From: Deltaproteobacteria bacterium
Lineage (GTDB): Bacteria > Myxococcota > Myxococcia > Myxococcales > Anaeromyxobacteraceae
Reading direction: 5' to 3'
NCBI GenBank assembly: GCA_016214955.1
Contig: JACRMN010000024.1
Coordinates: forward strand, 1-64,000
Length of the DNA stretch: 64,000 bases
Program-made: the position numbers and the translations under genes
Shown: positions 1-64,000 of the stretch, piece after piece
How positions within the stretch are numbered: position 1 is the first letter of the stretch
Layout of the letters: every line of letters begins with the position of its first letter
Notes under the pieces: generated by a model
What the model saw: only the letters and a program-made list of their open reading frames with translations
Database searches by the model: none
Told to the model about the DNA's origin: nothing

Positions 1-608
<608 letters not shown>

Positions 609-689
609 CGAAATCTCTCGCTGCAGGGCCGCTTCGCAAACCTGTTCCCAAGCCACGGCCAGGCCTGCCCCGGACGCGTGGAGCGGCGG

Positions 690-718
690 GTTGTAGACGA
701 AGGGGGCCCGGCTGTCAA
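690..718 (-). promoter_or_regulatory. Sigma-70 type promoter of the tRNA-tuf operon
   Basis: On the minus strand there is a perfect -35 TTGACA (713-718), a 17-bp spacer and a -10 TACAAC (690-695), followed by a GC-rich discriminator (CCGCCGC). Such discriminators are typical of stable-RNA promoters under stringent control. The predicted start near 683 would give a leader of about 75 nt before the first tRNA. It is a prediction from sequence alone. Confidence 0.75.
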
Positions 719-770
719 GCCCGAGATTCGCCTTTGGTTTCCTGAGTGGCCCGACACTTGCCCGGCAAGC

Positions 771-1514
771 TCACCCGCCCCGCGAGCGCGCCCTCTGCCG
801 CGCTGCTTCATAGAGGCAGATGGCTGCCGACGTCGAGGCGTTGAGGCTTCCGATCTCCCCCGACATGGGGATGCGCACGACGTGATCGCAGCGCTCGCGG
901 ACGAGGCGGCGGAGCCCCTGCCCCTCGCCGCCCACGACAAGGGCGGTCGGGATGGCCAGGTCGACCGACGCGATCTCGCCCTTCCCGTCGGCCGCGAGCC
1001 CCACCGTCCAAATTCCGGATTCCTTCATCGCCTCCATGGCTTGGGCGATGTTGGTCACCCGCGCCACAGGGCAGTGCTCCACGGCGCCCGCCGAGGCCTT
1101 GGCGGCGGTGGCGGTGATGCCTGCGGCCCGGTCCTTGGGGATGACCACGCCGTGCGCCCCCAGGGCGTGGGCCGACCGGATGATGGCGCCCAGGTTCTGC
1201 GGGTCCTCGATGCCGTCGAGGAGGACCAGCAGGGGTGGTTCGCCGCGGCCCCGGGCCCCCTCCCGGAGATCCTCCACTTCCCGGTATCGGTAGTCGGCCA
1301 CGACGGCCACGACGCCCTGGTGCCTGTCGGTGCCGGCCAGCCGGTCGAGCTTCTGGCGCGGAGCCTCCTTGAGCCGGACGCCGCCCTCCCGGGCCAGCCG
1401 CAGGATCTCGGCGAGGCGGCCGCGCTCCGCGCCCTCGGCGACCCACAGCTCGGCCGCGTCTCCGCCGGCGCGCAGCAGCTCGCGCACCGGATTCACGCCA
1501 TGGACGGTCCGCAC
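771..1514 (-). CDS. rlmB: 23S rRNA (guanosine-2'-O)-methyltransferase RlmB (SpoU family)
   Basis: SAM-dependent SPOUT methyltransferase; the RlmB branch methylates the ribose of G2251 in 23S rRNA. The 247-residue protein has the usual length. It has an N-terminal RNA-binding region (about 1-80, starting VHGVNPVRELL), SPOUT motif 1 NLGAIIRSAHALGAHGV near residue 110, motif 2 VVGGEGQGLRRLVRERCD near 192 and motif 3 NASTSAAICLYEAAR near 227. It starts with GTG at 1514, one base after the stop of the DsbD-like gene, so translation is probably coupled. A general TrmH/SpoU role on tRNA is less likely given the N-terminal domain. Confidence 0.9.
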   Translation of the reverse strand: MRTVHGVNPVRELLRAGGDAAELWVAEGAERGRLAEILRLAREGGVRLKEAPRQKLDRLAGTDRHQGVVAVVADYRYREVEDLREGARGRGEPPLLVLLDGIEDPQNLGAIIRSAHALGAHGVVIPKDRAAGITATAAKASAGAVEHCPVARVTNIAQAMEAMKESGIWTVGLAADGKGEIASVDLAIPTALVVGGEGQGLRRLVRERCDHVVRIPMSGEIGSLNASTSAAICLYEAARQRARSRGG

Positions 1515-1940
1515 CTACTTCACCGCCACGGTCACGGCGACGGTCTTCTGCTGCTGGGCGCAGATGGTGTCGCGGCAGAGGAAGAACTTCAGGTGCGCCT
1601 TGGCCTCCTGCTTCCCGACCGCCGCGGCGGTGAAGGGAACCTCGAAGCGCGGCACCTCGGCCTTGGCGTCCACCGCGTCCTTGCGAGAGAGCTGGGCCTT
1701 CTCCACCGTCAGGCCGGCGGGCGTCTCCAGCTTGATGCTGAGCGGCGCCCGGGGGTCGACGTGCCAGGGCGCCTTGGCGTGGATGGAGAGCTTCACCTGG
1801 GCCTTGTCGCCGACCTTGACCGGCTTCTGGGGCGAGACGACGTCGACGGTGTAGGCGTCGGCGCCGGTGTCGGCCGGGCTCTCGGCCAGGGCGACGGGGA
1901 CGGCGAGGAGCGCCGCGAGGGTGAGGGCGATGCGAGTCAT
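1515..1940 (-). CDS. Secreted DsbD-alpha-like protein with a Cys pair
   Basis: This 141-residue protein has a clear signal peptide (TLAALLAVPVALA, cleavage near residue 19) followed by one all-beta domain. Its end, FFLCRDTICAQQQ, has C122 and C127 in the position of the redox cysteines of the DsbD N-terminal (alpha) domain, which passes electrons to periplasmic thiol proteins. No membrane or thioredoxin domain follows, so it is a free-standing module. The ATG at 1938-1940 was chosen because the signal peptide begins there. It sits between rimK and rlmB, and its partner is not visible in this window. Confidence 0.65.
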   Translation of the reverse strand: MTRIALTLAALLAVPVALAESPADTGADAYTVDVVSPQKPVKVGDKAQVKLSIHAKAPWHVDPRAPLSIKLETPAGLTVEKAQLSRKDAVDAKAEVPRFEVPFTAAAVGKQEAKAHLKFFLCRDTICAQQQKTVAVTVAVK

Positions 1941-1996
1941 GGGACCTCCAGGGGCGCGGCTCCTTGCGGGAGGGACGCGGGGACGGGGAAAGGGAT

Positions 1997-2902
1997 TCAC
2001 GTGGCGGCGTGGCGGGTGGCGCGGCGTGCGCCAGCGAGCTCCTCGGCGCGGGACACGATGGCCCCGGCCACGTCCACGCCGGTGGCCTCCTCCAGCTCCC
2101 GGAGGCCGGGCGAGCCGTTCACCTCGAAGACCAGGGGGCCACCGGGGACGTCGAGCATGTCGACGCCGCAGACCTCGAGCCCCACCACCCGCGCCGCCTC
2201 CACCGCCGCCCGGGCGCAGTCCGCCCCGAGCTGCGCCGGCTCGAAGCGGGCGCCGCGGCGCAGGCTGCGGGCCATCCGGCCGGCGGCCACCCTGCGTCGC
2301 ACGGCCGCGACCACGCGCCCGCCCACCACCAGGGCGCGCAGGTCGCTGCCGCGGGCCTCCTTCACGTACTGCTGCACCACGATGTCCTGGCCGAGGCCGA
2401 GGATGGCCTCGAGCGCCGCCTCCAGCGACTGCAGGGTCTCGCAGATCATGACCCCGCCCCGGTCGCCAGGCGCCAGGAGCTTCACCAGCACCGGCACGCC
2501 GCCCACGTGCTTCACCATGCTCTTCAGCGCCGAGGGGTCGGCGGCCATCACCGTCCGCGGCACCGCCACGCCGCTGGCGGCGAGGAGCTGCAGGGAGCGC
2601 ATCTTGTCCCGGCTGGCGGCCAGGCCCTGGGGGCCGTTGAGCAGCGTCACCCCCAGCAGCGCGAGCTGGTTCACCACCGCCAGGCCGTGCTGGTGGAGGG
2701 AGGCGGCGATGCGGGGGACGGCCACGTCGGTGAGGGGGAACGGTTTGCCGCGGTGGTAGAGGGCCGGGCGGCCGGCGCCGAGCCCCATCTCCACCTGCGC
2801 CGGATCCACCACCCTGACAACGTGGCCACGGGCGCGCGCCGCCTCGGTGAGGCGGCGCGTGCTGTGGATGGCTGCCGAGCGGGAGAGGATGGTGAGGCGC
2901 AC
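1997..2902 (-). CDS. rimK: RimK-family ATP-grasp alpha-L-glutamate ligase
   Basis: RimK-family enzymes use ATP to join amino acids to a protein or peptide carboxylate; E. coli RimK adds glutamates to ribosomal protein S6. The 301-residue protein has the family length. An N-terminal pre-ATP-grasp part (MRLTILSRSAAIHSTRRL) precedes the ATP-grasp fold with K-x-L-APGDRGG-V near residue 140, YVKEARGSDLRALVVGG near 176 and the metal-binding VFEVNGSPGLRELEEATG near 263. It starts with GTG at 2902, nine bases after the dnaK stop, so it shares the dnaK transcript. The acceptor substrate cannot be deduced; S6 is only one possibility. Confidence 0.85.
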   Translation of the reverse strand: MRLTILSRSAAIHSTRRLTEAARARGHVVRVVDPAQVEMGLGAGRPALYHRGKPFPLTDVAVPRIAASLHQHGLAVVNQLALLGVTLLNGPQGLAASRDKMRSLQLLAASGVAVPRTVMAADPSALKSMVKHVGGVPVLVKLLAPGDRGGVMICETLQSLEAALEAILGLGQDIVVQQYVKEARGSDLRALVVGGRVVAAVRRRVAAGRMARSLRRGARFEPAQLGADCARAAVEAARVVGLEVCGVDMLDVPGGPLVFEVNGSPGLRELEEATGVDVAGAIVSRAEELAGARRATRHAAT

Positions 2903-2911
2903 CCGCTCTTC

Positions 2912-4801
2912 TTATACCTGCTTGTATTCGGCGTCGACGACGTCGTCCTTCTTGGCGCCCTCGTCCTTGGGCGGCTCGCCGCCGGGCGCCCCAGGGCCGG
3001 GGCCGGCGCTCTTGTAGAGCTCCTCGGCAGCCCGGTGGCTCACCTTCTCCAGCTTCTCGAAGGCGGCCTTCACCTCGTCGGCGCTGCCCTTCTCGCGGAC
3101 CTTGTGGGCCTCGGCCACGCCCTCCTCGATCTCCTTGGCGATGCCGGCGGAGAGCTTCTCCTTGTTGTCCTTGATCAGCTTCTCCATCTGGTAGGCCAGG
3201 TTCTCGAGCCGGTTGCGGCCCTCGACCTCCTCGCGCCGCTTCTTGTCCTCGGCCTCGTGGGCCGCGGCGTCGGCCACCATCTTCTCCACCTCGCCCTTGG
3301 CCAGGCCCGAGGAGTGGGTGATGGTGATCTTGGTCTCCTTGCCGGTGCCCTTGTCCTTGGCCGAGACGTTGAGGATGCCGTTGGCGTCGATGTCGAAGGT
3401 GACCTCGATCTGCGGCAGGCCGCGGGGTGCGGGGGGGATGCCCTCGAGGTGGAAGCGGCCCAGGGTGCGGTTGTCCCGGGCCATCTCGCGCTCGCCCTGG
3501 AGCACGTGGATCTCCACCGAGGTCTGGCCGTCGGCGGCGGTGGAGAAGGTCTCCGATCGCCGGCACGGGATGGTGGTGTTGCGCTCGATGAGCCGGGTGG
3601 AGACGCCGCCCAGGGTCTCGACTCCCAGGGACAGCGGGGTGACGTCGAGGAGCAGGATGTCCTTCACCTCGCCGGAGAGCACGCCGGCCTGGACCGCGGC
3701 GCCGACGGCAACGACCTCGTCCGGGTTGACGGTGCGGTTCGGGTCTTTGCCGAAGAGCTTCTTCACCGCCTCGATGATGGCGGGCATGCGGGTCTGGCCG
3801 CCGACGAGCACCACCTCGTCGATCTGCGAGGGCTCGAGCTTGGCGTCGGCCAGGCACTTGCGGGTCGGGACCAGCGAGCGCTCGACCAGGGGCTCCACCA
3901 GCTTCTCCAGCTTGGCGCGGGAGAGCTTGACGGCCAGGTGCTTGGGGCCGGTCTGATCGGCGGTGAGGAACGGCAGGTTGATCTCGGTCTCGGACAGAGA
4001 CGAGAGCTCGATCTTGGCCTTCTCCGCCGCCTCCTTGAGCCGCTGCAGGACCATCTTGTCCTTGGAGACGTCGATGCCGTTGTCCTTCTTGAACTCGGCG
4101 ATGAGCCAGTCCATCACCAACAGGTCGATGTTGTCGCCGCCGAGGTGGGTGTCGCCGTTGGTGGCCAGCACCTCGACCACGTTCTCGCCCACCTCGAGGA
4201 TCGAGATGTCGAAGGTGCCGCCGCCGAAGTCGTAGACGGCGATCTTCTCGTTCTTCTTCCGGTCGAGCCCGTAGGCCAGCGCGGCCGCCGTGGGCTCGTT
4301 GACGATGCGTCGCACGTTGAGGCCGGCGATCTCGCCGGCGTCCTTGGTGGCCTGCCGCTGGGCGTCGTTGAAGTAGGCCGGCACGGTGATGACCGCGTCG
4401 GTCACCTTCTCGCCGAGGTGGTTCTCGGCGGCGCGCTTCAGCTTGAGGAGCACCTGGGCGCTGATCTCCGGCGGCGAGTGCTGCTTGCCGTCGATGTCCA
4501 CCCGGGCGTCGCCGTTCTGGCCCTCGACCACCTTGTACGGGACGCGCTTGGTCTCCTCCTCCACCTCGGAGAAGCGCCGGCCCATGAAGCGCTTGATGGA
4601 GTAGACGGTCTTCTCGGGGTTGGTGATCGCCTGGCGCTTCGCCACCTGGCCCACGAGCCGCTCGCCGTCCTTGGCGTAACCCACCACCGAGGGCGTGATG
4701 CGGGAGCCCTCCTCGTTGGCGATCACGACGGGCTCCTTGCCGTCCATGACCGCAACCACCGAGTTGGTCGTCCCGAGGTCGATTCCGATGATCTTGCCCA
4801 T
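2912..4801 (-). CDS. dnaK: Chaperone DnaK (canonical Hsp70)
   Basis: The main cytosolic Hsp70 folds proteins together with DnaJ and GrpE. The 629-residue protein begins [18 protein letters not shown] (phosphate loop 1). It has [17 protein letters not shown] near 190, the [12 protein letters not shown] segment near 335, a [19 protein letters not shown] linker region, a beta-sandwich substrate domain and a helical lid, and it ends [10 protein letters not shown]. The start ATG at 4799-4801 has AGGAGG eight bases upstream. No dnaJ or grpE is adjacent; rimK follows instead. This is the only one of three Hsp70 genes in the window with the full canonical layout. Confidence 0.96.
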
Positions 4802-4829
4802 CGCGCGTGTTCCTCCTGGTTCGCGGGTC

Positions 4830-4857
4830 AACGTAAGTACCCGCGGGGCCCTGTCAA
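4830..4857 (-). promoter_or_regulatory. Vegetative-type promoter of dnaK
   Basis: On the minus strand a consensus -35 TTGACA (4852-4857) is followed by a 16-bp spacer and -10 TACGTT (4830-4835). The leader then carries the AGGAGG ribosome site at 4811-4817. I see no CIRCE inverted repeat and no clear sigma-32 box, so housekeeping expression is suggested. This is sequence-based only. Confidence 0.55.
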
Positions 4858-5076
4858 ATCGGCCAAGGGAGAAATCCGGCGCCCCGGCCAGGGTGCGACG
4901 GCCGCTACGCAGCCGCCACCCGGACGACACAGCGAGGCTGGCGTGTGCGCCTGGGTCGCACTCGCCCAAGCGCCTGGAATCCGGGAGCCCGCCTGATGAC
5001 GCGCCGTGGCGCGGCCCTTGCTCTACCCCGGTCACGGTACCGACACCGCTGTCAGCACCGCCGAGAAAGGGCCTCG

Positions 5077-6135
5077 ATGGAGATTGCCGCCAGGATTCGG
5101 GAGCGGGCGCCGCTGCAGGCCGGCCGGACCGCCGTCCTCCTCAACGCCAACGCGCGCCAGGTCACCGACCAGGTCCGGCGCGGGCTGTCGCGGATCGTCC
5201 CCTCCGAGGACCTGTTCTTCTCCCGGTCGCCCGACGAGGCCCGCCTCATCGCCGAGACGGTGGTGGCCCGACGCTACGACACCGTCTTCACCGGCGGGGG
5301 CGACGGCACCTTCGTCCACTGGGTGAACTCGATCCTCGACGGCGCGGAGCGGCTCCGGGCGCCGGCGCCGACCTTCGGTGTGCTGGCACTCGGCACCGGC
5401 AACGCCGTGGCCGAGGTCGTCGGAACTCGCGGCAGCGATCACCTCCAGCACCTCCAGGCCTTCCTCCAGGGCCGCGCCCCGCGCACCCGCCGGCTCGACC
5501 TCGTCGCCTGCGAGGGTCGGCGTACCCCCTTCGCCGGCCTGGGCATCGATGCTGCCGTGCTCAACGACTACAACTGGCTGAAGTCCAAGCTGCGCGGCGG
5601 CGCCCTCGACGGCCTGGGCACGGGAATCCCCGGCTACGGCCTGGCCATCGCGCTGCGCTCGGCCCCCCGCTTCCTGCTGGAGCGGCGCCCGGCCTACTGC
5701 GAGATCGTCAACACCGGCCGGGCCGCCTGGCGGCTCGATGGCCGCGGCCACCCGGTGGGCCTGCCCGTGGGCCCCGGCGAGCTCCTCTACGCCGGCCCCT
5801 GCCTGATGGCGGCGGCCTCGACCGTCCCCTTCTACGGGTTCGGCCTCAAGGCCTTCCCGCACGCCGCCAGCCGCGCCGGCATGATGCAGGTGCGGGTGGC
5901 CGGCAACATCCCCATCTCCACGCTGCTGGCCAACGTCCCGCGCATCTGGTCCGGCCAGTTCACCCACCCCGGCCTGCACGACTTCCACGCCGAGCGGGTC
6001 CACGTCTCCTTCGAGCGGCCCATCCCGCTGCAGCTGGGCGGCGACGCCGAGGGCTGGCGCGAGGAGCTGGGCCTGGGCATGGCACGGCCGGTGGAGCTGG
6101 TCGACTTCCAGCCGCCCCAGCCGCTGCCCAACTAG
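5077..6135 (+). CDS. Diacylglycerol/sphingosine kinase-like lipid kinase
   Basis: A 352-residue protein of the diacylglycerol kinase catalytic family, which phosphorylates lipid hydroxyls with ATP. The nucleotide-binding motif [15 protein letters not shown] lies near residue 80, after a NANARQV phosphate-binding strand near 25, and [11 protein letters not shown] follows near 120; this triad defines the family. The C-terminal half forms the expected beta-sandwich. The ATG at 5077 was chosen because GAGAAAGG precedes it. It is divergent from dnaK and convergent with the PhoH gene. The lipid substrate cannot be told from sequence. Confidence 0.8.
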
Positions 6136-6137
6136 CC

Positions 6138-6154
6138 GCGACCAGCCCGGTCGC
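6138..6154. terminator. Small hairpin between convergent genes
   Basis: A perfect inverted repeat GCGACC-AGCCC-GGTCGC lies two bases after the lipid-kinase stop and upstream of the convergent PhoH-family stop. There is no U-tract, so it is only a possible bidirectional terminator. Confidence 0.35.
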
Positions 6155-6215
6155 CCGTCCTGCGCCTGCGCATCACGGCCTCGTCGCCGGCCGCCCTGGC
6201 GCGGCTCGCGACCGG

Positions 6216-7547
6216 CTACAGCAGGTTGGCGGCCAGCTCGGCCAGCGGTGACCGCTCGCCCTTCGACATGGTGATGTGCCCTGCCAGCCGCTCCTGGCGG
6301 AAGCGGTTGGCGACGTGGATGAGGCCGTTGTTGGTGGCGTCCACGTAGGGGTTGTCGATCTGGTAGGGGTCGCCGGTGAGCACGATCTTCGTGCCGTCGC
6401 CGCAGCGGGTGATGATGGTCTTCACCTCGTGCGGGGTCAGGTTCTGGGCCTCGTCCACGATGATGTACTGGTTGGGGATGGAGCGGCCGCGGATGTAGGT
6501 CAGCGGCTCGATCTCCAGGATGCCCAGGTCCATGAGCTCGTGGTAGCCGCGCCCCTGCTTCTTCTCGGAGCGCGACAGGTTCATCAGGTACTCGACGTTG
6601 TCGAAGATGGGCTGCATCCAGGGGTTGAGCTTCTCCTCGACGTCTCCGGGCAGGTAGCCGATGTCGCGCCCCAGCGGGAAGATGGGCCGCGAGACCAGGA
6701 GCTTCTGGTAGACGCCGTCTTCCATGGTGCGCTGCAGGCCGGCGGCGATGGCGAGGAGCGTCTTGCCGGTGCCGGCCTTGCCCACGATGGTGACGAGCCG
6801 CACGTCGTCGTTGAGGAGCAGGTCGAGGGTGAAGGCCTGCTCCTTGTTGCGCGGGCGGATCCCCCAGACGCCTTCCTTGGGGATCTTGATGAGCGGCACG
6901 TAGCCCTGGCGGGCGGCGCTGTACTTGCCCACGGCGCTGTGCTGCGGGTTGTCGCGGTCGCGCAGCACCACGAACTCGTTGGGCGGCGGCGGCTCGCCGT
7001 CGCCCTGCTGCGGCAGGGGCACGAAGCCGCCGGTGTAGAAGTCGTTCACTGCCTGGGCGTCGGCGTCGACCTCGGCGATGCCGGACCAGAGGTCGTCGAG
7101 GGCCACTTCCTCGACGTCGTAGTCCTCGGCGTGGAGCCCCAGGGCGTCGGCCCGGATGCGCAGGTTGGTGTCCTTGGTGACGAACACCGCCGGCTTGTTC
7201 TTCTCGCGGTCGCGGATGTCGAGGGCCACCGCCAGGATCTTGCTGTCCACCGAGCCGTGGCTGTCGGCCAGGTTGCGCGAGAGCTCCTTCTCGGTGAAGA
7301 GCACCCGGACCAGTCCCTTGCCCTCCCCCAGCGACACCCCCTCGCCCAGCTTGCCCTGGGCCCTGAACTCGTCGAGCTGCCGGGCCACGGCGCGGGCGTT
7401 GCGCCCCAGCGAGGAGAGGTCGCGCTTGAAGTTGTCGATCTCCTCGATGACGTAGATGGGGATGACGACGTCGTTCTCCTCGAAGGCGAACATGCTGCGC
7501 GGATCGTGGAGGAGGACGTTGGTGTCGAGGACGAAGTTCTTTTTCAA
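6216..7547 (-). CDS. PIN-PhoH family ATPase/ribonuclease (PhoH2 type)
   Basis: The 443-residue protein joins an N-terminal PIN nuclease domain (MKKNFVLDTNVLLHDPRSM, with acidic residues such as VIEEIDNFKRD and FVTKDTNLRIRA near 120) to a PhoH ATPase domain with Walker A GKAGTGKTLLAIAAG near 255 and Walker B YIIVDEAQNLTPHEVKTII near 360. PhoH2 proteins of this layout are reported to be RNA helicases/ribonucleases. It stands alone, convergent with the lipid kinase, and its start MKKNF is unambiguous. Function in this organism is inferred from domain order. Confidence 0.88.
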   Translation of the reverse strand: MKKNFVLDTNVLLHDPRSMFAFEENDVVIPIYVIEEIDNFKRDLSSLGRNARAVARQLDEFRAQGKLGEGVSLGEGKGLVRVLFTEKELSRNLADSHGSVDSKILAVALDIRDREKNKPAVFVTKDTNLRIRADALGLHAEDYDVEEVALDDLWSGIAEVDADAQAVNDFYTGGFVPLPQQGDGEPPPPNEFVVLRDRDNPQHSAVGKYSAARQGYVPLIKIPKEGVWGIRPRNKEQAFTLDLLLNDDVRLVTIVGKAGTGKTLLAIAAGLQRTMEDGVYQKLLVSRPIFPLGRDIGYLPGDVEEKLNPWMQPIFDNVEYLMNLSRSEKKQGRGYHELMDLGILEIEPLTYIRGRSIPNQYIIVDEAQNLTPHEVKTIITRCGDGTKIVLTGDPYQIDNPYVDATNNGLIHVANRFRQERLAGHITMSKGERSPLAELAANLL

Positions 7548-7619
7548 GTGAGGGCGGCTCCCGGTGGTTGCGCCACGGGTGGATCCTAGCAGGGGGCCGA
7601 GCCGCCGCGCGACAGGGAA

Positions 7620-9920
7620 TCAGGCCCTGGTGCCGGACCGGGGCTCGGCCCGCAGCGCCGGCGCGGCCACGGTGCGGTTGCGCCCGCCCCGCTTGGCTGC
7701 GTAGAGGCAGGCATCGGCCGCCTCGAGCAGCTCGGCCTTGCGGGCGGCGTCGGCGGGGAAGGTGGCCACGCCCAGCGAGATGGTGACCCTGAGCTTGCCC
7801 AGCGTGGTCTCGGTCACCGCCGCCTGGACGCGCTCGCGGATGCGCTCGGCGATGACCTGGGCGCCGGCGCCGTCGGTCTCGGGCATGGCGATGACGAACT
7901 CCTCGCCGCCGTAGCGGGCGACGATGTCGGTGGTGCGCGCCTCGCGGGCCAGGATGGCGGCCACGGCCCGCAGCACCTGGTCGCCCACCGGGTGACCGTA
8001 GGTGTCGTTCACCGACTTGAAGTGATCCACGTCGCAGAGCAGGACCGAGAGGTTGCGGCCGTAGCGCTGGGACTCGGCCAGGCGGGCGTCGAGCCGCTCC
8101 TGGAAGGTGCGGTGGTTGGTGAGCCCGGTGAGGCCGTCGGTGGTGGCGAGTTGCTCGGTGCGCTCGAAGAGGTGGGCCCGATCCAGCGAGGCGCCGGCCT
8201 GCAGGGCCACCACCTCGAGCTGGCGCAGCTGATCGGCGGAGATGGGCTTGCGCCGGCTGCCCACCACCAGCGTGCCCAGCACCCGCTCGCCGGCCCGCAG
8301 CGGCACCACCCGCAGCGAGGCCAGGCCGCGGAGCCGGGTGTGCTCGTCGAAGACCACCGCGCTGTCGGGGCGCAGCTCGCGGCCGGGCAGCGAGGCACCC
8401 AGGCGCACGGCCTGGGCCACCAGCCCGGGGTTGTCGCCGAACTCCAGCCCCTCGATGCGGCCGGCGCCGCCCTCGGCCTGCGGCAGGGTGCAGCGGATCA
8501 CGCGGTGGCGCCGCCTGCTCCCCTCCTCGTCGACGAGCGTGACGGCGCCGAAGTGCAGCTCCATCATCTCGGCCGCCACCTTGAGCAGCTCCTCCACCAC
8601 CGCCGGGCGGGTGGTGACGCGGTTCAGCCGCTCGATCGCCTGGTAGAAGCGCTCCTTCTCGTCGCGGCCCCGCTTCAGGTCGGCCAGCAGCCGCTCGGCG
8701 TCCACCGCCCGCAGCAGCTCCCCGGCCAGCGTGGTCAGCAGCCGCTCGTCCTCGTCGGAGAAGGCGGCGGTCTCCATCCGGTCCACCACCAGCGCGCCGC
8801 GGACGTGGGCACCGCGCCGGTCCACCAGCGGCACCGCCAGCAGCGCCCCCGGGCGCCGCCCGTCCTCGTAGTAGCTGACGCTGCGGATGTCGCCGCAGAG
8901 CCGGATGGCCGCGCGACGCCGCACCGCGCCGCCGAGCGGCCCCTCGCCGGCGGGGATGGGGCCGTGAGCCACCTTGTCGCTGCGCGAGCGGCAGTCGCGG
9001 AGCCGCAGCTCGCGCTCGTCGGCCGAGAGCACGTAGACGGCGGCGGTGTGGGCCCTCAGGGCCACCTCGGCCACCTCCAGCACACCGCGGACCGCGGCCT
9101 CGATCTCGACCACCGAGGCCTCGGCGAAACGCCGCTCCCCCTCGGCCACGTCGGCGGCGTCCCCCTCGCCGGGCGAGAGCAGCCGGTACTCGCGGGCCCG
9201 CTCCTCGATCTGGTGCAACCGGCGCTCGACCGCGCTCCGCTCGGCGCGGCGCGAGGCCGCCAGCCGGGCCGCCAGGACCCCGTGGTAGAGCAGCGCGAAG
9301 AGCAGCAGGAAGATGGCGTGGGCCCCCAGAGACGGGAGCTCGGCCCCGGACCCACCGCGCAGCGCCCAGCCGGCGGCGTCGAGCGCCACCGCCAGGGCCG
9401 CCACCACCAGCCCCACCGGCGCCCGCAGGAAGGCCACCAGCGAGGCCATCACCAGGTAGACCACCGGGAAGAGCGGCGGATCGGAGCCCAGGCCCGCCCC
9501 CTCGCTCGTCTGGGCCACGGCGAAGGCGCCGACGACGAAGAGCGCGCCGAGCTCGAGGTGCTCGCGGACGCTGGCCTGGCCCCCGCGGGCAGCCCGCCGT
9601 CCGGCCCGCAGCGCCGAGAACAGGAGGGCCACCAGCAGCAGCAGCACTCCGGCGGCCTGCAGCCAGCCCTGCGAGAGGTCGGCGAAGGTGCGCCGGGCCA
9701 CCAGCGCCGCCACGGCCGCCGCCGCCGCCCCCGGGAATACGAGGGCCAGGCGCCGCAGCATGCGCCGGCGGGCCGCGCGGCCCACCAGGCCGTCGTCCCC
9801 GAGCAACGCGGCGTACAGGGAGACGAGCAGCGGGCGCTCGCGCTGGCCCGCCAGGTGGCTGCGGGTCTCGCGGGCCGCGCCGATGGGGGCGCGCGCCGGG
9901 CTAGCCGGGGCAGCGCTCAC
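7620..9920 (-). CDS. Membrane GAF-GGDEF diguanylate cyclase
   Basis: A 766-residue predicted diguanylate cyclase that makes c-di-GMP from two GTP. The N-terminal third has several hydrophobic segments, including one around AAGVLLLLVALLFSAL. Two GAF-like sensor regions and a short coiled coil follow. The C-terminal GGDEF domain has the intact active site ARYGGEEFVIAMPETDG, and an I-site RTTD five residues before it, so product inhibition is likely. It starts with GTG at 9918-9920, overlapping the ftsB stop by four bases (GTGA). The coupling to a division gene is unusual context. A PilZ protein that could read the signal is encoded near 42 kb. Confidence 0.86.
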   Translation of the reverse strand: MSAAPASPARAPIGAARETRSHLAGQRERPLLVSLYAALLGDDGLVGRAARRRMLRRLALVFPGAAAAAVAALVARRTFADLSQGWLQAAGVLLLLVALLFSALRAGRRAARGGQASVREHLELGALFVVGAFAVAQTSEGAGLGSDPPLFPVVYLVMASLVAFLRAPVGLVVAALAVALDAAGWALRGGSGAELPSLGAHAIFLLLFALLYHGVLAARLAASRRAERSAVERRLHQIEERAREYRLLSPGEGDAADVAEGERRFAEASVVEIEAAVRGVLEVAEVALRAHTAAVYVLSADERELRLRDCRSRSDKVAHGPIPAGEGPLGGAVRRRAAIRLCGDIRSVSYYEDGRRPGALLAVPLVDRRGAHVRGALVVDRMETAAFSDEDERLLTTLAGELLRAVDAERLLADLKRGRDEKERFYQAIERLNRVTTRPAVVEELLKVAAEMMELHFGAVTLVDEEGSRRRHRVIRCTLPQAEGGAGRIEGLEFGDNPGLVAQAVRLGASLPGRELRPDSAVVFDEHTRLRGLASLRVVPLRAGERVLGTLVVGSRRKPISADQLRQLEVVALQAGASLDRAHLFERTEQLATTDGLTGLTNHRTFQERLDARLAESQRYGRNLSVLLCDVDHFKSVNDTYGHPVGDQVLRAVAAILAREARTTDIVARYGGEEFVIAMPETDGAGAQVIAERIRERVQAAVTETTLGKLRVTISLGVATFPADAARKAELLEAADACLYAAKRGGRNRTVAAPALRAEPRSGTRA

Positions 9921-10207
9921 CGGCCGCCCTCGTCGAGCTTGAAGACCAGCTCGCCAGGCCGCACGAAACCCAGGTCCTCCCGGGCCGCCCGCTCCAGCGC
10001 CGAGGGCTCGCCCTGCAGCGCCCGGATCTCGCGCCGGAGCCGGGCGTTCTCGCGGGCCAGGTCCCGGGTCTCGCCGGAGCGCCGCTGCACCTCGGCCTCG
10101 AGCCGGCGCACCTTGCGGAGCCCGTCGGGATCCCAGGCGGAAAGCCCGAGCAGGCCGAGGACCGCGGCGGCGAGGAAGAGGGGGAGTCGGCGGCTCGAGG
10201 AGGGCAT
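9917..10207 (-). CDS. ftsB: Cell division protein FtsB (DivIC family)
   Basis: FtsB forms the FtsQLB complex that activates septal cell-wall synthesis. The 96-residue protein has the family plan: one transmembrane segment (LFLAAAVLGLLGLSAW, about 9-25), a long coiled coil (KVRRLEAEVQRR to LRREIRALQG), and a conserved end with ERAAREDLGFVRPGELVFKL. The motif ARE-LGFVRPGE-VF is typical of FtsB. It overlaps the downstream diguanylate cyclase by four bases. Confidence 0.85.
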   Translation of the reverse strand: MPSSSRRLPLFLAAAVLGLLGLSAWDPDGLRKVRRLEAEVQRRSGETRDLARENARLRREIRALQGEPSALERAAREDLGFVRPGELVFKLDEGGR

Positions 10208-10329
10208 GGGCGTGACCCGACCGGCCTTCCGGACCGTAGCAGCCCATGTCCCCCTGGCAAGAAATCGACCGCTTCCGCCCTGCTACCACCGGGCCCGCTG
10301 CCGGAGGTACCGCAGCACTGCCTCCTCCG

Positions 10330-10986
10330 TCAGACGCGCTTCACGAACACCTCGCCGGCGATCTCCGGATCGAGGGCGATGGTGGTCTCGCCCACCTCGA
10401 TGACGTAGGAGGGCGAGCGCTGGTGGAGCCGGAGCGGGCTCCCGGGGATGACTCCCAGGGCGGCCAGCCGGTCCATCCGATCGTGGAACTTGGGAGCGAT
10501 GAAGACGATGCGGCCCGGGACGCCGAGCTCGAAGTGCGGCAGGCCGGTCACCAGCGGCCGCAGGGTGCGGGCGGTGGCGCTGCAGCACGGGCCCGGCGGG
10601 ATGGCCTCGCCGTGGGGGCAGGTGGGCGGGTGGCCGAGCAGCGTGCAGACCGAGTCGGTGGCCTCCTGCGAGAGGATGTGCTCGAACTCGCAGGCCTGGC
10701 TCTCCACCGTGCTCTCGCCCAGCTCCAGCAGGTCCTTGAGAAGGCGCTCGGCCAGCCGGTGGCGCCGCACCACGTCCCGGGCGCGCTTCTCGCCGGGCTC
10801 GGTGAGCGTCACGCGGCCGTTCTCGCGGCGCACCAGCCCCATCGACTCCAGCTCCACGAAGTCGGCCTCGCTCTTGTCCTCGGCGTGCGCGCCGGCGTGG
10901 GCCAGCACCCCGTCCACCTCGGCGCGGCCCTGCTCCCGCTCCGCGAACACCGCCTCCAGAAGCTCCTCGAGCTTGCGCTCCTGCAT
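10330..10986 (-). CDS. DtxR/MntR-family metal regulator with FeoA-like domain
   Basis: The 218-residue protein is probably a metal-responsive repressor. Residues 1-70 form a winged helix with ESMGLVRRENGRVTLTEPGE. Residues 75-145 form the DtxR dimerisation and metal region (RHRLAERLLKDLLELGES, EFEHILSQEATD, with C and H ligands). The C-terminal 75 residues are an SH3/FeoA fold (DRMDRLAALGVIPGSPLRLHQ near 170). An unusual CC/CPH-rich stretch (PPTCPHGEAIPPGPCCS) lies between. It is the last gene of the fur-feoB operon. No separate feoA is present, so its SH3 domain might serve FeoB; that is a guess. Confidence 0.82.
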   Translation of the reverse strand: MQERKLEELLEAVFAEREQGRAEVDGVLAHAGAHAEDKSEADFVELESMGLVRRENGRVTLTEPGEKRARDVVRRHRLAERLLKDLLELGESTVESQACEFEHILSQEATDSVCTLLGHPPTCPHGEAIPPGPCCSATARTLRPLVTGLPHFELGVPGRIVFIAPKFHDRMDRLAALGVIPGSPLRLHQRSPSYVIEVGETTIALDPEIAGEVFVKRV

Positions 10987-10995
10987 CCGTACCCC

Positions 10996-11202
10996 CTAGC
11001 GTGCCGCCCGGCGCCGGTCCAGGAGCCCGCGCAGCTTGCCCGCCAGCCCCGACTCCTGCGGGAAGCTGTAGTGGCAGCTCGGGCAGCAGATCACCCGGCA
11101 GCCCGACGCCATCGGGCAGCTCGGGCGGCAGCCCTGGCCCTCGGCGTCGAAGCCGGTCCCGCAGAGCGGGCAGGTCTCCATCCTCTTCACCACGGCAGGC
11201 AC
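10996..11202 (-). CDS. Small cysteine-rich zinc-ribbon protein of the feo operon
   Basis: A 68-residue protein with eight cysteines, in CPLCGTGF, CRPSCPMASGC and ICCPSCHYSFP, suggesting two metal-binding knuckles. No membrane segment is present. It follows feoB by ten bases and precedes the DtxR/FeoA gene by nine. Small Cys-rich partners beside FeoB are known as FeoC-like in other bacteria, but I do not recognise this one by sequence. Translation may begin at GTG 11200-11202 or at the internal ATG of METCPLCG, eight codons in. Confidence 0.7.
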   Translation of the reverse strand: MPAVVKRMETCPLCGTGFDAEGQGCRPSCPMASGCRVICCPSCHYSFPQESGLAGKLRGLLDRRRAAR

Positions 11203-11212
11203 GTCGAGCTCC

Positions 11213-13279
11213 TCACAGCCACAGCCAGCGCATGAGCTGGTTCACCGTCGCCCCCACCCCCACCGAGAACGGCAGGATGAAGCCCAGGATGGCGAGGGAG
11301 GTCTTCCAGCCGCGCTCCTTCAGGATCATGAAGAAGTTGGCGATGCAGGGGATGAAGAGCGTGATGGTCACCAGGGCCACCACCACCTCCACCTCCATGG
11401 CGCGGGTCATCGTCCCGGCCTTCACGAAGGGCTCGTAGTGCAGGAACAGGCCGGCGGCGGCGTAGTCGCGCCGCAGGAAGCCGAGGATGAAGGCGCTGGC
11501 GGCCTGGCGCGGCAGGTCCAGGACCCCCACCACCACCGGGGCGGCGGCCTGCTCCAGCCAGGCGATTCCGCCGACGCGGTCGAGCACGTAGAGCAGCAGC
11601 GTGCCGGCGATGAAGAGCGGCAGCGCCTCGCGCAGGTACCACTCGATGCGGGCCAGGGTCTTCACCGCCACGTTGCCGAGCTGGGGCACCCGCAGGGGCG
11701 GCAGCTCGAGGACGAAGTCGGAGCCGCGCCCGGGGATGACCTTGGCCGCCAGCCAGCCCACCAGGAAGAGCACCATCACGATGGTGGCGGCGAACCAGGC
11801 GGCGGCGGCCGCCGAGACTCCGGCCAGCATGGCGAAGACCACCGCCAGCTGGGCACTGCAGGGCACGCCCAGGGCGAGGAGCAGCGTGACGATCACCCGC
11901 TCCTTGCGCGTCTCCATGATGCGCGCCGTCATGGTGGCCATGGTGTCGCAGCCCAGGCCCAGCACCATGGGGAGCACTGCCTTGCCGTTGAGCCCCATGC
12001 GCTTGAAGAGCTTGTTCATCATCACCGCCAGCCGCGGCAGGTAGCCCGAGTCCTCGAGCAGGCTGAAGGTGACGAAGAACGTGGCCACGATGGGCAGCAC
12101 GATGGCCATGCCGTAGCTGAGGCCCATGGAGAAGAGGCCGTAGCGGCCCACCAGGAAGCCGCCGTGCTCGCGGAAGGGCACGCCTGCCGGCCCGGCCAGG
12201 AACTCCTGTGCCGCCTTCCAGGGGACCAGGAACCGCACCGCCGCCTCGAACCAGGGGACCAGCCGGTCGTAGAAGATCTGGTTCTCGAGGAAGTCGACCG
12301 CCACCTTGGCGCCGAAGACGCCGACGAACTCGTAGCAGGCGAAGAGCACGCCGGCGAGGATGGGCACGCCGAGGATGGGGTGCGTGGACCAGGAGCCCAG
12401 CTTGCGCCCCAGGTCGCTTGCGGCAGAGCGGGCGCCGCGGACCACCACCTGGTCGTGCAGCCTGTCGACCACCGCCAGGCGCTGCTTGGAGATCACGAAC
12501 CGCAGCGACTCGGGGTAGCGGCTGGCCGCGCGGCGGCGGGCCTCCTCCACCTGCTCGCGTTCCGCCGGGGCCAGGGTGGCCTCGAGGTGAGCCCGCAGCG
12601 AGTCGTCGCCCCCCAGGATCATGAGGGCCAGCGAGCGGGTCGAGAGGCCGCCGGTCTCACGCATCAGCGGGGTGACGACGGCGAGCGCCTCCTCGATGGC
12701 CTGATCGTAGCGGACGGAGAGCTTCGCCGGCCGCGCCCCGGGCAGCGCCGCCTGGATCTGGGCCAGCCCCTTGCGCTCCACCGCCACCGTGGGAACGACC
12801 TCGACGCCGAGGACCGCCGCCAGCCGGGGCGCGTCCACCTGGAAGCCGCGGCTGGCCGCCTCGTCGGCCATGTTCAGGGCCAGGACCATGGGCACGCCGG
12901 CCTCGGCGAGCTGCGCCGTGATCAGCAGGCCGCGCCGCAGGTTCTTGGTGTCGCAGACCTGGAGGCAGGCGTAGTCGCGCTCCCACAGGAGGATGTCGCG
13001 GGTGACCTGCTCGTCCTCGGACATGGGCGTGAGCCCGTTGGTGCCCGGGGTGTCCATCACGTTCCAGGGGGAGCCGTCGAGCACCGCCGAGCCGCGGGTC
13101 ACCTCCACCGTGGTGCCGGGGTAGTTGGAGACGGTGACGTACTTTCCGGTGAGGGCGCCGAAGAGGACGCTCTTCCCCACGTTGGGGTTGCCCACCAGGA
13201 TGACGGTGCGCGGGGCCTCGCGAAGCTCCTTGTCGAGCCGCTCCGACTGGGCCGCGGCCGCCGGGGGGTTGCGCGTCAT
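11213..13279 (-). CDS. feoB: Ferrous iron transporter FeoB
   Basis: FeoB imports Fe2+ across the inner membrane. The 688-residue protein has an N-terminal GTPase domain with G1 LVGNPNVGKSVLFGALTG near 26, the switch YPGTTVEVTRG, G3 DTPGTNGL and G4 LALNMADEA, then a helical regulator domain and a membrane region with the gates GLGCDTMATMTARI and GVPCSAQLAVVFAML near 480-510. It ends with a further hydrophobic bundle. Its ATG overlaps the fur stop (ATGA at 13276-13279), so fur and feoB are coupled. The Fur box upstream of fur should control the whole operon. Confidence 0.95.
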   Translation of the reverse strand: MTRNPPAAAAQSERLDKELREAPRTVILVGNPNVGKSVLFGALTGKYVTVSNYPGTTVEVTRGSAVLDGSPWNVMDTPGTNGLTPMSEDEQVTRDILLWERDYACLQVCDTKNLRRGLLITAQLAEAGVPMVLALNMADEAASRGFQVDAPRLAAVLGVEVVPTVAVERKGLAQIQAALPGARPAKLSVRYDQAIEEALAVVTPLMRETGGLSTRSLALMILGGDDSLRAHLEATLAPAEREQVEEARRRAASRYPESLRFVISKQRLAVVDRLHDQVVVRGARSAASDLGRKLGSWSTHPILGVPILAGVLFACYEFVGVFGAKVAVDFLENQIFYDRLVPWFEAAVRFLVPWKAAQEFLAGPAGVPFREHGGFLVGRYGLFSMGLSYGMAIVLPIVATFFVTFSLLEDSGYLPRLAVMMNKLFKRMGLNGKAVLPMVLGLGCDTMATMTARIMETRKERVIVTLLLALGVPCSAQLAVVFAMLAGVSAAAAAWFAATIVMVLFLVGWLAAKVIPGRGSDFVLELPPLRVPQLGNVAVKTLARIEWYLREALPLFIAGTLLLYVLDRVGGIAWLEQAAAPVVVGVLDLPRQAASAFILGFLRRDYAAAGLFLHYEPFVKAGTMTRAMEVEVVVALVTITLFIPCIANFFMILKERGWKTSLAILGFILPFSVGVGATVNQLMRWLWL

Positions 13280-13791
13280 GCCGCGGTCTCCTCGTTCCCC
13301 TCGACGCCGCGGCAGCGCGCACACCGGCCGTAGAGCTCCACGCGCCGGCGCTCCACTTCGAAGCCGTGGCGCCGGGCCACCCGGTGCTGCAGCGCCTCGA
13401 TGCGGTGGCTCTCGAACTCCACGATGGTCCCGCACCCGGTGCAGATGAGGTGGTCATGGGAGTGGGCGTGACGGTGGGTGGCCGGCTCGTACCGGGCCCG
13501 CCCGTCGCCGAAGTCGCGCGGCACCGCCAGCCCGTGCTCGGCCAGCAGCTTCATCGTCCGGTAGACCGTGGCCACCCCCACCCGCGGATCGGCCCGCCGC
13601 ACCTGCTCCAGCAGCGCGTCGACGGCCACGTGGCCGCCCATCCCGAAGAAGGTGCGGACCACCACGTCGCGCTGGCGCGAGCGGCGAAGCCCCTTCTCCT
13701 CCAGCACCCGGGCCAGCGCGCGCTCGGCGCTGCGGACGGCGTCGCGCTCGGCGCTGCGGGGCTCCCGGTCCTGTCTGGTTGTCGTCGACAT
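13276..13791 (-). CDS. fur: Ferric uptake regulator Fur
   Basis: Fur represses iron-uptake genes when bound to Fe2+. The 171-residue protein has an N-terminal winged helix (GLRRSRQRDVVVRTFF to VGVATVYRTMKLLAEHGL), the metal site HAHSHDHLICTGCGTIVEF, and two CxxC pairs (CTGC and CARC), as in Fur proteins with a structural zinc. The chosen ATG (13789-13791) directly abuts a Fur box and has no Shine-Dalgarno sequence. The mRNA may be leaderless, or translation may begin further in, before the conserved winged helix. The gene overlaps feoB by four bases. Confidence 0.92.
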   Translation of the reverse strand: MSTTTRQDREPRSAERDAVRSAERALARVLEEKGLRRSRQRDVVVRTFFGMGGHVAVDALLEQVRRADPRVGVATVYRTMKLLAEHGLAVPRDFGDGRARYEPATHRHAHSHDHLICTGCGTIVEFESHRIEALQHRVARRHGFEVERRRVELYGRCARCRGVEGNEETAA

Positions 13792-13810
13792 ATTGATATT
13801 GATTATCAAT
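13792..13810. promoter_or_regulatory. Fur box at the fur-feoB operon start
   Basis: ATTGATATTGATTATCAAT contains a perfect 7-5-7 inverted repeat (ATTGATA/TATCAAT). Its core TGATATTGATTATCA (13794-13808) differs at one position from the classical Fur 7-1-7 consensus TGATAATnATTATCA. It touches the fur start codon, so bound Fur would block the operon. It is an A/T island in GC-rich DNA. Confidence 0.85.
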
Positions 13811-14043
13811 AGCAGAACGTCGCCCGCCCCGCAAGGGGATAGTGAGGCCAGCGTGCCGGCCGGGGGAAGCCGCCCGCCAAGTCACCGGGATGAGCGAGCC
13901 GGAGCACCGCGCCGGGCTGGAGCGCGAGCATGCTGCCCGCCGACGGCTTCCTGGCAGTGCCCGGGTCAGGAGAGGTGCGCGGCGGCCGCTGGCCGAGCAC
14001 GCGCGGAGCCGGAGCAGGGGACGGCCCGGCGCCGCGGGCAGCG
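13811..14043. other. Non-coding gap upstream of fur
   Basis: This gap lies between the Fur box and the stop of the HEAT-like gene. Both neighbours are on the minus strand. I see no convincing ORF, tRNA or terminator in it. It should hold the fur operon promoter, but I find no clear -35/-10 pair. Confidence 0.4.
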
Positions 14044-14658
14044 TCAGCGGGCGGGCACGCCCTGGACGCGCCAGAACTCGCGCCAGCGCGCGCCGGCCTC
14101 CGGGCCCTCTCCGCCCGCATCCCTGCCGGCGAGCGCGGTGAGCGATTCCCGCGCCTGTCGCCGCACCTCGGGCGACGGATCCTCCAGCAGCTCGACGAGG
14201 CGTGGCACCTGGCGAAGCGCGTCCACCCGCTCGCGGTGCCGGACCAGCTCGGCCGCCATGGCCCGGGCCTCGGCGTCCGGCGCGCGCAGGTAGCGGGCGA
14301 GGTCCACTGGCCGCACCGTTCCGGCCGCCCGGTACCGCTCCAGTGATCCGGGCAGGAGCAGCGTCAGCACCAGCAGCATCAGCCCCACCTGCACGAAGGC
14401 CTTGCCCGCCAGGTAGTGGCCGGTGCGGACCAGGGCGTAGCGGTAGAAGGCGAAGACCACGATGAAGATCGCCAGGAGTGCCGGCGCCACAACCAGCGTG
14501 GCGGCGGAGAGTCGCCCTTCGCGAACCGCCTGCTCCAGGGAGGGGCCGGCGAGCAGCGTGGCGAGCGCGGAGACGGCGAGGAGCATGTACAGCAACAGCC
14601 GGGCAGGCGCGATGATCTGGGCCCAACGCGGAGGTGGCTGGGGATTGGCGGAGGCCAT
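14044..14658 (-). CDS. Membrane protein with C-terminal HEAT-like repeats
   Basis: A 204-residue protein of unknown function. It has three hydrophobic helices (LLLYMLLAVSALATLLAG near 20, LVVAPALLAIFIVVFAFY near 50, FVQVGLMLLVLTLLLPG near 90). A soluble helical tail follows in which EDPSPEVRRQARESLTALAG has the look of a HEAT repeat, a fold usually used for protein contacts. The ATG at 14656-14658 starts a short Pro-rich N-terminus. It diverges from the HTH-like gene at 14738. Confidence 0.6.
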   Translation of the reverse strand: MASANPQPPPRWAQIIAPARLLLYMLLAVSALATLLAGPSLEQAVREGRLSAATLVVAPALLAIFIVVFAFYRYALVRTGHYLAGKAFVQVGLMLLVLTLLLPGSLERYRAAGTVRPVDLARYLRAPDAEARAMAAELVRHRERVDALRQVPRLVELLEDPSPEVRRQARESLTALAGRDAGGEGPEAGARWREFWRVQGVPAR

Positions 14659-14737
14659 CGCTCGACAGTGAAGCACGGGCCGCAACCGGCCGCCAGCGCT
14701 TGACTTGGGACCCTTCCCGGCGCAGCTTCCCCGTCCC

Positions 14738-15949
14738 ATGGCCGAGATCGACGACGAGCTGGTGGCGCGGGCCATCCGCTGGTGCGCCGAGGCAGGGCGG
14801 CAGGCCGGCGCAGGCGAGGTGCGCGCCGCGCTGGGTGCGCTCTCCTGGGACCAGCTGCTGGCGGCGCGAGCCCTGCTGGCCGACCCTCCCCCGCTGCGCC
14901 CGCTGGGCCCCGCGGCGCTGGCCGACATCGCGCGGGGCGCCTCCCCCGACGTGGCCGCCGAGCGGGAGCGCGAGGGGCGCTACCGGCGGGAGGAGCGCGA
15001 CGTGGCCGCTCCGGCGTCCGCCCCCACGGCCCCGGTTCGCGCCTCCCGCAAGCGGGCCGCCGCCCGCCACCAGCCGGTCATCCGGCGCGCCCGCGACCGC
15101 GTCACCGACGCGCCGGCCACCGAGCGCACCCTCCCGCTCCTCGACGAGCTCCACCGGCCCGAGGGCCGGGCCGAGCTCGAGGCGCTGGTGCGCAGGGTCG
15201 GCCCGGTGACGCCGCGCCTGGTCGAGGCCCTGGCCGCCGGCTGGCGGCACCCCGACGGTCGGCCGGCCGACGAGGAGGCGCTCCGCGACCTCCTCTCCCA
15301 CCACGGGCTGGATCGCGCCCTGGCCCGCCGCGAGCCGGAGGCCCTGCTCCATGCGCTGCGCGCCGCCCACGGCGTGAGGAGGCGCGCGGCCGCCGCCCTG
15401 GGCATCCCGCCCGCCTCGCTGGACGAGCTGCTGGCCCGCGCCGGCGCCACCCCGCAGGCCGAGGCGATCCGGGAGCAGCGTCGCGCCCAGCTTCGCCGCC
15501 GGGCCACGCTCTCGGAGCGCGCCCACCTGGTGCTCGAGGCCCGGGAGGAGCTGGAGGACCTGGAGCTCCTCGCCGAAATGGAGCGCGATCTCACCGGCCG
15601 GCTCCCCGACCACCTTCGTGCCCTGGCCGCCGCACCGGGCGCACTGCTCGGCAACCTCTCTCGCAGCCTCTCCCTCCAGCGGCCCGAGACCGAGACCCTC
15701 CTGCGGCGCCTGGGCGTGTCGCTCCCGCCGCCGCAAGCCGCTTCGCCGGTCTCCCCGTCACCCCCGGCCGACCGCCCTGTCCGCCGCACCGGCGCCCCGC
15801 CTCGCGGCGCGCCGCGCAAGGCTGCGGGCGCGCCGGCCAGGGCCTCGGGCGGACCGCCGCGGCCGAGGTCGGGCGGCGCCTCGGGGGCCAAGCACCGGGA
15901 GGGACGCGGGCGGCCGCCCTCTGGCCCGCGGCGTCCTCGCCCCCTATGA
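14738..15949 (+). CDS. Unknown protein with Fis-like helix-turn-helix segments
   Basis: A 403-residue protein I do not recognise. The N-terminal 75 residues are Ala-rich and helical. Around residues 205-240 the pattern ALRAAHGVRRRAAAALGIP followed by ASLDELLARAG resembles a Fis-type HTH, in which successive helices pack around an L-G-I turn. A weaker copy (TLLRRLGVSLPP) lies near 335. The last 70 residues are a basic Pro/Ala/Arg tail. It may bind nucleic acid, but that is inference from composition. Its stop lies eight bases before the FmdB-like gene, so the two are probably cotranscribed. Confidence 0.55.
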   Translation: MAEIDDELVARAIRWCAEAGRQAGAGEVRAALGALSWDQLLAARALLADPPPLRPLGPAALADIARGASPDVAAEREREGRYRREERDVAAPASAPTAPVRASRKRAAARHQPVIRRARDRVTDAPATERTLPLLDELHRPEGRAELEALVRRVGPVTPRLVEALAAGWRHPDGRPADEEALRDLLSHHGLDRALARREPEALLHALRAAHGVRRRAAAALGIPPASLDELLARAGATPQAEAIREQRRAQLRRRATLSERAHLVLEAREELEDLELLAEMERDLTGRLPDHLRALAAAPGALLGNLSRSLSLQRPETETLLRRLGVSLPPPQAASPVSPSPPADRPVRRTGAPPRGAPRKAAGAPARASGGPPRPRSGGASGAKHREGRGRPPSGPRRPRPL

Positions 15950-15956
15950 TCGCATC

Positions 15957-16292
15957 GTGCCCATCTACGAGTACCTCTGCGAGAGCTGCGAGACCCTGAC
16001 CGAGCGGATCCAGAAGGTCGGCGACCCGGGCCCCACCAAGTGCCCGGAGTGCGGGTCGCGCAAGATCGCCAAGCTGGTCTCGCGCACCACGTTCCAGCTC
16101 AAGGGCGGCGGCTGGTACTCGGACCTCTACGCCTCGCCGCGCAAGGACGCCGACCGCAAAGGCACCCACACGCCCAAGGAAGCGGCGGCGCCCGAGCCCT
16201 CGACGCCGGCGGCGGAGAGCAAGCCAGCCGCCAAGCCCGAGGGGCCCGCTTCCAAGCCCTCGGGTGCGCCGAGGAAGGGCAAGCGCGGCTGA
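15957..16292 (+). CDS. FmdB-family zinc-ribbon protein
   Basis: A 111-residue protein starting PIYEYLCESCETLTERIQ, followed by CPECGSRKIAKLVS. The two CxxC pairs and the P-I-Y-E-Y start define the FmdB/CxxC zinc-ribbon family, often called a putative regulatory protein. The function of the family is not established. The last 60 residues are a low-complexity K/P/A tail. Translation starts with GTG at 15957-15959, just after the stop of the preceding gene. Confidence 0.8.
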   Translation: MPIYEYLCESCETLTERIQKVGDPGPTKCPECGSRKIAKLVSRTTFQLKGGGWYSDLYASPRKDADRKGTHTPKEAAAPEPSTPAAESKPAAKPEGPASKPSGAPRKGKRG

Positions 16293-16365
16293 TTCGCACA
16301 CCGCGCCCCATCGCGGGCGGACGAATCGCAGCCGGCTCCCACGGTTGCGGCGCTACACTCCCCGC

Positions 16366-17760
16366 ATGCCCAGGATCCCGACGGTGCTCGTCGTCGACGA
16401 CGACCCGAGTATCCGCCAGACCATGGAGACCATCGTCCGCACCGCGGGCATGAATCCCCTCACCGCCTCCAGCGGCGAGGAGGCGCTGCAGGTGCTGCGT
16501 CGCTCCACGGTGGACGTCATGCTGCTCGACGTCCAGCTGCCGGGGATGAGCGGGCTGGAGCTGCTCCGGCAGCTCCGCGACGGGCACCCCGACGTGGGCG
16601 TCATCATGGTCTCGGTGGTGAAGGAGATTCCCATCGCCGTCGAGGCCATCAAGCTCGGCGCCCTCGACTACCTCACCAAGGACTTCTCGCCCGGCGAGCT
16701 CTCGGCCCGGGTCTCCAAGTCGCTGGAGCAGCTCCGCGCGGGGCGCGAGCTGGTATGGCTCCGCGAGGAGGTGGCCACCCGGGGCAACAAGCCCATGGTC
16801 ACCGGCCGCTCGGCCGCCATGAGCGCGGTGGTGGGCATCGCCGAGAAGGTGGCCACCAAGCCGGTGACGGTCCTCATCACCGGCGAGAGCGGCACGGGCA
16901 AGGAGGTCCTGGCCCGCTGGATCCACCAGCGCAGCGAGCGCGCCAGCGGCCCCTTCGTGGCGGTGAACCTCCCGGCCATCCCCAGCGAGCTGGTGGAGAG
17001 CACGCTCTTCGGCCACGAGAAGGGCTCCTTCACCGGCGCCTCTCGGCTGCGCTACGGGAAGTTCGAGCTGGCCAACGCCGGGACGCTGTTCCTCGACGAG
17101 ATCGGCGATCTGAAGCTCGACTTCCAGTCGAAGCTGCTGCGCGCCCTGCAGGAGCACGAGATCGAGCGCGTCGGCGGCGCCCGGCCCATCCAGGTGGACC
17201 TGCGGGTCATCTGCGCCACCAACCGCCCGCTGGAGCGGATGGTGGCCGAGGGGCGCTTCCGCGAGGACCTGTACTGGCGGCTCAAGGTGGTGCCGGTCGA
17301 GATCCCGCCGCTGCGGGAGCGGCGCGAGGACATCCGCGACCTGGCCCAGCACTTCCTCACCCGCTTCGCCGCCGCCTACGGCCGCACCGCTCAGACCCTC
17401 TCGCCAGGAGCGGTGAGCCTCCTCGAGAACTACGCCTGGCCCGGCAACATCCGCGAGCTGGAGAACCTGGTGGAGCGGCTGGCGGTGGTCTGCGACTCGC
17501 CGCTCATCGAGGAGAGCGACCTGCCGCTGGAGGTGGCCCTGGGGGCAGGCCTGGCACGGGAGGCGGAGCGGGAGTCGAGCTACGACTCCGCCATGACGGC
17601 ATTCGAGAAGGGCTACCTGCGCAAGATGCTCGCACAATGCGGGTGGAACCGGCGGCGCGCCGCCGAGCGGCTGGGGATCGGCTACTCCACCCTCAAGGCC
17701 AAGCTGCGCCAGCACGGCCTCTCCCGCTCCGACGGCACCCACGACGGCGACGACGACTAG
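16366..17760 (+). CDS. NtrC-family sigma-54-dependent response regulator
   Basis: A 464-residue three-domain activator of sigma-54 RNA polymerase. The receiver domain (1-120) has VLVVDDDPS and the phospho-Asp in VMLLDVQLPGMSG, with the conserved Lys in DYLTKDF. The AAA+ domain has Walker A GESGTGKEVLARWIH near 168. The sigma-54 contact loop is GSFTGA instead of the usual GAFTGA. A Fis-type HTH ends the protein (WNRRRAAERLGIGYSTLKAKL). It is convergent with a histidine kinase four bases away, its likely partner. Targets may include the radical SAM locus; that is speculative. Confidence 0.9.
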   Translation: MPRIPTVLVVDDDPSIRQTMETIVRTAGMNPLTASSGEEALQVLRRSTVDVMLLDVQLPGMSGLELLRQLRDGHPDVGVIMVSVVKEIPIAVEAIKLGALDYLTKDFSPGELSARVSKSLEQLRAGRELVWLREEVATRGNKPMVTGRSAAMSAVVGIAEKVATKPVTVLITGESGTGKEVLARWIHQRSERASGPFVAVNLPAIPSELVESTLFGHEKGSFTGASRLRYGKFELANAGTLFLDEIGDLKLDFQSKLLRALQEHEIERVGGARPIQVDLRVICATNRPLERMVAEGRFREDLYWRLKVVPVEIPPLRERREDIRDLAQHFLTRFAAAYGRTAQTLSPGAVSLLENYAWPGNIRELENLVERLAVVCDSPLIEESDLPLEVALGAGLAREAERESSYDSAMTAFEKGYLRKMLAQCGWNRRRAAERLGIGYSTLKAKLRQHGLSRSDGTHDGDDD

Positions 17761-17764
17761 GGAC

Positions 17765-19342
17765 CTAGACCGGCTTCTCCAGGTGCTCCAGCAGGATGCG
17801 GAAGGTGCAGCCGGCGCCGGAGCGACTCTCGGCGGTGACCCGCCCGCCGTGGGCCTCGACGATGCGCTTCACGTTGGGCAGGCCCAGGCCCACGTGGGCC
17901 CCCGTGCGCTTGGTCGAGGCGAAGGCGTCGAAGATCCTCGGGAGCCGCTCCGCGGGGATGCCGGCGCCCCGATCCACGATGGCCAGGCCCACCTCGGCGC
18001 CGTGGGTCTCGACCTCGACCCGCACCTCCCCTCCCCGCACCGAGGCCTCGATGGCGTTGGAGAGGAGGTTGAGCGTGGCCCGCTCCAGCAGGTAGCGATC
18101 GGCCATCACCCAGGCGCCGCTGGCCGAGTGCTGCACCGCCAGCCGCACCCCCAGCTTCTCGGCGTGGGGCTCGGCCGTGCGCCGCACGCTCTCGGCGAAG
18201 GCGTCGAGGTCGAGCGGCAGCCGCTCCACCGATCGCACGTCGCGGGACAGGTCGGCGAAGTCGGCCACGAACTTGCGCAGCGTGGCCACCTCGGAGCGCA
18301 GGTTGTCGGCGATGCGCGGCAGGTAGCCGGCCTCGCCGGTCTCGGCCATGCCCGCCGTCTGCTGGAGGATGGCGACCCGGTGGCCCAGGTCGTGGGTGAT
18401 GCCCGCGGCGATGCGTCCGGCGGTGCGCCAGCGCTCCTCCACCTCGAGGTCGGCGAGCACGCGGCGCGACTGGCGCACCCCCACCAGCACCGAGAGCCCC
18501 AGCGCCAGGAGCGAGACCGCCGCCAGCACCAGCTGCGCCGTGCGTGCGGCCCGCAGGGCCTCGGCCGCCGGCTGCTCCACAACCACCGTCCAGCCCCGCT
18601 CCGGGAGCGCCGCCCAGCCGGCCAGCACCTCCTCGCCGAGCGGACCCGGGTAGCGCGTGGGCGCGGCGCCGGGGTCTGCCGAGGCCTGGAGGGCGGCGTC
18701 CCGCTCCGGCACCGGCTCTCCCGTGAGGATGGCAGCCCGGAGCGCCCCCGCGCCCGAGGCGATGAGCCCGCCGCTCCTGTCGAAGGCGAGGGCATAACCC
18801 GACTCGCCCACCTTGATGCGCTGCACGAAGCGCCAGAGCTCGAAGAGGTCGAGCTGGGCACAGACCGCACGGCCGGGCCGGCTCCGCACCGGGACGCAGA
18901 GGTCGAGGGCCGGAGCGCTGCCCTCGTCGAGGTAGATCTCCGAGGTGACCTCGACGCCGGACCGGGCCCGGTCGAGCGCCTGGGCGTCGAGCGCCGCCGG
19001 CCGCTGGGCCGGCAGGGGACCCGGATCGAGGAGCGTGAGGCGCCCCAGGCTCGGGGCGTCGATGGCCACGTCCTCGAGCCGGAGCTCCGCGTCGTCGGCT
19101 CCGCCGGCGGCGGTGGCCACGGCTCGCAGCGCCTCCCGCTGGGCCGCCAGGTAGCCGCCGATGCGGGCCGCCGCCTGGCGCGCCACGAGCGACAGGGTCT
19201 CGCGCGCCGCCGCCTCGCTGCGCCGGCGCAGCGTCTCCACCGCCACCGAGCCGATGCCCAGGAGCGGGACCACGCCGGCCAGGGCCACCAGCACCACCAG
19301 GCGGGCCGCCACCTGGGCGCGGTTCAAGGCGAGACCTCCCAC
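17765..19342 (-). CDS. Membrane sensor histidine kinase with extracytoplasmic (Cache-like) domain
   Basis: A 525-residue kinase. TM1 is near 8-34 (LVVLVALAGVVPLLGIG). A periplasmic sensor of about 225 residues follows, and its layout suggests a double Cache domain. TM2 is LVLAAVSLLALGLSVLVGV near 270. The kinase core has an H-box GITHDLGHRVAIL near 316, N-box NLLSNAIEAS, G1 DRGAGIP and G2 GLGLPNVKRI. Its start overlaps the binding-protein gene, with GTG at 19342 or TTG at 19327 as a TTGA overlap. Coupling to a ligand-binding lipoprotein suggests it senses the same ligand. Confidence 0.88.
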   Translation of the reverse strand: MGGLALNRAQVAARLVVLVALAGVVPLLGIGSVAVETLRRRSEAAARETLSLVARQAAARIGGYLAAQREALRAVATAAGGADDAELRLEDVAIDAPSLGRLTLLDPGPLPAQRPAALDAQALDRARSGVEVTSEIYLDEGSAPALDLCVPVRSRPGRAVCAQLDLFELWRFVQRIKVGESGYALAFDRSGGLIASGAGALRAAILTGEPVPERDAALQASADPGAAPTRYPGPLGEEVLAGWAALPERGWTVVVEQPAAEALRAARTAQLVLAAVSLLALGLSVLVGVRQSRRVLADLEVEERWRTAGRIAAGITHDLGHRVAILQQTAGMAETGEAGYLPRIADNLRSEVATLRKFVADFADLSRDVRSVERLPLDLDAFAESVRRTAEPHAEKLGVRLAVQHSASGAWVMADRYLLERATLNLLSNAIEASVRGGEVRVEVETHGAEVGLAIVDRGAGIPAERLPRIFDAFASTKRTGAHVGLGLPNVKRIVEAHGGRVTAESRSGAGCTFRILLEHLEKPV

Positions 19343-20580
19343 TCCGGCAGCGTCTCCAGGATGCCCCAGTCGCCCAGCCGGGCGTTGGCGAGCCGCGCGT
19401 CCACGGCCCCGACCCGCTCCCGCCGGGCCACGATCACCATCGGCGGATCCTCCGCCAGCGCCTCGCTGGCCGCGGCCTCGTCGCCGCTCGCCAGGGCCGC
19501 GTCGTAGACGGCGTTGGAGTAGCCGGTGAAGTTCCAGTCGGCACCGGTGCGGAGGTAGTTGGCGACGATGCCGGGCGGGCGCACCAGGATGGAGGTGGCC
19601 AGGAGGTCGAAGTCCTTGCTCCAGCCTGCCAGGTCATAGGTGCCCAGCGGGCGCACATCGCCACCGCGTGCTCCCAGCCCCTGGCGCAGCGCCAGCGCCG
19701 CGCGGCGGAAGACCAGCGAGCGCGGGTAGCCGATGCGCAGCGGCACTCCGGGGGGAGGCACCAGCCGCGGCGGGCTCCCCTCGCCGCAGCAAGGCTCGCG
19801 CCGGATGGCGGCTGCGATCTCGGCCACGGGGACTGCGGGGACCAGCGCACGCCGCTCGGCCGCCGACAGGCGGGGGTTGAGCATGATGGCGATGGCGTGA
19901 GGCGCGTTGCCGCGCAGGATGCGGAGCTTCGGCACGCCGTCGAGCAGCTCGGCGTTGGCCGGGTCCAGCGAAGGGATGCCGCCCAGCTCGCCCCGCAAGA
20001 GCCTGACGAGCGCTTCGCGCCCCGTCGCGCAGGGGATGAGCTCGACCCGGTGGATGCGCCCGGGCACCGCCTCGACGCGCGTCAGGACCAGCCCGCCGGG
20101 TGCCTGGCCGGTGACGCTGAAGGGCCCCGTCCCCACCCATCGCTCACCCACCTGCTTCGCCACGATGGCGAGCGCCAGCTGTGTCTCCAGGGGGCTGGCG
20201 GCCGGGGTCTCGACCTCCAGGCCCGCGGCGGCGGTGGAGACGACCCGGACGGCGCGGCGCCGGACCGCCTCGGCCACGTCGCCAGGGCCCACCACCGAGC
20301 CGTCCGAGAAGCGCACTCCCTCCTTCAGCTCCAGCCGCCAGCGGCGCGGGCCCAGCCGCTCCCAGCGCCGGAGGAACCGCGAGTCCCAGCCCCCCGGGAC
20401 GGGCCGGATGACAGACTCGAACACCAGGTCGGTGGCGAGCGCCGCCGCACCGGACTGGGCATCCGGCGCGACGGGGCCCACCTCGCCGATCACGCCGAGC
20501 CGGAGCGTGAAGTCGGCCGGAGGCGCCGGCTTCGGGCAGCCGAGCGCTGCGCCGAGCAGCGGTAGGAGGAGCCAGCGCAC
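19324..20580 (-). CDS. Family 5 (peptide/nickel type) ABC substrate-binding lipoprotein
   Basis: A 418-residue lipoprotein: MRWLLLPLLGAALGC is a signal peptide with a lipobox and Cys15. The mature part reads as a family 5 solute-binding protein (DLVFESVIRPVPGGWDSRFLRRWE, LKEGVRFSDGSVVGPGDVAEA, GTGPFSVTGQAPGG). It is shorter than typical OppA-type proteins of about 520 residues. No ABC permease or ATPase genes are adjacent, so it may deliver a ligand to the coupled sensor kinase rather than to a transporter. It follows the 24-codon peptide gene by 51 bases. The ligand could be a peptide. Confidence 0.78.
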   Translation of the reverse strand: MRWLLLPLLGAALGCPKPAPPADFTLRLGVIGEVGPVAPDAQSGAAALATDLVFESVIRPVPGGWDSRFLRRWERLGPRRWRLELKEGVRFSDGSVVGPGDVAEAVRRRAVRVVSTAAAGLEVETPAASPLETQLALAIVAKQVGERWVGTGPFSVTGQAPGGLVLTRVEAVPGRIHRVELIPCATGREALVRLLRGELGGIPSLDPANAELLDGVPKLRILRGNAPHAIAIMLNPRLSAAERRALVPAVPVAEIAAAIRREPCCGEGSPPRLVPPPGVPLRIGYPRSLVFRRAALALRQGLGARGGDVRPLGTYDLAGWSKDFDLLATSILVRPPGIVANYLRTGADWNFTGYSNAVYDAALASGDEAAASEALAEDPPMVIVARRERVGAVDARLANARLGDWGILETLPEWEVSP

Positions 20581-20631
20581 GGGCGAGTGATCTCACGCCC
20601 GGGCGCCTTCCTCAAGTCGTGGTCGCCCTGG

Positions 20632-20706
20632 TTAGTAGAGCTCGCCGAAGTGGGCGCAGGGGATGGCGGCTCGGGTGGAGCGGCGGGCGGAGATCTTGAT
20701 CGTCAT
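20632..20706 (-). CDS. 24-residue candidate RiPP precursor peptide
   Basis: A 25-codon frame including stop. The ATG at 20704-20706 has GGGAG six bases upstream (ctGGGAGccgaacATG), as good a ribosome site as any in the window. The peptide begins MTIKISARRSTRAA, a basic stretch, and ends IPCAHFGELY with one Cys, one His, two aromatics and a terminal Tyr. It lies 31 bp after a radical SAM/SPASM gene, on the same strand. Short peptides next to such enzymes are commonly their substrates. I do not recognise a named family; the CbpA/CbpB-type cassettes are one comparison to try. There is no direct proof of expression. Confidence 0.7.
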   Translation of the reverse strand: MTIKISARRSTRAAIPCAHFGELY

Positions 20707-20737
20707 GTTCGGCTCCCAGGGGTGTTCGGGGTTGGGT

Positions 20738-22066
20738 TCAGGCAGCGGCGGCGTTCACGGCTTCATCACGGTGGAACTCTTCGAGGTAGCGGCGGCGGAT
20801 CTCCCTGCGGAACTGGTCTTCCAGGAGCGGGCGGTCGCAGGCGGTCTCGCCGAGCCTGCCGCCCGTGGCCACCTTCCCGCCCAGGCAGCCGCCCAGGCAG
20901 ACGGGGACGAAGGGGCAGTCGGGGGCGCAGGCCTTCCAGGGCTCCCCGGCCAGCAGCGGATCGGGCCGCAGGGCCTCGGAGCGCACGTCGCCGAGCGCCA
21001 GCTCGGGTCGGCCGGCGACCGCCAGGCACTTGTAGAGCCTTCCGGATGGGTCGATGGTCCAGGCGTCGTCCCAGTGCAGCTCGCACGGCGCCAGCTGGTC
21101 GACGCCCCGGGGTGCCTGGCGTGTCAGCCCGCGCTGCGACGTCGCCCCGCGCAGCTGCACCAGCGTCTCGGAGGCCCGGCTGCCGCAGGAGGTGGCACAG
21201 CCGCCCTCGACGACGGGCTTGAAGTCCACCGACTTGAGACGGCCGGCCAGCCCGGCGGCGGCCATGCGATCGAGCAGCGCCTCGAAGGAGGCCTCCTGGC
21301 CCTCGCGGAAGTTGCCGCCGACCCGGAGCCGGATCTCGGGGCAGGTGTGGGCCACGGCCACCAGCGCCGCGAAGACGCGGTCGAAGGTTCCCCGGCCATC
21401 GCGATAGACGCGGCCGGCGTCGTGTGTTTCCCGGTCGCCGTCGAGCGTCAGCTTGATCTCGCCCTGGCCCAGGGCCGACAGGCTGCGGGCGAAGTCGACG
21501 TCGAGCGAGACGCCGTTGGTGACGAGCTGCCACTCGAAGGCGCGGCCCATGCGAGCCATCGCGGCCGACAGCCTCGCGGCCGAGCGCAGCACGTAGTCCT
21601 TGCGGGCCAGCGGCTCGCCGCCGATGTAGGCCACCACCAGCTTCTGCGCGGTGGAGCGGGCAACGGCCCTCTCGATCCATTCCAGGGCCGCGGCCTCCAC
21701 CTCGGGCTTCATGTGGCCCTGCGCCGGATGGTCCTTCTGGAAGCAGTAGGTGCAGGCCAGGTCGCAGGCCAGGGTCGGCATCAGCGTGACGTAGAAGCTG
21801 CCGGGGCGCCCGCTGGCCGCGGTGCGGCGGGCCCCGGCCAGCCGCGCCTCGTCCTCGGCCTCGCCCTCCACCAGGAAGCCCAGCTCCCGCAGCGCCTCGG
21901 CCGCCTCCTGCTCGGCGGGGAGCACAGGCCCCCCGCGCCGCCAGCGCGCCAGCGACTCCAGTGCAGCGTCGTCCACTCCGACGTAGCGATCGCTGACGAC
22001 GTCGTAGAGGACGTGTTCGCCGGGCTGCACGTCCCGGTACGGGATCACGAACCGCGAGAGCCGCAT
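20738..22066 (-). CDS. Radical SAM/SPASM peptide maturase
   Basis: A 442-residue enzyme. The radical SAM site is TLACDLACTYCFQKDHP (Cys101, 105, 108, binding a 4Fe-4S cluster and SAM), followed by YIGGEPLARKDYVL and KLTLDGDRETHDAGR. The C-terminal SPASM region has many cysteines, in GGCATSCGSRA, APCELHWDDAW, LYKCLAVAG and CAPDCPFVPVCLGGCLGG, enough for auxiliary Fe-S clusters. Residues 1-70 (FVIPYRDVQPGEHVLYD to LRELGFLVE) resemble a PqqD-like recognition element. The start has GGGGAGGT upstream. A peptide gene follows 31 bp later, suggesting it modifies that peptide. The reaction is unknown. Confidence 0.88.
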   Translation of the reverse strand: MRLSRFVIPYRDVQPGEHVLYDVVSDRYVGVDDAALESLARWRRGGPVLPAEQEAAEALRELGFLVEGEAEDEARLAGARRTAASGRPGSFYVTLMPTLACDLACTYCFQKDHPAQGHMKPEVEAAALEWIERAVARSTAQKLVVAYIGGEPLARKDYVLRSAARLSAAMARMGRAFEWQLVTNGVSLDVDFARSLSALGQGEIKLTLDGDRETHDAGRVYRDGRGTFDRVFAALVAVAHTCPEIRLRVGGNFREGQEASFEALLDRMAAAGLAGRLKSVDFKPVVEGGCATSCGSRASETLVQLRGATSQRGLTRQAPRGVDQLAPCELHWDDAWTIDPSGRLYKCLAVAGRPELALGDVRSEALRPDPLLAGEPWKACAPDCPFVPVCLGGCLGGKVATGGRLGETACDRPLLEDQFRREIRRRYLEEFHRDEAVNAAAA

Positions 22067-22366
22067 GACGACCTCCCCTGAGCAACGCCGATGCCATCGG
22101 GAGTGGATCGCGCGCAGATCTGGGAGGCGATGCACAAGTGCCCGCAGCGCCGGGCTCCGGCTCGATCGCGGGCTCGCGGCTCGCGATCTGGCCGGCGACA
22201 CGCACGCGGCGTCCGGCCGGGGATCGAGCCAGCGGATCCGGCGCAGCGCCAGAGCCCGCCGGAATCCCGCGGCGAATCACACTCCGAGTGCAGCGGCCAG
22301 GGATCGAGCCTGCACGGTCAGGCCGCGGGCCGCCAGGTGGCCCCCGACTTGCTTGGGATCAGCCGC
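22067..22366. other. Divergent intergenic region upstream of the radical SAM gene
   Basis: This 300-bp gap separates the radical SAM gene (minus) from a small unknown gene (plus). GGATCGAGCC occurs twice (near 22220 and 22303) and its complement GGCTCGATC once (near 22155), so three related half-sites flank the gap centre and could bind a regulator. A sigma-54-like element lies at the right end. No other gene is visible. Confidence 0.45.
22338..22353 (+). promoter_or_regulatory. Possible sigma-54 promoter
   Basis: TGGCCCCCGACTTGCT has GG (22339-22340) and GC (22351-22352) with the correct 10-bp gap and the TTGCT end of the -24/-12 consensus (TGGCACGnnnnTTGCW), with two mismatches. The predicted start near 22364 nearly coincides with the GTG of the next gene, which would make its mRNA almost leaderless. 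In GC-rich DNA such matches also occur by chance. Confidence 0.3.
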
Positions 22367-22588
22367 GTGAACCGCGACGACCTCATCGAAGTGCGCGAAA
22401 TCCGCACCGGCGGGAAGCGGGTGGTTGTCCAGCTCTACCGCAACGCCGGCGGATCGGTGGCAGCTCGCTTCCTGCTGGGCGAGGCAGACATGCCCATCAT
22501 CGACGCCGACAGCGTCGAGGAGGCACTGGCGACAGCCGCCGATGCCCTCGAGGGCGCGCTCCTGGCGCGGGCCGCGTCGGGGCGCTGA
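22367..22588 (+). CDS. Small unknown protein (73 residues)
   Basis: The protein (VNRDDLIEVREIRTGGKR, VVVQLYRNAGGSVAARFLLG, then an acidic ADSVEEALATAADALEGAL helix) has a beta-beta-alpha look and no known motif. The frame stays open upstream but turns into low-complexity Arg/Pro sequence, so GTG at 22367-22369 was chosen as start. No strong ribosome site is visible. Function unknown. Confidence 0.45.
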   Translation: MNRDDLIEVREIRTGGKRVVVQLYRNAGGSVAARFLLGEADMPIIDADSVEEALATAADALEGALLARAASGR

Positions 22589-22611
22589 GGCGCGCAGCGC
22601 CCCCGAGGGGC

Positions 22612-22962
22612 CTACCTGGCCTTGGGGAGCGCCTTGCCCTGCTCGAAAACGGCGCCCTCGCCGTAGCGGGCCACGATCTTCTTCTTGGTGTCGAGGCCGC
22701 CGGTCATCTCGATGACGAAGGTGGGCACGCGGCGCGCCCGCCTGTCGGCCACCCAGCGGGTGATGGCGCCGGCCCGCCGGCCACCCCGGCCGCGCTTGCC
22801 GGCTCCCTTGCGGCCCGCCAGCGCCTTGCTGATGTCGGCGTCGATCTGGCGCGCCGCCACCTCGGCGAGAGCGCGCGCGATCTGCGCAGAGGCGCGGCGC
22901 ATCACCTTCTCCATGGCGGCGCGGATGATCTCGTCGACGGAGTTGCGTGCAGGGCGTGCCAT
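22612..22962 (-). CDS. Small basic protein of unknown function
   Basis: A 116-residue protein with helical N-terminal half (VDEIIRAAMEKVMRRASAQI), a very basic glycine-rich middle (GRKGAGKRGRGGRRAG) and a short C-terminal domain (RVPTFVIEMTGGLDTKKKIV). Predicted strongly positive charge suggests nucleic-acid binding, as an inference only. The ATG at 22960-22962 has AGGAGA upstream. It is divergent from tRNA-Leu(CAA) and convergent with the gene at 22367. Confidence 0.6.
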   Translation of the reverse strand: MARPARNSVDEIIRAAMEKVMRRASAQIARALAEVAARQIDADISKALAGRKGAGKRGRGGRRAGAITRWVADRRARRVPTFVIEMTGGLDTKKKIVARYGEGAVFEQGKALPKAR

Positions 22963-23063
22963 TCTCTCTCCTGGTGAATTGATTGACGCTCGATTGTCCG
23001 GCGGTCTATCGACCGTCCCGGAGATATACCCGGGATGGCGCTGATGCGCAAAGCCATGATTCC

Positions 23064-23072
23064 TGCTACCTT
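23064..23072 (+). promoter_or_regulatory. Extended -10 element upstream of tRNA-Leu(CAA)
   Basis: TGCTACCTT combines TGn with -10 TACCTT (23067-23072), which would start transcription about 7 nt before the tRNA. No good -35 is present, which is normal for extended -10 promoters. Confidence 0.4.
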
Positions 23073-23085
23073 GCGCGCGCGGTCC

Positions 23086-23170
23086 GGCCCTCTGGCGAAA
23101 CTGGCAGACGCGCTCGACTCAAAATCGAGTGGGGCAACCCCCCATCCCGGTTCGATTCCGGGGAGGGCCA
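23086..23170 (+). tRNA. tRNA-Leu (anticodon CAA)
   Basis: This 85-nt class II tRNA has acceptor stem GGCCCTC/GAGGGCC with discriminator A, anticodon stem CTCGA/TCGAG, loop CTCAAAA with anticodon CAA, variable arm TGGGGCAACCCC, and T-arm CCCGG/CCGGG with TTCGATT. It reads UUG codons. CCA is not encoded. Confidence 0.95.
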
Positions 23171-23249
23171 TTCAACGCGCCCGGCGGCCTTTTTCCTTGC
23201 CGCGCCGGGATCCATCCGTGTATCGGTACCCGCCACCGGGAGCTCCCAC

Positions 23250-23981
23250 ATGTACAACCTCCTCATCAGCCTGGCCGCGGGCCTCGTCGTCGCCTTCGCC
23301 ATCCGCTCGGGCACCAGCTTCGGCTGGGCCGGGGCCGTCGTTCCGGGCGCCATCGCCATCGCTGGCCTCTACCTGATCCTGGCCCGACGGACGTGGAAGC
23401 AGCTGGAGGGTGTCTTCGAGGAGACGCAGAAGGAGCTCCAGGCGCAGCGCTTCGAGAGGGCGTTGCAGGTGCTCCAGGCGGGCTTCCGGCTGGCGCCCTG
23501 GCAGTTCCTGGTGGCCTCACAGCTCCACGCCCAGATCGGCGTGCTGCGCTACGTGCGCAAGGAGTGGGACGAGGCTCTGCCCCACCTGCAGAAGAGCTTC
23601 TCTCGCCACTGGCTGGCCCGGGCCATGCTCGGCGCCCTGCTCTGGCGCCGGAAGGACATGGAGGGAATGGATCGCACCTTCCAGGAGGCGGAGAAGAACA
23701 ACAAGAAGGAGGGACTGGTCTGGTGCGCCCACGCCTGGCTGCTCGACAAGGAGGGGCGGCACGACGACGCGGTCAAGGTGCTGGGCAAGGCGGCGGCCCA
23801 GAACCCCTCCGACGAGAAGCTCAAGTCTGCGCTGCAGGCGCTGCAGAACGACAAGAAGCTCAAGCTGGGCAAGCTCTACGGCGAGCAGTGGTTCCAGTTT
23901 CACCTGGAGGCGGTGCCGCCACAGATGTTCGGCGGCGGCCTGCCCCGCGGGGCCCGCCGCGCCATCTACGGGAAGCGCTGA
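23250..23981 (+). CDS. Membrane-anchored TPR-like protein
   Basis: A 243-residue protein with two N-terminal hydrophobic segments (LLISLAAGLVVAFAI and AVVPGAIAIAGLYLILA), then helical repeats of TPR character (RFERALQVLQAGFRLAPWQ, EWDEALPHLQKSFSRHW, GRHDDAVKVLGKAAAQNPSD). TPR repeats bind proteins. The end is basic. GGGAG precedes the ATG at 23250. It follows tRNA-Leu(CAA) by 79 bases and is convergent with the selenoprotein gene. Partner unknown. Confidence 0.65.
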   Translation: MYNLLISLAAGLVVAFAIRSGTSFGWAGAVVPGAIAIAGLYLILARRTWKQLEGVFEETQKELQAQRFERALQVLQAGFRLAPWQFLVASQLHAQIGVLRYVRKEWDEALPHLQKSFSRHWLARAMLGALLWRRKDMEGMDRTFQEAEKNNKKEGLVWCAHAWLLDKEGRHDDAVKVLGKAAAQNPSDEKLKSALQALQNDKKLKLGKLYGEQWFQFHLEAVPPQMFGGGLPRGARRAIYGKR

Positions 23982-24017
23982 CCGGCTCTCGGTCCCGACC
24001 GGGACCGTCTACACGCC

Positions 24018-24236
24018 TCAGGTACCGCCGAATCCGACGGTGCTCCTTCCTTCCTCCAGGATGAGGGGGACGCGCCGCTCGCCCCCCGAGAGCTCCAGGA
24101 AGCGGGCCATCGCGGCCGGGTCCTTCTTCACGTCGCGGTAGACGACCTCGTACCCTCGCTTGCCGAAATCCACACGGGCGGCGCTGGTGTAGCCTCAGGT
24201 CGACTTCCCGAAGATCTCCACGCTCGGCTTCGTCAT
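24018..24236 (-). CDS. Glutaredoxin-like selenoprotein (in-frame TGA = Sec14; UXX-star-like)
   Basis: A 73-codon frame with TGA at codon 14 (24195-24197). Before it lies MTKPSVEIFGKST; after it the frame reads GYTSAARVDFGKRGYEVV, YRDVKKDP, then SGGERRVPLILEEG and ends VGFGGT before TGA at 24018-24020. Both sides fit one thioredoxin-fold protein: beta strand VEIFGKST, redox site U-G-Y-T in place of C-x-x-T/C, and cis-Pro in RRVPLIL. This matches the short glutaredoxin-like (seleno)protein family called UXX-star in automated annotation. AGGAGGA lies upstream of the ATG. It follows a kinase/regulator pair by 32 bases. Sec machinery genes are not in this window. Confidence 0.85.
24163..24197 (-). 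promoter_or_regulatory. UGA codon with candidate SECIS hairpins
   Basis: Downstream of the UGA (24195-24197), CTACAC (24187-24192) can pair with GTGTGG (24170-24175) around an 11-nt loop. Alternatively GCCG can pair with CGGC around a loop containing GTGTGGATTT, about 17 nt after the UGA. Bacterial SECIS elements sit in this place. Which fold forms needs RNA folding. Confidence 0.4.
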
Positions 24237-24268
24237 CGGCTCCTCCTCTGGTCGGCGCTGCGTCTGGC

Positions 24269-25669
24269 TCAGGCGTCGTCCTCCCCCGCCGCCGCACCGG
24301 CGCGTTCGCTGGCTCGTGCGGCGTAGCGGTGGAGCTTGTTGTAGAGCGTCTTCTCGCTGATGCCCAGCAGCTCGGCGGTGCGGGCCTTGTTGCCGCCGTT
24401 GCGCCGCAGCGAGGCGAGCACGTACTCCTTTTCCACCTCGCGCAGCGGGATCCCCAGCGGCATCTGCAGGGCGGCGGCGCTGCCCCCACCGGCGGCCTGC
24501 GGCCGCATGTCCGGCGGCAGGTGCTCCTCGCCGATCATGTCGCCGTCCACCAGGATCATGCCGCGCTCCACCGTGTTGCGGAGCTCGCGGATGTTGCCGG
24601 GCCAGGCGTATGCCTGGAGCACCGCCATGGCTTCGGGCGTGGCGCCGTGGACGTGCTTGCCGGTCTCGCCGGTGAACTTCTCGATGAAGTGCTGCACCAG
24701 CAGCGGCACGTCCTCGCGCCGCTCCCGCAGCGGCGGGAGGTGCACGGTGAAGACGTGGAGGCGGAAGTACAGGTCCTCGCGGAAGCGCCCGGACCGGATC
24801 TCCTGCTTCAGGTCCCGGTTGGTGGCACACAGCACCCGGACGTCCACCTCCACCTCCGCCTTGCCGCCCAGGCGCCGCAGCTTCCGCTCCTCCAGCACCC
24901 GGAGGAACTTGCCCTGCATCTCCAGCGGCAGCTCGCCGATCTCGTCGAGGAAGAGCGTGCCGCCGTGGGCCATCTCGAAGTTGCCGAGCCGCCGCTGGTC
25001 GGCGCCGGTGAAGGCGCCGCGCTCGTATCCGAAGAGCTCCGACTCGATGAGCGTGGGCGGGATGGCGGAGCAGTTGAGGGCCACGAAGGCCTTGTCCTTG
25101 CGGGGGGAGAGGCCGTGGACCGCGCGGGCCACCACCTCCTTGCCCGTGCCGCTCTCGCCGGTGATCACCACCGAGGCGTTGGACGGAGCCACCTTCTTCA
25201 CCAGCTCGGCGACCCGCTGCATCGCCGGACCCTGCCCGATGAGGTCGGTGCCCGGCGCCATGGCCGCCAGGCGGCGGCGCAGGAGCTGGACCTCGCGCAG
25301 GGTCTCCTTCTTCTCCAGGGCCCGCTCCAGCACCACCCGCAGGCGGGCCGGGTCCAGCGGCTTCTCGATGAAGTCGTAGGCCCCCTCCTTGATGGCCTGG
25401 ACGGCGGTCTGCACCGTGCCCTGCCCGGTGATGAGCAGCACCGGCAGGTCGGGCAGCTCGGCGCGCACCGCGCGCAGGAGCCAGAGCCCGTCCATGTTGG
25501 GCATGACCAGATCGGTGAGCAGCACGTCGGGGTGCCACTCGATGGCACGGCGCAGGGCGTCGGTGCCGTCGTCGGCGGTCAGCACCTCGTACCCCCAGCG
25601 CTGGGTGAGCTCGGCCAGCGCGTCGCGGCCGTCTGGCTCGTCGTCGACGATGAGCAGCCTGACCCTCAC
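24269..25669 (-). CDS. NtrC-family sigma-54-dependent response regulator
   Basis: A 466-residue activator. The receiver (1-120) has LLIVDDEPDGRDAL, phospho-Asp in VLLTDLVMPNMDG and the conserved Lys in DFIEKPLD. The AAA+ domain has Walker A GESGTGKEVVARAVH, an intact GAFTGA loop (YERGAFTGADQRR), Walker B GTLFLDEIGELPLEMQ, and a Fis-type HTH end (NKARTAELLGISEKTLYNKLH). The GTG at 25667-25669 overlaps the kinase stop by four bases. The selenoprotein gene follows, so this regulator may control thiol stress functions; that is inference from position. Confidence 0.92.
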   Translation of the reverse strand: MRVRLLIVDDEPDGRDALAELTQRWGYEVLTADDGTDALRRAIEWHPDVLLTDLVMPNMDGLWLLRAVRAELPDLPVLLITGQGTVQTAVQAIKEGAYDFIEKPLDPARLRVVLERALEKKETLREVQLLRRRLAAMAPGTDLIGQGPAMQRVAELVKKVAPSNASVVITGESGTGKEVVARAVHGLSPRKDKAFVALNCSAIPPTLIESELFGYERGAFTGADQRRLGNFEMAHGGTLFLDEIGELPLEMQGKFLRVLEERKLRRLGGKAEVEVDVRVLCATNRDLKQEIRSGRFREDLYFRLHVFTVHLPPLRERREDVPLLVQHFIEKFTGETGKHVHGATPEAMAVLQAYAWPGNIRELRNTVERGMILVDGDMIGEEHLPPDMRPQAAGGGSAAALQMPLGIPLREVEKEYVLASLRRNGGNKARTAELLGISEKTLYNKLHRYAARASERAGAAAGEDDA

Positions 25670-26346
25670 CGGCCCTCCGCCCGCAGGCGGAGGGCGGCGC
25701 CCGCGGCACCTTCCCTCTGCCACTGCTCCAGCCGCCCGCCCACCGCCGGGGCACTCTCGGCAACGGCCGCGGGGATCCACGGCGTGCCGGGCTGGCCGGC
25801 GGCCGCCCGCCACTCCACCGCCAGGATCACCTCGTCTCCATCGCGCCGGCAGCGGAGGCGCACCCAGCCGCCCGACCCGGTCTCCTCCAGGGCGCGCCAG
25901 AGGAGCCCCATCCACATCCGCCCCACCCGGATCGGGTCGCCCCGGGCCTCGAGCGCGGCGAGGGCCGGCTCGGCCTCCAGCGTCACCTGGCGGCGCCGCG
26001 CCTCGTGCTCGAAGAGCGCCACTCCCTCGGCCATCAGCCGCGCCGGCGCGCAGGTGGAGCCCGACGGGCGATCGGCGGCGTCGAGGTAGGCGCGCACCGC
26101 GCCGTCCACCCGCCCGATCTGCTCGCGGAGCTTGGCCAGGGTGCCGGCGCAGGTGGCCGCCAGCCCGGCATCGGCGGCGATCTTCTCGGTGAGCAGTGCC
26201 ACCTGTAGCGCCATGGCGTTGAGCGGGTTGCGCACCTGGTGCGCCAGACCCGACGCCGCCCGTGCCAGCGCCAGCCCCTGCATGGCCAGCTCCGGCGTCT
26301 CGGCCGCGCCGGGGCCGGCCTCGGAGTGTCCCTCGTTCGTCCCCAT
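25666..26346 (-). CDS. Degenerate soluble histidine kinase
   Basis: A 226-residue cytosolic protein. The HisKA dimerisation helix has an intact H-box (ARAASGLAHQVRNPLNAMAL, near residue 36). The following ATPase-like region lacks the N-box Asn (WMGLLWRALEETGSG aligns where N-L-x-x-N-A is expected) and has no D-x-G-x-G box; it ends GAAGAALRLRAEGR. It may accept phosphate from another kinase, like a phosphotransfer protein, or act as a regulator of its coupled NtrC partner. The downstream regulator overlaps it by four bases. No membrane segment or sensor domain is visible. Confidence 0.72.
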   Translation of the reverse strand: MGTNEGHSEAGPGAAETPELAMQGLALARAASGLAHQVRNPLNAMALQVALLTEKIAADAGLAATCAGTLAKLREQIGRVDGAVRAYLDAADRPSGSTCAPARLMAEGVALFEHEARRRQVTLEAEPALAALEARGDPIRVGRMWMGLLWRALEETGSGGWVRLRCRRDGDEVILAVEWRAAAGQPGTPWIPAAVAESAPAVGGRLEQWQREGAAGAALRLRAEGR

Positions 26347-26395
26347 GCCGCCCGTCCCGTCTCCTGCGCTACCTAGCGTGCCCCGCGGCCGCTGG

Positions 26396-26878
26396 CTATC
26401 CCGTGACCGGGCGGGCCGGCCCCATGTCGCCGGGCGACAGGTCGGGCCGCTCCGGGACCTTGAGCTCGGCGAGCTCGATGCCGAGCTGCTTGGCGTAGTC
26501 GAAGATGCGCTGGTCCCGGTAGAACTCGCCGAACACGATCCGCTGGCAGCCGGCGTTGGCGATGATCTTGAAGCAGGGCCAGCAGGGCGAGGCGGTGGTG
26601 TAGATGGTGGCGCCGTCGATGGCCACGCCGTTCTTGGCAGCCTGGATGATGGCGTTGGCCTCGGCGTGCACGGTGCGCACGCAGTGGCCGTCCTCCATCA
26701 TGTGCCCCTCCTCGCTGCAGTGGCGCAGCCCCCGGATCGAGCCGTTGTAGCCGGTCGAGAGGATGGTGCGGTCCCGCACCAGGACCGCCCCGACGTGCTT
26801 GCGGTCGCAGGTGGCGCGGCTGGCCACCACCCGCGCGATGTTCATGAAGTACTCGTCCCAGCTGGCGCGCCGATCCAT
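26396..26878 (-). CDS. Deoxycytidylate (dCMP) deaminase, ComEB type
   Basis: Zinc enzyme converting dCMP to dUMP for dTTP synthesis. The 160-residue protein has the catalytic HAEANAI near 71 and the zinc ligands PCWPCFKII near 98. The insert RHCSEEGHMMEDGHCVRTVH is typical of dCMP deaminases, which often bind a second zinc. It starts with ATG at 26876-26878. It is on the same strand as the PrkA gene 98 bp upstream, but no functional link is apparent. Confidence 0.88.
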   Translation of the reverse strand: MDRRASWDEYFMNIARVVASRATCDRKHVGAVLVRDRTILSTGYNGSIRGLRHCSEEGHMMEDGHCVRTVHAEANAIIQAAKNGVAIDGATIYTTASPCWPCFKIIANAGCQRIVFGEFYRDQRIFDYAKQLGIELAELKVPERPDLSPGDMGPARPVTG

Positions 26879-26976
26879 TCAGCCTCCTCGCCCCCCGCCT
26901 TCCCGGAGCGGCCCGTATCGTATCCCAACCCGGTGCCGGCCAGGCCCGGGGGCGGCGCCTCCGGCGGGGCGTGGCG

Positions 26977-29238
26977 CTACCCGGCGGCGTCCTGGTAGCG
27001 GCGCCGGAGCAGGAAGAGCACGCCCTCCCTGGCGCAGGCCTGGCAGTACCCGTACCGCTCCTGCATGGTCCGCAGGGTCTGCTCCACCTCGCGCCTCACC
27101 CGCTCCTCGAGCGGCCCACCCTCGCCGGTGAGATGGCGCAGCAGGTTCTCCTTGTTGCGCGCCAGTTCGGCCTTGCGCTCCCCGTAGTAGTGGTCGCGCA
27201 GGCGCCGGAAGTGCTCGGGGAAGATGGCGGCCACGTCGATCTCGGCGGTGTCGGGGTGGTCCACGCGGTAGGCGCCGACCGCGGCGATGAGCGAGCGCCG
27301 GAACTCCGCCCGCCCCTCCTCGGGCGCGGCGACGATGCGCTCGAAGTCGGTCATCCGCCCCTCGTCGGGCTGCTCGTGCTCACCGGTGACGCGGTTGCGG
27401 ATCCGCTCGCCCTTCACCCAGGAGGAGATGAGGGCCAGGTACTTGTCGAAGAGCTCGCGGTACTGGGCAGCGCTCACCATCCCCATCGAGTCCCGGATCT
27501 CCTCGTCGAGCCTGTCGAGCAGCGCCTCCTCGGCGTCGGCCAGGAAGGCCTCGGCATCGTGGTAGCCCTGCACCACGGTCTCCTGGAGGAACTCGTGGAC
27601 CGAGCGGTCCCGGCAGAGTGCCTCCAGCTCCTCGAGCACCGCCATGGGCGTGAGGCAGGCGTAGCGGGGGTTCTGGGCGGCGTTGAAGAGCGCGGTCTTG
27701 ATCTCCCGGGCGCTGGCGCCGGTGCGCCCCTCGTAGATGGGGTAGACGTCCGACTCCCGGTAGAGCGCCTCCAGGTGCTGGCGCAGCTCGCGGGCCTGCT
27801 GCATTCCCAGCCGCTCCGGCGCCTCGCCTCGGTCGTAGAGCCGCAGCTTGTCCATGGGAGAGAGCGAGTCGACCACCGCCCGCACCTCCGCCGGGTAGCG
27901 GTCGGCCATGGGCTTCTTCATGCGTGTCAGCACCGCCCATGTGGCGGCCACGTCGGTGGCGTGCGGCGCCACGTGCTTGCCCAGCGCCGCGGGGGTGAGC
28001 TGCTGGTCGTAGATCTCCCGCTCCACCGAGCGCCGGCGCAGGTACGGCACCCGCACCAGCTCGATGCGGGCCTTGAAGGAGGAGAAGTCGGGGAGCTCCT
28101 TGAAGGCCGAGAGCTGGGCCTCGTTGGCGCTGGCGATGAGGACCATGTCGAGGTGGAGGATGAACTGCTCCAGCGAGACCCGGCCGGTCTCGCTCACGCC
28201 CAGCAGGTACTTCCAGGCCTCCAGCGGCCGCTTCAGGATGTCGGCGTACTCCAGCAGGCCCCGGTTGCCGGCCACCAGCGGGCCGTAGGGCTCGAGGAGT
28301 GCCACCGACTGCAGCGCCGGCGGCAGCGAGCCGACGGAGCGGTCGGCGGTCACCTGCCGCACCGAGGCGTCCACCGAGATCTGCGGCTCCACCGAGATGG
28401 CGGCCTGCTGGTAGCGGGTGGAAACGTAGAAGCGCTCCACCTGCACGTGGCGCAGCACCTTGAGCCAATCGCCGTGGTAGGCCCCGAGGAGCGCCGAGGC
28501 GATCTGCTGGCAGTACTGGCAGGGCTCGCCGTTGACCACGTAGTCGGAGAGGACGAAGTCCTCGGCCCCCTTCCCCTCCCGGGCGCTGGGCCTGCAGTGC
28601 TGCTCGAGCAGCTTGCGGCGCTCGGCCCGCGGCACCAGCAGCAGCGGGTGGTCGCGCAGCGGGCAGGCCAGGCGGGAGTCGATGGCGTCTCCCTCCAGCT
28701 GGGCGAAGCTCGACACCTCGCCGGCCGTCGCCCGCCCGCCGAACCCCACCGTGCCGCCGCCCTTGACCCGCTTCTCGCTGGGGAAGACCCAGTGGTAACG
28801 GTAGAGCGCCCCCTCGGGCCGCTCCGAGTACTGCTCCATCGCGTGAGTCAGCGCCGCAACGATCGACGACTTGGCCGAGCCGTTGGGGCCGTGGAGCAGG
28901 ATGAGCTTGTTGACGCGGCCGCTGCGGACGAAGTTGTCGAGGATGCGGACGACGGCCGCCTGGACCTCCTCGTGGCCGGCGATGCGCGGGGTGCCCAGCT
29001 CGGGGGACGGCTGATCGAAGAGCCGATAGCGCCGCACGGTCCCGACCGGCGTGGCCACCTCCTCGGCGCCGGGGAACTCGATGGCGTCCCTGAGCCACTG
29101 GGCGGCGCTGCGCGCCTGGCGGCGGGGGGACTCCAGGAAGATGGCCAGGTACTCCTCGAACGACAGGAGGCTCCGGCGCTCCGCGTAGGCCGCCTTGACC
29201 CCGCTTCCCACGGTCTCGAGGAAGGACCGCGCATCCAT
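26977..29238 (-). CDS. PrkA-type serine protein kinase / AAA+ ATPase
   Basis: A 753-residue PrkA-family protein. Walker A is LLHGPNGSAKSSIVAALTH near 128, after an N-terminal helical region (LLSFEEYLAIFLESPRRQARSA). Two Cys clusters, CPLRDHPLLLVPRAERRKLL to HC near 220 and CQYCQQIASALLG near 255, are metal-site candidates. A helical C-terminal PrkA domain ends with CQACAREGVLFLLRRR. Family members are linked to stress and sporulation; some are reported to be proteases. This one is about 100 residues longer than B. subtilis PrkA. It is divergent from a short Hsp70 gene 82 bp away. The ATG at 29236-29238 was chosen. Confidence 0.82.
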   Translation of the reverse strand: MDARSFLETVGSGVKAAYAERRSLLSFEEYLAIFLESPRRQARSAAQWLRDAIEFPGAEEVATPVGTVRRYRLFDQPSPELGTPRIAGHEEVQAAVVRILDNFVRSGRVNKLILLHGPNGSAKSSIVAALTHAMEQYSERPEGALYRYHWVFPSEKRVKGGGTVGFGGRATAGEVSSFAQLEGDAIDSRLACPLRDHPLLLVPRAERRKLLEQHCRPSAREGKGAEDFVLSDYVVNGEPCQYCQQIASALLGAYHGDWLKVLRHVQVERFYVSTRYQQAAISVEPQISVDASVRQVTADRSVGSLPPALQSVALLEPYGPLVAGNRGLLEYADILKRPLEAWKYLLGVSETGRVSLEQFILHLDMVLIASANEAQLSAFKELPDFSSFKARIELVRVPYLRRRSVEREIYDQQLTPAALGKHVAPHATDVAATWAVLTRMKKPMADRYPAEVRAVVDSLSPMDKLRLYDRGEAPERLGMQQARELRQHLEALYRESDVYPIYEGRTGASAREIKTALFNAAQNPRYACLTPMAVLEELEALCRDRSVHEFLQETVVQGYHDAEAFLADAEEALLDRLDEEIRDSMGMVSAAQYRELFDKYLALISSWVKGERIRNRVTGEHEQPDEGRMTDFERIVAAPEEGRAEFRRSLIAAVGAYRVDHPDTAEIDVAAIFPEHFRRLRDHYYGERKAELARNKENLLRHLTGEGGPLEERVRREVEQTLRTMQERYGYCQACAREGVLFLLRRRYQDAAG

Positions 29239-29320
29239 GCCCTGGAATGTCACACGCCGGGCCGTGCACCGCAACGCCCCGACTTCCCCACCGGCCCCGG
29301 TCCCGGTGTACCATCCGCGC

Positions 29321-30850
29321 GTGGGTCAGCTCCCGCCGAACACCATCGTCGGCATCGATCTCGGCACCACCAACTCCTGCTGCGCCGTCGTCATCGGCGA
29401 CGGCGAGGTGAAGCTCGTCCCCTACAAGGGCGGCGACTACACCATCCCCTCCATCTTCGCGGTGGACGAGAAGGGCAACGAGCTGGTGGGCCACGACGCC
29501 AAGCGCCAGTGGCAGCTCAACCCCCGCAACACCCTGTACGCCACCAAGCGGCTCATCGGCCGGGCTCCCAAGGACGACGTCGTCGAGACGGTCCAGCGCT
29601 CCGTCCAGTACAAGCTGCACCCCGGGAGCCACAACGACGTCGAGCTCGACGTGCGCGGGCGCGCCTTCCAGGTCCAGGAGATCGCCTCGCGCATCCTGGC
29701 CAAGATCCGCGACGTGGCCTCGGACCACCTGGGCTTCAGGGTGTCGCGCGCCGTGGTCACCGTGCCCGCCTACTTCACCGACCGACAGCGACAGGCCGTC
29801 AAGGAGGCCGGGCGGCTGGTGGGCCTGGAGGTGGTACGGATCATCAACGAGCCCACCGCCGCCAGCCTGGCCTACGGCATCGGGAAGCGGCTGCAGGAGC
29901 GGGTGCTGGTCTACGACCTGGGGGGCGGCACCTTCGACGTCTCGATCATCGACATCCGCGACCGCGTCTTCGAGGTCAAGGCCACCGGCGGCGACATCTT
30001 CCTCGGCGGGATCGACTTCGACGAGGCGATCATCGAGCACGTCATCGGCGACTTTCAGGGCCAGACGGGCATCGACCTGCGCGGCGACCCGGTGGCCATG
30101 CAGCGCATCCGCGACCTGGCGGAGCGCACCAAGATCGACCTCTCCAGCCGCGCCGAGGCACCGTTCTCGGTGCCCTTCATCACCATGACCCCGCAGGGCC
30201 AGCCGCTCAACCTGGAGATCCGCTTCACCCGGGCGACGCTGGAACGGCTCGTCGGCGGGCTCGTCGACCGGACCCTGGGCATCGTGGAGAAGGTGCTCCA
30301 CGACGCAGGCACCGAACCCAGCCAGGTGGACGAGGTGATGCTGGTGGGCGGCCAGACGCGCATGCCGCTGGTCCAGGAGCGGCTCACCGCCCTCTTCGGC
30401 AAGCCGCCCTCCAAGGGCGTCCACCCGGACGAGGCGGTGGCCATCGGAGCGGCCCTCTACGCCTGGTCGCTCCAGGAGAACAGCGACCTCAAGCTGACGC
30501 TGCTCGACGTCATCCCCATGGCCATCGGCCTGGAGGCGGCCGGCGGCGCCATGCACGTGGTGTTGCCCCGCAACTCCCCCATCCCCAACGCCAAGGCGCT
30601 GGCGGCCACCAGCTCCGTGGACAACCAGTCGGAGCTGGCGGTCCGCATCTTCCAGGGCGACGCCGCCCAGGCGGCCCTGAACGAGCTCCTGGGCGAGTTC
30701 GTCTTCGGCGGGGTCCGTCCGGCCGCGGCCGGCAAGGTCCGGCTCGAGGTGCTCTTCGAGGTCAACGTCGAGGGCATCCTCACCGTCAGCGCCGGCGACC
30801 TCGACACCGGCAAGCGAATGACCACCACGCTGCGGGTGACCCGCTCCTAG
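29321..30850 (+). CDS. Short Hsp70 paralogue lacking the lid
   Basis: A 509-residue Hsp70. The ATPase domain is complete ([28 protein letters not shown] near 180, [15 protein letters not shown] near 197, [16 protein letters not shown] near 337), and so is most of the substrate beta-sandwich ([16 protein letters not shown] to [18 protein letters not shown]). It stops about 120 residues earlier than DnaK, so the helical lid is missing and grip on substrates is probably altered. Translation begins with GTG at 29321. It is divergent from PrkA, with which it may act. The stop codon shares CTAG with the convergent gene. Confidence 0.88.
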
Positions 30851-32196
30851 CGATGGTCCCTGCGGTTCCCGTGGTCACCGCGCCCGCCCTCCTGGCGGGC
30901 CGGCGGAGACGAGCGCTGCGGGGCCGGAGCCGGCGCTGCCCGCGGCGCGGGGGCCATGCCGCCGCCGTGCCGCTCACCGCCCTGGTACCGCGGGGCCTGG
31001 CCGGGCGCCGGAGGAGCCTGGTGGCGAGGCCCGGGGGCCACGCCGCCCTGGTAGGAACGCTGCGGAGCCGCTACCGGCGGGCGACCGCCGCCCTGGTAGG
31101 GATGCTGCGGAGCCGCTGCCGGCGGGCGACCGCCGCCCTGGTAGGGATGCTGCGGAGCCGCTGCCGGCGGGCGACCGCCGCCCTGGTAGGGATGCTGCGG
31201 AGCCACTGCCGGCGCGCGGCCGCCGCCCTCGCGCTGCCGCGGGGGCTGTGCCACGAAGCCTCGCTCGCCGTCCCCCCTCGGGGCCCAGTCCTCGCGCCGG
31301 CCTGGCGGCGCGGGGCGCGGCATCTCGGCGCGATCGCGGCCGCGGGGCTCGGCGCTGCGACCCGGAACCGAGGCCTGGCCCCCGGAGTGGTGCGGCCTGG
31401 CCTCGGGCCGGTACACCGGGACCACGCCTGGCCGCCCCTCCCCGCGCACGGCGCCGGGCGACGACACGGGCATCACCCGGACCGGGTTCACCGGCCGGCC
31501 GATGCGGGTCTCGACGAAGCCGCGGGCCGGGCCGCCCCATGCCGGGGCCGCGTGGCCGAAGGCCCTGGCGCGCGGAGGTGCGGGCCGCGTGTCGCGCCAG
31601 ATGCGCGGTACGTGGGCGGGCGCGTAGGCGTGGCGTTGCACGGGGAAGCCCACGAAGGAGCCGCAGGGCACGAAGGTCCACCAGGGATAGACCGCCGGAT
31701 AGGAGGTCACGTAGACCGAGAAGCCCGGCCCAAGGGGCGCCCAGCCGATGTACTCGGGGCTGTACCGCCAGGTCACCCACGCCGGCGCCCACTGCGTGCC
31801 GGGGATCCAGACCCAGCCGTAGTAGGGATCCTGCGTCCAGCGGCCGTAGTGGTAGGTGGCCCAGCCGAAGGGCTCGTCCGAGACCCAGAGCCAGCCCTCG
31901 CTCGTCCACTCCCAGCGGCCGTAGTAGTAGGGGCGCCAGCCCTCGGCCACGCGCGGCCGCCACACGCGGCCGTAGGTGTTCACCGAGACCCAGTCGCCCT
32001 GGGAGGCGAGCGGCTCCTGGAAGGTGTCGACGGTCACGGCCGCGCCAGGGGCCGAGATACCCAGGCTCACGTCCACGCCGGGGTCGTCGGCCGGCGGCGG
32101 CGGGGGAGCGTCCCAGGTGCCCTCCTCCTCGTGGGCGCGGGCGCCGGCGGGCAGGGCGAGGATCGAGAGGACCGTGACGATGACGAACGAGCGCAT
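30847..32196 (-). CDS. Secreted aromatic-rich repeat protein (YGRW type)
   Basis: A 449-residue protein with signal peptide (MRSFVIVTVLSILALPAGARA). The N-terminal half has repeated aromatic motifs (RPYYYGRWEWTSEGWLWVSD, YHYGRWTQDPYYGWVWIPG, YIGWAPLGPGF), as in a family of cell-surface proteins that carry Y-x-x-Y-G-R-W repeats and have no defined role. The C-terminal half is low-complexity Pro/Arg/Gly, with four tandem copies of a 15-residue unit (GGGRPPAAAPQHPYQ). It probably sits in the envelope. Its stop overlaps the stop of the Hsp70 gene. The ATG lies at 32194-32196. Confidence 0.72.
   Translation of the reverse strand: MRSFVIVTVLSILALPAGARAHEEEGTWDAPPPPPADDPGVDVSLGISAPGAAVTVDTFQEPLASQGDWVSVNTYGRVWRPRVAEGWRPYYYGRWEWTSEGWLWVSDEPFGWATYHYGRWTQDPYYGWVWIPGTQWAPAWVTWRYSPEYIGWAPLGPGFSVYVTSYPAVYPWWTFVPCGSFVGFPVQRHAYAPAHVPRIWRDTRPAPPRARAFGHAAPAWGGPARGFVETRIGRPVNPVRVMPVSSPGAVRGEGRPGVVPVYRPEARPHHSGGQASVPGRSAEPRGRDRAEMPRPAPPGRREDWAPRGDGERGFVAQPPRQREGGGRAPAVAPQHPYQGGGRPPAAAPQHPYQGGGRPPAAAPQHPYQGGGRPPVAAPQRSYQGGVAPGPRHQAPPAPGQAPRYQGGERHGGGMAPAPRAAPAPAPQRSSPPARQEGGRGDHGNRRDHR
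31051..31230. repeat. Four tandem copies of a 45-bp repeat
   Basis: Copies at 31051-31095, 31096-31140, 31141-31185 and 31186-31230 begin GTAGG and end near CGCCGCCCTG. Copies 2 and 3 are identical; copies 1 and 4 differ at a few positions. On the minus strand each encodes 15 residues of the secreted protein (GGGRPPAAAPQHPYQ in copies 2 and 3). Such arrays are prone to change in copy number. Confidence 0.9.
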
Positions 32197-32357
32197 GTGC
32201 CTACCTCCACCCGAGCGGACGCGCTGGCGGCCTGCGGGCTTCACTCCCTCCCCGTAGCAAGCGGGATGCCCGGAACAAAGCCCTGGAATGGCAGCGGTTT
32301 TCGTGGACGCGGGAGAGGCGCGGCCGCAACAGTGTGAAGTGCCGCGGCTGGCCGGAG

Positions 32358-33641
32358 CTACGCCAGCTTCTTTTCCTTCTCGAAGGAGAGCACCGGGGGC
32401 TCCTTGTTCAGGATGACACCCTCCGAGATCTTGCACTCCTTGACCCCGTCGCGGAACGGCACGTCGTACATGATGTCGAGCATGGCCTGCTCGAGGATCG
32501 CCCGCAGGCCGCGCGCTCCCGACTTGCGGCGCATCGCCTCGCGGGCGGCAGCCCTCAGCGCCTCGCGCGTGAAGGAGAGCTTCACCTTCTCCATCTCGAA
32601 CAGCTTCACGTACTGCTTCACCAGCGCGTTCTTGGGCTGGGTGAGGATGGTGACCAGATCCTCCTCGCCCAGGTCGGAGAGCGTGGCGATGATGGGCACG
32701 CGCCCGACGAACTCCGGGATCATGCCGAACTTCACCAGGTCCTGCGGCTCGGTCTGGGCGAGCAGCTGGCCCAGGCTCACCTCGTCCTTGCGCTCGATGC
32801 GGGCCCCGAAGCCCAGCCCCTTCACGCCCACCCGTCGCCGGATGATCTGCTCGAGCCCGCAGAAGGCGCCGCCGACGATGAAGAGGATGTTGGAGGTGTC
32901 GACCTGGATGTACTCCTGCTGGTTGTACTTCTTCCCGCCCCGCGGGGTGACGTTGGCCCGCGTCCCCTCGACGATCTTGAGGAGCGCCTGCTGCACGCCC
33001 TCCCCGCCCACGTCGCGCGTGGGAGACGGGGTGTCGCCCTTGCGAGCGATCTTGTCGATCTCGTCGATGTAGACGATGCCGCGCGTGGCCTTCTCCACGT
33101 CGTAATCGGCATTGTGGAGCAGGTTCTGGATGATGTTCTCGACGTCCTCGCCCACGTAGCCGGCCTCGGTGAGGCTGGTGGCGTCGGCGATGGTGAAGGG
33201 GACGTTGAGGAACCGGGCCAGCGACTGGGCCAGCAGCGTCTTGCCGGAGCCGGTGGGGCCGATGAGGAGGATGTTGGACTTCTGGAGCTCCACCTCTTCC
33301 TGGCCGTTGCGCACCTGGCCAGGGCGCGCCGGGCGGGGGGGCCGGCGGCTGTGGACGCGCTTGTAGTGGTTGTAGACGGCGACCGCCAGGACCTTCTTGG
33401 CGCGGTCCTGGCCGACGACGTACTCGTCGAGGAAGCCCTTGATCTCCGCCGGCGTGGGCAGCGATACCGGGGGACGCGACTCCTCTCGCTCCGACTCCTC
33501 GGCGATGATGTCGTTGCAGAGCCGGATGCACTCGTCGCAGATGTAGACGGTGGGCCCGGCGATGAGCTTGCGGACTTCCCGCTGCCCCTTGCCGCAGAAC
33601 GAACAGCTCAGGTTCCCTTGGTGGTGCTCTTTGCGGCTCAC
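32358..33641 (-). CDS. clpX: ATP-dependent Clp protease ATP-binding subunit ClpX
   Basis: AAA+ unfoldase that feeds substrates to ClpP. The 427-residue protein has the N-terminal zinc-binding domain ([34 protein letters not shown]), Walker [20 protein letters not shown] near 122, Walker [15 protein letters not shown], the pore loop in [12 protein letters not shown], sensor motifs and the [18 protein letters not shown]-terminal part. GTG at 33639-33641 (MSRKEHHQ) fits the usual N-terminus; the frame is open ten codons further. No clpP or lon is adjacent here. A basic 15-residue stretch between zinc and AAA+ domains ([11 protein letters not shown]) is unusual. Confidence 0.95.
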
Positions 33642-33739
33642 GCGCTCCTCGTCCTCCGGATGGTACACCAAAGGGCCCGGCTAGACATCGTCCCGGCCGT
33701 CCCGGAAGTATAGGTGTGGGAGAGGGACCGCGCCCGAAA

Positions 33740-34351
33740 TCAGCCGTTTGCCAGGGCCGCGAGGGCCCTGGCAAGCTCGGCCGCCCTCTCGGAAAGCCCC
33801 TTGGGTACGGCCTTCTCCGCCGCACAGGCCTCCGCCAGGCGCCCGGCGGAGGAGGCCAGCCGGGCCAGCCGCTCGGGCTGGGGAGGGCGCGCCGCCTTCT
33901 CCGGTGGGCCGTACTTCTCGGTCAGCTGCCGGGCCAAGGCCGCGGCCGGCGGCGGATTGTCCAGCACCTCGTCCCGAAGCTCCCGCCAGCCCCCGGCCGG
34001 CAGCCGGCCCTGCGCCTCGGCACGGGAAAGGACGTCGATGACCTCGAAGGGAGGGGCCGGGCGCGCCGGGTCGCGGGCCAGGTCCGGCTCGTGTCGCTCC
34101 AGGAAGCCGTAGGACATCGTGAGCTTCTCCGCCGTCTGCTTGCGGATGAAGAGCTCGCGGGTGCAGTAGGTCTCGAAGGCGTCGAAGCCCCAGTCCCGGA
34201 AACTCCCCTTGCGCTTCACCTCGGAGAGGAGCCGTGCCAGCTCCACCCAGGAGGCCTTGAAGCGCCGGGCGCTCTCCAGCACGGTGCGCCGGAGCGAGCC
34301 GGCCGGAAGCTCCTCGATGCGGGTGGCCATCCGCTGCTCGGTCTTGCTCAT
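33740..34351 (-). CDS. Unknown helical protein coupled to the AgmX/PglI-like gene
   Basis: A 203-residue helical protein. The N-terminal part (ATRIEELPAGSLRRTVLESA, then ASWVELARLLSEVKRKGSF) and FETYCTRELFIRKQTAEKLT resemble DNA-binding helical arrangements, but I do not recognise a family. The C-terminal half is Ala/Pro/Glu-rich. Its ATG (34349-34351) overlaps the stop of the AgmX/PglI-like gene by four bases, indicating coupled translation. Function unknown. Confidence 0.6.
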   Translation of the reverse strand: MSKTEQRMATRIEELPAGSLRRTVLESARRFKASWVELARLLSEVKRKGSFRDWGFDAFETYCTRELFIRKQTAEKLTMSYGFLERHEPDLARDPARPAPPFEVIDVLSRAEAQGRLPAGGWRELRDEVLDNPPPAAALARQLTEKYGPPEKAARPPQPERLARLASSAGRLAEACAAEKAVPKGLSERAAELARALAALANG

Positions 34352-35238
34352 GCTCCCCCCACCCGGAAGGCCAGGGCGATGACGGGTTGCTGGCCCGGGA
34401 AGGGCTTGAAGCGCCAGCGCTGGAGCGCCTCCAGCAGGCACTCGTGCAGCGGCCCACGGCGGAAGCGGGGCTCGTCGATCCAGAGCGAGACCACCTTGCC
34501 GTCGTTGCCGATGGCGAACTCGACCGGGATCTCGCCCCGGTAGTCGGGGGAGCGGGCCGCCTCGGCCCGCAGGCAGGGGGCCAGGGTGCGCTGCTCCTTG
34601 CCAACCACCGCCTGGATGTTCGCCTCGTCCCACTGCGCCAGCACCAGGTCGCCCTGCGCCGGGCGCTCGGGTGCGGGGGCGGCCGGGGCGACGGACCGCT
34701 CGCGAGCCTGCCGCGCGGCACGGGGCGGCGCGCCGGGCTCGGACGGGACCAGCACTTCCTCGGCCGGCTCGGCGGGACGGGCGCGGGCGGCTCCGATGCG
34801 GGCCGGGACCGAGATGGCGATGCCGTCGCCGAAGGCCTCGAGGAGCTCGCTGCGCTTTTGCCACGGCCGCGCCGAGGCCAGCCAGATGGCCCCTCCCAGC
34901 CCCACCGCCAGCACCGCGGCCGCGCCGCCCACCACGGCGATGCCCCGCAGCCGGCGGCGGCGCGCGTCGATGCGCCGCGAGTCGGTGATCTCCCGCTCGA
35001 CGCGGATGTGGGCCTCGGCCTTCTTCAGGTCCACCAGGAAGCGGCTCACCTGTCCGAGCTGCCGGTACGGGCCGCCGTCGCAGGAGACGTCGGTCTCGGC
35101 GTCCACCTGCCCCTCGAAGAGCAGCTCGCGCAGGCGGGCCTCCGGGACGGGGCCGAAGAGCTGGCCGTCGCGGCGGAAGGTCCATTCGCCCTCGGACGGG
35201 GCGTTGTCGGCGGTCGGGCGCCTGGGGGGCTGGCTCAT
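34348..35238 (-). CDS. GYF_2 and AgmX/PglI C-terminal domain membrane protein
   Basis: A 296-residue protein. Residues 17-60 form a GYF_2-like domain (GEWTFRRDGQLFGPVPEARL). One transmembrane helix follows (GIAVVGGAAAVLAVGLGGAIWLA, about 100-122), then a Pro/Ala/Arg linker, then a TonB-like C-terminal domain (YRGEIPVEFAIGNDGKVVSL to LLEALQRWRFKPFPGQ). That end is the AgmX/PglI family linked to adventurous gliding in Myxococcus. It may span the periplasm. Coupled to the small gene downstream and divergent from truA. Gliding in this species is not shown. Confidence 0.72.
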   Translation of the reverse strand: MSQPPRRPTADNAPSEGEWTFRRDGQLFGPVPEARLRELLFEGQVDAETDVSCDGGPYRQLGQVSRFLVDLKKAEAHIRVEREITDSRRIDARRRRLRGIAVVGGAAAVLAVGLGGAIWLASARPWQKRSELLEAFGDGIAISVPARIGAARARPAEPAEEVLVPSEPGAPPRAARQARERSVAPAAPAPERPAQGDLVLAQWDEANIQAVVGKEQRTLAPCLRAEAARSPDYRGEIPVEFAIGNDGKVVSLWIDEPRFRRGPLHECLLEALQRWRFKPFPGQQPVIALAFRVGGA

Positions 35239-35294
35239 CGGGACTGGTGCGGCAGGCTTTCTCGCCCGGGCGAGGCATGCAAACCTAGCACGCC

Positions 35295-36074
35295 ATGGAG
35301 AAGCGTCGCCACGCGTTGCTCCTGGCCTACGACGGAGGCGCCTTCCGGGGTTTCCAGCGCCAGCCGGGGATGCCCACCGTGCAGGAGGCGCTCGAGACGG
35401 CGCTGAGGCCCCTGGGCCTCACGGGTCGCCTCGACGTGGCGGCCCGCACCGACGCCGGCGTCCACGCGCTGGGCCAGGTGGTGACCTTCTGGGCCCGAGG
35501 GGCGCCCGAGGGCGCCGCGCTCCGGGCCGCGGTGAACGCCGCCACCCCGCCCGCCCTCCTGTGCGTGGAGGCGGCTCGCGTGCACCCTTCCACCCACGCA
35601 CGCGCCTCGGCGCGGAGCCGCTGCTACGCCTACCTGGTCGGCACCCCGGTGCCCGAGGTGCTGGCGGGCCGGGCCTGGTCGCTGCCCGACGAGCGCGCCT
35701 TCCCGGGCCTCGCGGAGCCGCGCCTCGACGCGGGCGCGGTGGCGGCGGCGCTGCGGCTCGCGGTGGGGGAGCACGACTTCGCCGGATTCGCCCGGCCGGG
35801 CGAGCAGCGGGACACGGTTCGCACCCTGCTCTCGGCCCAGGTGATCCCGGCGGAGGGGCAGCCGCTCTGGGCGGTCGTCCTCCGGGGGCGCGGCTTCCTG
35901 CGCGCCATGGTGCGGAACCTGGTGGGCACCGCGGTGGCGGCGGGGCTGGGGCTCCTGCCGCCGGAACGGATCTCGGAGATCCTGGCGCGCCCGGCGCGCT
36001 ACCGGGGCGTCCGAGCTCCCGCCTGGGGGCTCACCCTGCAGGGCGTCGAGTACGAGCCGCCGCTCTTCCCCTAG
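35295..36074 (+). CDS. truA: tRNA pseudouridine(38-40) synthase TruA
   Basis: TruA makes pseudouridine at positions 38-40 of the tRNA anticodon stem-loop. The 259-residue protein has the catalytic Asp in AARTDAGVHALGQVVTF near residue 52 and the family landmarks YDGGAFRGFQRQPGMPTVQ, RSRCYAYLVGT and FLRAMVRNLVGTAVAAGLG. It is normal length. The ATG at 35295 lies 56 bases from the divergent AgmX/PglI-like gene. Confidence 0.95.
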   Translation: MEKRRHALLLAYDGGAFRGFQRQPGMPTVQEALETALRPLGLTGRLDVAARTDAGVHALGQVVTFWARGAPEGAALRAAVNAATPPALLCVEAARVHPSTHARASARSRCYAYLVGTPVPEVLAGRAWSLPDERAFPGLAEPRLDAGAVAAALRLAVGEHDFAGFARPGEQRDTVRTLLSAQVIPAEGQPLWAVVLRGRGFLRAMVRNLVGTAVAAGLGLLPPERISEILARPARYRGVRAPAWGLTLQGVEYEPPLFP

Positions 36075-36084
36075 GCAGCCGGGC

Positions 36085-36119
36085 GTCGCTCGTCGAGAGC
36101 TGTGAGTCCGACGAGCGAC
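36085..36119 (+). terminator. Hairpin downstream of truA
   Basis: GTCGCTCGTCG and CGACGAGCGAC form a perfect 11-bp stem with a 13-nt loop, ten bases after the truA stop. No U-tract follows, so termination efficiency is uncertain. Confidence 0.5.
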
Positions 36120-36234
36120 ACCGGGTCTCGCAGGGCCTTCCAGGCGGGGAGCCTTGGGGCCGCGGCCGGGGCGGCCACACGCCGCAGCACGATGCGCGCC
36201 AGCGGGCGGGGGGCCGGGAACGGCCCAGTACGGC

Positions 36235-36447
36235 TCATGACCGCTCCGGCCCCAGGAGGTGCTGGTACTTGCTCAGCAGGTCCGAGACCGCCTCGCGCAG
36301 GTAGTCGGACTGGCGGATGCGGGTGGCCCGCGCGAGCTGGCGGAGCTGGTCAGCCAGCACCGGGGGCAGCCGGATCAGCATGGGCTCGAGCCGGCTGGCG
36401 CTCGGCAGCGGGTCGTGGGCAGCGACGTGGGCGTGGGCAGTGTTCAT
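36235..36447 (-). CDS. Ribbon-helix-helix (CopG-type) regulator
   Basis: A 70-residue protein with a short N-terminal tail and the RHH pattern EPMLIRLPPVLADQLRQLAR followed by TRIRQSDYLREAVSDLLSKY. The beta strand (MLIRLP) binds DNA in the dimer and the two helices form the core. The start ATG at 36445-36447 has a perfect AAGGAGG eight bases upstream. Two near-identical 11-bp boxes flank its 5' end, one over the ribosome site, suggesting autoregulation. No toxin gene is next to it. Confidence 0.75.
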   Translation of the reverse strand: MNTAHAHVAAHDPLPSASRLEPMLIRLPPVLADQLRQLARATRIRQSDYLREAVSDLLSKYQHLLGPERS

Positions 36448-36488
36448 TACGTTTACCTCCTTATACATACGTTAGTGTACCTTTACCT
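36448..36488 (-). promoter_or_regulatory. Paired operator-like boxes of the RHH gene
   Basis: On the plus strand TACGTTTACCT (36448-36458) and TACCTTTACCT (36478-36488) match at 10 of 11 bases and start 30 bp apart, about three helical turns. The first overlaps the AAGGAGG ribosome site. RHH regulators commonly bind such spaced repeats in their own promoters. The segment is an A/T island. Confidence 0.5.
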
Positions 36489-36556
36489 ACACGCTACCAC
36501 CTGATACCCGAGGATCAACTTTTCGGATCCTTTGCCCCGACGCCCGGTGTGCGGGC

Positions 36557-36630
36557 GGATCGGCGCCAGCCGAACCGGGAGCCCGGCGGCAGGCAACCTC
36601 AGCAATGTCCTGGGGATCGGCGCTAGCCGA
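36557..36630. repeat. 17-bp direct repeat of a small hairpin
   Basis: GGATCGGCGCCAGCCGA (36557-36573) and GGATCGGCGCTAGCCGA (36614-36630) differ at one base. Each forms a TCGGC/GCCGA hairpin with a 4-nt loop. The second covers the larE stop codon. They may be weak termination signals. Confidence 0.5.
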
Positions 36631-37459
36631 GGACCGGAAGCCCCGCCAGCTCGTTCATGCGGCCGGAGCGGAACGGCTCCAGGTCGAGCGTGGCCAGCCT
36701 GAATCCGGCGCCCTTGATGGCCAGGGCGAGCTCGCCGGTGCGGGCCAGTGCCGCGGGCAACTCGTCGGCGGCGACCTCCAGCCTGCCGATGTCGCCGTGG
36801 TAGCGAACCCGGAAGCTCCGCAGGCCGGCGGCCCGCACCGCGGCCTCGGCCCGCTCCACCAGCGCCAGGCGCTCCGGGGTGACCTCGACGCCGTAGGGCA
36901 GGCGGGAAGCCAGGCAGGCCATCTGCGGCTTGTCCCAGGTCGGCAGTCCGAGCGCCTCGCTCCAGGCACGGACCTCGGCCTTGCCCAGCCCTGCCTCGGC
37001 GAGGGGTGAGCGCACGCCGGCCTCGGTGGCGGCCTGGTGCCCGGGCCGATGGTCGGATCGGTCGTCGGCGTTGAAGCCGTCGAGGATGACCGGCAGCCCC
37101 TCCCGGCGCGCGGCTTCTGCGCACAGCCGGTAGAGCTCGCCCTTGCAGTAGTAGCAGCGGTCGATGCCGTTTGCCCGGTAGCGCGGGTCGTCACCCTCCC
37201 CGCTCTTCACCTCGAGGTGGCGAGCGCCGATCTGGCGGGCCAGGGAGCGGGCCTCGGCCCGCTCTGCCTCGGGGACGCTGGGTGAGTGGGCCGTGAGGGC
37301 CACGGCGCGGGCGCCGAGCACCTGGTGGGCCACGGCCAGCACCAGCGTCGAGTCCACGCCGCCCGAGAAGGCAACCAGGGCACCGCCGCCCGACGCCAGC
37401 GCGGCGCGCATCCGGTCCATCTTGGCGGCGCTGCCGCGCCGCAGCTCCTCGAGGGTCAT
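36623..37459 (-). CDS. larE: ATP-dependent sacrificial sulfur transferase LarE
   Basis: LarE adenylates a pyridinium precursor and gives up sulfur from its own Cys to make the lactate racemase nickel-pincer cofactor. The 278-residue protein has the PP-loop GALVAFSGGVDSTLVLAVA near 32, DRCYYCKGELYRL near 100 and the sulfur donor region QMACLASRLPYGVEVTPERL with Cys182, which lines up with the sacrificial Cys of Lactobacillus LarE. No larA, larB or larC is in this window, so LarE may serve another sulfur transfer here. It is the last gene of the sulfur cluster. Confidence 0.9.
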   Translation of the reverse strand: MTLEELRRGSAAKMDRMRAALASGGGALVAFSGGVDSTLVLAVAHQVLGARAVALTAHSPSVPEAERAEARSLARQIGARHLEVKSGEGDDPRYRANGIDRCYYCKGELYRLCAEAARREGLPVILDGFNADDRSDHRPGHQAATEAGVRSPLAEAGLGKAEVRAWSEALGLPTWDKPQMACLASRLPYGVEVTPERLALVERAEAAVRAAGLRSFRVRYHGDIGRLEVAADELPAALARTGELALAIKGAGFRLATLDLEPFRSGRMNELAGLPVLG

Positions 37460-37517
37460 GGCGCCTGGAATCTAGCGGAGCGGGCCCCGCGGTTCCAGGC
37501 GTCCCGCCGGCCGCCGG

Positions 37518-38162
37518 TCAGCGCTTCTTCGCCTTCTTGGCGCCCTTCTTGGCCGCGCCCTTGCCCTTCTTGCCCTTGGCGGGCTTCTTGGGCTTCTGGC
37601 CGCCGGTGAGGCGGCCGTACTCGGCGGGGCCGATGTACTTCATGTCCACCAGGGCCTGGAGGATGCGCATCACCGAGGCGTCGGGCTTCTCGGCGTCGGT
37701 GTGGAGCAGCAGGTCGGGGTGCGTCGGCGGCTCGTAGGGATCGTCGATGCCGGCGACGTTGCGGATCTCCTGCGCCATGGCGCGGCGGTAGACGTCGGAG
37801 CGCTGGAGCAGCGTCTCCATCTTGCAGTCGGCGAACACCTCGACGAAGCGGCGCACCTCGCGGCGCAGCTGCTCGCGGGGCTCGCGGTACGGCGAGAGCG
37901 CCGCCACCACCACCAGGGCCCCGTGGCGGGCGAGCAGGCGCGCGACGTGGCCCACGCGCTTGACCGCCAGGTCGCGGTCCTCCTTGGAGACGCCCAGTCC
38001 GCGGGTCAGGATCTGGTTGGGGTCGTCGGCGTCGATGACCTCGGCGGGCCGCCCGGCGGCCGTCAGCCGCTTGTTGAGGTGGTTGGCGAGGGTGGTCTTC
38101 CCGGCCCCCTGCATCCCGGTGAGCCAGATGACGAAGCCACCCTGCTGTGCCTGCGAATCCAT
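37518..38162 (-). CDS. cysC: CysC-like adenylylsulfate kinase with lysine-rich tail
   Basis: APS kinases phosphorylate adenylylsulfate to PAPS. The 214-residue protein has a P-loop (IWLTGMQGAGKTTLANHL), a modified DGDN site (VIDADDPNQILTRGLGVS), EDRDLAVKRVGHVARLLARH, the family signature VVAALSPYREPREQLRREV and GIDDPYEPPTHPDL. GMQGAGKTT differs from the usual GLSGSGKST and DADDPNQ from DGDNVRH, so activity on APS is uncertain. The last 25 residues are almost all Lys, Ala and Gly, ending GAKKAKKR, which is unusual for this family. No ATP sulfurylase or PAPS reductase is next to it. It follows the ThiF/TusA/DsrE group by 192 bases. Confidence 0.75.
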   Translation of the reverse strand: MDSQAQQGGFVIWLTGMQGAGKTTLANHLNKRLTAAGRPAEVIDADDPNQILTRGLGVSKEDRDLAVKRVGHVARLLARHGALVVVAALSPYREPREQLRREVRRFVEVFADCKMETLLQRSDVYRRAMAQEIRNVAGIDDPYEPPTHPDLLLHTDAEKPDASVMRILQALVDMKYIGPAEYGRLTGGQKPKKPAKGKKGKGAAKKGAKKAKKR

Positions 38163-38354
38163 GTCCGTCTCCCTGCGCGCGCCGGCCACGACCCGTGTGC
38201 GCCGCGACGCGTCACCAAGAGTGACGGGCATTATAGCCGCGTGTGCCAGGAGCCGGCCAGAACGCGCCACCGAATTTCGGCGTCCTGGAGGGCGCCCGTC
38301 GCTCCTCGGCGGCTCCCAGAGGCGATATCACGCCCCCTCCGAGACGCCGGGACC

Positions 38355-39041
38355 TCAGACCACCCGCGGCGCGCCGCAGGCGCAGCCGGGCTGGCGCGTC
38401 GTGGGGCGCGACTGGGGGTGGCCGCGGACCAGCTCGATGCGCCTCCCCTCCATGGGCAGCGAGGCGCCGGAGAGGATCATCAGGAGCTCGGCCGCGGCCA
38501 GTGCGCCCAGCGCCGCGGCCGTCGCCGGCGGGGGCGGGATGCCCGTGCCCACGCGGAAGGCGCAGGCGAAGCAGGGCGCGCCCGGCGGGACCACCACCAC
38601 CGAGCCGCCGTCGCCGTCCCCCTCGGCCACCACGTGCGGGATGCCCGCGGTGCGCGCGCGCTCGGCCGCCTCCCGCGCCGTCGCGCCGCTGGCGCAGACG
38701 AGGGCGGCGGTGGGATCGGCGCCGGTGGCGTGAAGGCGCACCTTGGCGAAGCGGTTGGCGCCGCGCAACGACTCGAGGGCCACGCTGGAGCGGGGCTGGC
38801 CCACCCTGTCGGGCGGCCAGAGCCAGCCCGCGGCGTCCTCGGCGGCGGCGTCGGCGGCGTCGTCCACCAGGATGGTGCCAACCCCGGCCGCCGCCAGGTA
38901 GGCCAGGGCGGGACCGGCCACCGGCCCGCCGCCCACCACCTGCACCCGGGACACGCGCACGAAGTCCTGCGGGACCTTGCCCCAGCCCGGCAGCAGCAGC
39001 TGGCGCGCGTAGCGCTCGACCTCGGCGTCCGACAGCGGCAT
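38355..39041 (-). CDS. Degenerate ThiF/MoeB-like (pseudo-E1) protein
   Basis: A 228-residue protein of the E1-like fold. The N-terminal YARQLLLPGWGKVPQDFVR and the glycine loop VQVVGGGPVAGPALAYLAAA are kept. The ATP site is lost: the D-x-D, S-N-L-x-R-Q and catalytic Lys of active ThiF are replaced by DDAADAAAEDAAGWLWPP. The C-terminal part keeps CFAC and an ending CACG that could bind zinc. It starts one base after the TusA-like stop. Pairing with the intact ThiF in this operon recalls eukaryotic E1 heterodimers. Confidence 0.7.
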   Translation of the reverse strand: MPLSDAEVERYARQLLLPGWGKVPQDFVRVSRVQVVGGGPVAGPALAYLAAAGVGTILVDDAADAAAEDAAGWLWPPDRVGQPRSSVALESLRGANRFAKVRLHATGADPTAALVCASGATAREAAERARTAGIPHVVAEGDGDGGSVVVVPPGAPCFACAFRVGTGIPPPPATAAALGALAAAELLMILSGASLPMEGRRIELVRGHPQSRPTTRQPGCACGAPRVV

Positions 39042-39305
39042 CTAGGCCTCCCAGGAGGGCGCAGGGGCGTGCCGTACCTGGCCCTTGCGCAGGAGCAGCC
39101 GCCAGCCGCCGGGCGCGGGCTCGCGCGACAGCACGGCGTGCCCCTCCAGCGCGGCGCTGCGCGGCACGTTCTCGAGCGGCTCGCCGTCGGCGAGCAGGAC
39201 CTCCAGCACCTCGCCCTGGCGCAGGCCTTCGAGGGCGATCCGGGTCTTCACCCAGGTGAGCGGGCAGGCGAAGGGACGGATGTCGAGGCGGCCGGAGGGG
39301 GTCAC
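39042..39305 (-). CDS. TusA-like sulfurtransferase
   Basis: An 87-residue TusA-family protein. DIRPFACPLTWVKTRIALEG carries the sulfur-carrier Cys in CPLT, where the usual motif is CPxP, and LRQGEVLEVLLADGEPLENV is the second conserved strand. TusA proteins relay persulfide sulfur. It overlaps the ThiF stop by four bases (GTGA) and the pseudo-E1 starts right after it. Partner genes (DsrE, ThiF) suggest a sulfur-relay chain. Confidence 0.82.
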   Translation of the reverse strand: MTPSGRLDIRPFACPLTWVKTRIALEGLRQGEVLEVLLADGEPLENVPRSAALEGHAVLSREPAPGGWRLLLRKGQVRHAPAPSWEA

Positions 39306-40048
39306 GCGGTGGCTCCGGGAGGACGCGAGGAGGTCACCTCGGCGGGCGGAGGCGCGGCGCGCCTCGGCGCCGAGGGGCAGGCGGTGCAGTCGGCCCGCCG
39401 CCGCACGGTGACGGCTCGCGACCTCGCACTGCGGGCCTCGTAGACCAGGAGCCGGCCGGCGTAGGCGCCGCGCTCGCCGGACAGCAGCCGCGCTCCCTCC
39501 GCGGCGAGGAGCGCCCCGGCGAAGCCGGCCAGCGGGCCGAGCACGCCGGCGTCGGCGCAGGTGGGGACCTCGCCGCGACCCGGCGGGGCCTCGAAGAGGC
39601 AGCGCAGGCAGGCGGTCTCGCCGGGGATGACGGTGAGGAGCTGGGCGGTGTAGCGGAGCACCCCGCCGTGCAGGAGCGGCACGCCGGCCCGCAGCGCCGC
39701 ATCGCTGGCCAGGAACTTGGTCTCGAAGTTGTCGGAGCCGTCGACGAGCAGGTCGGCCCCCTCGAGCAGGCGAGCGGCGCTGCCCTCGTCGAAGCGGCCG
39801 TCCACGGCCTCCACCGCGACGTGCGGGAAGAGGCGGCGGAGGCGGTGGGCGGCGGCCTCCGCCTTGCGCCGTCCCAGGTCGGCCTCGCCGAACAGGGGCT
39901 GGCGCGCCAGGTTGGAGCTCTCGACGGCGTCGGCGTCCACCACCACCAGCCGTCCGACGCCGGCCGCCGCCAGGCCCAGGAGCGCCGGCCCGCCCAGCCC
40001 GCCCGCGCCGATGACCACGGCCCGCTTCGTCGAGAGAGGCTCACCCAT
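39302..40048 (-). CDS. ThiF/MoeB-family E1-like adenylyltransferase
   Basis: A 248-residue enzyme of the ThiF/MoeB/HesA family, which adenylates the C-terminus of a small sulfur carrier. It has AVVIGAGGLGGPALLGLAAA, the VDADAVESSNLARQPLFGEA motif, the RRKAEAA lysine, DGSDNFETKF, and a zinc site formed by CLRC and CTAC. All adenylation motifs are intact. ATG at 40046-40048 chosen. No ThiS/MoaD-like carrier gene is seen in the cluster, so the carrier must be elsewhere or differ. Confidence 0.88.
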   Translation of the reverse strand: MGEPLSTKRAVVIGAGGLGGPALLGLAAAGVGRLVVVDADAVESSNLARQPLFGEADLGRRKAEAAAHRLRRLFPHVAVEAVDGRFDEGSAARLLEGADLLVDGSDNFETKFLASDAALRAGVPLLHGGVLRYTAQLLTVIPGETACLRCLFEAPPGRGEVPTCADAGVLGPLAGFAGALLAAEGARLLSGERGAYAGRLLVYEARSARSRAVTVRRRADCTACPSAPRRAAPPPAEVTSSRPPGATA

Positions 40049-40104
40049 GCCGCCCACCTATAGGGGCACCTCGGCCCCGCTGGCAACCGTCCAGGCCGCC
40101 CGCT

Positions 40105-40476
40105 TCAGAAGGTGAGCAGCCGCCCCTCGCGGGCCTCGCGGTACATCGCCGGCAACGAGCCGATCTCGAGCCGCGCCCGGGCTGCCTCCGGGTCGAGCCC
40201 GGCGAGCCGCACGGCGGTGTCGCAGGCCACGATCCGCAGCCCCAGCGCCGCCCTGCCCTCCTCCAGCATCTCGGCCAGCGAGCCCACCCGGGCGCCCGCC
40301 GCGGCCGCGGGCGCCCCGTCGTCGAAGCGCCCGCCCAGCCAGGCAGCCAGGGGCTCGCCGAAGAGCGCGAGCTGTACCCGCTCGCCGTGCGCCGCGGCGG
40401 TGAGCGCGATCGAGACCGCCAGCCAGCGGGTGGGCCAGTCGGCGGCCCGCAGGAAGACGACCAGGCTCCCGCTCAC
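40105..40476 (-). CDS. DsrE-family sulfur-relay protein
   Basis: A 123-residue DsrE/DsrF-like protein, a family that includes sulfur-accepting TusBCD and DsrEFH subunits. LVVFLRAADWPTRWLAVSIA starts the fold, AAHGERVQLALFGEPLAAWL is the second segment, and GLRIVACDTAVRLAGL bears the single conserved Cys near residue 85, the likely persulfide site. The GTG start at 40474-40476 overlaps the PilZ-Hsp70 stop (GTGA). The gene lies upstream of ThiF and TusA in the same operon. Confidence 0.75.
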   Translation of the reverse strand: MSGSLVVFLRAADWPTRWLAVSIALTAAAHGERVQLALFGEPLAAWLGGRFDDGAPAAAAGARVGSLAEMLEEGRAALGLRIVACDTAVRLAGLDPEAARARLEIGSLPAMYREAREGRLLTF

Positions 40477-42593
40477 GGCCGCTTCCCGAAGAGCCGCCCG
40501 AAGAACCCGCGCCGCTGCGGCGCGCCCTGCGGCGGCGGCGCGGCCGCTCCCCGGGCCGGCGAGGGGGCCTGGGGCATCTGGAGCTTGGCCCGCAGGACCT
40601 CCGGGGTGTCGCGGGTCGCCAGGCGCGCCTGCTCCACCTTGCCGCTGGCGAGGTCGCGCGCCGAGACGGAGAGGATCCCCTCCTGGCCCATGGTGAACTC
40701 CACTGCCACCCGCACCTGGCCGCGGGGCCGCGCAGGGAGGTCGCCGAGCTTCACGGTGCCCAGGTACTCGCACTCGGACGCCTGGGCCGAGTCGCCCTGG
40801 AACACGGCCAGCTCCAGCTCGGTCTGCCCGTCGCGCACCGTGGCCAGCTCGTAGCTCTTCCGGGCCGGGAGCCGGGTGTTGCGCGGCAGCACCTGGGCCA
40901 TGCGGCCGCCGGGCAGCCCGACCCCGATGCCCATGGCCAGCACGTCGATGAGCACCACCGAGTCGATGCGGGCGGCGGTGTCGGCGAGGAGCGCCGCGCC
41001 CAGGGCCACCGCCTCGTCGGGGTGCACCGCGCGGGACGGCTCCTTGCCGGTGAGCTCGCGCATGCGCTTCCAGACGAGTGGCATGCGGCTCTGACCGCCC
41101 ACCAGCAGCACCTGGTCCAGGTCGCCCGGGCCGATCCCCTTGGCCGCCAGGGTCTGGGTGCACACCTCCACGGTGCGGTCCACCAGCCGGGCGGTGAGCT
41201 GCTCCAGCTCCTCGCGGGTCACCTCGACGCGCAGCTCGACGTCCTCCCCCTGGGCGTCGCGGCACAGGTAGGGCACGTGGATCAGCGCCTTCTCGCGGGC
41301 CGAGAGGGCGACCTTGGCCTCCTCGGCGGCGTCGCGGATGCGCTGCCAGGCACCGCGGTCGGCCGGCGGGGCGAATCCCTGCTCCTCCATGAAGCGGTAG
41401 ACGACGTGGTCCACGAGCTGGTTGTCGAAGTCCACGCCGCCGAGGAAGGTGTCGCCGCCGGTGGAGAGCACCTCGTAGATCTCTCCCTGCACGTCCACCA
41501 CCGAGGCGTCGAAGGTGCCGCCGCCCAGGTCGTAGACCAGCACCTTCTCCGAGAGGCCGCGGCCGAAGCCGTAGGCCAGCGCGGCGGCGGTGGGCTCGTT
41601 GACGATTCGCTCCACGGTGAGCCCGGCGAGCCGCCCTGCCTCGCGCACCGCCTGGCGCTGGTGGTCGTTGTAGTAGGCCGGGACCGTGACCACGGCGCGG
41701 GTCACCTCTTCGCCCAGCGCCTGCGAGGCCATCTGCCGGACCTCGGCGAGGACGAAGGCCGAGATCTGGGCCAGGGAGAACGCGCGGCCGGCGAAGCGCA
41801 CCGCCGCCTCGCCCTCGGCCCCCTCGACGATGTCGTAGTGGAAGCGGTCGCGGCAGGCCTGGACCGTGGGGCTCTGGAACGGGCGCCCCACCAGCCGCTT
41901 CGAGCCGTAGACGGTGTCGCGGGGGTTCACCACCATCTGGGCGCGGGCCGGGTGGCCCACCAGGAGCCGGCCGTGCGCGTCGTAGGCGACCACCGAGGGG
42001 ATGGTGCTCCAGCCCTGGCGCGAGGCCAGCACCCGGGCCTTGCCCCCCTCGGCCACCGCCACGCAGGAGTTGGTGGTTCCGAGGTCGATGCCGACGGCGC
42101 GCGTCGAGGGTCGCAGCGTTCCCCGGGGGCCGGGCTGGGCAGGAGACTCGCCGGCCGGTGCCGCACCCGCCGGCGGCTCGAGGACCGTCTCCTCGAAGGC
42201 CGGAGCCCCCTCCTCGGGCGGCCCGGGAGGCTCCGACCCCTGCCCCGCCCTGGGCTGGGTGGCCACCACCAGGTCCACGAGCTTGGCGCTGTCGGGGGCG
42301 AGGTCGGTGAAGCGGATGCCCATGCCGGGGCGCCGGAGGGGCTCGCCCGGAGCCGACGGGCCCGAGGTCCAGGCCACCACCCCGCGGCCACGGATGGCCT
42401 GCTGGCCGGTGGCGAGCTGGATGTCGATGGACACCGGGGTACCGGCCGGGCTCGGGTCCCGGGCGCGCACGAAGAGCCCGCCGCGCGACAGGTTGAGCGC
42501 GTACCGCTCCGCGAACTCGTCGAGCGTGCCGCAGGCGACGCGGATGGCGAGCTTCACCTCGACGCGCGGCTCGCGCCGTTTCTCCTCGCCCAT
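40473..42593 (-). CDS. PilZ-Hsp70 fusion protein
   Basis: A 706-residue fusion. Residues 5-115 form a PilZ domain with both c-di-GMP motifs: RREPR (R-x3-R, residues 6-10) and NLSRGGLF (N-x-S-x2-G). A Pro/Ala linker (120-165) follows, then Hsp70 from [19 protein letters not shown], with [29 protein letters not shown] and a beta-sandwich to LSVSARDLASGKV. The helical lid is replaced by a Pro/Ala tail ending FFGRLFGKRP. So c-di-GMP may control the chaperone. Myxococcus SglK shows that Hsp70 paralogues can serve motility. It is coupled to the DsrE gene. Confidence 0.9.
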   Translation of the reverse strand: MGEEKRREPRVEVKLAIRVACGTLDEFAERYALNLSRGGLFVRARDPSPAGTPVSIDIQLATGQQAIRGRGVVAWTSGPSAPGEPLRRPGMGIRFTDLAPDSAKLVDLVVATQPRAGQGSEPPGPPEEGAPAFEETVLEPPAGAAPAGESPAQPGPRGTLRPSTRAVGIDLGTTNSCVAVAEGGKARVLASRQGWSTIPSVVAYDAHGRLLVGHPARAQMVVNPRDTVYGSKRLVGRPFQSPTVQACRDRFHYDIVEGAEGEAAVRFAGRAFSLAQISAFVLAEVRQMASQALGEEVTRAVVTVPAYYNDHQRQAVREAGRLAGLTVERIVNEPTAAALAYGFGRGLSEKVLVYDLGGGTFDASVVDVQGEIYEVLSTGGDTFLGGVDFDNQLVDHVVYRFMEEQGFAPPADRGAWQRIRDAAEEAKVALSAREKALIHVPYLCRDAQGEDVELRVEVTREELEQLTARLVDRTVEVCTQTLAAKGIGPGDLDQVLLVGGQSRMPLVWKRMRELTGKEPSRAVHPDEAVALGAALLADTAARIDSVVLIDVLAMGIGVGLPGGRMAQVLPRNTRLPARKSYELATVRDGQTELELAVFQGDSAQASECEYLGTVKLGDLPARPRGQVRVAVEFTMGQEGILSVSARDLASGKVEQARLATRDTPEVLRAKLQMPQAPSPARGAAAPPPQGAPQRRGFFGRLFGKRP

Positions 42594-42650
42594 GCCGGGA
42601 TCCTACCCCGAGACGACCTACCGGGCGCGCCGGCGGCGCTCACCGGTCGC

Positions 42651-42679
42651 TTGCCTCGCGGCGGCCCCTCTGTTAGAAA
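42651..42679 (+). promoter_or_regulatory. Promoter of tRNA-Leu(GAG)
   Basis: -35 TTGCCT (42651-42656), 17-bp spacer, -10 TAGAAA (42674-42679). The start would lie near 42686, seven bases before the tRNA. Sequence-based prediction. Confidence 0.5.
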
Positions 42680-42692
42680 GCCCGCCCGAAAC

Positions 42693-42777
42693 GCCCAGGT
42701 GGTGGAACTGGTAGACACACCATCTTGAGGGGGTGGCGCCGTAAGGCGTGCGAGTTCGAATCTCGCCCTGGGCACCA
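42693..42777 (+). tRNA. tRNA-Leu (anticodon GAG)
   Basis: 85 nt including an encoded CCA end (42775-42777). The acceptor stem is GCCCAGG/CCTGGGC with discriminator A, the anticodon stem CCATC/GGTGG encloses loop TTGAGGG with anticodon GAG, there is a long variable arm, and the T-loop is TTCGAAT. It reads CUC/CUU codons. It is convergent with secG. In E. coli the same tRNA (leuU) also lies beside secG but in the same direction. Confidence 0.95.
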
Positions 42778-42854
42778 GATGCACGAAGGGGGTCGGGCTC
42801 ACGCCCGGCCCCCTTCTCCTTGTCCAGTTGCTCTTCCGGGATCGCCGCCGCCGG

Positions 42855-43231
42855 CTACTTGGCCGGGGCCGGGGCCGGGGCCGCGGGCGCCGAGGTCGGT
42901 CCCTGCGGAGGCACCGAGACCGGGGCCTGGCCCGGCACCTGGAAAGGCGCCGGAGCCGGGGCCGCAGGCGCGGCCGGCGGGGGCGCCACGGCCTTCACCA
43001 CCGAGGTGGAGCGCGAGGAGAGGACCGCCAGCGTCACCGAGGTGAGCATGAAGATGGCCGCGCAGGCGCTGGTGACCTTCCCGAGGAAGGTCTGGGCGCC
43101 GCGGCCTCCGAAGACCGTCTGGGAGCCGCCGCCGAAGGCGGCGCCCATTCCCCCGCTCTTCCCGGCCTGCAGGAGGATGACGAGGATGAGGACGACGGAG
43201 ACGAAGACGTGGACGACGGTGACGAGGGTGA

Positions 43232-43235
<4 letters not shown>
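42855..43235 (-). CDS. secG: Protein-export membrane protein SecG
   Basis: SecG is the third subunit of the SecYEG translocon. The 126-residue protein has TM1 ([18 protein letters not shown]), the conserved loop [20 protein letters not shown] with [16 protein letters not shown], and TM2 ([16 protein letters not shown]). The tail is a Pro/Ala repeat, longer than usual. The start is TTG at 43233-43235, overlapping the tpiA stop (TTGA), the only coupled start in frame. It is the last gene of the glycolytic operon. Confidence 0.88.
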
Positions 43236-43993
<758 letters not shown>

Positions 43994-43996
43994 CGG

Positions 43997-45178
<1,182 letters not shown>

Positions 45179-45188
45179 GGACCGCCCC

Positions 45189-46190
<1,002 letters not shown>

Positions 46191-46261
46191 GAACTCGCTC
46201 CCCTTGAGGAATTTGTCGTTGGGTCGGAGGGCGAGGCGAATCCGGGCCTCCGAGGGGTCGC

Positions 46262-46290
46262 AAGGTAGCGCCGGGGGCCTTACCTGTCAA
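46262..46290 (-). promoter_or_regulatory. Promoter of the gap-pgk-tpiA-secG operon
   Basis: On the minus strand -35 TTGACA (46285-46290), 17-bp spacer and -10 TACCTT (46262-46267). Predicted start near 46255, giving a leader of about 65 nt with the ribosome site AAGGGGAGCG. It sits just behind the upstream gene's terminator. Confidence 0.75.
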
Positions 46291-46299
46291 CGAGAGTTG

Positions 46300-46337
46300 G
46301 CCGAAAAATGAGAAACGGCGCCCGTTTCCGGGCGCCG
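46300..46337 (-). terminator. Intrinsic terminator of the 64-residue gene
   Basis: A perfect 9-bp stem CGGCGCCCG-TTTC-CGGGCGCCG (46316-46337) is followed on the minus strand by TTTCTCATTTTT. It ends the transcript of the small gene starting at 46582 and separates it from the gap promoter. Confidence 0.85.
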
Positions 46338-46387
46338 CTCGAGCGGTGAGCGGGGGTGCGGGCCGGGCGGCCTGCAGCCTCCGTTCC

Positions 46388-46582
46388 CTACGCCTTGGCC
46401 TGCTTGTCGTCCGACTGGGGGGCGGAGCTGGCGTCGCGCAGATCCTGGGTGACGAGGTCGATGAGCTCGGTCGAGAGGCCGAGGATCTGGTTGGCCGAGT
46501 AGCCGCTGCCGCGCAGCTCCTTGAAGAGCGACTTCGCGAGGATCCGGGTCCCCTTTGCGTCGAGCGCCGTCGGTACCATCAT
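46388..46582 (-). CDS. Small unknown protein (64 residues)
   Basis: The protein reads MMVPTALDAKGTRILAKSLF, then KELRGSGYSANQILGLSTEL, and ends in a polar helix. No membrane segment or metal motif; I do not recognise it. GGGAG lies ten bases before the ATG pair. It has its own intrinsic terminator and lies in a one-gene unit divergent from the FAD dehydrogenase, so it is probably expressed as a single-gene transcript. Confidence 0.65.
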   Translation of the reverse strand: MMVPTALDAKGTRILAKSLFKELRGSGYSANQILGLSTELIDLVTQDLRDASSAPQSDDKQAKA

Positions 46583-46728
46583 GGTTTTCCACTCCCTGGG
46601 GAACGGTGTGCTGCCTGCTGTTGTCCCCTTGGTGCGGGGCAGACAAAGCAACGCACGCGCCACTGCGCGCGGTGCGCGCAACCGCGCGGAATCACTTCTC
46701 TGCCGCGCTGCGTGAACCCGAGCGTGTC

Positions 46729-46746
46729 TGCGTACCTGGGTACGCA
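46729..46746. promoter_or_regulatory. Perfect 18-bp palindrome in a divergent promoter region
   Basis: TGCGTACC-TG-GGTACGCA is an inverted repeat with 8-bp arms and a 2-bp spacer. It lies between the 64-residue gene (minus) and the FAD dehydrogenase (plus). Its symmetry suits a dimeric regulator that could act on either gene. Confidence 0.5.
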
Positions 46747-46823
46747 CTTGAACCCGTCCGGGACGGAAGCCGCGTACGCTACTTCGCACGCGTTCCCGGC
46801 GCCGCCGCGGTAGAAGGGACGGC

Positions 46824-48419
46824 TTGCGCTACCGCATCGGCAACGTGTGGCTCTGGCTCGACGAGCGCGACGAGGCGCTCCCCGGCCGTGCCGCGGAGAA
46901 GCTGGGCATCGGCCGCGAGGGCATCCGGCACCTGGCCGTGGTCCGGCGCTCGCTCGACGCGCGCAGGAAGGGCCACCCGCGCTGGCTGATGACGCTGGAG
47001 GTGGAGCTCGCCGGGGCGCTGCCGGGCGAGCGGCCCGACGTCTCCCTCGCCCCGGCCCCGGCTCCGGCGCCGGAGCGGGTAAGGTCCCCTGCCCTGCCGC
47101 CGGTCATCGTGGGCGCCGGCCCGGCCGGCCTCTTCTGCGCCTGGGGCCTTCTGGAGCGCGGCGTCGCCTCGGTGGTGCTCGACCGCGGCAAGCCGGTGTC
47201 GCCGCGCCGCCGCGACGTGGCGAAGCTCATGCGGGCCGGGGAGCTCGATCCCGAGTCGAACATGAACTTCGGCGAGGGGGGCGCCGGGGCCTACACCGAC
47301 GGCAAGCTGGGGACCCGCATCCACCACCCCGACGTCCGCAAGGTGGTGGAGCTCTTCGCCCGCTTCGGCGCCGTGCAGCGCATCCTCGAGGAGGGGAAGC
47401 CCCACGTCGGCTCCGACCTCCTTCCCACCGCGGTGGCGGCGATGCGGGCGGAGCTCGAGGCCGGCGGCTGCCGCTTCGAGTGGGGCGCCCGGGTGGACGA
47501 TCTGGAGGTGTCCGGCGGGCGGGTGCGGGGCGTGCGGCTCGCCGACGGGCGCGGCCTCCCCGCCGACAGGGTGGTGCTGGCGCCGGGGAACAGCGCCCGC
47601 GAGCTGTACCAGCTCTTCGCCGACCGCCGCTGGCCCATCGAGGCCAAGCCCTTCGCCGCTGGCTTCCGGGCCGAGCACCCGCAGGCCTTCATCGACCGCG
47701 TCCAGTACGGCACCGCCGCCGGCCACCCCGGCCTGCCGCCGGCCGACTACAAGCTGGCCGACAACCCGCGCGTCGAGGGGGCGGTGCGCGGGGTCTTCTC
47801 CTTCTGCATGTGCCCGGGCGGCGTGGTGGTGCCCACGCCCACCGAGCCGGGCCTGCAGTGCACCAACGGCATGTCCAACTCGGCCCGCTCCTCGCCCCTC
47901 GCCAACGCCGGCATCGTCGCGGCGGTGTCCCTGGCCGACTTCGAGGCCGAGGGGTTCACTGGCCCGCTCGCGGGCCTGGCCTGGCAGCGCAAGTGGGAGC
48001 GAGCCGCCTACGAGCTGGGCGGTGGCGGGTTCCACGCCCCGGCCCAGCGCCTCGCCGACTACCTGGCCGGCCGCCCCGGCACGCCGCCGGCCGGGCGCAC
48101 CTCCTACCGGCCCGGCCTGGCCCACGCCGACCTGGCGCTCCTCTTCCCGCCCCCGGTGCGGGCGGCGCTGCGCGAGGGGCTCCGGGCCTTCGACAGGCGC
48201 ATGCGGGGCTTCGCCTCGGGCGAGGCCATCCTCATCGGCGCCGAGACCCGCACCAGCGCCCCCTGCCGGCTGGTGCGCGGCGAGGCCTTCTCCTCGCCGG
48301 GCATCGACGGGCTCTACCCGGCGGGCGAGGGGGCAGGTTACGCCGGCGGCATCGTCTCCTCGGCGGTGGACGGGCTGCGGGTGGCCGAGGCCATCGCCGG
48401 GGAGCTGGGGCCGCCGTGA
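46824..48419 (+). CDS. FAD-dependent dehydrogenase (COG2509-like)
   Basis: A 531-residue flavoprotein. An N-terminal domain (RIGNVWLWLDERDEALPGR, 1-90) precedes the FAD-binding GxGxxG motif PVIVGAGPAGLFCAWGLLER near 94. Landmarks include SNMNFGEGGAGAYTDGKLGT, FSFCMCPGGVVVPTPTEPG and the C-terminal GLYPAGEGAGYAGGIVSSA. This layout fits the uncharacterised FAD-dependent dehydrogenases of COG2509; substrate unknown. It starts with TTG at 46824, with GAAGGGAC upstream. The next gene overlaps its stop. Confidence 0.82.
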   Translation: MRYRIGNVWLWLDERDEALPGRAAEKLGIGREGIRHLAVVRRSLDARRKGHPRWLMTLEVELAGALPGERPDVSLAPAPAPAPERVRSPALPPVIVGAGPAGLFCAWGLLERGVASVVLDRGKPVSPRRRDVAKLMRAGELDPESNMNFGEGGAGAYTDGKLGTRIHHPDVRKVVELFARFGAVQRILEEGKPHVGSDLLPTAVAAMRAELEAGGCRFEWGARVDDLEVSGGRVRGVRLADGRGLPADRVVLAPGNSARELYQLFADRRWPIEAKPFAAGFRAEHPQAFIDRVQYGTAAGHPGLPPADYKLADNPRVEGAVRGVFSFCMCPGGVVVPTPTEPGLQCTNGMSNSARSSPLANAGIVAAVSLADFEAEGFTGPLAGLAWQRKWERAAYELGGGGFHAPAQRLADYLAGRPGTPPAGRTSYRPGLAHADLALLFPPPVRAALREGLRAFDRRMRGFASGEAILIGAETRTSAPCRLVRGEAFSSPGIDGLYPAGEGAGYAGGIVSSAVDGLRVAEAIAGELGPP

Positions 48420-48709
48420 GGGGGCCGCGGGCCACGCGCCGACCGCCGCGGCGCTACCTGGTGCGGAACGCCGAGGGGCGGGAGCTCCTCTGCCCGAGCC
48501 TCGCCGACCTGCACAGCCTCTACGACCAGGGCTTCCTCACCGACGAGGACCAGGTGAAGCCGGAGGGAGCGGGCGAGTGGACGCCGCTCGGCCGCTTCCC
48601 GGCGCTGGCGGGCGCCCAGGCGCGCCGCCGCGAGCCGCGGAAGATGGCGCTCCTCCTGGCGGCGGTGGCGGCGCTGTCGCTGGGGGTGTGGCTGCTGGCG
48701 AGGCGCTGA
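48416..48709 (+). CDS. Small GYF_2-like membrane protein
   Basis: A 97-residue protein: basic N-terminus, a GYF_2-like region (RYLVRNAEGRELLCPSLADL, then VKPEGAGEWTPLGRFPAL) and a C-terminal transmembrane helix (ALLLAAVAALSLGVWLLA). GTG start at 48416-48418 overlaps the FAD dehydrogenase stop. The GYF_2-like segment resembles the N-terminal domain of the AgmX/PglI-like protein near 35 kb. Function unknown. Confidence 0.6.
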   Translation: MRGPRATRRPPRRYLVRNAEGRELLCPSLADLHSLYDQGFLTDEDQVKPEGAGEWTPLGRFPALAGAQARRREPRKMALLLAAVAALSLGVWLLARR

Positions 48710-48712
48710 AGG

Positions 48713-49078
48713 CTACTTGCCGGCGCGCCCGTAGGCGTCCTCGAGCCGGACCACGTCCTCGACCTCGGGCGTCGAGACCTCGAGGATGTCGCAGTCGGTG
48801 ACCGCCACCATGCGGTGCTTGGTGAAGGGCCTCACGTGGTAGCTCTGCCCGGGCACGAGCCGGTGCTCGGTGAGCGTTCCCTCCCCCTCGTCGAGCACCA
48901 GCAGGAGGTCGCCGCTCCACAGGTGGATCGTCTCGTCCTTCCGCTCGTGGTACTGCAGCGAGAGCTTGTGGCCTGCCTTCACGTGGAGGACCTTGCCCAC
49001 GTAGCGATCGGTCTGCGCCCACCAGAGCTCGTGGCCCCAGGGCTTCTCCACACGCTTGGGATTCTCGAACTTGGCCAT
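48713..49078 (-). CDS. Cupin of the mannose-6-phosphate isomerase type
   Basis: A 121-residue single cupin, KPWGHELWWAQTDRYVGKVL followed by LSLQYHERKDETIHLWSGD and PFTKHRMVAV, matching the C-terminal cupin of bifunctional mannose-1-phosphate guanylyltransferase/phosphomannose isomerase. The metal ligands H-x3-K-D-E-T are present. It could isomerise a sugar phosphate or only bind one. It is convergent with the small GYF_2-like gene. Confidence 0.75.
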   Translation of the reverse strand: MAKFENPKRVEKPWGHELWWAQTDRYVGKVLHVKAGHKLSLQYHERKDETIHLWSGDLLLVLDEGEGTLTEHRLVPGQSYHVRPFTKHRMVAVTDCDILEVSTPEVEDVVRLEDAYGRAGK

Positions 49079-49133
49079 GGTGCATCCTATGCCGTGCGCC
49101 CGCCGCGCGGACAGCGGAGGCCCTCGACGGGAC

Positions 49134-49904
49134 TCAGTTGCCTGCGGCCACGAAGCCCTTCACGCCCTTCTGCGCCAGCGCCGCCCGGCGCTTCTCGGCC
49201 TCCTCGCGCGTCGGGTAGGCGCCCACCCGCACCCGGTACCAGGTGCCCTTGCCCGGCACCTCGGCCACGGCGACGCGGGCCCCCTCGGCGGCGTGGCGCT
49301 TCTGGAGGCGCTGGGCCTCGGCCTCGCTCTGGGTGGCGGCGATCTGGACGCAGAAGCTCCCGGTGCCGCCGGCGTCGGCCTTTCCGGAGACCCGGGCCAC
49401 GGCGGCGGCCACGGCGTCGGCCTTGGGCTTCGCGGCCGGCCTGGCCGCGGGCTTGGCGGCCGCCGCGCGGGGGGGCGCCTTGGCAGGGGCGCCCGGCTTC
49501 TTCGGCGCAGCCTCCTCGGCCGGCGCAGGGGCCGTCTTCTCGGGAGGCGGGGGCGGAAGCGAGTTGAGGGCGGTGCCGGTGGCCGGGGCGCCGGGCTCGG
49601 GCCTCGCCGGTGGGGGCGGCTCGGCGATGGGCGCCTCGCCCTGTCCTTTGGTCAGCACCTCGTGGGCCGAGAGCCTGGGTTCCTTCTCGCGAGGCGGCGG
49701 CGGGACCGGCGGCTTGTCGAGGGCGGCCAGCGGGTTGTCGGCGCGAGGCGGCGGCGGGGGCCTCGGCGCCAGCTGGCGGCCCACCGAGAGGCCGAGCACG
49801 AAGACCGCCCCCAGCACCACCAGCGCCCCCACCACGATGGAGGCGACCTGCTTGCCGTCGAGGCTGAGCTCGAACCGACGCCTGATCCGGTTGTTCTCTC
49901 GCAT
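49134..49904 (-). CDS. SPOR-domain membrane protein
   Basis: A 256-residue protein with a cytosolic N-terminus (MRENNRIRRRFELSLDGKQV), one transmembrane helix (SIVVGALVVLGAVFVLGLSV, 22-41), a Pro/Ala linker of about 130 residues and a C-terminal SPOR domain (GSFCVQIAATQSEAEAQRLQ, WYRVRVGAYPTREEAEKR). SPOR domains bind denuded septal peptidoglycan, so this is a division-site protein of FtsN-like layout. It follows argS by 59 bases. Confidence 0.82.
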   Translation of the reverse strand: MRENNRIRRRFELSLDGKQVASIVVGALVVLGAVFVLGLSVGRQLAPRPPPPPRADNPLAALDKPPVPPPPREKEPRLSAHEVLTKGQGEAPIAEPPPPARPEPGAPATGTALNSLPPPPPEKTAPAPAEEAAPKKPGAPAKAPPRAAAAKPAARPAAKPKADAVAAAVARVSGKADAGGTGSFCVQIAATQSEAEAQRLQKRHAAEGARVAVAEVPGKGTWYRVRVGAYPTREEAEKRRAALAQKGVKGFVAAGN

Positions 49905-49963
49905 CTCCGCTCCGAGCGGATTCTAGGCGGCGGCGCCGCCCTGGCCATTTTCCGGCCGGGCCG

Positions 49964-51763
49964 CTACTCCTCGTCGACGGGGGCGCTCTCCATCCGCTCG
50001 GGCGCGGCCACGCCCAGCACCGCCAGGCCGTTGGCCAGCACCTGCTGGAGCGCCTTGCACAGGTAGAGCCGCCCGGCGGTGGTCACCGGGTCGGGGCCGA
50101 TGACCCGCTCGCCGGTGCGCTTGCCGCCCGTGTAGTAGGAGTGGAAGGCGGCGATGGTCTCCTGGAGGAAGTAGGCGACCCGGTGCGGCTCGAAGGCCAG
50201 TGCCGCCCCGGCCAGCAACTCCGGGAAGGAGAGCACGCGGCGCAGCAGGTCCTGCTCCTCGGGCAGCGCCAGCCGGCGCACCGCCTCGAGGTCGTAGCGC
50301 GGCGCGGCGATGCCGGCCTCGGCGGCCCGCCGCAGGATGCTGGCGATGCGGGCGTGGCCGTACTGGACGTAGAAGACCGGGTTGTCGAGCGTCTGCTGCT
50401 TGGCCAGGTCGAGGTCGAAGTCGAGCTGGGCGTCGGCCCGGCGCGTGAGGAAGAGGTAGCGGGCGGCGTCGCGCCCCACCTCGTCCACCACCTCGCGCAG
50501 CCAGACCACGTTGCCCGACCGCTTGCCCATCTTCACGGCCTCGCCGCCGCGGGTCAGGTTGACCATCTGGATGAGCACCACGTGCAGGTCGTCGCGCTGG
50601 TGGCCCAGCGCCTGGAGCGCCGCCTTGAGCCTGGGGACGTAGCCGCCGTGGTCGGCGCCGAGGACGTCGACGAGCTTGTCGGCCCGCTGCCGCTTCTGCC
50701 AGTGGTAGGCGATGTCGGCGCAGAAGTAGGTGGGCGTGCCGTCGGCCTTCTTCACCGGCCGGTCCACCTCGTCGCCGTACTGGGACGAGCGGAAGAGCGT
50801 GAGGTCGTCGGCCGCCGTCATCCCCTCCTCGTCGGCGATGGCGGCGACGTGTGCCGGCGGCGGCGGCGCACCCTTCTTGGAGCGGGGCGGGGGCAGCTTG
50901 CCCACGTAGACCAGGTCCTTCGCGGTGAGCTCGGCGAGGAAGCGCTCCACCGCGCCAGACTGGTAGAGCGCCTTCTCGGAGGACCAGACGTCGTAGCGCC
51001 CCACGCCGATGGCCTCGAGGTCCTCCCGGATCATCCCCAGCACGTGCTCCACGGCCCGGTCGCGGAAGGGAGCCAGCCAGGAGCTCTCGGGCGCGTCGAG
51101 CCAGCGATCGCCGTCGGCGGCCTTCACGGCGCGGGCGATGTCGACGACGTACTCGCCGGGGTAGCCCTTGGGCGGGAACACCACCTGGCGGCCGTGCAGC
51201 TCCTGGTAGCGGAGGTGGACGGAGCGGGCCAGGGTCTGGACCTGGGCGCCGAAGTCGTTGACGTAGTACTCGCGGGTGACGGCGTGGCCGCTCCAGTCGA
51301 GCAGCCGCGCCACCACGTCGCCGGTGACGGCGTTGCGGCCGTGGCCCACGTGCATGGGGCCGGTGGGGTTGGCGGAGACGAACTCGACGTTGACCCGCTT
51401 CCCCTTCCCCGCTCCGGTGCGGCCGAAGGCGGCGCCCTGGCGCTCCACCTCGGCGAGGCCCCGGAACCAGACGTCGGCGGCGAGGCGCAGGTTGATGAAA
51501 CCAGGCCCGGCGATCTCCACCGAGGCCACCGCGCCGTCGGCGTCCACCGCCCGGAGCTCCTCGACGATGGAGGCCGCCAGCTCGCGGGGCGGCTTGCCAG
51601 CCGCCTTGGAGAGGACCAGCGCGGCGTTGACGGCGAAGTCGCCGTGGCGCGGGTCGCGCGGGGGCTCCACGGTGACCGGGATCGACGCGGCCGGCCAGCG
51701 CCCTGCGGCGGCGCCGCGGGCCAGCGCCTTCTCGAAGAGGTCTCTCACCAGGTCGCGGATCAT
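49964..51763 (-). CDS. argS: Arginyl-tRNA synthetase
   Basis: Class I synthetase, 599 residues. The N-terminal Add1 domain precedes the HIGH-type motif ANPTGPMHVGHGRNAVTGD near 130. The KMSKS-type motif is replaced by AVKMGKRSGNVVWL near 393. The C-terminal anticodon domain has NPVFYVQYGHARIASILRRA and ends near PVDEE. ATG at 51761-51763. No clear ribosome site. It follows the LapB-like gene on the same strand. Confidence 0.95.
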   Translation of the reverse strand: MIRDLVRDLFEKALARGAAAGRWPAASIPVTVEPPRDPRHGDFAVNAALVLSKAAGKPPRELAASIVEELRAVDADGAVASVEIAGPGFINLRLAADVWFRGLAEVERQGAAFGRTGAGKGKRVNVEFVSANPTGPMHVGHGRNAVTGDVVARLLDWSGHAVTREYYVNDFGAQVQTLARSVHLRYQELHGRQVVFPPKGYPGEYVVDIARAVKAADGDRWLDAPESSWLAPFRDRAVEHVLGMIREDLEAIGVGRYDVWSSEKALYQSGAVERFLAELTAKDLVYVGKLPPPRSKKGAPPPPAHVAAIADEEGMTAADDLTLFRSSQYGDEVDRPVKKADGTPTYFCADIAYHWQKRQRADKLVDVLGADHGGYVPRLKAALQALGHQRDDLHVVLIQMVNLTRGGEAVKMGKRSGNVVWLREVVDEVGRDAARYLFLTRRADAQLDFDLDLAKQQTLDNPVFYVQYGHARIASILRRAAEAGIAAPRYDLEAVRRLALPEEQDLLRRVLSFPELLAGAALAFEPHRVAYFLQETIAAFHSYYTGGKRTGERVIGPDPVTTAGRLYLCKALQQVLANGLAVLGVAAPERMESAPVDEE

Positions 51764-51828
51764 GGGAGGCGGAGGAATACCGGGCGCTGCGGCGGGGCGC
51801 AAGGCCCGGGCCCGGCGGGACCCGGGGC

Positions 51829-52956
51829 TCAGGCCCGCGGCCCGAAGCTCCCGAAGGCGCCGCAGCGGCGGCAGCGCCAGGCGGGCACGGCGGTCTCGGC
51901 CCCGCAGCGGCTGCAGCGGGCCGGGCGCACCTTGCGGAGCAGCGCCTTCACCATGAGCTCGTGGCGCCAGGGCAGCTCCTCGGGTGCCGGGGAGGTGGTC
52001 TCGCGCAGCACCTCGCGCATGGAGACGGTCACCTCGCCGGTGTGATCCAGCGCCAGCGCCTGGCGGGCGGCGTCGGCCGCCTCGGCGGAGCGGCCGGCCC
52101 GGTAGAGCGCCCGAGCCCGCAGGAGGTGGAGGGCCGGGTCGGCCGGGGCGGCGGCGAGCCGCGGCTCCACCACCGCCAGGGCCTCGGCCGGATCGCCCAG
52201 GGCCTGGAGGGCCGGCCAGGCGAGGAGCGCCGCCCGTGGGTCGGCCGAAAGGGCCGCGTCCGCCGCCTCCCGCGCCGCGGCGCGATTGCCGGCGGCGGCC
52301 TCGGCCTCGGCCAGCGCCAGGAGCGCGTCGGCGTGGCCGGGGCACTCGACCGCCTGCCGCGCCGCAGCCAGCGCCCCCTCCCGGTCTCCCGCCGCGCTCC
52401 GGGCCCGCGAGACGGCCGCCAGGAGGTGGGCCCGCACCGGGTCGGCGCCGCCCTGCGAGAGGGCCTGCTGCACCTCGACGGCCTCGTCGAGCCGGCCGGC
52501 ATCGACGAGCACGTCCCGCAGGCCCTCTCCGGCGCGCCGCTCGCCCGCCTGCCAGAGCGCCCGGTAGGCGGCCTCGGCGTCGCCTGCCATGCCGCCGCGA
52601 CGGTAGTCCTCGGCGAGCTCCAGCTCGATCTCGCGCCGCCGCTCGGGCGTGAGCCCCGCCCGCAGCAGCATGTTCCGGTGCAGCCGCACCGCCCGCGCCA
52701 TGTCGCCGGTGCGGCGGAAGAGCGAGCCCAGCGCCAGGTAGGTCTCGACCGCCTCGGGGCTGCCGAGCCGCGCGGCGTCGGAGAGGGCCTCGATGGCGGC
52801 GTCGGGATCGTCGGAGAGCACGTAGCGCACGCCTCGCAGGTAGGCACGGGCCTCGACCCGCCGGCGCTGCAGCGCGAAGCCCAGCGAGAGCAGCAGCCCG
52901 AGCCCGGCGAGCGCGCCGGCCACCGCCAGCCACTGCGGGGCCGTGAGCTCCGGCAC
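51829..52956 (-). CDS. lapB: LapB-like TPR protein with rubredoxin-type end
   Basis: LapB (YciM) is an inner-membrane protein regulating lipopolysaccharide assembly via LpxC stability. The 375-residue protein has one N-terminal TM helix (WLAVAGALAGLGLLLSLGFA), about nine TPR-like repeats (GVRYVLSDDPDAAIEALSDA and on) and a C-terminal rubredoxin-like metal site CSRCGAETAVPAWRCRRCGA. This TM-TPR-rubredoxin order is the LapB signature. GTG start at 52956. It follows the HIT gene by four bases. Confidence 0.82.
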   Translation of the reverse strand: MPELTAPQWLAVAGALAGLGLLLSLGFALQRRRVEARAYLRGVRYVLSDDPDAAIEALSDAARLGSPEAVETYLALGSLFRRTGDMARAVRLHRNMLLRAGLTPERRREIELELAEDYRRGGMAGDAEAAYRALWQAGERRAGEGLRDVLVDAGRLDEAVEVQQALSQGGADPVRAHLLAAVSRARSAAGDREGALAAARQAVECPGHADALLALAEAEAAAGNRAAAREAADAALSADPRAALLAWPALQALGDPAEALAVVEPRLAAAPADPALHLLRARALYRAGRSAEAADAARQALALDHTGEVTVSMREVLRETTSPAPEELPWRHELMVKALLRKVRPARCSRCGAETAVPAWRCRRCGAFGSFGPRA

Positions 52957-52960
52957 GCCT

Positions 52961-53455
52961 TCACCCCTGGAAGCCGGCGCGGAGCCGCGCCCAGGCCTCG
53001 TCGAGCGCCTCGGGCACCACCCGCAGGTCGGCGATCACGGGCATGAAGTTGGTGTCGCCGTTCCAGCGCGGGACCACGTGCCAGTGCAGGTGGTCGGCGA
53101 TGCCCGCCCCGGCCACCTTCCCCAGGTTCATGCCCAGGTTGAGCCCCTCGGGTCGGTAGACCCGCTTCACCACCTCCACGGCGCGGGCCAGCTCCTCGGA
53201 GAGGTCGTGCAGCGGCCCGGCCGGCAGCGCCTCCAGGTCGCAGACGTGGGACCGCGGCACCACCATCAGGTGTCCGGAGTTGTACGGGTAGCGGTTGAGG
53301 ATGGTGAAGGCGTGGGCGCTGCGGTGGACGACGAGGTTCCGCCTGTCGGCCTCGTCGCCGACCTCGGCGGGGAGGTCGCAGAAGATGCAGCCGCCGGCCG
53401 GCTTGGCGGCGCGGATGAACTCCATGCGCCAGGGCGCCCAGAGCGGCTTTTCCAA
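52961..53455 (-). CDS. HIT-family nucleotide hydrolase/phosphorylase
   Basis: A 164-residue histidine-triad protein. It has LWAPWRMEFIRAAKPAGGC, a CIFC metal site, SGHLMVVPRSHVCDLEAL and the catalytic ADHLHWHVVPRWNGDTNFMP. The layout is close to Ap4A phosphorylases (HIT, branch of W-A-P-W-R proteins), which act on dinucleoside polyphosphates. It is on the same strand as sppA and the LapB-like gene. Confidence 0.87.
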   Translation of the reverse strand: MEKPLWAPWRMEFIRAAKPAGGCIFCDLPAEVGDEADRRNLVVHRSAHAFTILNRYPYNSGHLMVVPRSHVCDLEALPAGPLHDLSEELARAVEVVKRVYRPEGLNLGMNLGKVAGAGIADHLHWHVVPRWNGDTNFMPVIADLRVVPEALDEAWARLRAGFQG

Positions 53456-53497
53456 GGGACCTCCCCTAGACCAGGGTTCGCGATTCGAGACGGCCGT

Positions 53498-54658
53498 TCA
53501 CCGCGCCAGGTAGTAGACGCCGGGGGACTCGACCCGGGAGATGTCCCTGCGGATCTCGGCGCGCACGCCGTCGGCGACGGCGCCCACCGCGGCGCCCATG
53601 AGCTGCTCCAGGAAGCGGCCGCGGTCGTCGGGCGGGTAGACCAGCGTGGGCTCCCCCTTGCCCTTCTGATCGGCCTCCTCCAGCGCCAGCTCCACCGCCC
53701 GCTGGAAGCTGCCCAGCTCGTCGATGAGGTCCAGCTCCTTGGCCATCTCGCCGGTGAGGATGCGGCCGTCGGCGAACTCGCGCACCTTTTCCTCCGGCAG
53801 CTCCCGCGACTCGGCCACCGCTCGCAGGAACTGGCCGAAGATCTGGTCGGTGACCGACTGCCAGTAGGCCCGCTCCTCGGGCGACATGTCGCGGAACGGG
53901 GTGCCGACGTCCTTGAGCTTGCCGCTCTTCACCGTCTCGGCCTTCACCTGGAAGCGCTCCATCAGCCCCTTCACGTTGAAGAACTGGCTGATGACGCCGA
54001 TGGAGCCGGTGAGCGTGCCGGGCTCGGCCACGATGAGCGGGCAGCCCATGGCCACGTAGAGGCCGCCGGAGGCGGCGACGTTGCCCAGCGAGCAGACCAC
54101 CACCTTGCCGGAGGCAGACAGCCCCTTGAGCTCGTCGTGGATCTCCTGGCTCGGCGCCACCGCCCCGCCGGGCGAGTCGATGCGCACCACCACCGCCTTC
54201 ATGTCGCCGTCGTTGCGGAAGCGGCGGATGACCTTGAGGACCGCCTCGGAGTCGACCCCCTCGCGCCCGCCCATGCCGATGGCGCCCTTCACCTCGATGA
54301 TGCCGACCCGCGGCCCGGTGGCCAGGCGCGGGGACTCGCCCTTCACTGCGCTGTAGGCCAGCCAGAGGAAGGCGAAGAAGACGAGGAACAGGCCGCCGAA
54401 GATGAAGGCCACCACCGCCAGGGCCGCCCGATCGCGGCGGGGAGGTGGCGGGGGCACCGGGGCCGGCGGCGGCGCGGCCCACGACGGCGGCGCGCCCCAG
54501 CCCGGGGGCGGAGGCGGGGGGTAGCCCCACTGCGGCGCGCCGGCAGGGGCGGTGGGCGCGGTCGCCGGTGCGGCCGGGGCCGCGGCAGGCTCGGCCGGGG
54601 CGGCCTGCGGCTCCACCGGGGTGGTGGGGAGGGGTTCGCTGGGGTTCTGCTCGCTCAT
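53498..54658 (-). CDS. sppA: Signal peptide peptidase SppA
   Basis: Membrane serine protease that degrades leftover signal peptides. The 386-residue protein has a Pro/Ala-rich cytosolic N-terminus (1-75), one TM helix (VVAFIFGGLFLVFFAFLWLA), then the protease: RIDSPGGAVAPSQEIHDEL, the nucleophile Ser in LGNVAASGGLYVAMGCP and the general-base Lys in VKAETVKSGKLKDVG. It is of the short (SppA-36K) type. The start ATG at 54656-54658 gives a long repeat-like proline tail. It lies downstream of rpsA. Confidence 0.9.
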   Translation of the reverse strand: MSEQNPSEPLPTTPVEPQAAPAEPAAAPAAPATAPTAPAGAPQWGYPPPPPPGWGAPPSWAAPPPAPVPPPPPRRDRAALAVVAFIFGGLFLVFFAFLWLAYSAVKGESPRLATGPRVGIIEVKGAIGMGGREGVDSEAVLKVIRRFRNDGDMKAVVVRIDSPGGAVAPSQEIHDELKGLSASGKVVVCSLGNVAASGGLYVAMGCPLIVAEPGTLTGSIGVISQFFNVKGLMERFQVKAETVKSGKLKDVGTPFRDMSPEERAYWQSVTDQIFGQFLRAVAESRELPEEKVREFADGRILTGEMAKELDLIDELGSFQRAVELALEEADQKGKGEPTLVYPPDDRGRFLEQLMGAAVGAVADGVRAEIRRDISRVESPGVYYLAR

Positions 54659-54717
54659 GCGCAGGGAGGTAAGCACGGGGAGGCATGGGCCGCAACCGCA
54701 CCCGCTCCCCCAAGCAG

Positions 54718-54747
54718 CGCGGGCGGCGCCCGGAGGCACCGCCCGCG
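54718..54747 (-). terminator. Hairpin between rpsA and sppA
   Basis: CGCGGGCGG (54718-54726) and CCGCCCGCG (54739-54747) form a perfect 9-bp stem with a 12-nt loop, 25 bases after the rpsA stop. No U-tract follows, so it may attenuate rather than end transcription. Confidence 0.5.
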
Positions 54748-54772
54748 TGGACTGCCCGGAAACCGGCGAGGG

Positions 54773-56476
<1,704 letters not shown>

Positions 56477-56600
56477 GTGGTGAGGGACCGATCTTTCTGG
56501 CGGGCTCGCCGGCGGGGATGTTGTCCGCGATTGCCGGCGGGAGCTGCGTCTTGACCCCTGGATTTCGACGCCGGACCCGGGGAGCGAGGCCTCGGCGCGG

Positions 56601-56621
56601 GCCGGGCGGACACCGCCCGGC
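56601..56621 (-). promoter_or_regulatory. Hairpin in the rpsA leader
   Basis: GCCGGGCGG-ACA-CCGCCCGGC is a perfect 9-bp stem with a 3-nt loop just after the predicted transcription start. It could protect the transcript or take part in autoregulation by S1. No function is shown by sequence alone. Confidence 0.45.
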
Positions 56622-56636
56622 AAGGCTGGAGCGCGG

Positions 56637-56665
56637 ACCCTACACGCGCGAGATCACTGCGTCAA
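56637..56665 (-). promoter_or_regulatory. Promoter of rpsA
   Basis: On the minus strand -35 TTGACG (56660-56665), 17-bp spacer, -10 TAGGGT (56637-56642). Predicted start near 56630. It lies between the ispH stop and rpsA, so rpsA need not depend on the upstream operon. Confidence 0.6.
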
Positions 56666-56686
56666 GCGGCGGCGCGCCGGGGCTGC

Positions 56687-57523
56687 CTAGGGCAGCGTCC
56701 GGAGCCGCTGGGCCACCCCCTCCACCACCCAGTCGGGAGTGGAGGCGCCGGCGCTGATGCCCACCACGGCGCAGCCGTCGAACCAGCCCGGCTGGAGCTC
56801 CTCCTCCGTCTCCACGTGCCAGGTGCGGGGCTGGATGGAGCGGCAGATCTCGGCCAGGTGCCGGGTGTTGGCGCTGTTCTTCCCGCCCACCACCACCACC
56901 GCGTCCACCTCGCGGGCCAGCGAGCGCGCGTCGTCCTGGCGCTCCTCGGTGTCGGAGCAGATGGTGTTGACGGCCCGGACCTCCTTGTGGCGCAGGGCCA
57001 GGGCACCGACGATGCGCTCGAAGTCGGCGCCGATGCAGGTGGTCTGGGCGATGACCGCCACCTTCTTGTCGGGGATCTCGGGCACCGGGGCGCCGGGCTT
57101 GACCACCGTGCAGGGCCCCTCGGCGTAGGAGACCACGCCCTTCACCTCGGCGTGGTTGGCGTCGCCGACGATGACCACGTGGTAGCCGTCGCGGGAGAGG
57201 CGCTGGGCCATGGCCTGCGGGTACTTCACGTAGGGGCAGGTGCCGTCCACCACCTCGAGGCCGCGGGCCTCGGCCGCCTCCAGCTCGCTCTTCACCGCCC
57301 CGTGGGTGCGGACCACCACCGTGGTTCCGCTCTGCACCTCGGCGACGGCGTGGACGGTGCGGACGCCCTTCTCCTGCATCCGGGCCACCGCCTGCGGGTT
57401 GTGGATGATGGGGCCGAGCGTCACCACCGGGCCGCCGGCGTGGTCGGCCACCTCCATCACCTGGTCCACGGTGCGGCGCACGCCCCAGCAGAAGCCCGCG
57501 GTCCGGGCGATCTTCACGTCCAT
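56687..57523 (-). CDS. ispH: 4-hydroxy-3-methylbut-2-enyl diphosphate reductase IspH
   Basis: The last enzyme of the MEP isoprenoid pathway, a 4Fe-4S protein. The 278-residue protein has the three cluster cysteines in RTAGFCWGVRRTVDQVM, DGTCPYVKYPQAMAQRL and NTICSDTEERQDDARSLA, plus IIHNPQAV (His) and the VVVRTHGAVKSELEAAEARG region. ATG at 57521-57523. It follows the unknown 210-residue gene and precedes rpsA. Confidence 0.95.
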   Translation of the reverse strand: MDVKIARTAGFCWGVRRTVDQVMEVADHAGGPVVTLGPIIHNPQAVARMQEKGVRTVHAVAEVQSGTTVVVRTHGAVKSELEAAEARGLEVVDGTCPYVKYPQAMAQRLSRDGYHVVIVGDANHAEVKGVVSYAEGPCTVVKPGAPVPEIPDKKVAVIAQTTCIGADFERIVGALALRHKEVRAVNTICSDTEERQDDARSLAREVDAVVVVGGKNSANTRHLAEICRSIQPRTWHVETEEELQPGWFDGCAVVGISAGASTPDWVVEGVAQRLRTLP

Positions 57524-57592
57524 GCTGCTCCTCCGCGCCGCCGGGCAGGGCCCGGCCGGCGGGACATTCCTAACCACCGGGGCCTTGCCGGG

Positions 57593-58225
57593 CTACCCGG
57601 ACTTCTCCCCCACGAAGCGGTCCTTCTCCTCCCGGAACAGGATGTTGAACGAGGTCAGGGTGCCGTAGCAGCGGGTGATGAACTGCTGCAGCTCCACCTT
57701 CTCTGCGTCGGAGAGCTTGTCGTGGCCGTTGAGCTTCTGCTCCAGCACCCGGAGCCGGTCGCGGAGCATGACGATCTTGTGGAAGAACTGCTCCAGCGGG
57801 ATCTCCTTGGGCTGGAGCTGGGGATCGTGAGGCTTCAGCACCAGCGAGCCCCCCTCCCACTTGGGCGCCAGCGGCACGGCCGGGGCGTCGTCCCGCAGCA
57901 CCTCGCGGATGGCCTGGGCGAACTCTTCTCGCGTCATGTCGAGCAGCTCCTCGGGCAGTCCATCGGGAAAGGCCTCCTGCGACCGGACCACCGGGGCCCG
58001 GGCGGAGACGGAGGCGGTGCGGCGCGGCCCGGCGGCGGGGCGGGCCGGGATGGCGGCGTCGCGCGCCAGGTAGCGCTCGCAGATGGGGGCGGTGCCGGGG
58101 AAGTCGCCGGTGTGCACCGCCAGGCGGCACGGGCCGATGGGGCCGCGGGCGTCCTCGAGGATGGCCCGCCACCAGCGGCAGCTCCCGCACTCCTTCGGCC
58201 CGTAGGCGTGACCCTCCGGCACCAT
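57593..58225 (-). CDS. Unknown protein with N-terminal Cys motif and coiled coil
   Basis: A 210-residue protein with the Cys pattern ECGSCRWWRA and GPCRLAVHTGDFPGTAPICE, possibly a metal site or short Fe-S-like motif. A middle linker follows, and then a long helix (EKWEGG region to LRVLEQKLNGHDKLSDAEKV) which could be a coiled coil. It lies between cmk and ispH. I do not recognise a family. Confidence 0.6.
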   Translation of the reverse strand: MVPEGHAYGPKECGSCRWWRAILEDARGPIGPCRLAVHTGDFPGTAPICERYLARDAAIPARPAAGPRRTASVSARAPVVRSQEAFPDGLPEELLDMTREEFAQAIREVLRDDAPAVPLAPKWEGGSLVLKPHDPQLQPKEIPLEQFFHKIVMLRDRLRVLEQKLNGHDKLSDAEKVELQQFITRCYGTLTSFNILFREEKDRFVGEKSG

Positions 58226-58238
58226 GCGGGCCGGGAGT

Positions 58239-58946
58239 CTAGCGCCGACCCGCCCGGCGCGACAGCCGGTCCTCGACCGCCGCGGCCAGCGCCGCCACCA
58301 CCGCGTCGAGGTCCATGCCCGAGGTGTCGAGCTGCTGGGCGTCGGGCGCCGGCACCAGCGGCGCCACGGCGCGGGAGGAGTCGTCCCGGTCCCGCTTGCG
58401 CTGATCGGCGAGCACCTGCTCGTAGGTCTGCGGATCGCCCTTCTGGCGCAGCTCCTCGAAGCGCCGCCGGGCCCGCACCTCGGGCGAGGCGGTGAGGAAG
58501 AACTTGGCGTCGGCGTCGGGGAAGACCACGGTGCCGATGTCCCGCCCCTCCAGCACCGCGCCCCGGTTCTCGGGCGCGGTGGCCAGCCGCCGCTGCAGCT
58601 CCAGCAGGCCGGCCCGCACCACCGGCCGTGCCGAGACGGCGCTCGCCCCCAGCGACATGGGCGGGGTGCGGATGGCGCTGGAGACGTCCTCGCCGGAGAG
58701 CAGCACCCGCTGGCCGCCGGAAGGCAACGGCTCGAAGCGGATGGTGAGCCGCGGCAGGAGCGCGCCCAGCCGCGCGTCGTCGTCGAAGGCGATGCCCTCG
58801 CGGCTGGCCGCCAGGGCCACCGACCGGTAGATGGCGCCGGTGTCCACCAGGGCGAAGCCGAGCCGGGAGGCGATGCGGCGGGCGGCGGTGCTCTTGCCCG
58901 CGCCCGCCGGCCCGTCGATGGCCACGATGAAGGGGCGCGGGGTCAC
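58239..58946 (-). CDS. cmk: Cytidylate kinase
   Basis: Phosphorylates CMP/dCMP with ATP. The 235-residue protein has the P-loop VAIDGPAGAGKSTAARRIAS, the substrate region VDTGAIYRSVALAA, and VLEGRDIGTVVFPDADAKFF with the R-R-F-E-E lid. GTG start at 58944-58946 overlaps the hisC stop by four bases (GTGA). Confidence 0.95.
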   Translation of the reverse strand: MTPRPFIVAIDGPAGAGKSTAARRIASRLGFALVDTGAIYRSVALAASREGIAFDDDARLGALLPRLTIRFEPLPSGGQRVLLSGEDVSSAIRTPPMSLGASAVSARPVVRAGLLELQRRLATAPENRGAVLEGRDIGTVVFPDADAKFFLTASPEVRARRRFEELRQKGDPQTYEQVLADQRKRDRDDSSRAVAPLVPAPDAQQLDTSGMDLDAVVAALAAAVEDRLSRRAGRR

Positions 58947-60037
58947 TTCCCCAGGGCCTTCCGCAGCGCCGCCAGGCACTTCTCGTTCTCGGCGTGGGTG
59001 CCCACGGTGATCCGCTGGGCGGTGGGGAAGCCGTATCCGCCCACCGGCCGCACCACCACGCCGAGCCGCAGGAGCGCCTCGAAGAGCTCCTTGCCCGGCC
59101 GGCCGGGGAAGTCGGCGAGCACGAAGTTGCCCTGCGAGGGCACCACCGTGGCGCCGAGCGCCGCGAGCCCCTCGGAGAGGAAGGGGCGCTCCGCCTGCAC
59201 CAGGGCGCGGCCGCGCTGCACGTGCTCGGCGTCGCCGAGGGCCGCGACGCCGGCAGCCTGGGCCACCAGGCTGGTGTTGAAGGGCATGCGCACCCGCTCG
59301 ACGTAGCCACCGATCTCGGGACGGGCGATGGCGTAGCCCAGGCGGAAGCCGGCCAGTCCGTAGATCTTGGAGAAGGTGCGGATGACGACCAGGTTGGGGT
59401 AGCGGCGCCGCAGGGCCATCGAGTCCTGGTAGCCGGCGGCGTCCACGTACTCGACGTAGGCCTCGTCGAGCGCCACCAGCACCCCGGGCGGCACGGCGTC
59501 GAGGAACCGGACCAGCTCCTTCTCCAGGAACCAGGTGCCGGTGGGGTTGTCCGGGTTGGCCAGGAAGACGAGCTTGGTGCGCGGCGAGAGCTTCTGGCGG
59601 ATGGCGTCGAGGTCGTACCAGTAGCCGTCCTTCATCGGCGCCTCGACGAAGGTGCGCCCCAGCTTCTGGGCGGCGAGCTTGTAGGCGATGAAGGTCCGGG
59701 CGCTGGTCAGCACCTCCTCGCCCGGCAGCACGAAGGTCTCGACCAGGAGGTCGATGATCTCGTTGGAGCCGTTGGCGACGAAGACCTCCTCCGGCTTCAC
59801 GCCCAGCTTCCCGGCCAGCGCGTTGCGCAGGTGGTAGGCGGAGCCGTCGGGGTAGAGGTGGGCGCCGGCGGCGGCCTCGCGCACCGCCGCCAGGGCGCGC
59901 GGGCTGGGGCCGAGGGCGTTCTCGTTGGAGGCCAGCTTGGCCACGTTGGAGATCCCGTACTCCCGCTCCACCTCCTCGATGGGCTTGCCAGGGACGTACG
60001 GCATCAGGGTCTCTACGTACGGAGGGACGATGGGCAT
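58943..60037 (-). CDS. hisC: Histidinol-phosphate aminotransferase
   Basis: PLP-dependent enzyme of histidine synthesis. The 364-residue protein has VAKLASNENALGPSPRAL near 34, FVANGSNEIIDLLVETFV near 85, ANPDNPTGTWFLEKELV and the PLP-lysine motif VVIRTFSKIYGLAGFRLGYA near 222. ATG at 60035-60037. Upstream of cmk as in many deltaproteobacteria. Some relatives act on aromatic amino acids instead. Confidence 0.93.
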   Translation of the reverse strand: MPIVPPYVETLMPYVPGKPIEEVEREYGISNVAKLASNENALGPSPRALAAVREAAAGAHLYPDGSAYHLRNALAGKLGVKPEEVFVANGSNEIIDLLVETFVLPGEEVLTSARTFIAYKLAAQKLGRTFVEAPMKDGYWYDLDAIRQKLSPRTKLVFLANPDNPTGTWFLEKELVRFLDAVPPGVLVALDEAYVEYVDAAGYQDSMALRRRYPNLVVIRTFSKIYGLAGFRLGYAIARPEIGGYVERVRMPFNTSLVAQAAGVAALGDAEHVQRGRALVQAERPFLSEGLAALGATVVPSQGNFVLADFPGRPGKELFEALLRLGVVVRPVGGYGFPTAQRITVGTHAENEKCLAALRKALGK

Positions 60038-60168
60038 GGGGGAGCGGTTATACCGCGACCGCGGCTCCGGCCTCGACCTGTCGAGGTTCGGGCCTCGGGC
60101 TCCAGGAGTCCGCCGCGCCCGGGAGCCCGTGGCCTGTCGCCCCGGCGTTCCCGGGTCGCGATCGACCG

Positions 60169-61134
60169 CTACTCCTCGGACGTGAACACGCCCATGGCCC
60201 GGAACTTCCGGTAGCGGTCGCGGACCAGCTGCTCCGGCGAGAGCTGCGAGAGCTCGGCCAGGTGGCGGCGCAGGGCGGTGCGCACGTTCTCGGCGGTGAA
60301 CTGCGGATCGCGGTGGGCGCCGCCGGGCGCCTCCTTCACGATCTCGTCGATGATGCCGAAGCCCATCAGGTCCCTGGCGGTGAGCTTCAGCGCCTCGGCC
60401 GACTTCTGCGCCTTGGAGGCGTCGCGGTAGAGGATGGAGCTGCAGCTCTCGGGCGAGATGACGTTGTACCAGGCGTACTCCAGCATCAGGATGCGGCTGG
60501 TCACGCCGATGCCGATGGCGCCGCCCGAGGCCCCCTCGCCGATGACGACGGAGACGGAGGGGACGGAGAGGGAGGACATCACCTCGAGGTTGGTGGCGAT
60601 GGCCTCGGCCTGTCCGCGCTCCTCGGCACCGATGCCCGGGTAGGCGCCGGGGGTGTCGATGAAGGTGACGAGGGGCAGGCGGAAGCGCTCGGCCAGGTCG
60701 AAGAGCCGCCGCGCCTTGCGGTAGCCCTCGGGTCGGGCCATGCCGAAGTTGCGCAGCATGTTGTCCTTCGTCCCGCGCCCCTTCTGGTGGCCCATGACCA
60801 CCACCGGCTGCCCGTCGAACTTGGCGAAGCCGGAGACGATGGCCCGGTCGGCGGCGAAGCGCCGGTCTCCCTCGATCTCGAAGAAGTCGGTGAAGAGCTG
60901 CCCGAGGTAGTCGAGGAAGTAGGGGCGGCTGGGGTGGCGCGCCAGCTGGACGATCTGCCACCGGCTGAGGTCGCTGAAGATCTCGGCCTGGAGCTTCTTG
61001 GCCTTGCGCTCCAGCTTGATGATCTCGTCGGTGAAGTCGACCGCGGCGCCGCCGGAGAGCTGCTTCAGCTCGTCGATCTTCGACTCGAGGGCGAGGAGCG
61101 GCCGCTCGAACTCGAGGGTGTATGTCCTGGACAC
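60169..61134 (-). CDS. accA: Acetyl-CoA carboxylase carboxyltransferase subunit alpha
   Basis: Transfers carboxyl from biotin to acetyl-CoA with AccD for fatty-acid synthesis. The 321-residue protein starts TYTLEFERPLLALESKIDEL and has RPYFLDYLGQLFTDFFEI, VVMGHQKGRGTKDNMLRNFG, TFIDTPGAYPGIGAEERGQ and VVIGEGASGGAIGIGV. Normal length. GTG start at 61134. No accD is beside it. Confidence 0.96.
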   Translation of the reverse strand: MSRTYTLEFERPLLALESKIDELKQLSGGAAVDFTDEIIKLERKAKKLQAEIFSDLSRWQIVQLARHPSRPYFLDYLGQLFTDFFEIEGDRRFAADRAIVSGFAKFDGQPVVVMGHQKGRGTKDNMLRNFGMARPEGYRKARRLFDLAERFRLPLVTFIDTPGAYPGIGAEERGQAEAIATNLEVMSSLSVPSVSVVIGEGASGGAIGIGVTSRILMLEYAWYNVISPESCSSILYRDASKAQKSAEALKLTARDLMGFGIIDEIVKEAPGGAHRDPQFTAENVRTALRRHLAELSQLSPEQLVRDRYRKFRAMGVFTSEE

Positions 61135-61210
61135 GGCGGCTGTATAGCACGCACCCGGCCGCCTTTCATTCTCCCGGCCGGCACGCCTTGGCGCAGCGCG
61201 GCAACCACCT

Positions 61211-62116
61211 TCACCGGGAGCATAGCCCGGCGGCCAGCGCCGCGGCGTCGATGGGCGGCCGCAGCCACTCCACCCCGGGCTCGCGCCGCAGCCAGATGAC
61301 CTGACGGCGGGCGTAGCGGCGATGGGCCACCTGGATCCGCCGCACCGCCTCGGCCCGGTCGATGCGGCCGGCGAGCACCTCCGCCGCCTCGGCGTAGCCG
61401 ATGGGCAGCTTCTCCGGGAGCCCGCCCGGGAAGCGGGCCACGAGGGCCCGCGCCTCCTCCAGCAGCCCGCCGTCGAACATGGCCTCGACCCGGTCCTCGA
61501 TGCGCCTGTGCAGCTCGGCGCGCGGCGGGTCGAGCGCCAGCAGCCGGTGCGGGTAGCGCTCCTCCTGGAAGCGGTGGGCGGCGAAGCGCTGGCTCTGGGT
61601 GCGGCCGCCGCGGGCCATCTCCAGGGCCCGCACGACGCGGGTGAGGTCGTTGGGCTGGATGCGGGCCGCCGCCTCCGGGTCCACCGCCGCCAGCCGGGCG
61701 TGGAGCGCCGGCCTGCCGTCGCGCGCCGCCTCGGCCTCGAGCGCGGCGCGGAAGGCCGGGTCGCGCCCGGGGGCCTCGGCCACGCCGTGCAGCAGGGCGC
61801 GCAGGTAGAGGCCGGTGCCGCCGCAGACGACGGGGAGCCGGCCGCGCGCCGCCACCGCGGCGATGGCCTCGTCGGCCCGGGCCACCCAGCGGGCCGCGTC
61901 CATCCCCTCCCCCGGCTCGACGAAGCCGACGAGGTGGTGCGGGACCGCCGCCTGCTCGGCGGCGGTGGGCTGGGCCGTGCCCACGGCCAGGCCGCGGTAC
62001 ACCTGCTGGCTGTCGGCGGAGATCACCTCGCCGCCGCAGCGCCGCGCCAGCTCCACCGCCAGGGCGGTCTTGCCCGAGGCGGTGGGCCCGGCGACGACGA
62101 GCAGGAAGGGGGTCAC
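61211..62116 (-). CDS. miaA: tRNA dimethylallyltransferase MiaA
   Basis: Adds dimethylallyl to A37 of tRNAs reading UNN codons. The 301-residue protein has the P-loop LLVVAGPTASGKTALAVELA, VISADSQQVYRGLAVGTAQP, the GGTGLYLRALLHGV motif, IQPNDLTRVVRALEMARGGR and the tRNA-binding YARRQVIWLRREPGVEW. GTG start at 62116, seven bases after the TlpA-like stop. Confidence 0.95.
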   Translation of the reverse strand: MTPFLLVVAGPTASGKTALAVELARRCGGEVISADSQQVYRGLAVGTAQPTAAEQAAVPHHLVGFVEPGEGMDAARWVARADEAIAAVAARGRLPVVCGGTGLYLRALLHGVAEAPGRDPAFRAALEAEAARDGRPALHARLAAVDPEAAARIQPNDLTRVVRALEMARGGRTQSQRFAAHRFQEERYPHRLLALDPPRAELHRRIEDRVEAMFDGGLLEEARALVARFPGGLPEKLPIGYAEAAEVLAGRIDRAEAVRRIQVAHRRYARRQVIWLRREPGVEWLRPPIDAAALAAGLCSR

Positions 62117-62122
62117 GCCTGC

Positions 62123-62713
62123 CTACTTCGAGGCCGCCTCTTCCGGCCGCGAGATGCCCAGCGCCCGCTGCACCTCGGCGAGCAGGAAGGTCCTGGCGTC
62201 CTTCCCGTAGCCCCGCTCGATGCGGGCGATGGTCCCGTCGCGCCGGATGATGAACACCGACGGCAGCGACGACTGCTCGCCCAGGTAGCGCCGGGCCAGC
62301 AGGTTGAAGCGGTCGCCGAGCACCGGGTAGGTGACCTTGGCTGCGCGGATCTGCCTGCGCGCCAGGGCCACACCCTCCTCCTCGCGGTCGATGTTCACCG
62401 AGAGGACCCGCAGGCCCTGGTCCCGGTACATCTGGTGGAGCTGCTGCAGGTAGGGCATCTCCTTCTGGCAGGGCGCGCACCAGGAGGCGAAGAAGGAGAG
62501 GAGCACCGCGCGGCTGCCGGGGTCCTCCGGCTCGTCGCCGGCGAACCTGTCCAGGCTCACGAAGGCGGCGCCCGAGGCCTCCGGGTTCAGGGCCCGGAGC
62601 TGGAAGGCCGGGGCCGGCTGCCCCTCCACCGGCAGGTCCTCCTCCGCGCCGGCAGCCGGGGCGAGGGCGAGGGCGGCGACGACGAGGGCGAAGTGGGTGC
62701 GGGACAGGCGCAT
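62123..62713 (-). CDS. TlpA-like thiol-disulfide oxidoreductase
   Basis: A 196-residue exported thioredoxin-fold protein. Signal peptide FALVVAALALAPAAGA; the CxxC active site is SFFASWCAPCQKEMPYLQQL near 85, and the cis-Pro is in SSLPSVFIIRRDG. Such TlpA/ResA relatives reduce periplasmic disulfides, often in cytochrome maturation. The start may be ATG 62711-62713 or ATG 62720-62722, three codons earlier. It follows hisS. Confidence 0.85.
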   Translation of the reverse strand: MRLSRTHFALVVAALALAPAAGAEEDLPVEGQPAPAFQLRALNPEASGAAFVSLDRFAGDEPEDPGSRAVLLSFFASWCAPCQKEMPYLQQLHQMYRDQGLRVLSVNIDREEEGVALARRQIRAAKVTYPVLGDRFNLLARRYLGEQSSLPSVFIIRRDGTIARIERGYGKDARTFLLAEVQRALGISRPEEAASK

Positions 62714-62778
62714 CCCGGCCATTGTGCAACGAGTGGCGCGCCGCTGTCTGTCCACCGCCAAGGGGGGTCGATGTCTGC

Positions 62779-64000
62779 CTAGGTGGGCCGGAAGCGGTCC
62801 GGCAGGTCGGCGAGGGCGACCGGGGTCTCCTCGCGCGTCTTCATGTCCTTGAGCTTCGCCTGGCCGCTGCCGACCTCCTTCTCGCCCAGGACCAGCGCGT
62901 AGCGGGCGCCCACCCGCTCCGCCTGCTTGAACTGGCGCGCCAGCTTGCCGCCGCGGGCGTCGAGGTCGCAGGCCACGCCGGCCCGGCGCAGCGCCACCGC
63001 CCGCGACAGGCACTCGCGGGCGCCGGCCTCGTCGGCCGAGATGAGGAAGAGCTCCGGCTGGCGCGAGGGCACCGGCCGTCCCACCGCCGCCATCACCATC
63101 GCCAGCCGCTCCTGCCCGATGGCGAAGCCGATGCCCGGCGTGGGCGGGCCGCCCAGCGTCTCCACGAGCTTGTCGTAGCGGCCGCCTCCGGCCACCGACG
63201 ACTGGGAGCCGATGGCGTCGCTGGTGAACTCGTAGGCGGTGCGGACGTAGTAGTCGAGGCCGCGCACCAGGCGCGTGTCCACGGTGAAGGGGATGCCGAG
63301 CGCGCCCAGGCCGCCGGTCACGGCGGCGTGGTGGGCGGCGCAGCCGGCACAGAGCCGGTCGAGGAGCCGCGGCGCCTGGGCCAGCACCGGCTGGCAGCCC
63401 TCCACCTTGCAGTCGAGCACGCGGAGCGGGTTGCGCTCCATGCGGTCGTTGCAGTCGACGCAGAGCTGGCCCTTGCGCTCGCGCAGCCAGCCCTGGAGCT
63501 CCTGCAGGTAGGCCGGGCGGCAGGACCCGTCGCCCACCGAGTTGAGCTTGAGCTGCACCGCCACGCCCAGCGCCGCGAAGAAGTCGGCGGCCATGGCGAT
63601 CTGCTCCACGTCGATGGCCGGCTCGGCGATGCCGAAGGCCTCGATGTCGAGCTGGTGGAACTGGCGGTAGCGCCCCTTCTGCGGCCGCTCGCGCCGGAAC
63701 ATGGGGCCGAGGGCGAACCACTTCTGCGGCCCCTCGACGTGCAGGCCGTGCTCGATGAAGGCGCGCACCAGGCCGGCGGTGGCCTCGGGGCGCAGGCAGA
63801 GCAGCTCCTCTCCCTTGTCCTCGAAGGCGTACATCTCCTTCTGGACGATGTCGGTGTTCTCGCCGACGCCGCGGGCGTAGAGCGCGGCGTGCTCCACCAC
63901 CGGGACGCGGACCTCGCGGTAGCCGTAGCGGCCGAAGAGCTCGCGGGCCACCTGCTCCATCTCCTGCCAGCGGCCCACCTCGGCCGGCAGGAGGTCGTTC
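62779..64000 (-). CDS. hisS: Histidyl-tRNA synthetase (cut by window edge)
   Basis: Class II synthetase. About 406 residues are visible; the N-terminus lies right of base 64000. Motif 2 is FALGPMFRRERPQKGRYRQF near the middle, histidine-specific motifs are VRGLDYYVRTAYEF and VAGGGRYDKLVETLGG, and the C-terminal anticodon domain ends LPDRFRPT. It precedes the TlpA-like gene on the same strand. Confidence 0.96.
   Translation of the reverse strand, partial: NDLLPAEVGRWQEMEQVARELFGRYGYREVRVPVVEHAALYARGVGENTDIVQKEMYAFEDKGEELLCLRPEATAGLVRAFIEHGLHVEGPQKWFALGPMFRRERPQKGRYRQFHQLDIEAFGIAEPAIDVEQIAMAADFFAALGVAVQLKLNSVGDGSCRPAYLQELQGWLRERKGQLCVDCNDRMERNPLRVLDCKVEGCQPVLAQAPRLLDRLCAGCAAHHAAVTGGLGALGIPFTVDTRLVRGLDYYVRTAYEFTSDAIGSQSSVAGGGRYDKLVETLGGPPTPGIGFAIGQERLAMVMAAVGRPVPSRQPELFLISADEAGARECLSRAVALRRAGVACDLDARGGKLARQFKQAERVGARYALVLGEKEVGSGQAKLKDMKTREETPVALADLPDRFRPT

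Follow-up and report, generated by a model that had tools for sequence, protein, structure and literature searches.

A putative sigma54 operon encoding a probable radical SAM-modified peptide, a binding protein and a sensor kinase: a candidate peptide signalling locus in Myxococcota

Organization of the locus and conservation of the peptide and its maturase

The DNA analysed here, henceforth the window, is a stretch of 64,000 nucleotides from a member of the Anaeromyxobacteraceae (contig JACRMN010000024.1). A first-pass annotation had reported in it a radical SAM/SPASM enzyme accompanied by a peptide of 24 residues. Both are present at those positions; the peptide ORF starts 31 nt downstream of the enzyme stop codon, and a GGGAG ribosome-binding site lies close ahead of its ATG. 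Beyond that annotation, the pair was found to sit in a sigma54 operon with a binding protein and a kinase, and a response regulator is encoded close by (Table 1). That enzyme, peptide, oligopeptide-type binding protein and dCache kinase belong to one predicted sigma54 operon is well supported by the sequence.

Table 1. Genes and putative regulatory sites of the locus, with positions in the window
Feature	Position	Strand	Remarks
NtrC-type sigma54 response regulator (receiver, AAA+, Fis HTH)	16366..17760	+	Convergent with the operon
Histidine kinase, dCache-type periplasmic sensor	17765..19342	-	Shares 19 nt with the binding-protein gene
SBP_bac_5 (oligopeptide-type) solute-binding protein, probable lipoprotein, 418 aa	19324..20580	-	At the equivalent position in every orthologous locus reaching there
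Precursor peptide, 24 aa + stop, MTIKISARRSTRAAIPCAHFGELY	20632..20706	-	Homologue at the equivalent site in 12/12 orthologous loci with sequence past the enzyme
Radical SAM/SPASM peptide maturase, 442 aa, RRE-like N-terminal fold	20738..22066	-	TIGR04280 195 bits; PF04055; 3+7 invariant Cys; CteB fold match
Sigma54 promoter TGGCATCGGCGTTGC of the enzyme-peptide-binding protein-kinase operon	22082..22096	-	TGGCAY-N5-TTGC in 13/13 orthologues
Enhancer-like palindrome GGCTCGATCGCGGGCT	22159..22174		Exact pattern match
Enhancer-like palindrome GGCCAGATCGCGAGCC (minus-strand reading)	22178..22193		Exact pattern match
Enhancer-like palindrome GGCTCGATCCCCGGCC (minus-strand reading)	22215..22230		Exact pattern match
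Enhancer-like palindrome GGCTCGATCCCTGGCC (minus-strand reading)	22295..22310		Exact pattern match
Sigma54 promoter TGGCCCCCGACTTGC of the small gene	22338..22352	+	TGG-N8-TTGC at -28 to -31 in 12/12 orthologues
Small gene, 73 aa, predicted beta4-alpha fold	22367..22588	+	Divergent from the enzyme gene and upstream of it

Up to 195 Myxococcota genomes were searched, and the 13 found to carry the enzyme, from two families of the order, were all examined. One contig (G047) stops inside the enzyme gene, hence 12 loci are informative on the peptide; in G039 the peptide was read across two overlapping contigs. All 12 have, downstream of the enzyme gene, a short ORF preceded by a ribosome site. The encoded peptides keep a basic leader, K-x-S-x-R-x-S/T-x-R, and one cysteine at a fixed place, residue 17 or 18 throughout. 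In an alignment of the 12 peptides anchored on this cysteine, S at -11, R at -9, S/T at -7, R at -5 and the cysteine itself are invariant. In the three close pairs tested dN/dS was below 0.3, the values being rough for such short sequences. The occurrence at 12 of 12 loci, the invariant S, R, R and C positions and the low dN/dS thus indicate that the short ORF is a real precursor.

The tail following the cysteine is the fastest-changing part of the peptide. It spans 5 to 10 residues and varies in both sequence and length (AHFGELY in the window; SIVAE, GAGHS, PNMIG, PMMVDNNP, GMIVISPPVA, TIMIDNMP, MSLVY, IMILVPNIS and SMVVG elsewhere). The residues are mostly aliphatic, with no conserved ligand set, and no conserved cross-link acceptor was seen in the tails of the aligned peptides. 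The last residues differ in almost every species; a C-terminal tyrosine occurs in two of the 12 peptides, that of the window among them. Conservation of the tail IPCAHFGELY had been proposed as the check on the pair, and a tail that varies beside a conserved enzyme had been named as grounds against it. To the letter, the latter is what the orthologues present: the tail is hypervariable while leader and cysteine are kept. A conserved leader with a variable core is, however, ordinary for a RiPP, and the variable tail therefore strengthens this reading. With an adjacent, co-conserved short precursor consisting of leader and modifiable core at 12 of 12 loci, enzyme and peptide almost certainly represent a RiPP maturase/precursor pair, as the first-pass annotation had suggested. 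No exporter, protease or signal sequence for the peptide was seen at the locus.

The enzyme has the cysteine pattern of a RiPP maturase. The radical SAM triad (C101-x3-C105-x2-C108) and the complete set of SPASM cysteines (C328-x13-Gx4-C347 ... C380/C384/C390/C394 ... C410) are invariant in 14 homologues, which bears out the CxxxCxxC motif and C-terminal cysteines noted earlier and makes 3 + 7 in all. The N-terminal part had been called PqqD-like. Pfam gave no match to this part, while the AlphaFold model places there a strand-strand-strand-helix-helix arrangement resembling an RRE. The best PDB match of the enzyme, by sequence and by fold, is CteB, a maturase that forms thioethers and carries an RRE domain. 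On the strength of this match one cross-link is proposed, from the invariant cysteine into the tail. By analogy, the chemistry is somewhat more probably thioether formation than any other; a lone invariant cysteine and a CteB-like enzyme fit a ranthipeptide or sactipeptide thioether without proving one. Among the relatives, two loci (L045 in G049 and L043 in G051) have an enzyme frame that is interrupted or continues into that of the peptide, which in these draft genomes may be assembly error or decay. A second radical SAM enzyme of the window's genome (L030, G000:C1:209365-210111) is 38% identical to residues 30-284 of the maturase.

The small protein was predicted with a pLDDT of 90 and matches no Pfam family and no PDB fold. 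Its gene stands beside the enzyme gene with an intact frame at 12 of 13 loci, the frame being broken in G047, and is absent from relatives lacking the enzyme.

Sigma54 promoters, enhancer-like sites and the sensory genes

The -24/-12 element TGGCAY-N5-TTGC is conserved at a fixed place, 28-31 nt before the enzyme start codon, at 13 of 13 loci. Shuffled upstream sequence gives such a promoter about once in 10,000 trials per locus (chance about 1e-4), and in the 64-kb window the pattern matches only there, against 0.09 matches expected. Tandem palindromes lie between this promoter and that of the small gene; in the orthologues, too, they occur between the two promoters, near GGCYNGAWNNCNRGCY. 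In the window's genome the pattern GGCYNGATCSCNRGCY has 10 exact matches, four of which are in this intergenic region. As the pattern was fitted to the window's own sites, recovery of all four is not independent evidence, and only its scarcity elsewhere is. The six remaining matches all fall in coding DNA and lack a well-placed sigma54 promoter, the single sigma54-like match near any of them being about 1.5 kb away. By the exact enhancer pattern, no second target of the regulator was found in this genome.

In the Myxococcota loci the gene order is enzyme, peptide, SBP_bac_5 protein, dCache kinase and then the convergent NtrC-type regulator. Wherever a contig continues past the peptide into the next gene, that gene encodes the binding protein; the kinase and regulator are present where the contig extends far enough. 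In G039 and G051 a second contig carries binding protein, kinase and regulator, arranged likewise, and in G047 a separate contig carries kinase and regulator. The regulator accompanies the promoter-bearing operon wherever a Myxococcota locus extends to that point, and among nine genomes searched its orthologue (77-82% identity) was found only in those bearing the enzyme. Judging from these sequence relationships, control of the sigma54 operon by this NtrC-type regulator is highly probable. The convergent regulator is the likely activator of both the operon and the divergent small gene, and we infer that it acts on the four enhancer-like sites. A second sigma54 regulator/kinase pair is encoded nearby in the window (24269-26346, minus strand); it is conserved in the family with or without the peptide system.

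The binding protein of the window scores 31.0 with Pfam SBP_bac_5, just below the cut-off of 32.4. In a profile search its best matches were oligopeptide-binding proteins (4oet, 1xoc), and MbnE and nickel/metallophore binders were matched as well. No permease gene lies beside it at the locus. It is the fastest-changing protein of the set: over the six Myxococcota genomes with all parts, mean pairwise identity is 38% for the binding protein, 57% for the enzyme, 59% for the small protein, 60% for the kinase and 71% for the regulator. Between G059 and G035, whose peptide tails differ, identity is 75% for the enzymes and 42% for the binding proteins. Such divergence would be expected of a receptor tracking a changing ligand, and equally of plain relaxed constraint. 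A variable mature region, a conserved leader and a fast-diverging receptor are found together here as in peptide pheromone systems, a combination that is suggestive only.

Four relatives (G003, G004, G016 and G019; loci L105, L102, L104 and L103) retain only the binding protein and kinase in the syntenic block. The flanking genes are in place, and enzyme, peptide, small gene and regulator are jointly absent. Genome-wide searches of the four returned only regulator paralogues of 45-46% identity, in contrast to the 77-82% orthologues in two other, enzyme-bearing genomes searched; for G016, where the contig ends at the kinase, absence of the regulator rests on the genome-wide search. The kinases retain a recognisable H-box. 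Since the complete set is present in the other family and partly in Desulfobacterota, the joint absence appears to reflect loss and not an ancestral state. The pairs left behind could be remnants that only receive, or they could have a different function.

Recurrence in Desulfobacterota and relation to known systems

The best family match of the window enzyme is TIGR04280, the geopeptide maturase model, which it matches over its full length. Of 395 Desulfobacterota genomes scanned with this model, 40 had a match at E<=1e-50, and in 30 of these 40 it exceeded the family cut-off; 28 regions were retrieved, 20 and then 8. The layout recurs in this second phylum. Four sub-cut-off loci (in G178, G540, G232 and G158) have the enzyme, a downstream single-Cys peptide, an SBP_5 protein and a full-length match to the dCache kinase. 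TGGYAY-N5-TTGC lies upstream in all four, and the regulator is adjacent in three. Two of the four (L093, L094) have, in addition, a gene for a TonB-dependent receptor, placed between those of the sigma54 regulator and the enzyme. The four were picked from the 395 genomes for showing the layout and thus establish recurrence, not frequency; at six other weak homologues among the second eight regions (L090-L092, L095-L097) the layout is absent or the contig ends too soon. In one of these, L092 in G310, the gene of the related enzyme precedes that of another short peptide, MKVIKVGKKYGRVHPMGCCWYIYGGYMLGF, and a flippase-like gene, and the contig ends soon after.

Geopeptide maturases share with the window enzyme the domain build and short peptide partners, besides being its best full-length family match. 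The family cut-off, however, is 400 bits, and the window enzyme and its scored relatives reach at most 195; the Desulfobacterota members with the layout also stay below 400. In the tree the Myxococcota enzymes (support 100/100) and the geopeptide enzymes (100/99) form separate clades. The former group with the four Desulfobacterota enzymes and two others, apart from the geopeptide enzymes, with moderate support (83/90). Candidate peptides at the above-cut-off loci (L070-L089) are mostly upstream, with an acidic leader and mostly a CC motif, whereas the window-type peptide is downstream, with a basic leader and a single cysteine, and does not have the features of a geopeptide precursor. Neither a sigma54 promoter nor a comparable binding protein-kinase-regulator module was found at the above-cut-off loci read. 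On cut-off, peptide type and tree, membership of the geopeptide family was rejected; in sequence the enzyme is nearest to geopeptide maturases, yet in a separate clade. Several genomes carry two TIGR04280 loci, and several loci gave no recognisable peptide candidate. The comparison with CbpA/CbpB cassettes made in the first-pass annotation was abandoned on the score of the CbpB model TIGR04163, 33 bits with a cut-off of 375, against 195 bits for TIGR04280.

With the CteB/SCIFF ranthipeptide maturases the enzyme shares the SPASM cysteines for two auxiliary clusters and the RRE-like N-terminal fold. SCIFF precursors, however, have six cysteines, compared with one cysteine and a different leader here, and the present hosts are Gram-negative and have a binding protein, a kinase and a sigma54 regulator alongside. 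Participation in clostridial quorum sensing is listed for SCIFF peptides (PMC8326336). Streptococcal RaS-RiPPs are radical-SAM-modified short peptides tied to peptide signalling (PMC8326336; PMC13361665). Their control is by cytoplasmic Rgg, whereas here a periplasmic binding protein, a kinase and a sigma54 regulator are encoded. NtrC-type sigma54 two-component systems have in common with this locus the receiver-AAA+-Fis regulator, tandem palindromic upstream sites and -24/-12 promoter, but the operon here includes its own sensor kinase together with a peptide-binding protein, a RiPP precursor and the maturase for it. In literature searches covering few subscription journals, no paper found named geopeptide or TIGR04280, and searches on radical SAM or RiPP with Anaeromyxobacter or sigma-54 returned nothing on the system.

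Proposed circuit and alternative readings

We propose, with a probability of roughly 0.5, that the locus makes a radical-SAM-modified short peptide which regulates its own production through the binding protein, kinase and regulator. The leader (S-x-R-x-S-x-R) would dock on the RRE-like N-terminal domain of the enzyme, which would join the single conserved cysteine to one of the 5-10 tail residues, a thioether being the likeliest bond. After its release, the tail would be exported by a route outside the locus. Captured by the periplasmic binding protein, it would signal via the kinase to the regulator, so that the circuit would feed back positively on itself. Species specificity would then lie in the two rapidly diverging parts, tail and binding protein, much as it does in peptide pheromone systems. 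We infer self-sensing of this kind at close to even odds. The fullest form of the proposal, a Gram-negative pheromone system with a species-specific cross-linked peptide, a periplasmic binding protein, a dCache kinase, sigma54 feedback and receptor-only descendants, is tentative and stands a little below an even chance.

The peptide could instead be a RiPP with some other job, as an antagonist or a protective or structural product, made through the sigma54 regulator once binding protein and kinase respond to an outside signal, for example foreign peptides, with no self-sensing. Binding protein and kinase persist without enzyme, peptide and regulator in four genomes and so can be retained for a different use; nutrient sensing is a frequent role of dCache and SBP_5 domains, and no exporter is linked to the locus. 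A purely external cue accords less well with the inclusion of the binding-protein and kinase genes in the induced operon, with a tail that varies between species when the leader does not, and with the sole enhancer-like cluster, by exact pattern, being located here. This reading, while unlikely, deserves consideration.

It appears improbable that the peptide is a scavenging, metallophore-like molecule whose supply is governed by the two-component system and which is taken back up through the binding protein and, in some bacteria, a TonB-dependent receptor. The TonB-dependent receptor genes at two Desulfobacterota loci and the profile matches to MbnE and metallophore binders would agree with it, but the peptides have one cysteine and mostly aliphatic tails without a conserved ligand set, and the Myxococcota loci have neither such a receptor nor a permease. 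Conversion into a small redox cofactor, as with PqqA and MftA, is very improbable, short though the precursor beside its SPASM enzyme is and even with the terminal tyrosine of the window peptide. In cofactor precursors the residues destined for the cofactor are conserved; here these would lie in a C-terminus that differs in almost every species, and the variable C-terminus disfavours this reading. No linked oxidoreductase was found.

Modified-peptide signalling is known mainly from Gram-positive bacteria. At this locus conserved gene order and promoter, together with joint absence, connect a maturase and its peptide with a binding protein, a kinase and a sigma54 activator, and a 24-residue peptide too short for most gene callers thereby gains a proposed receptor. 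As a rule for searching further genomes, one may look for SPASM genes that are preceded by a sigma54 promoter and followed by genes for a binding protein and a kinase. The locus thus represents a candidate modified-peptide signalling system of Gram-negative bacteria, present in 13 genomes of soil bacteria.
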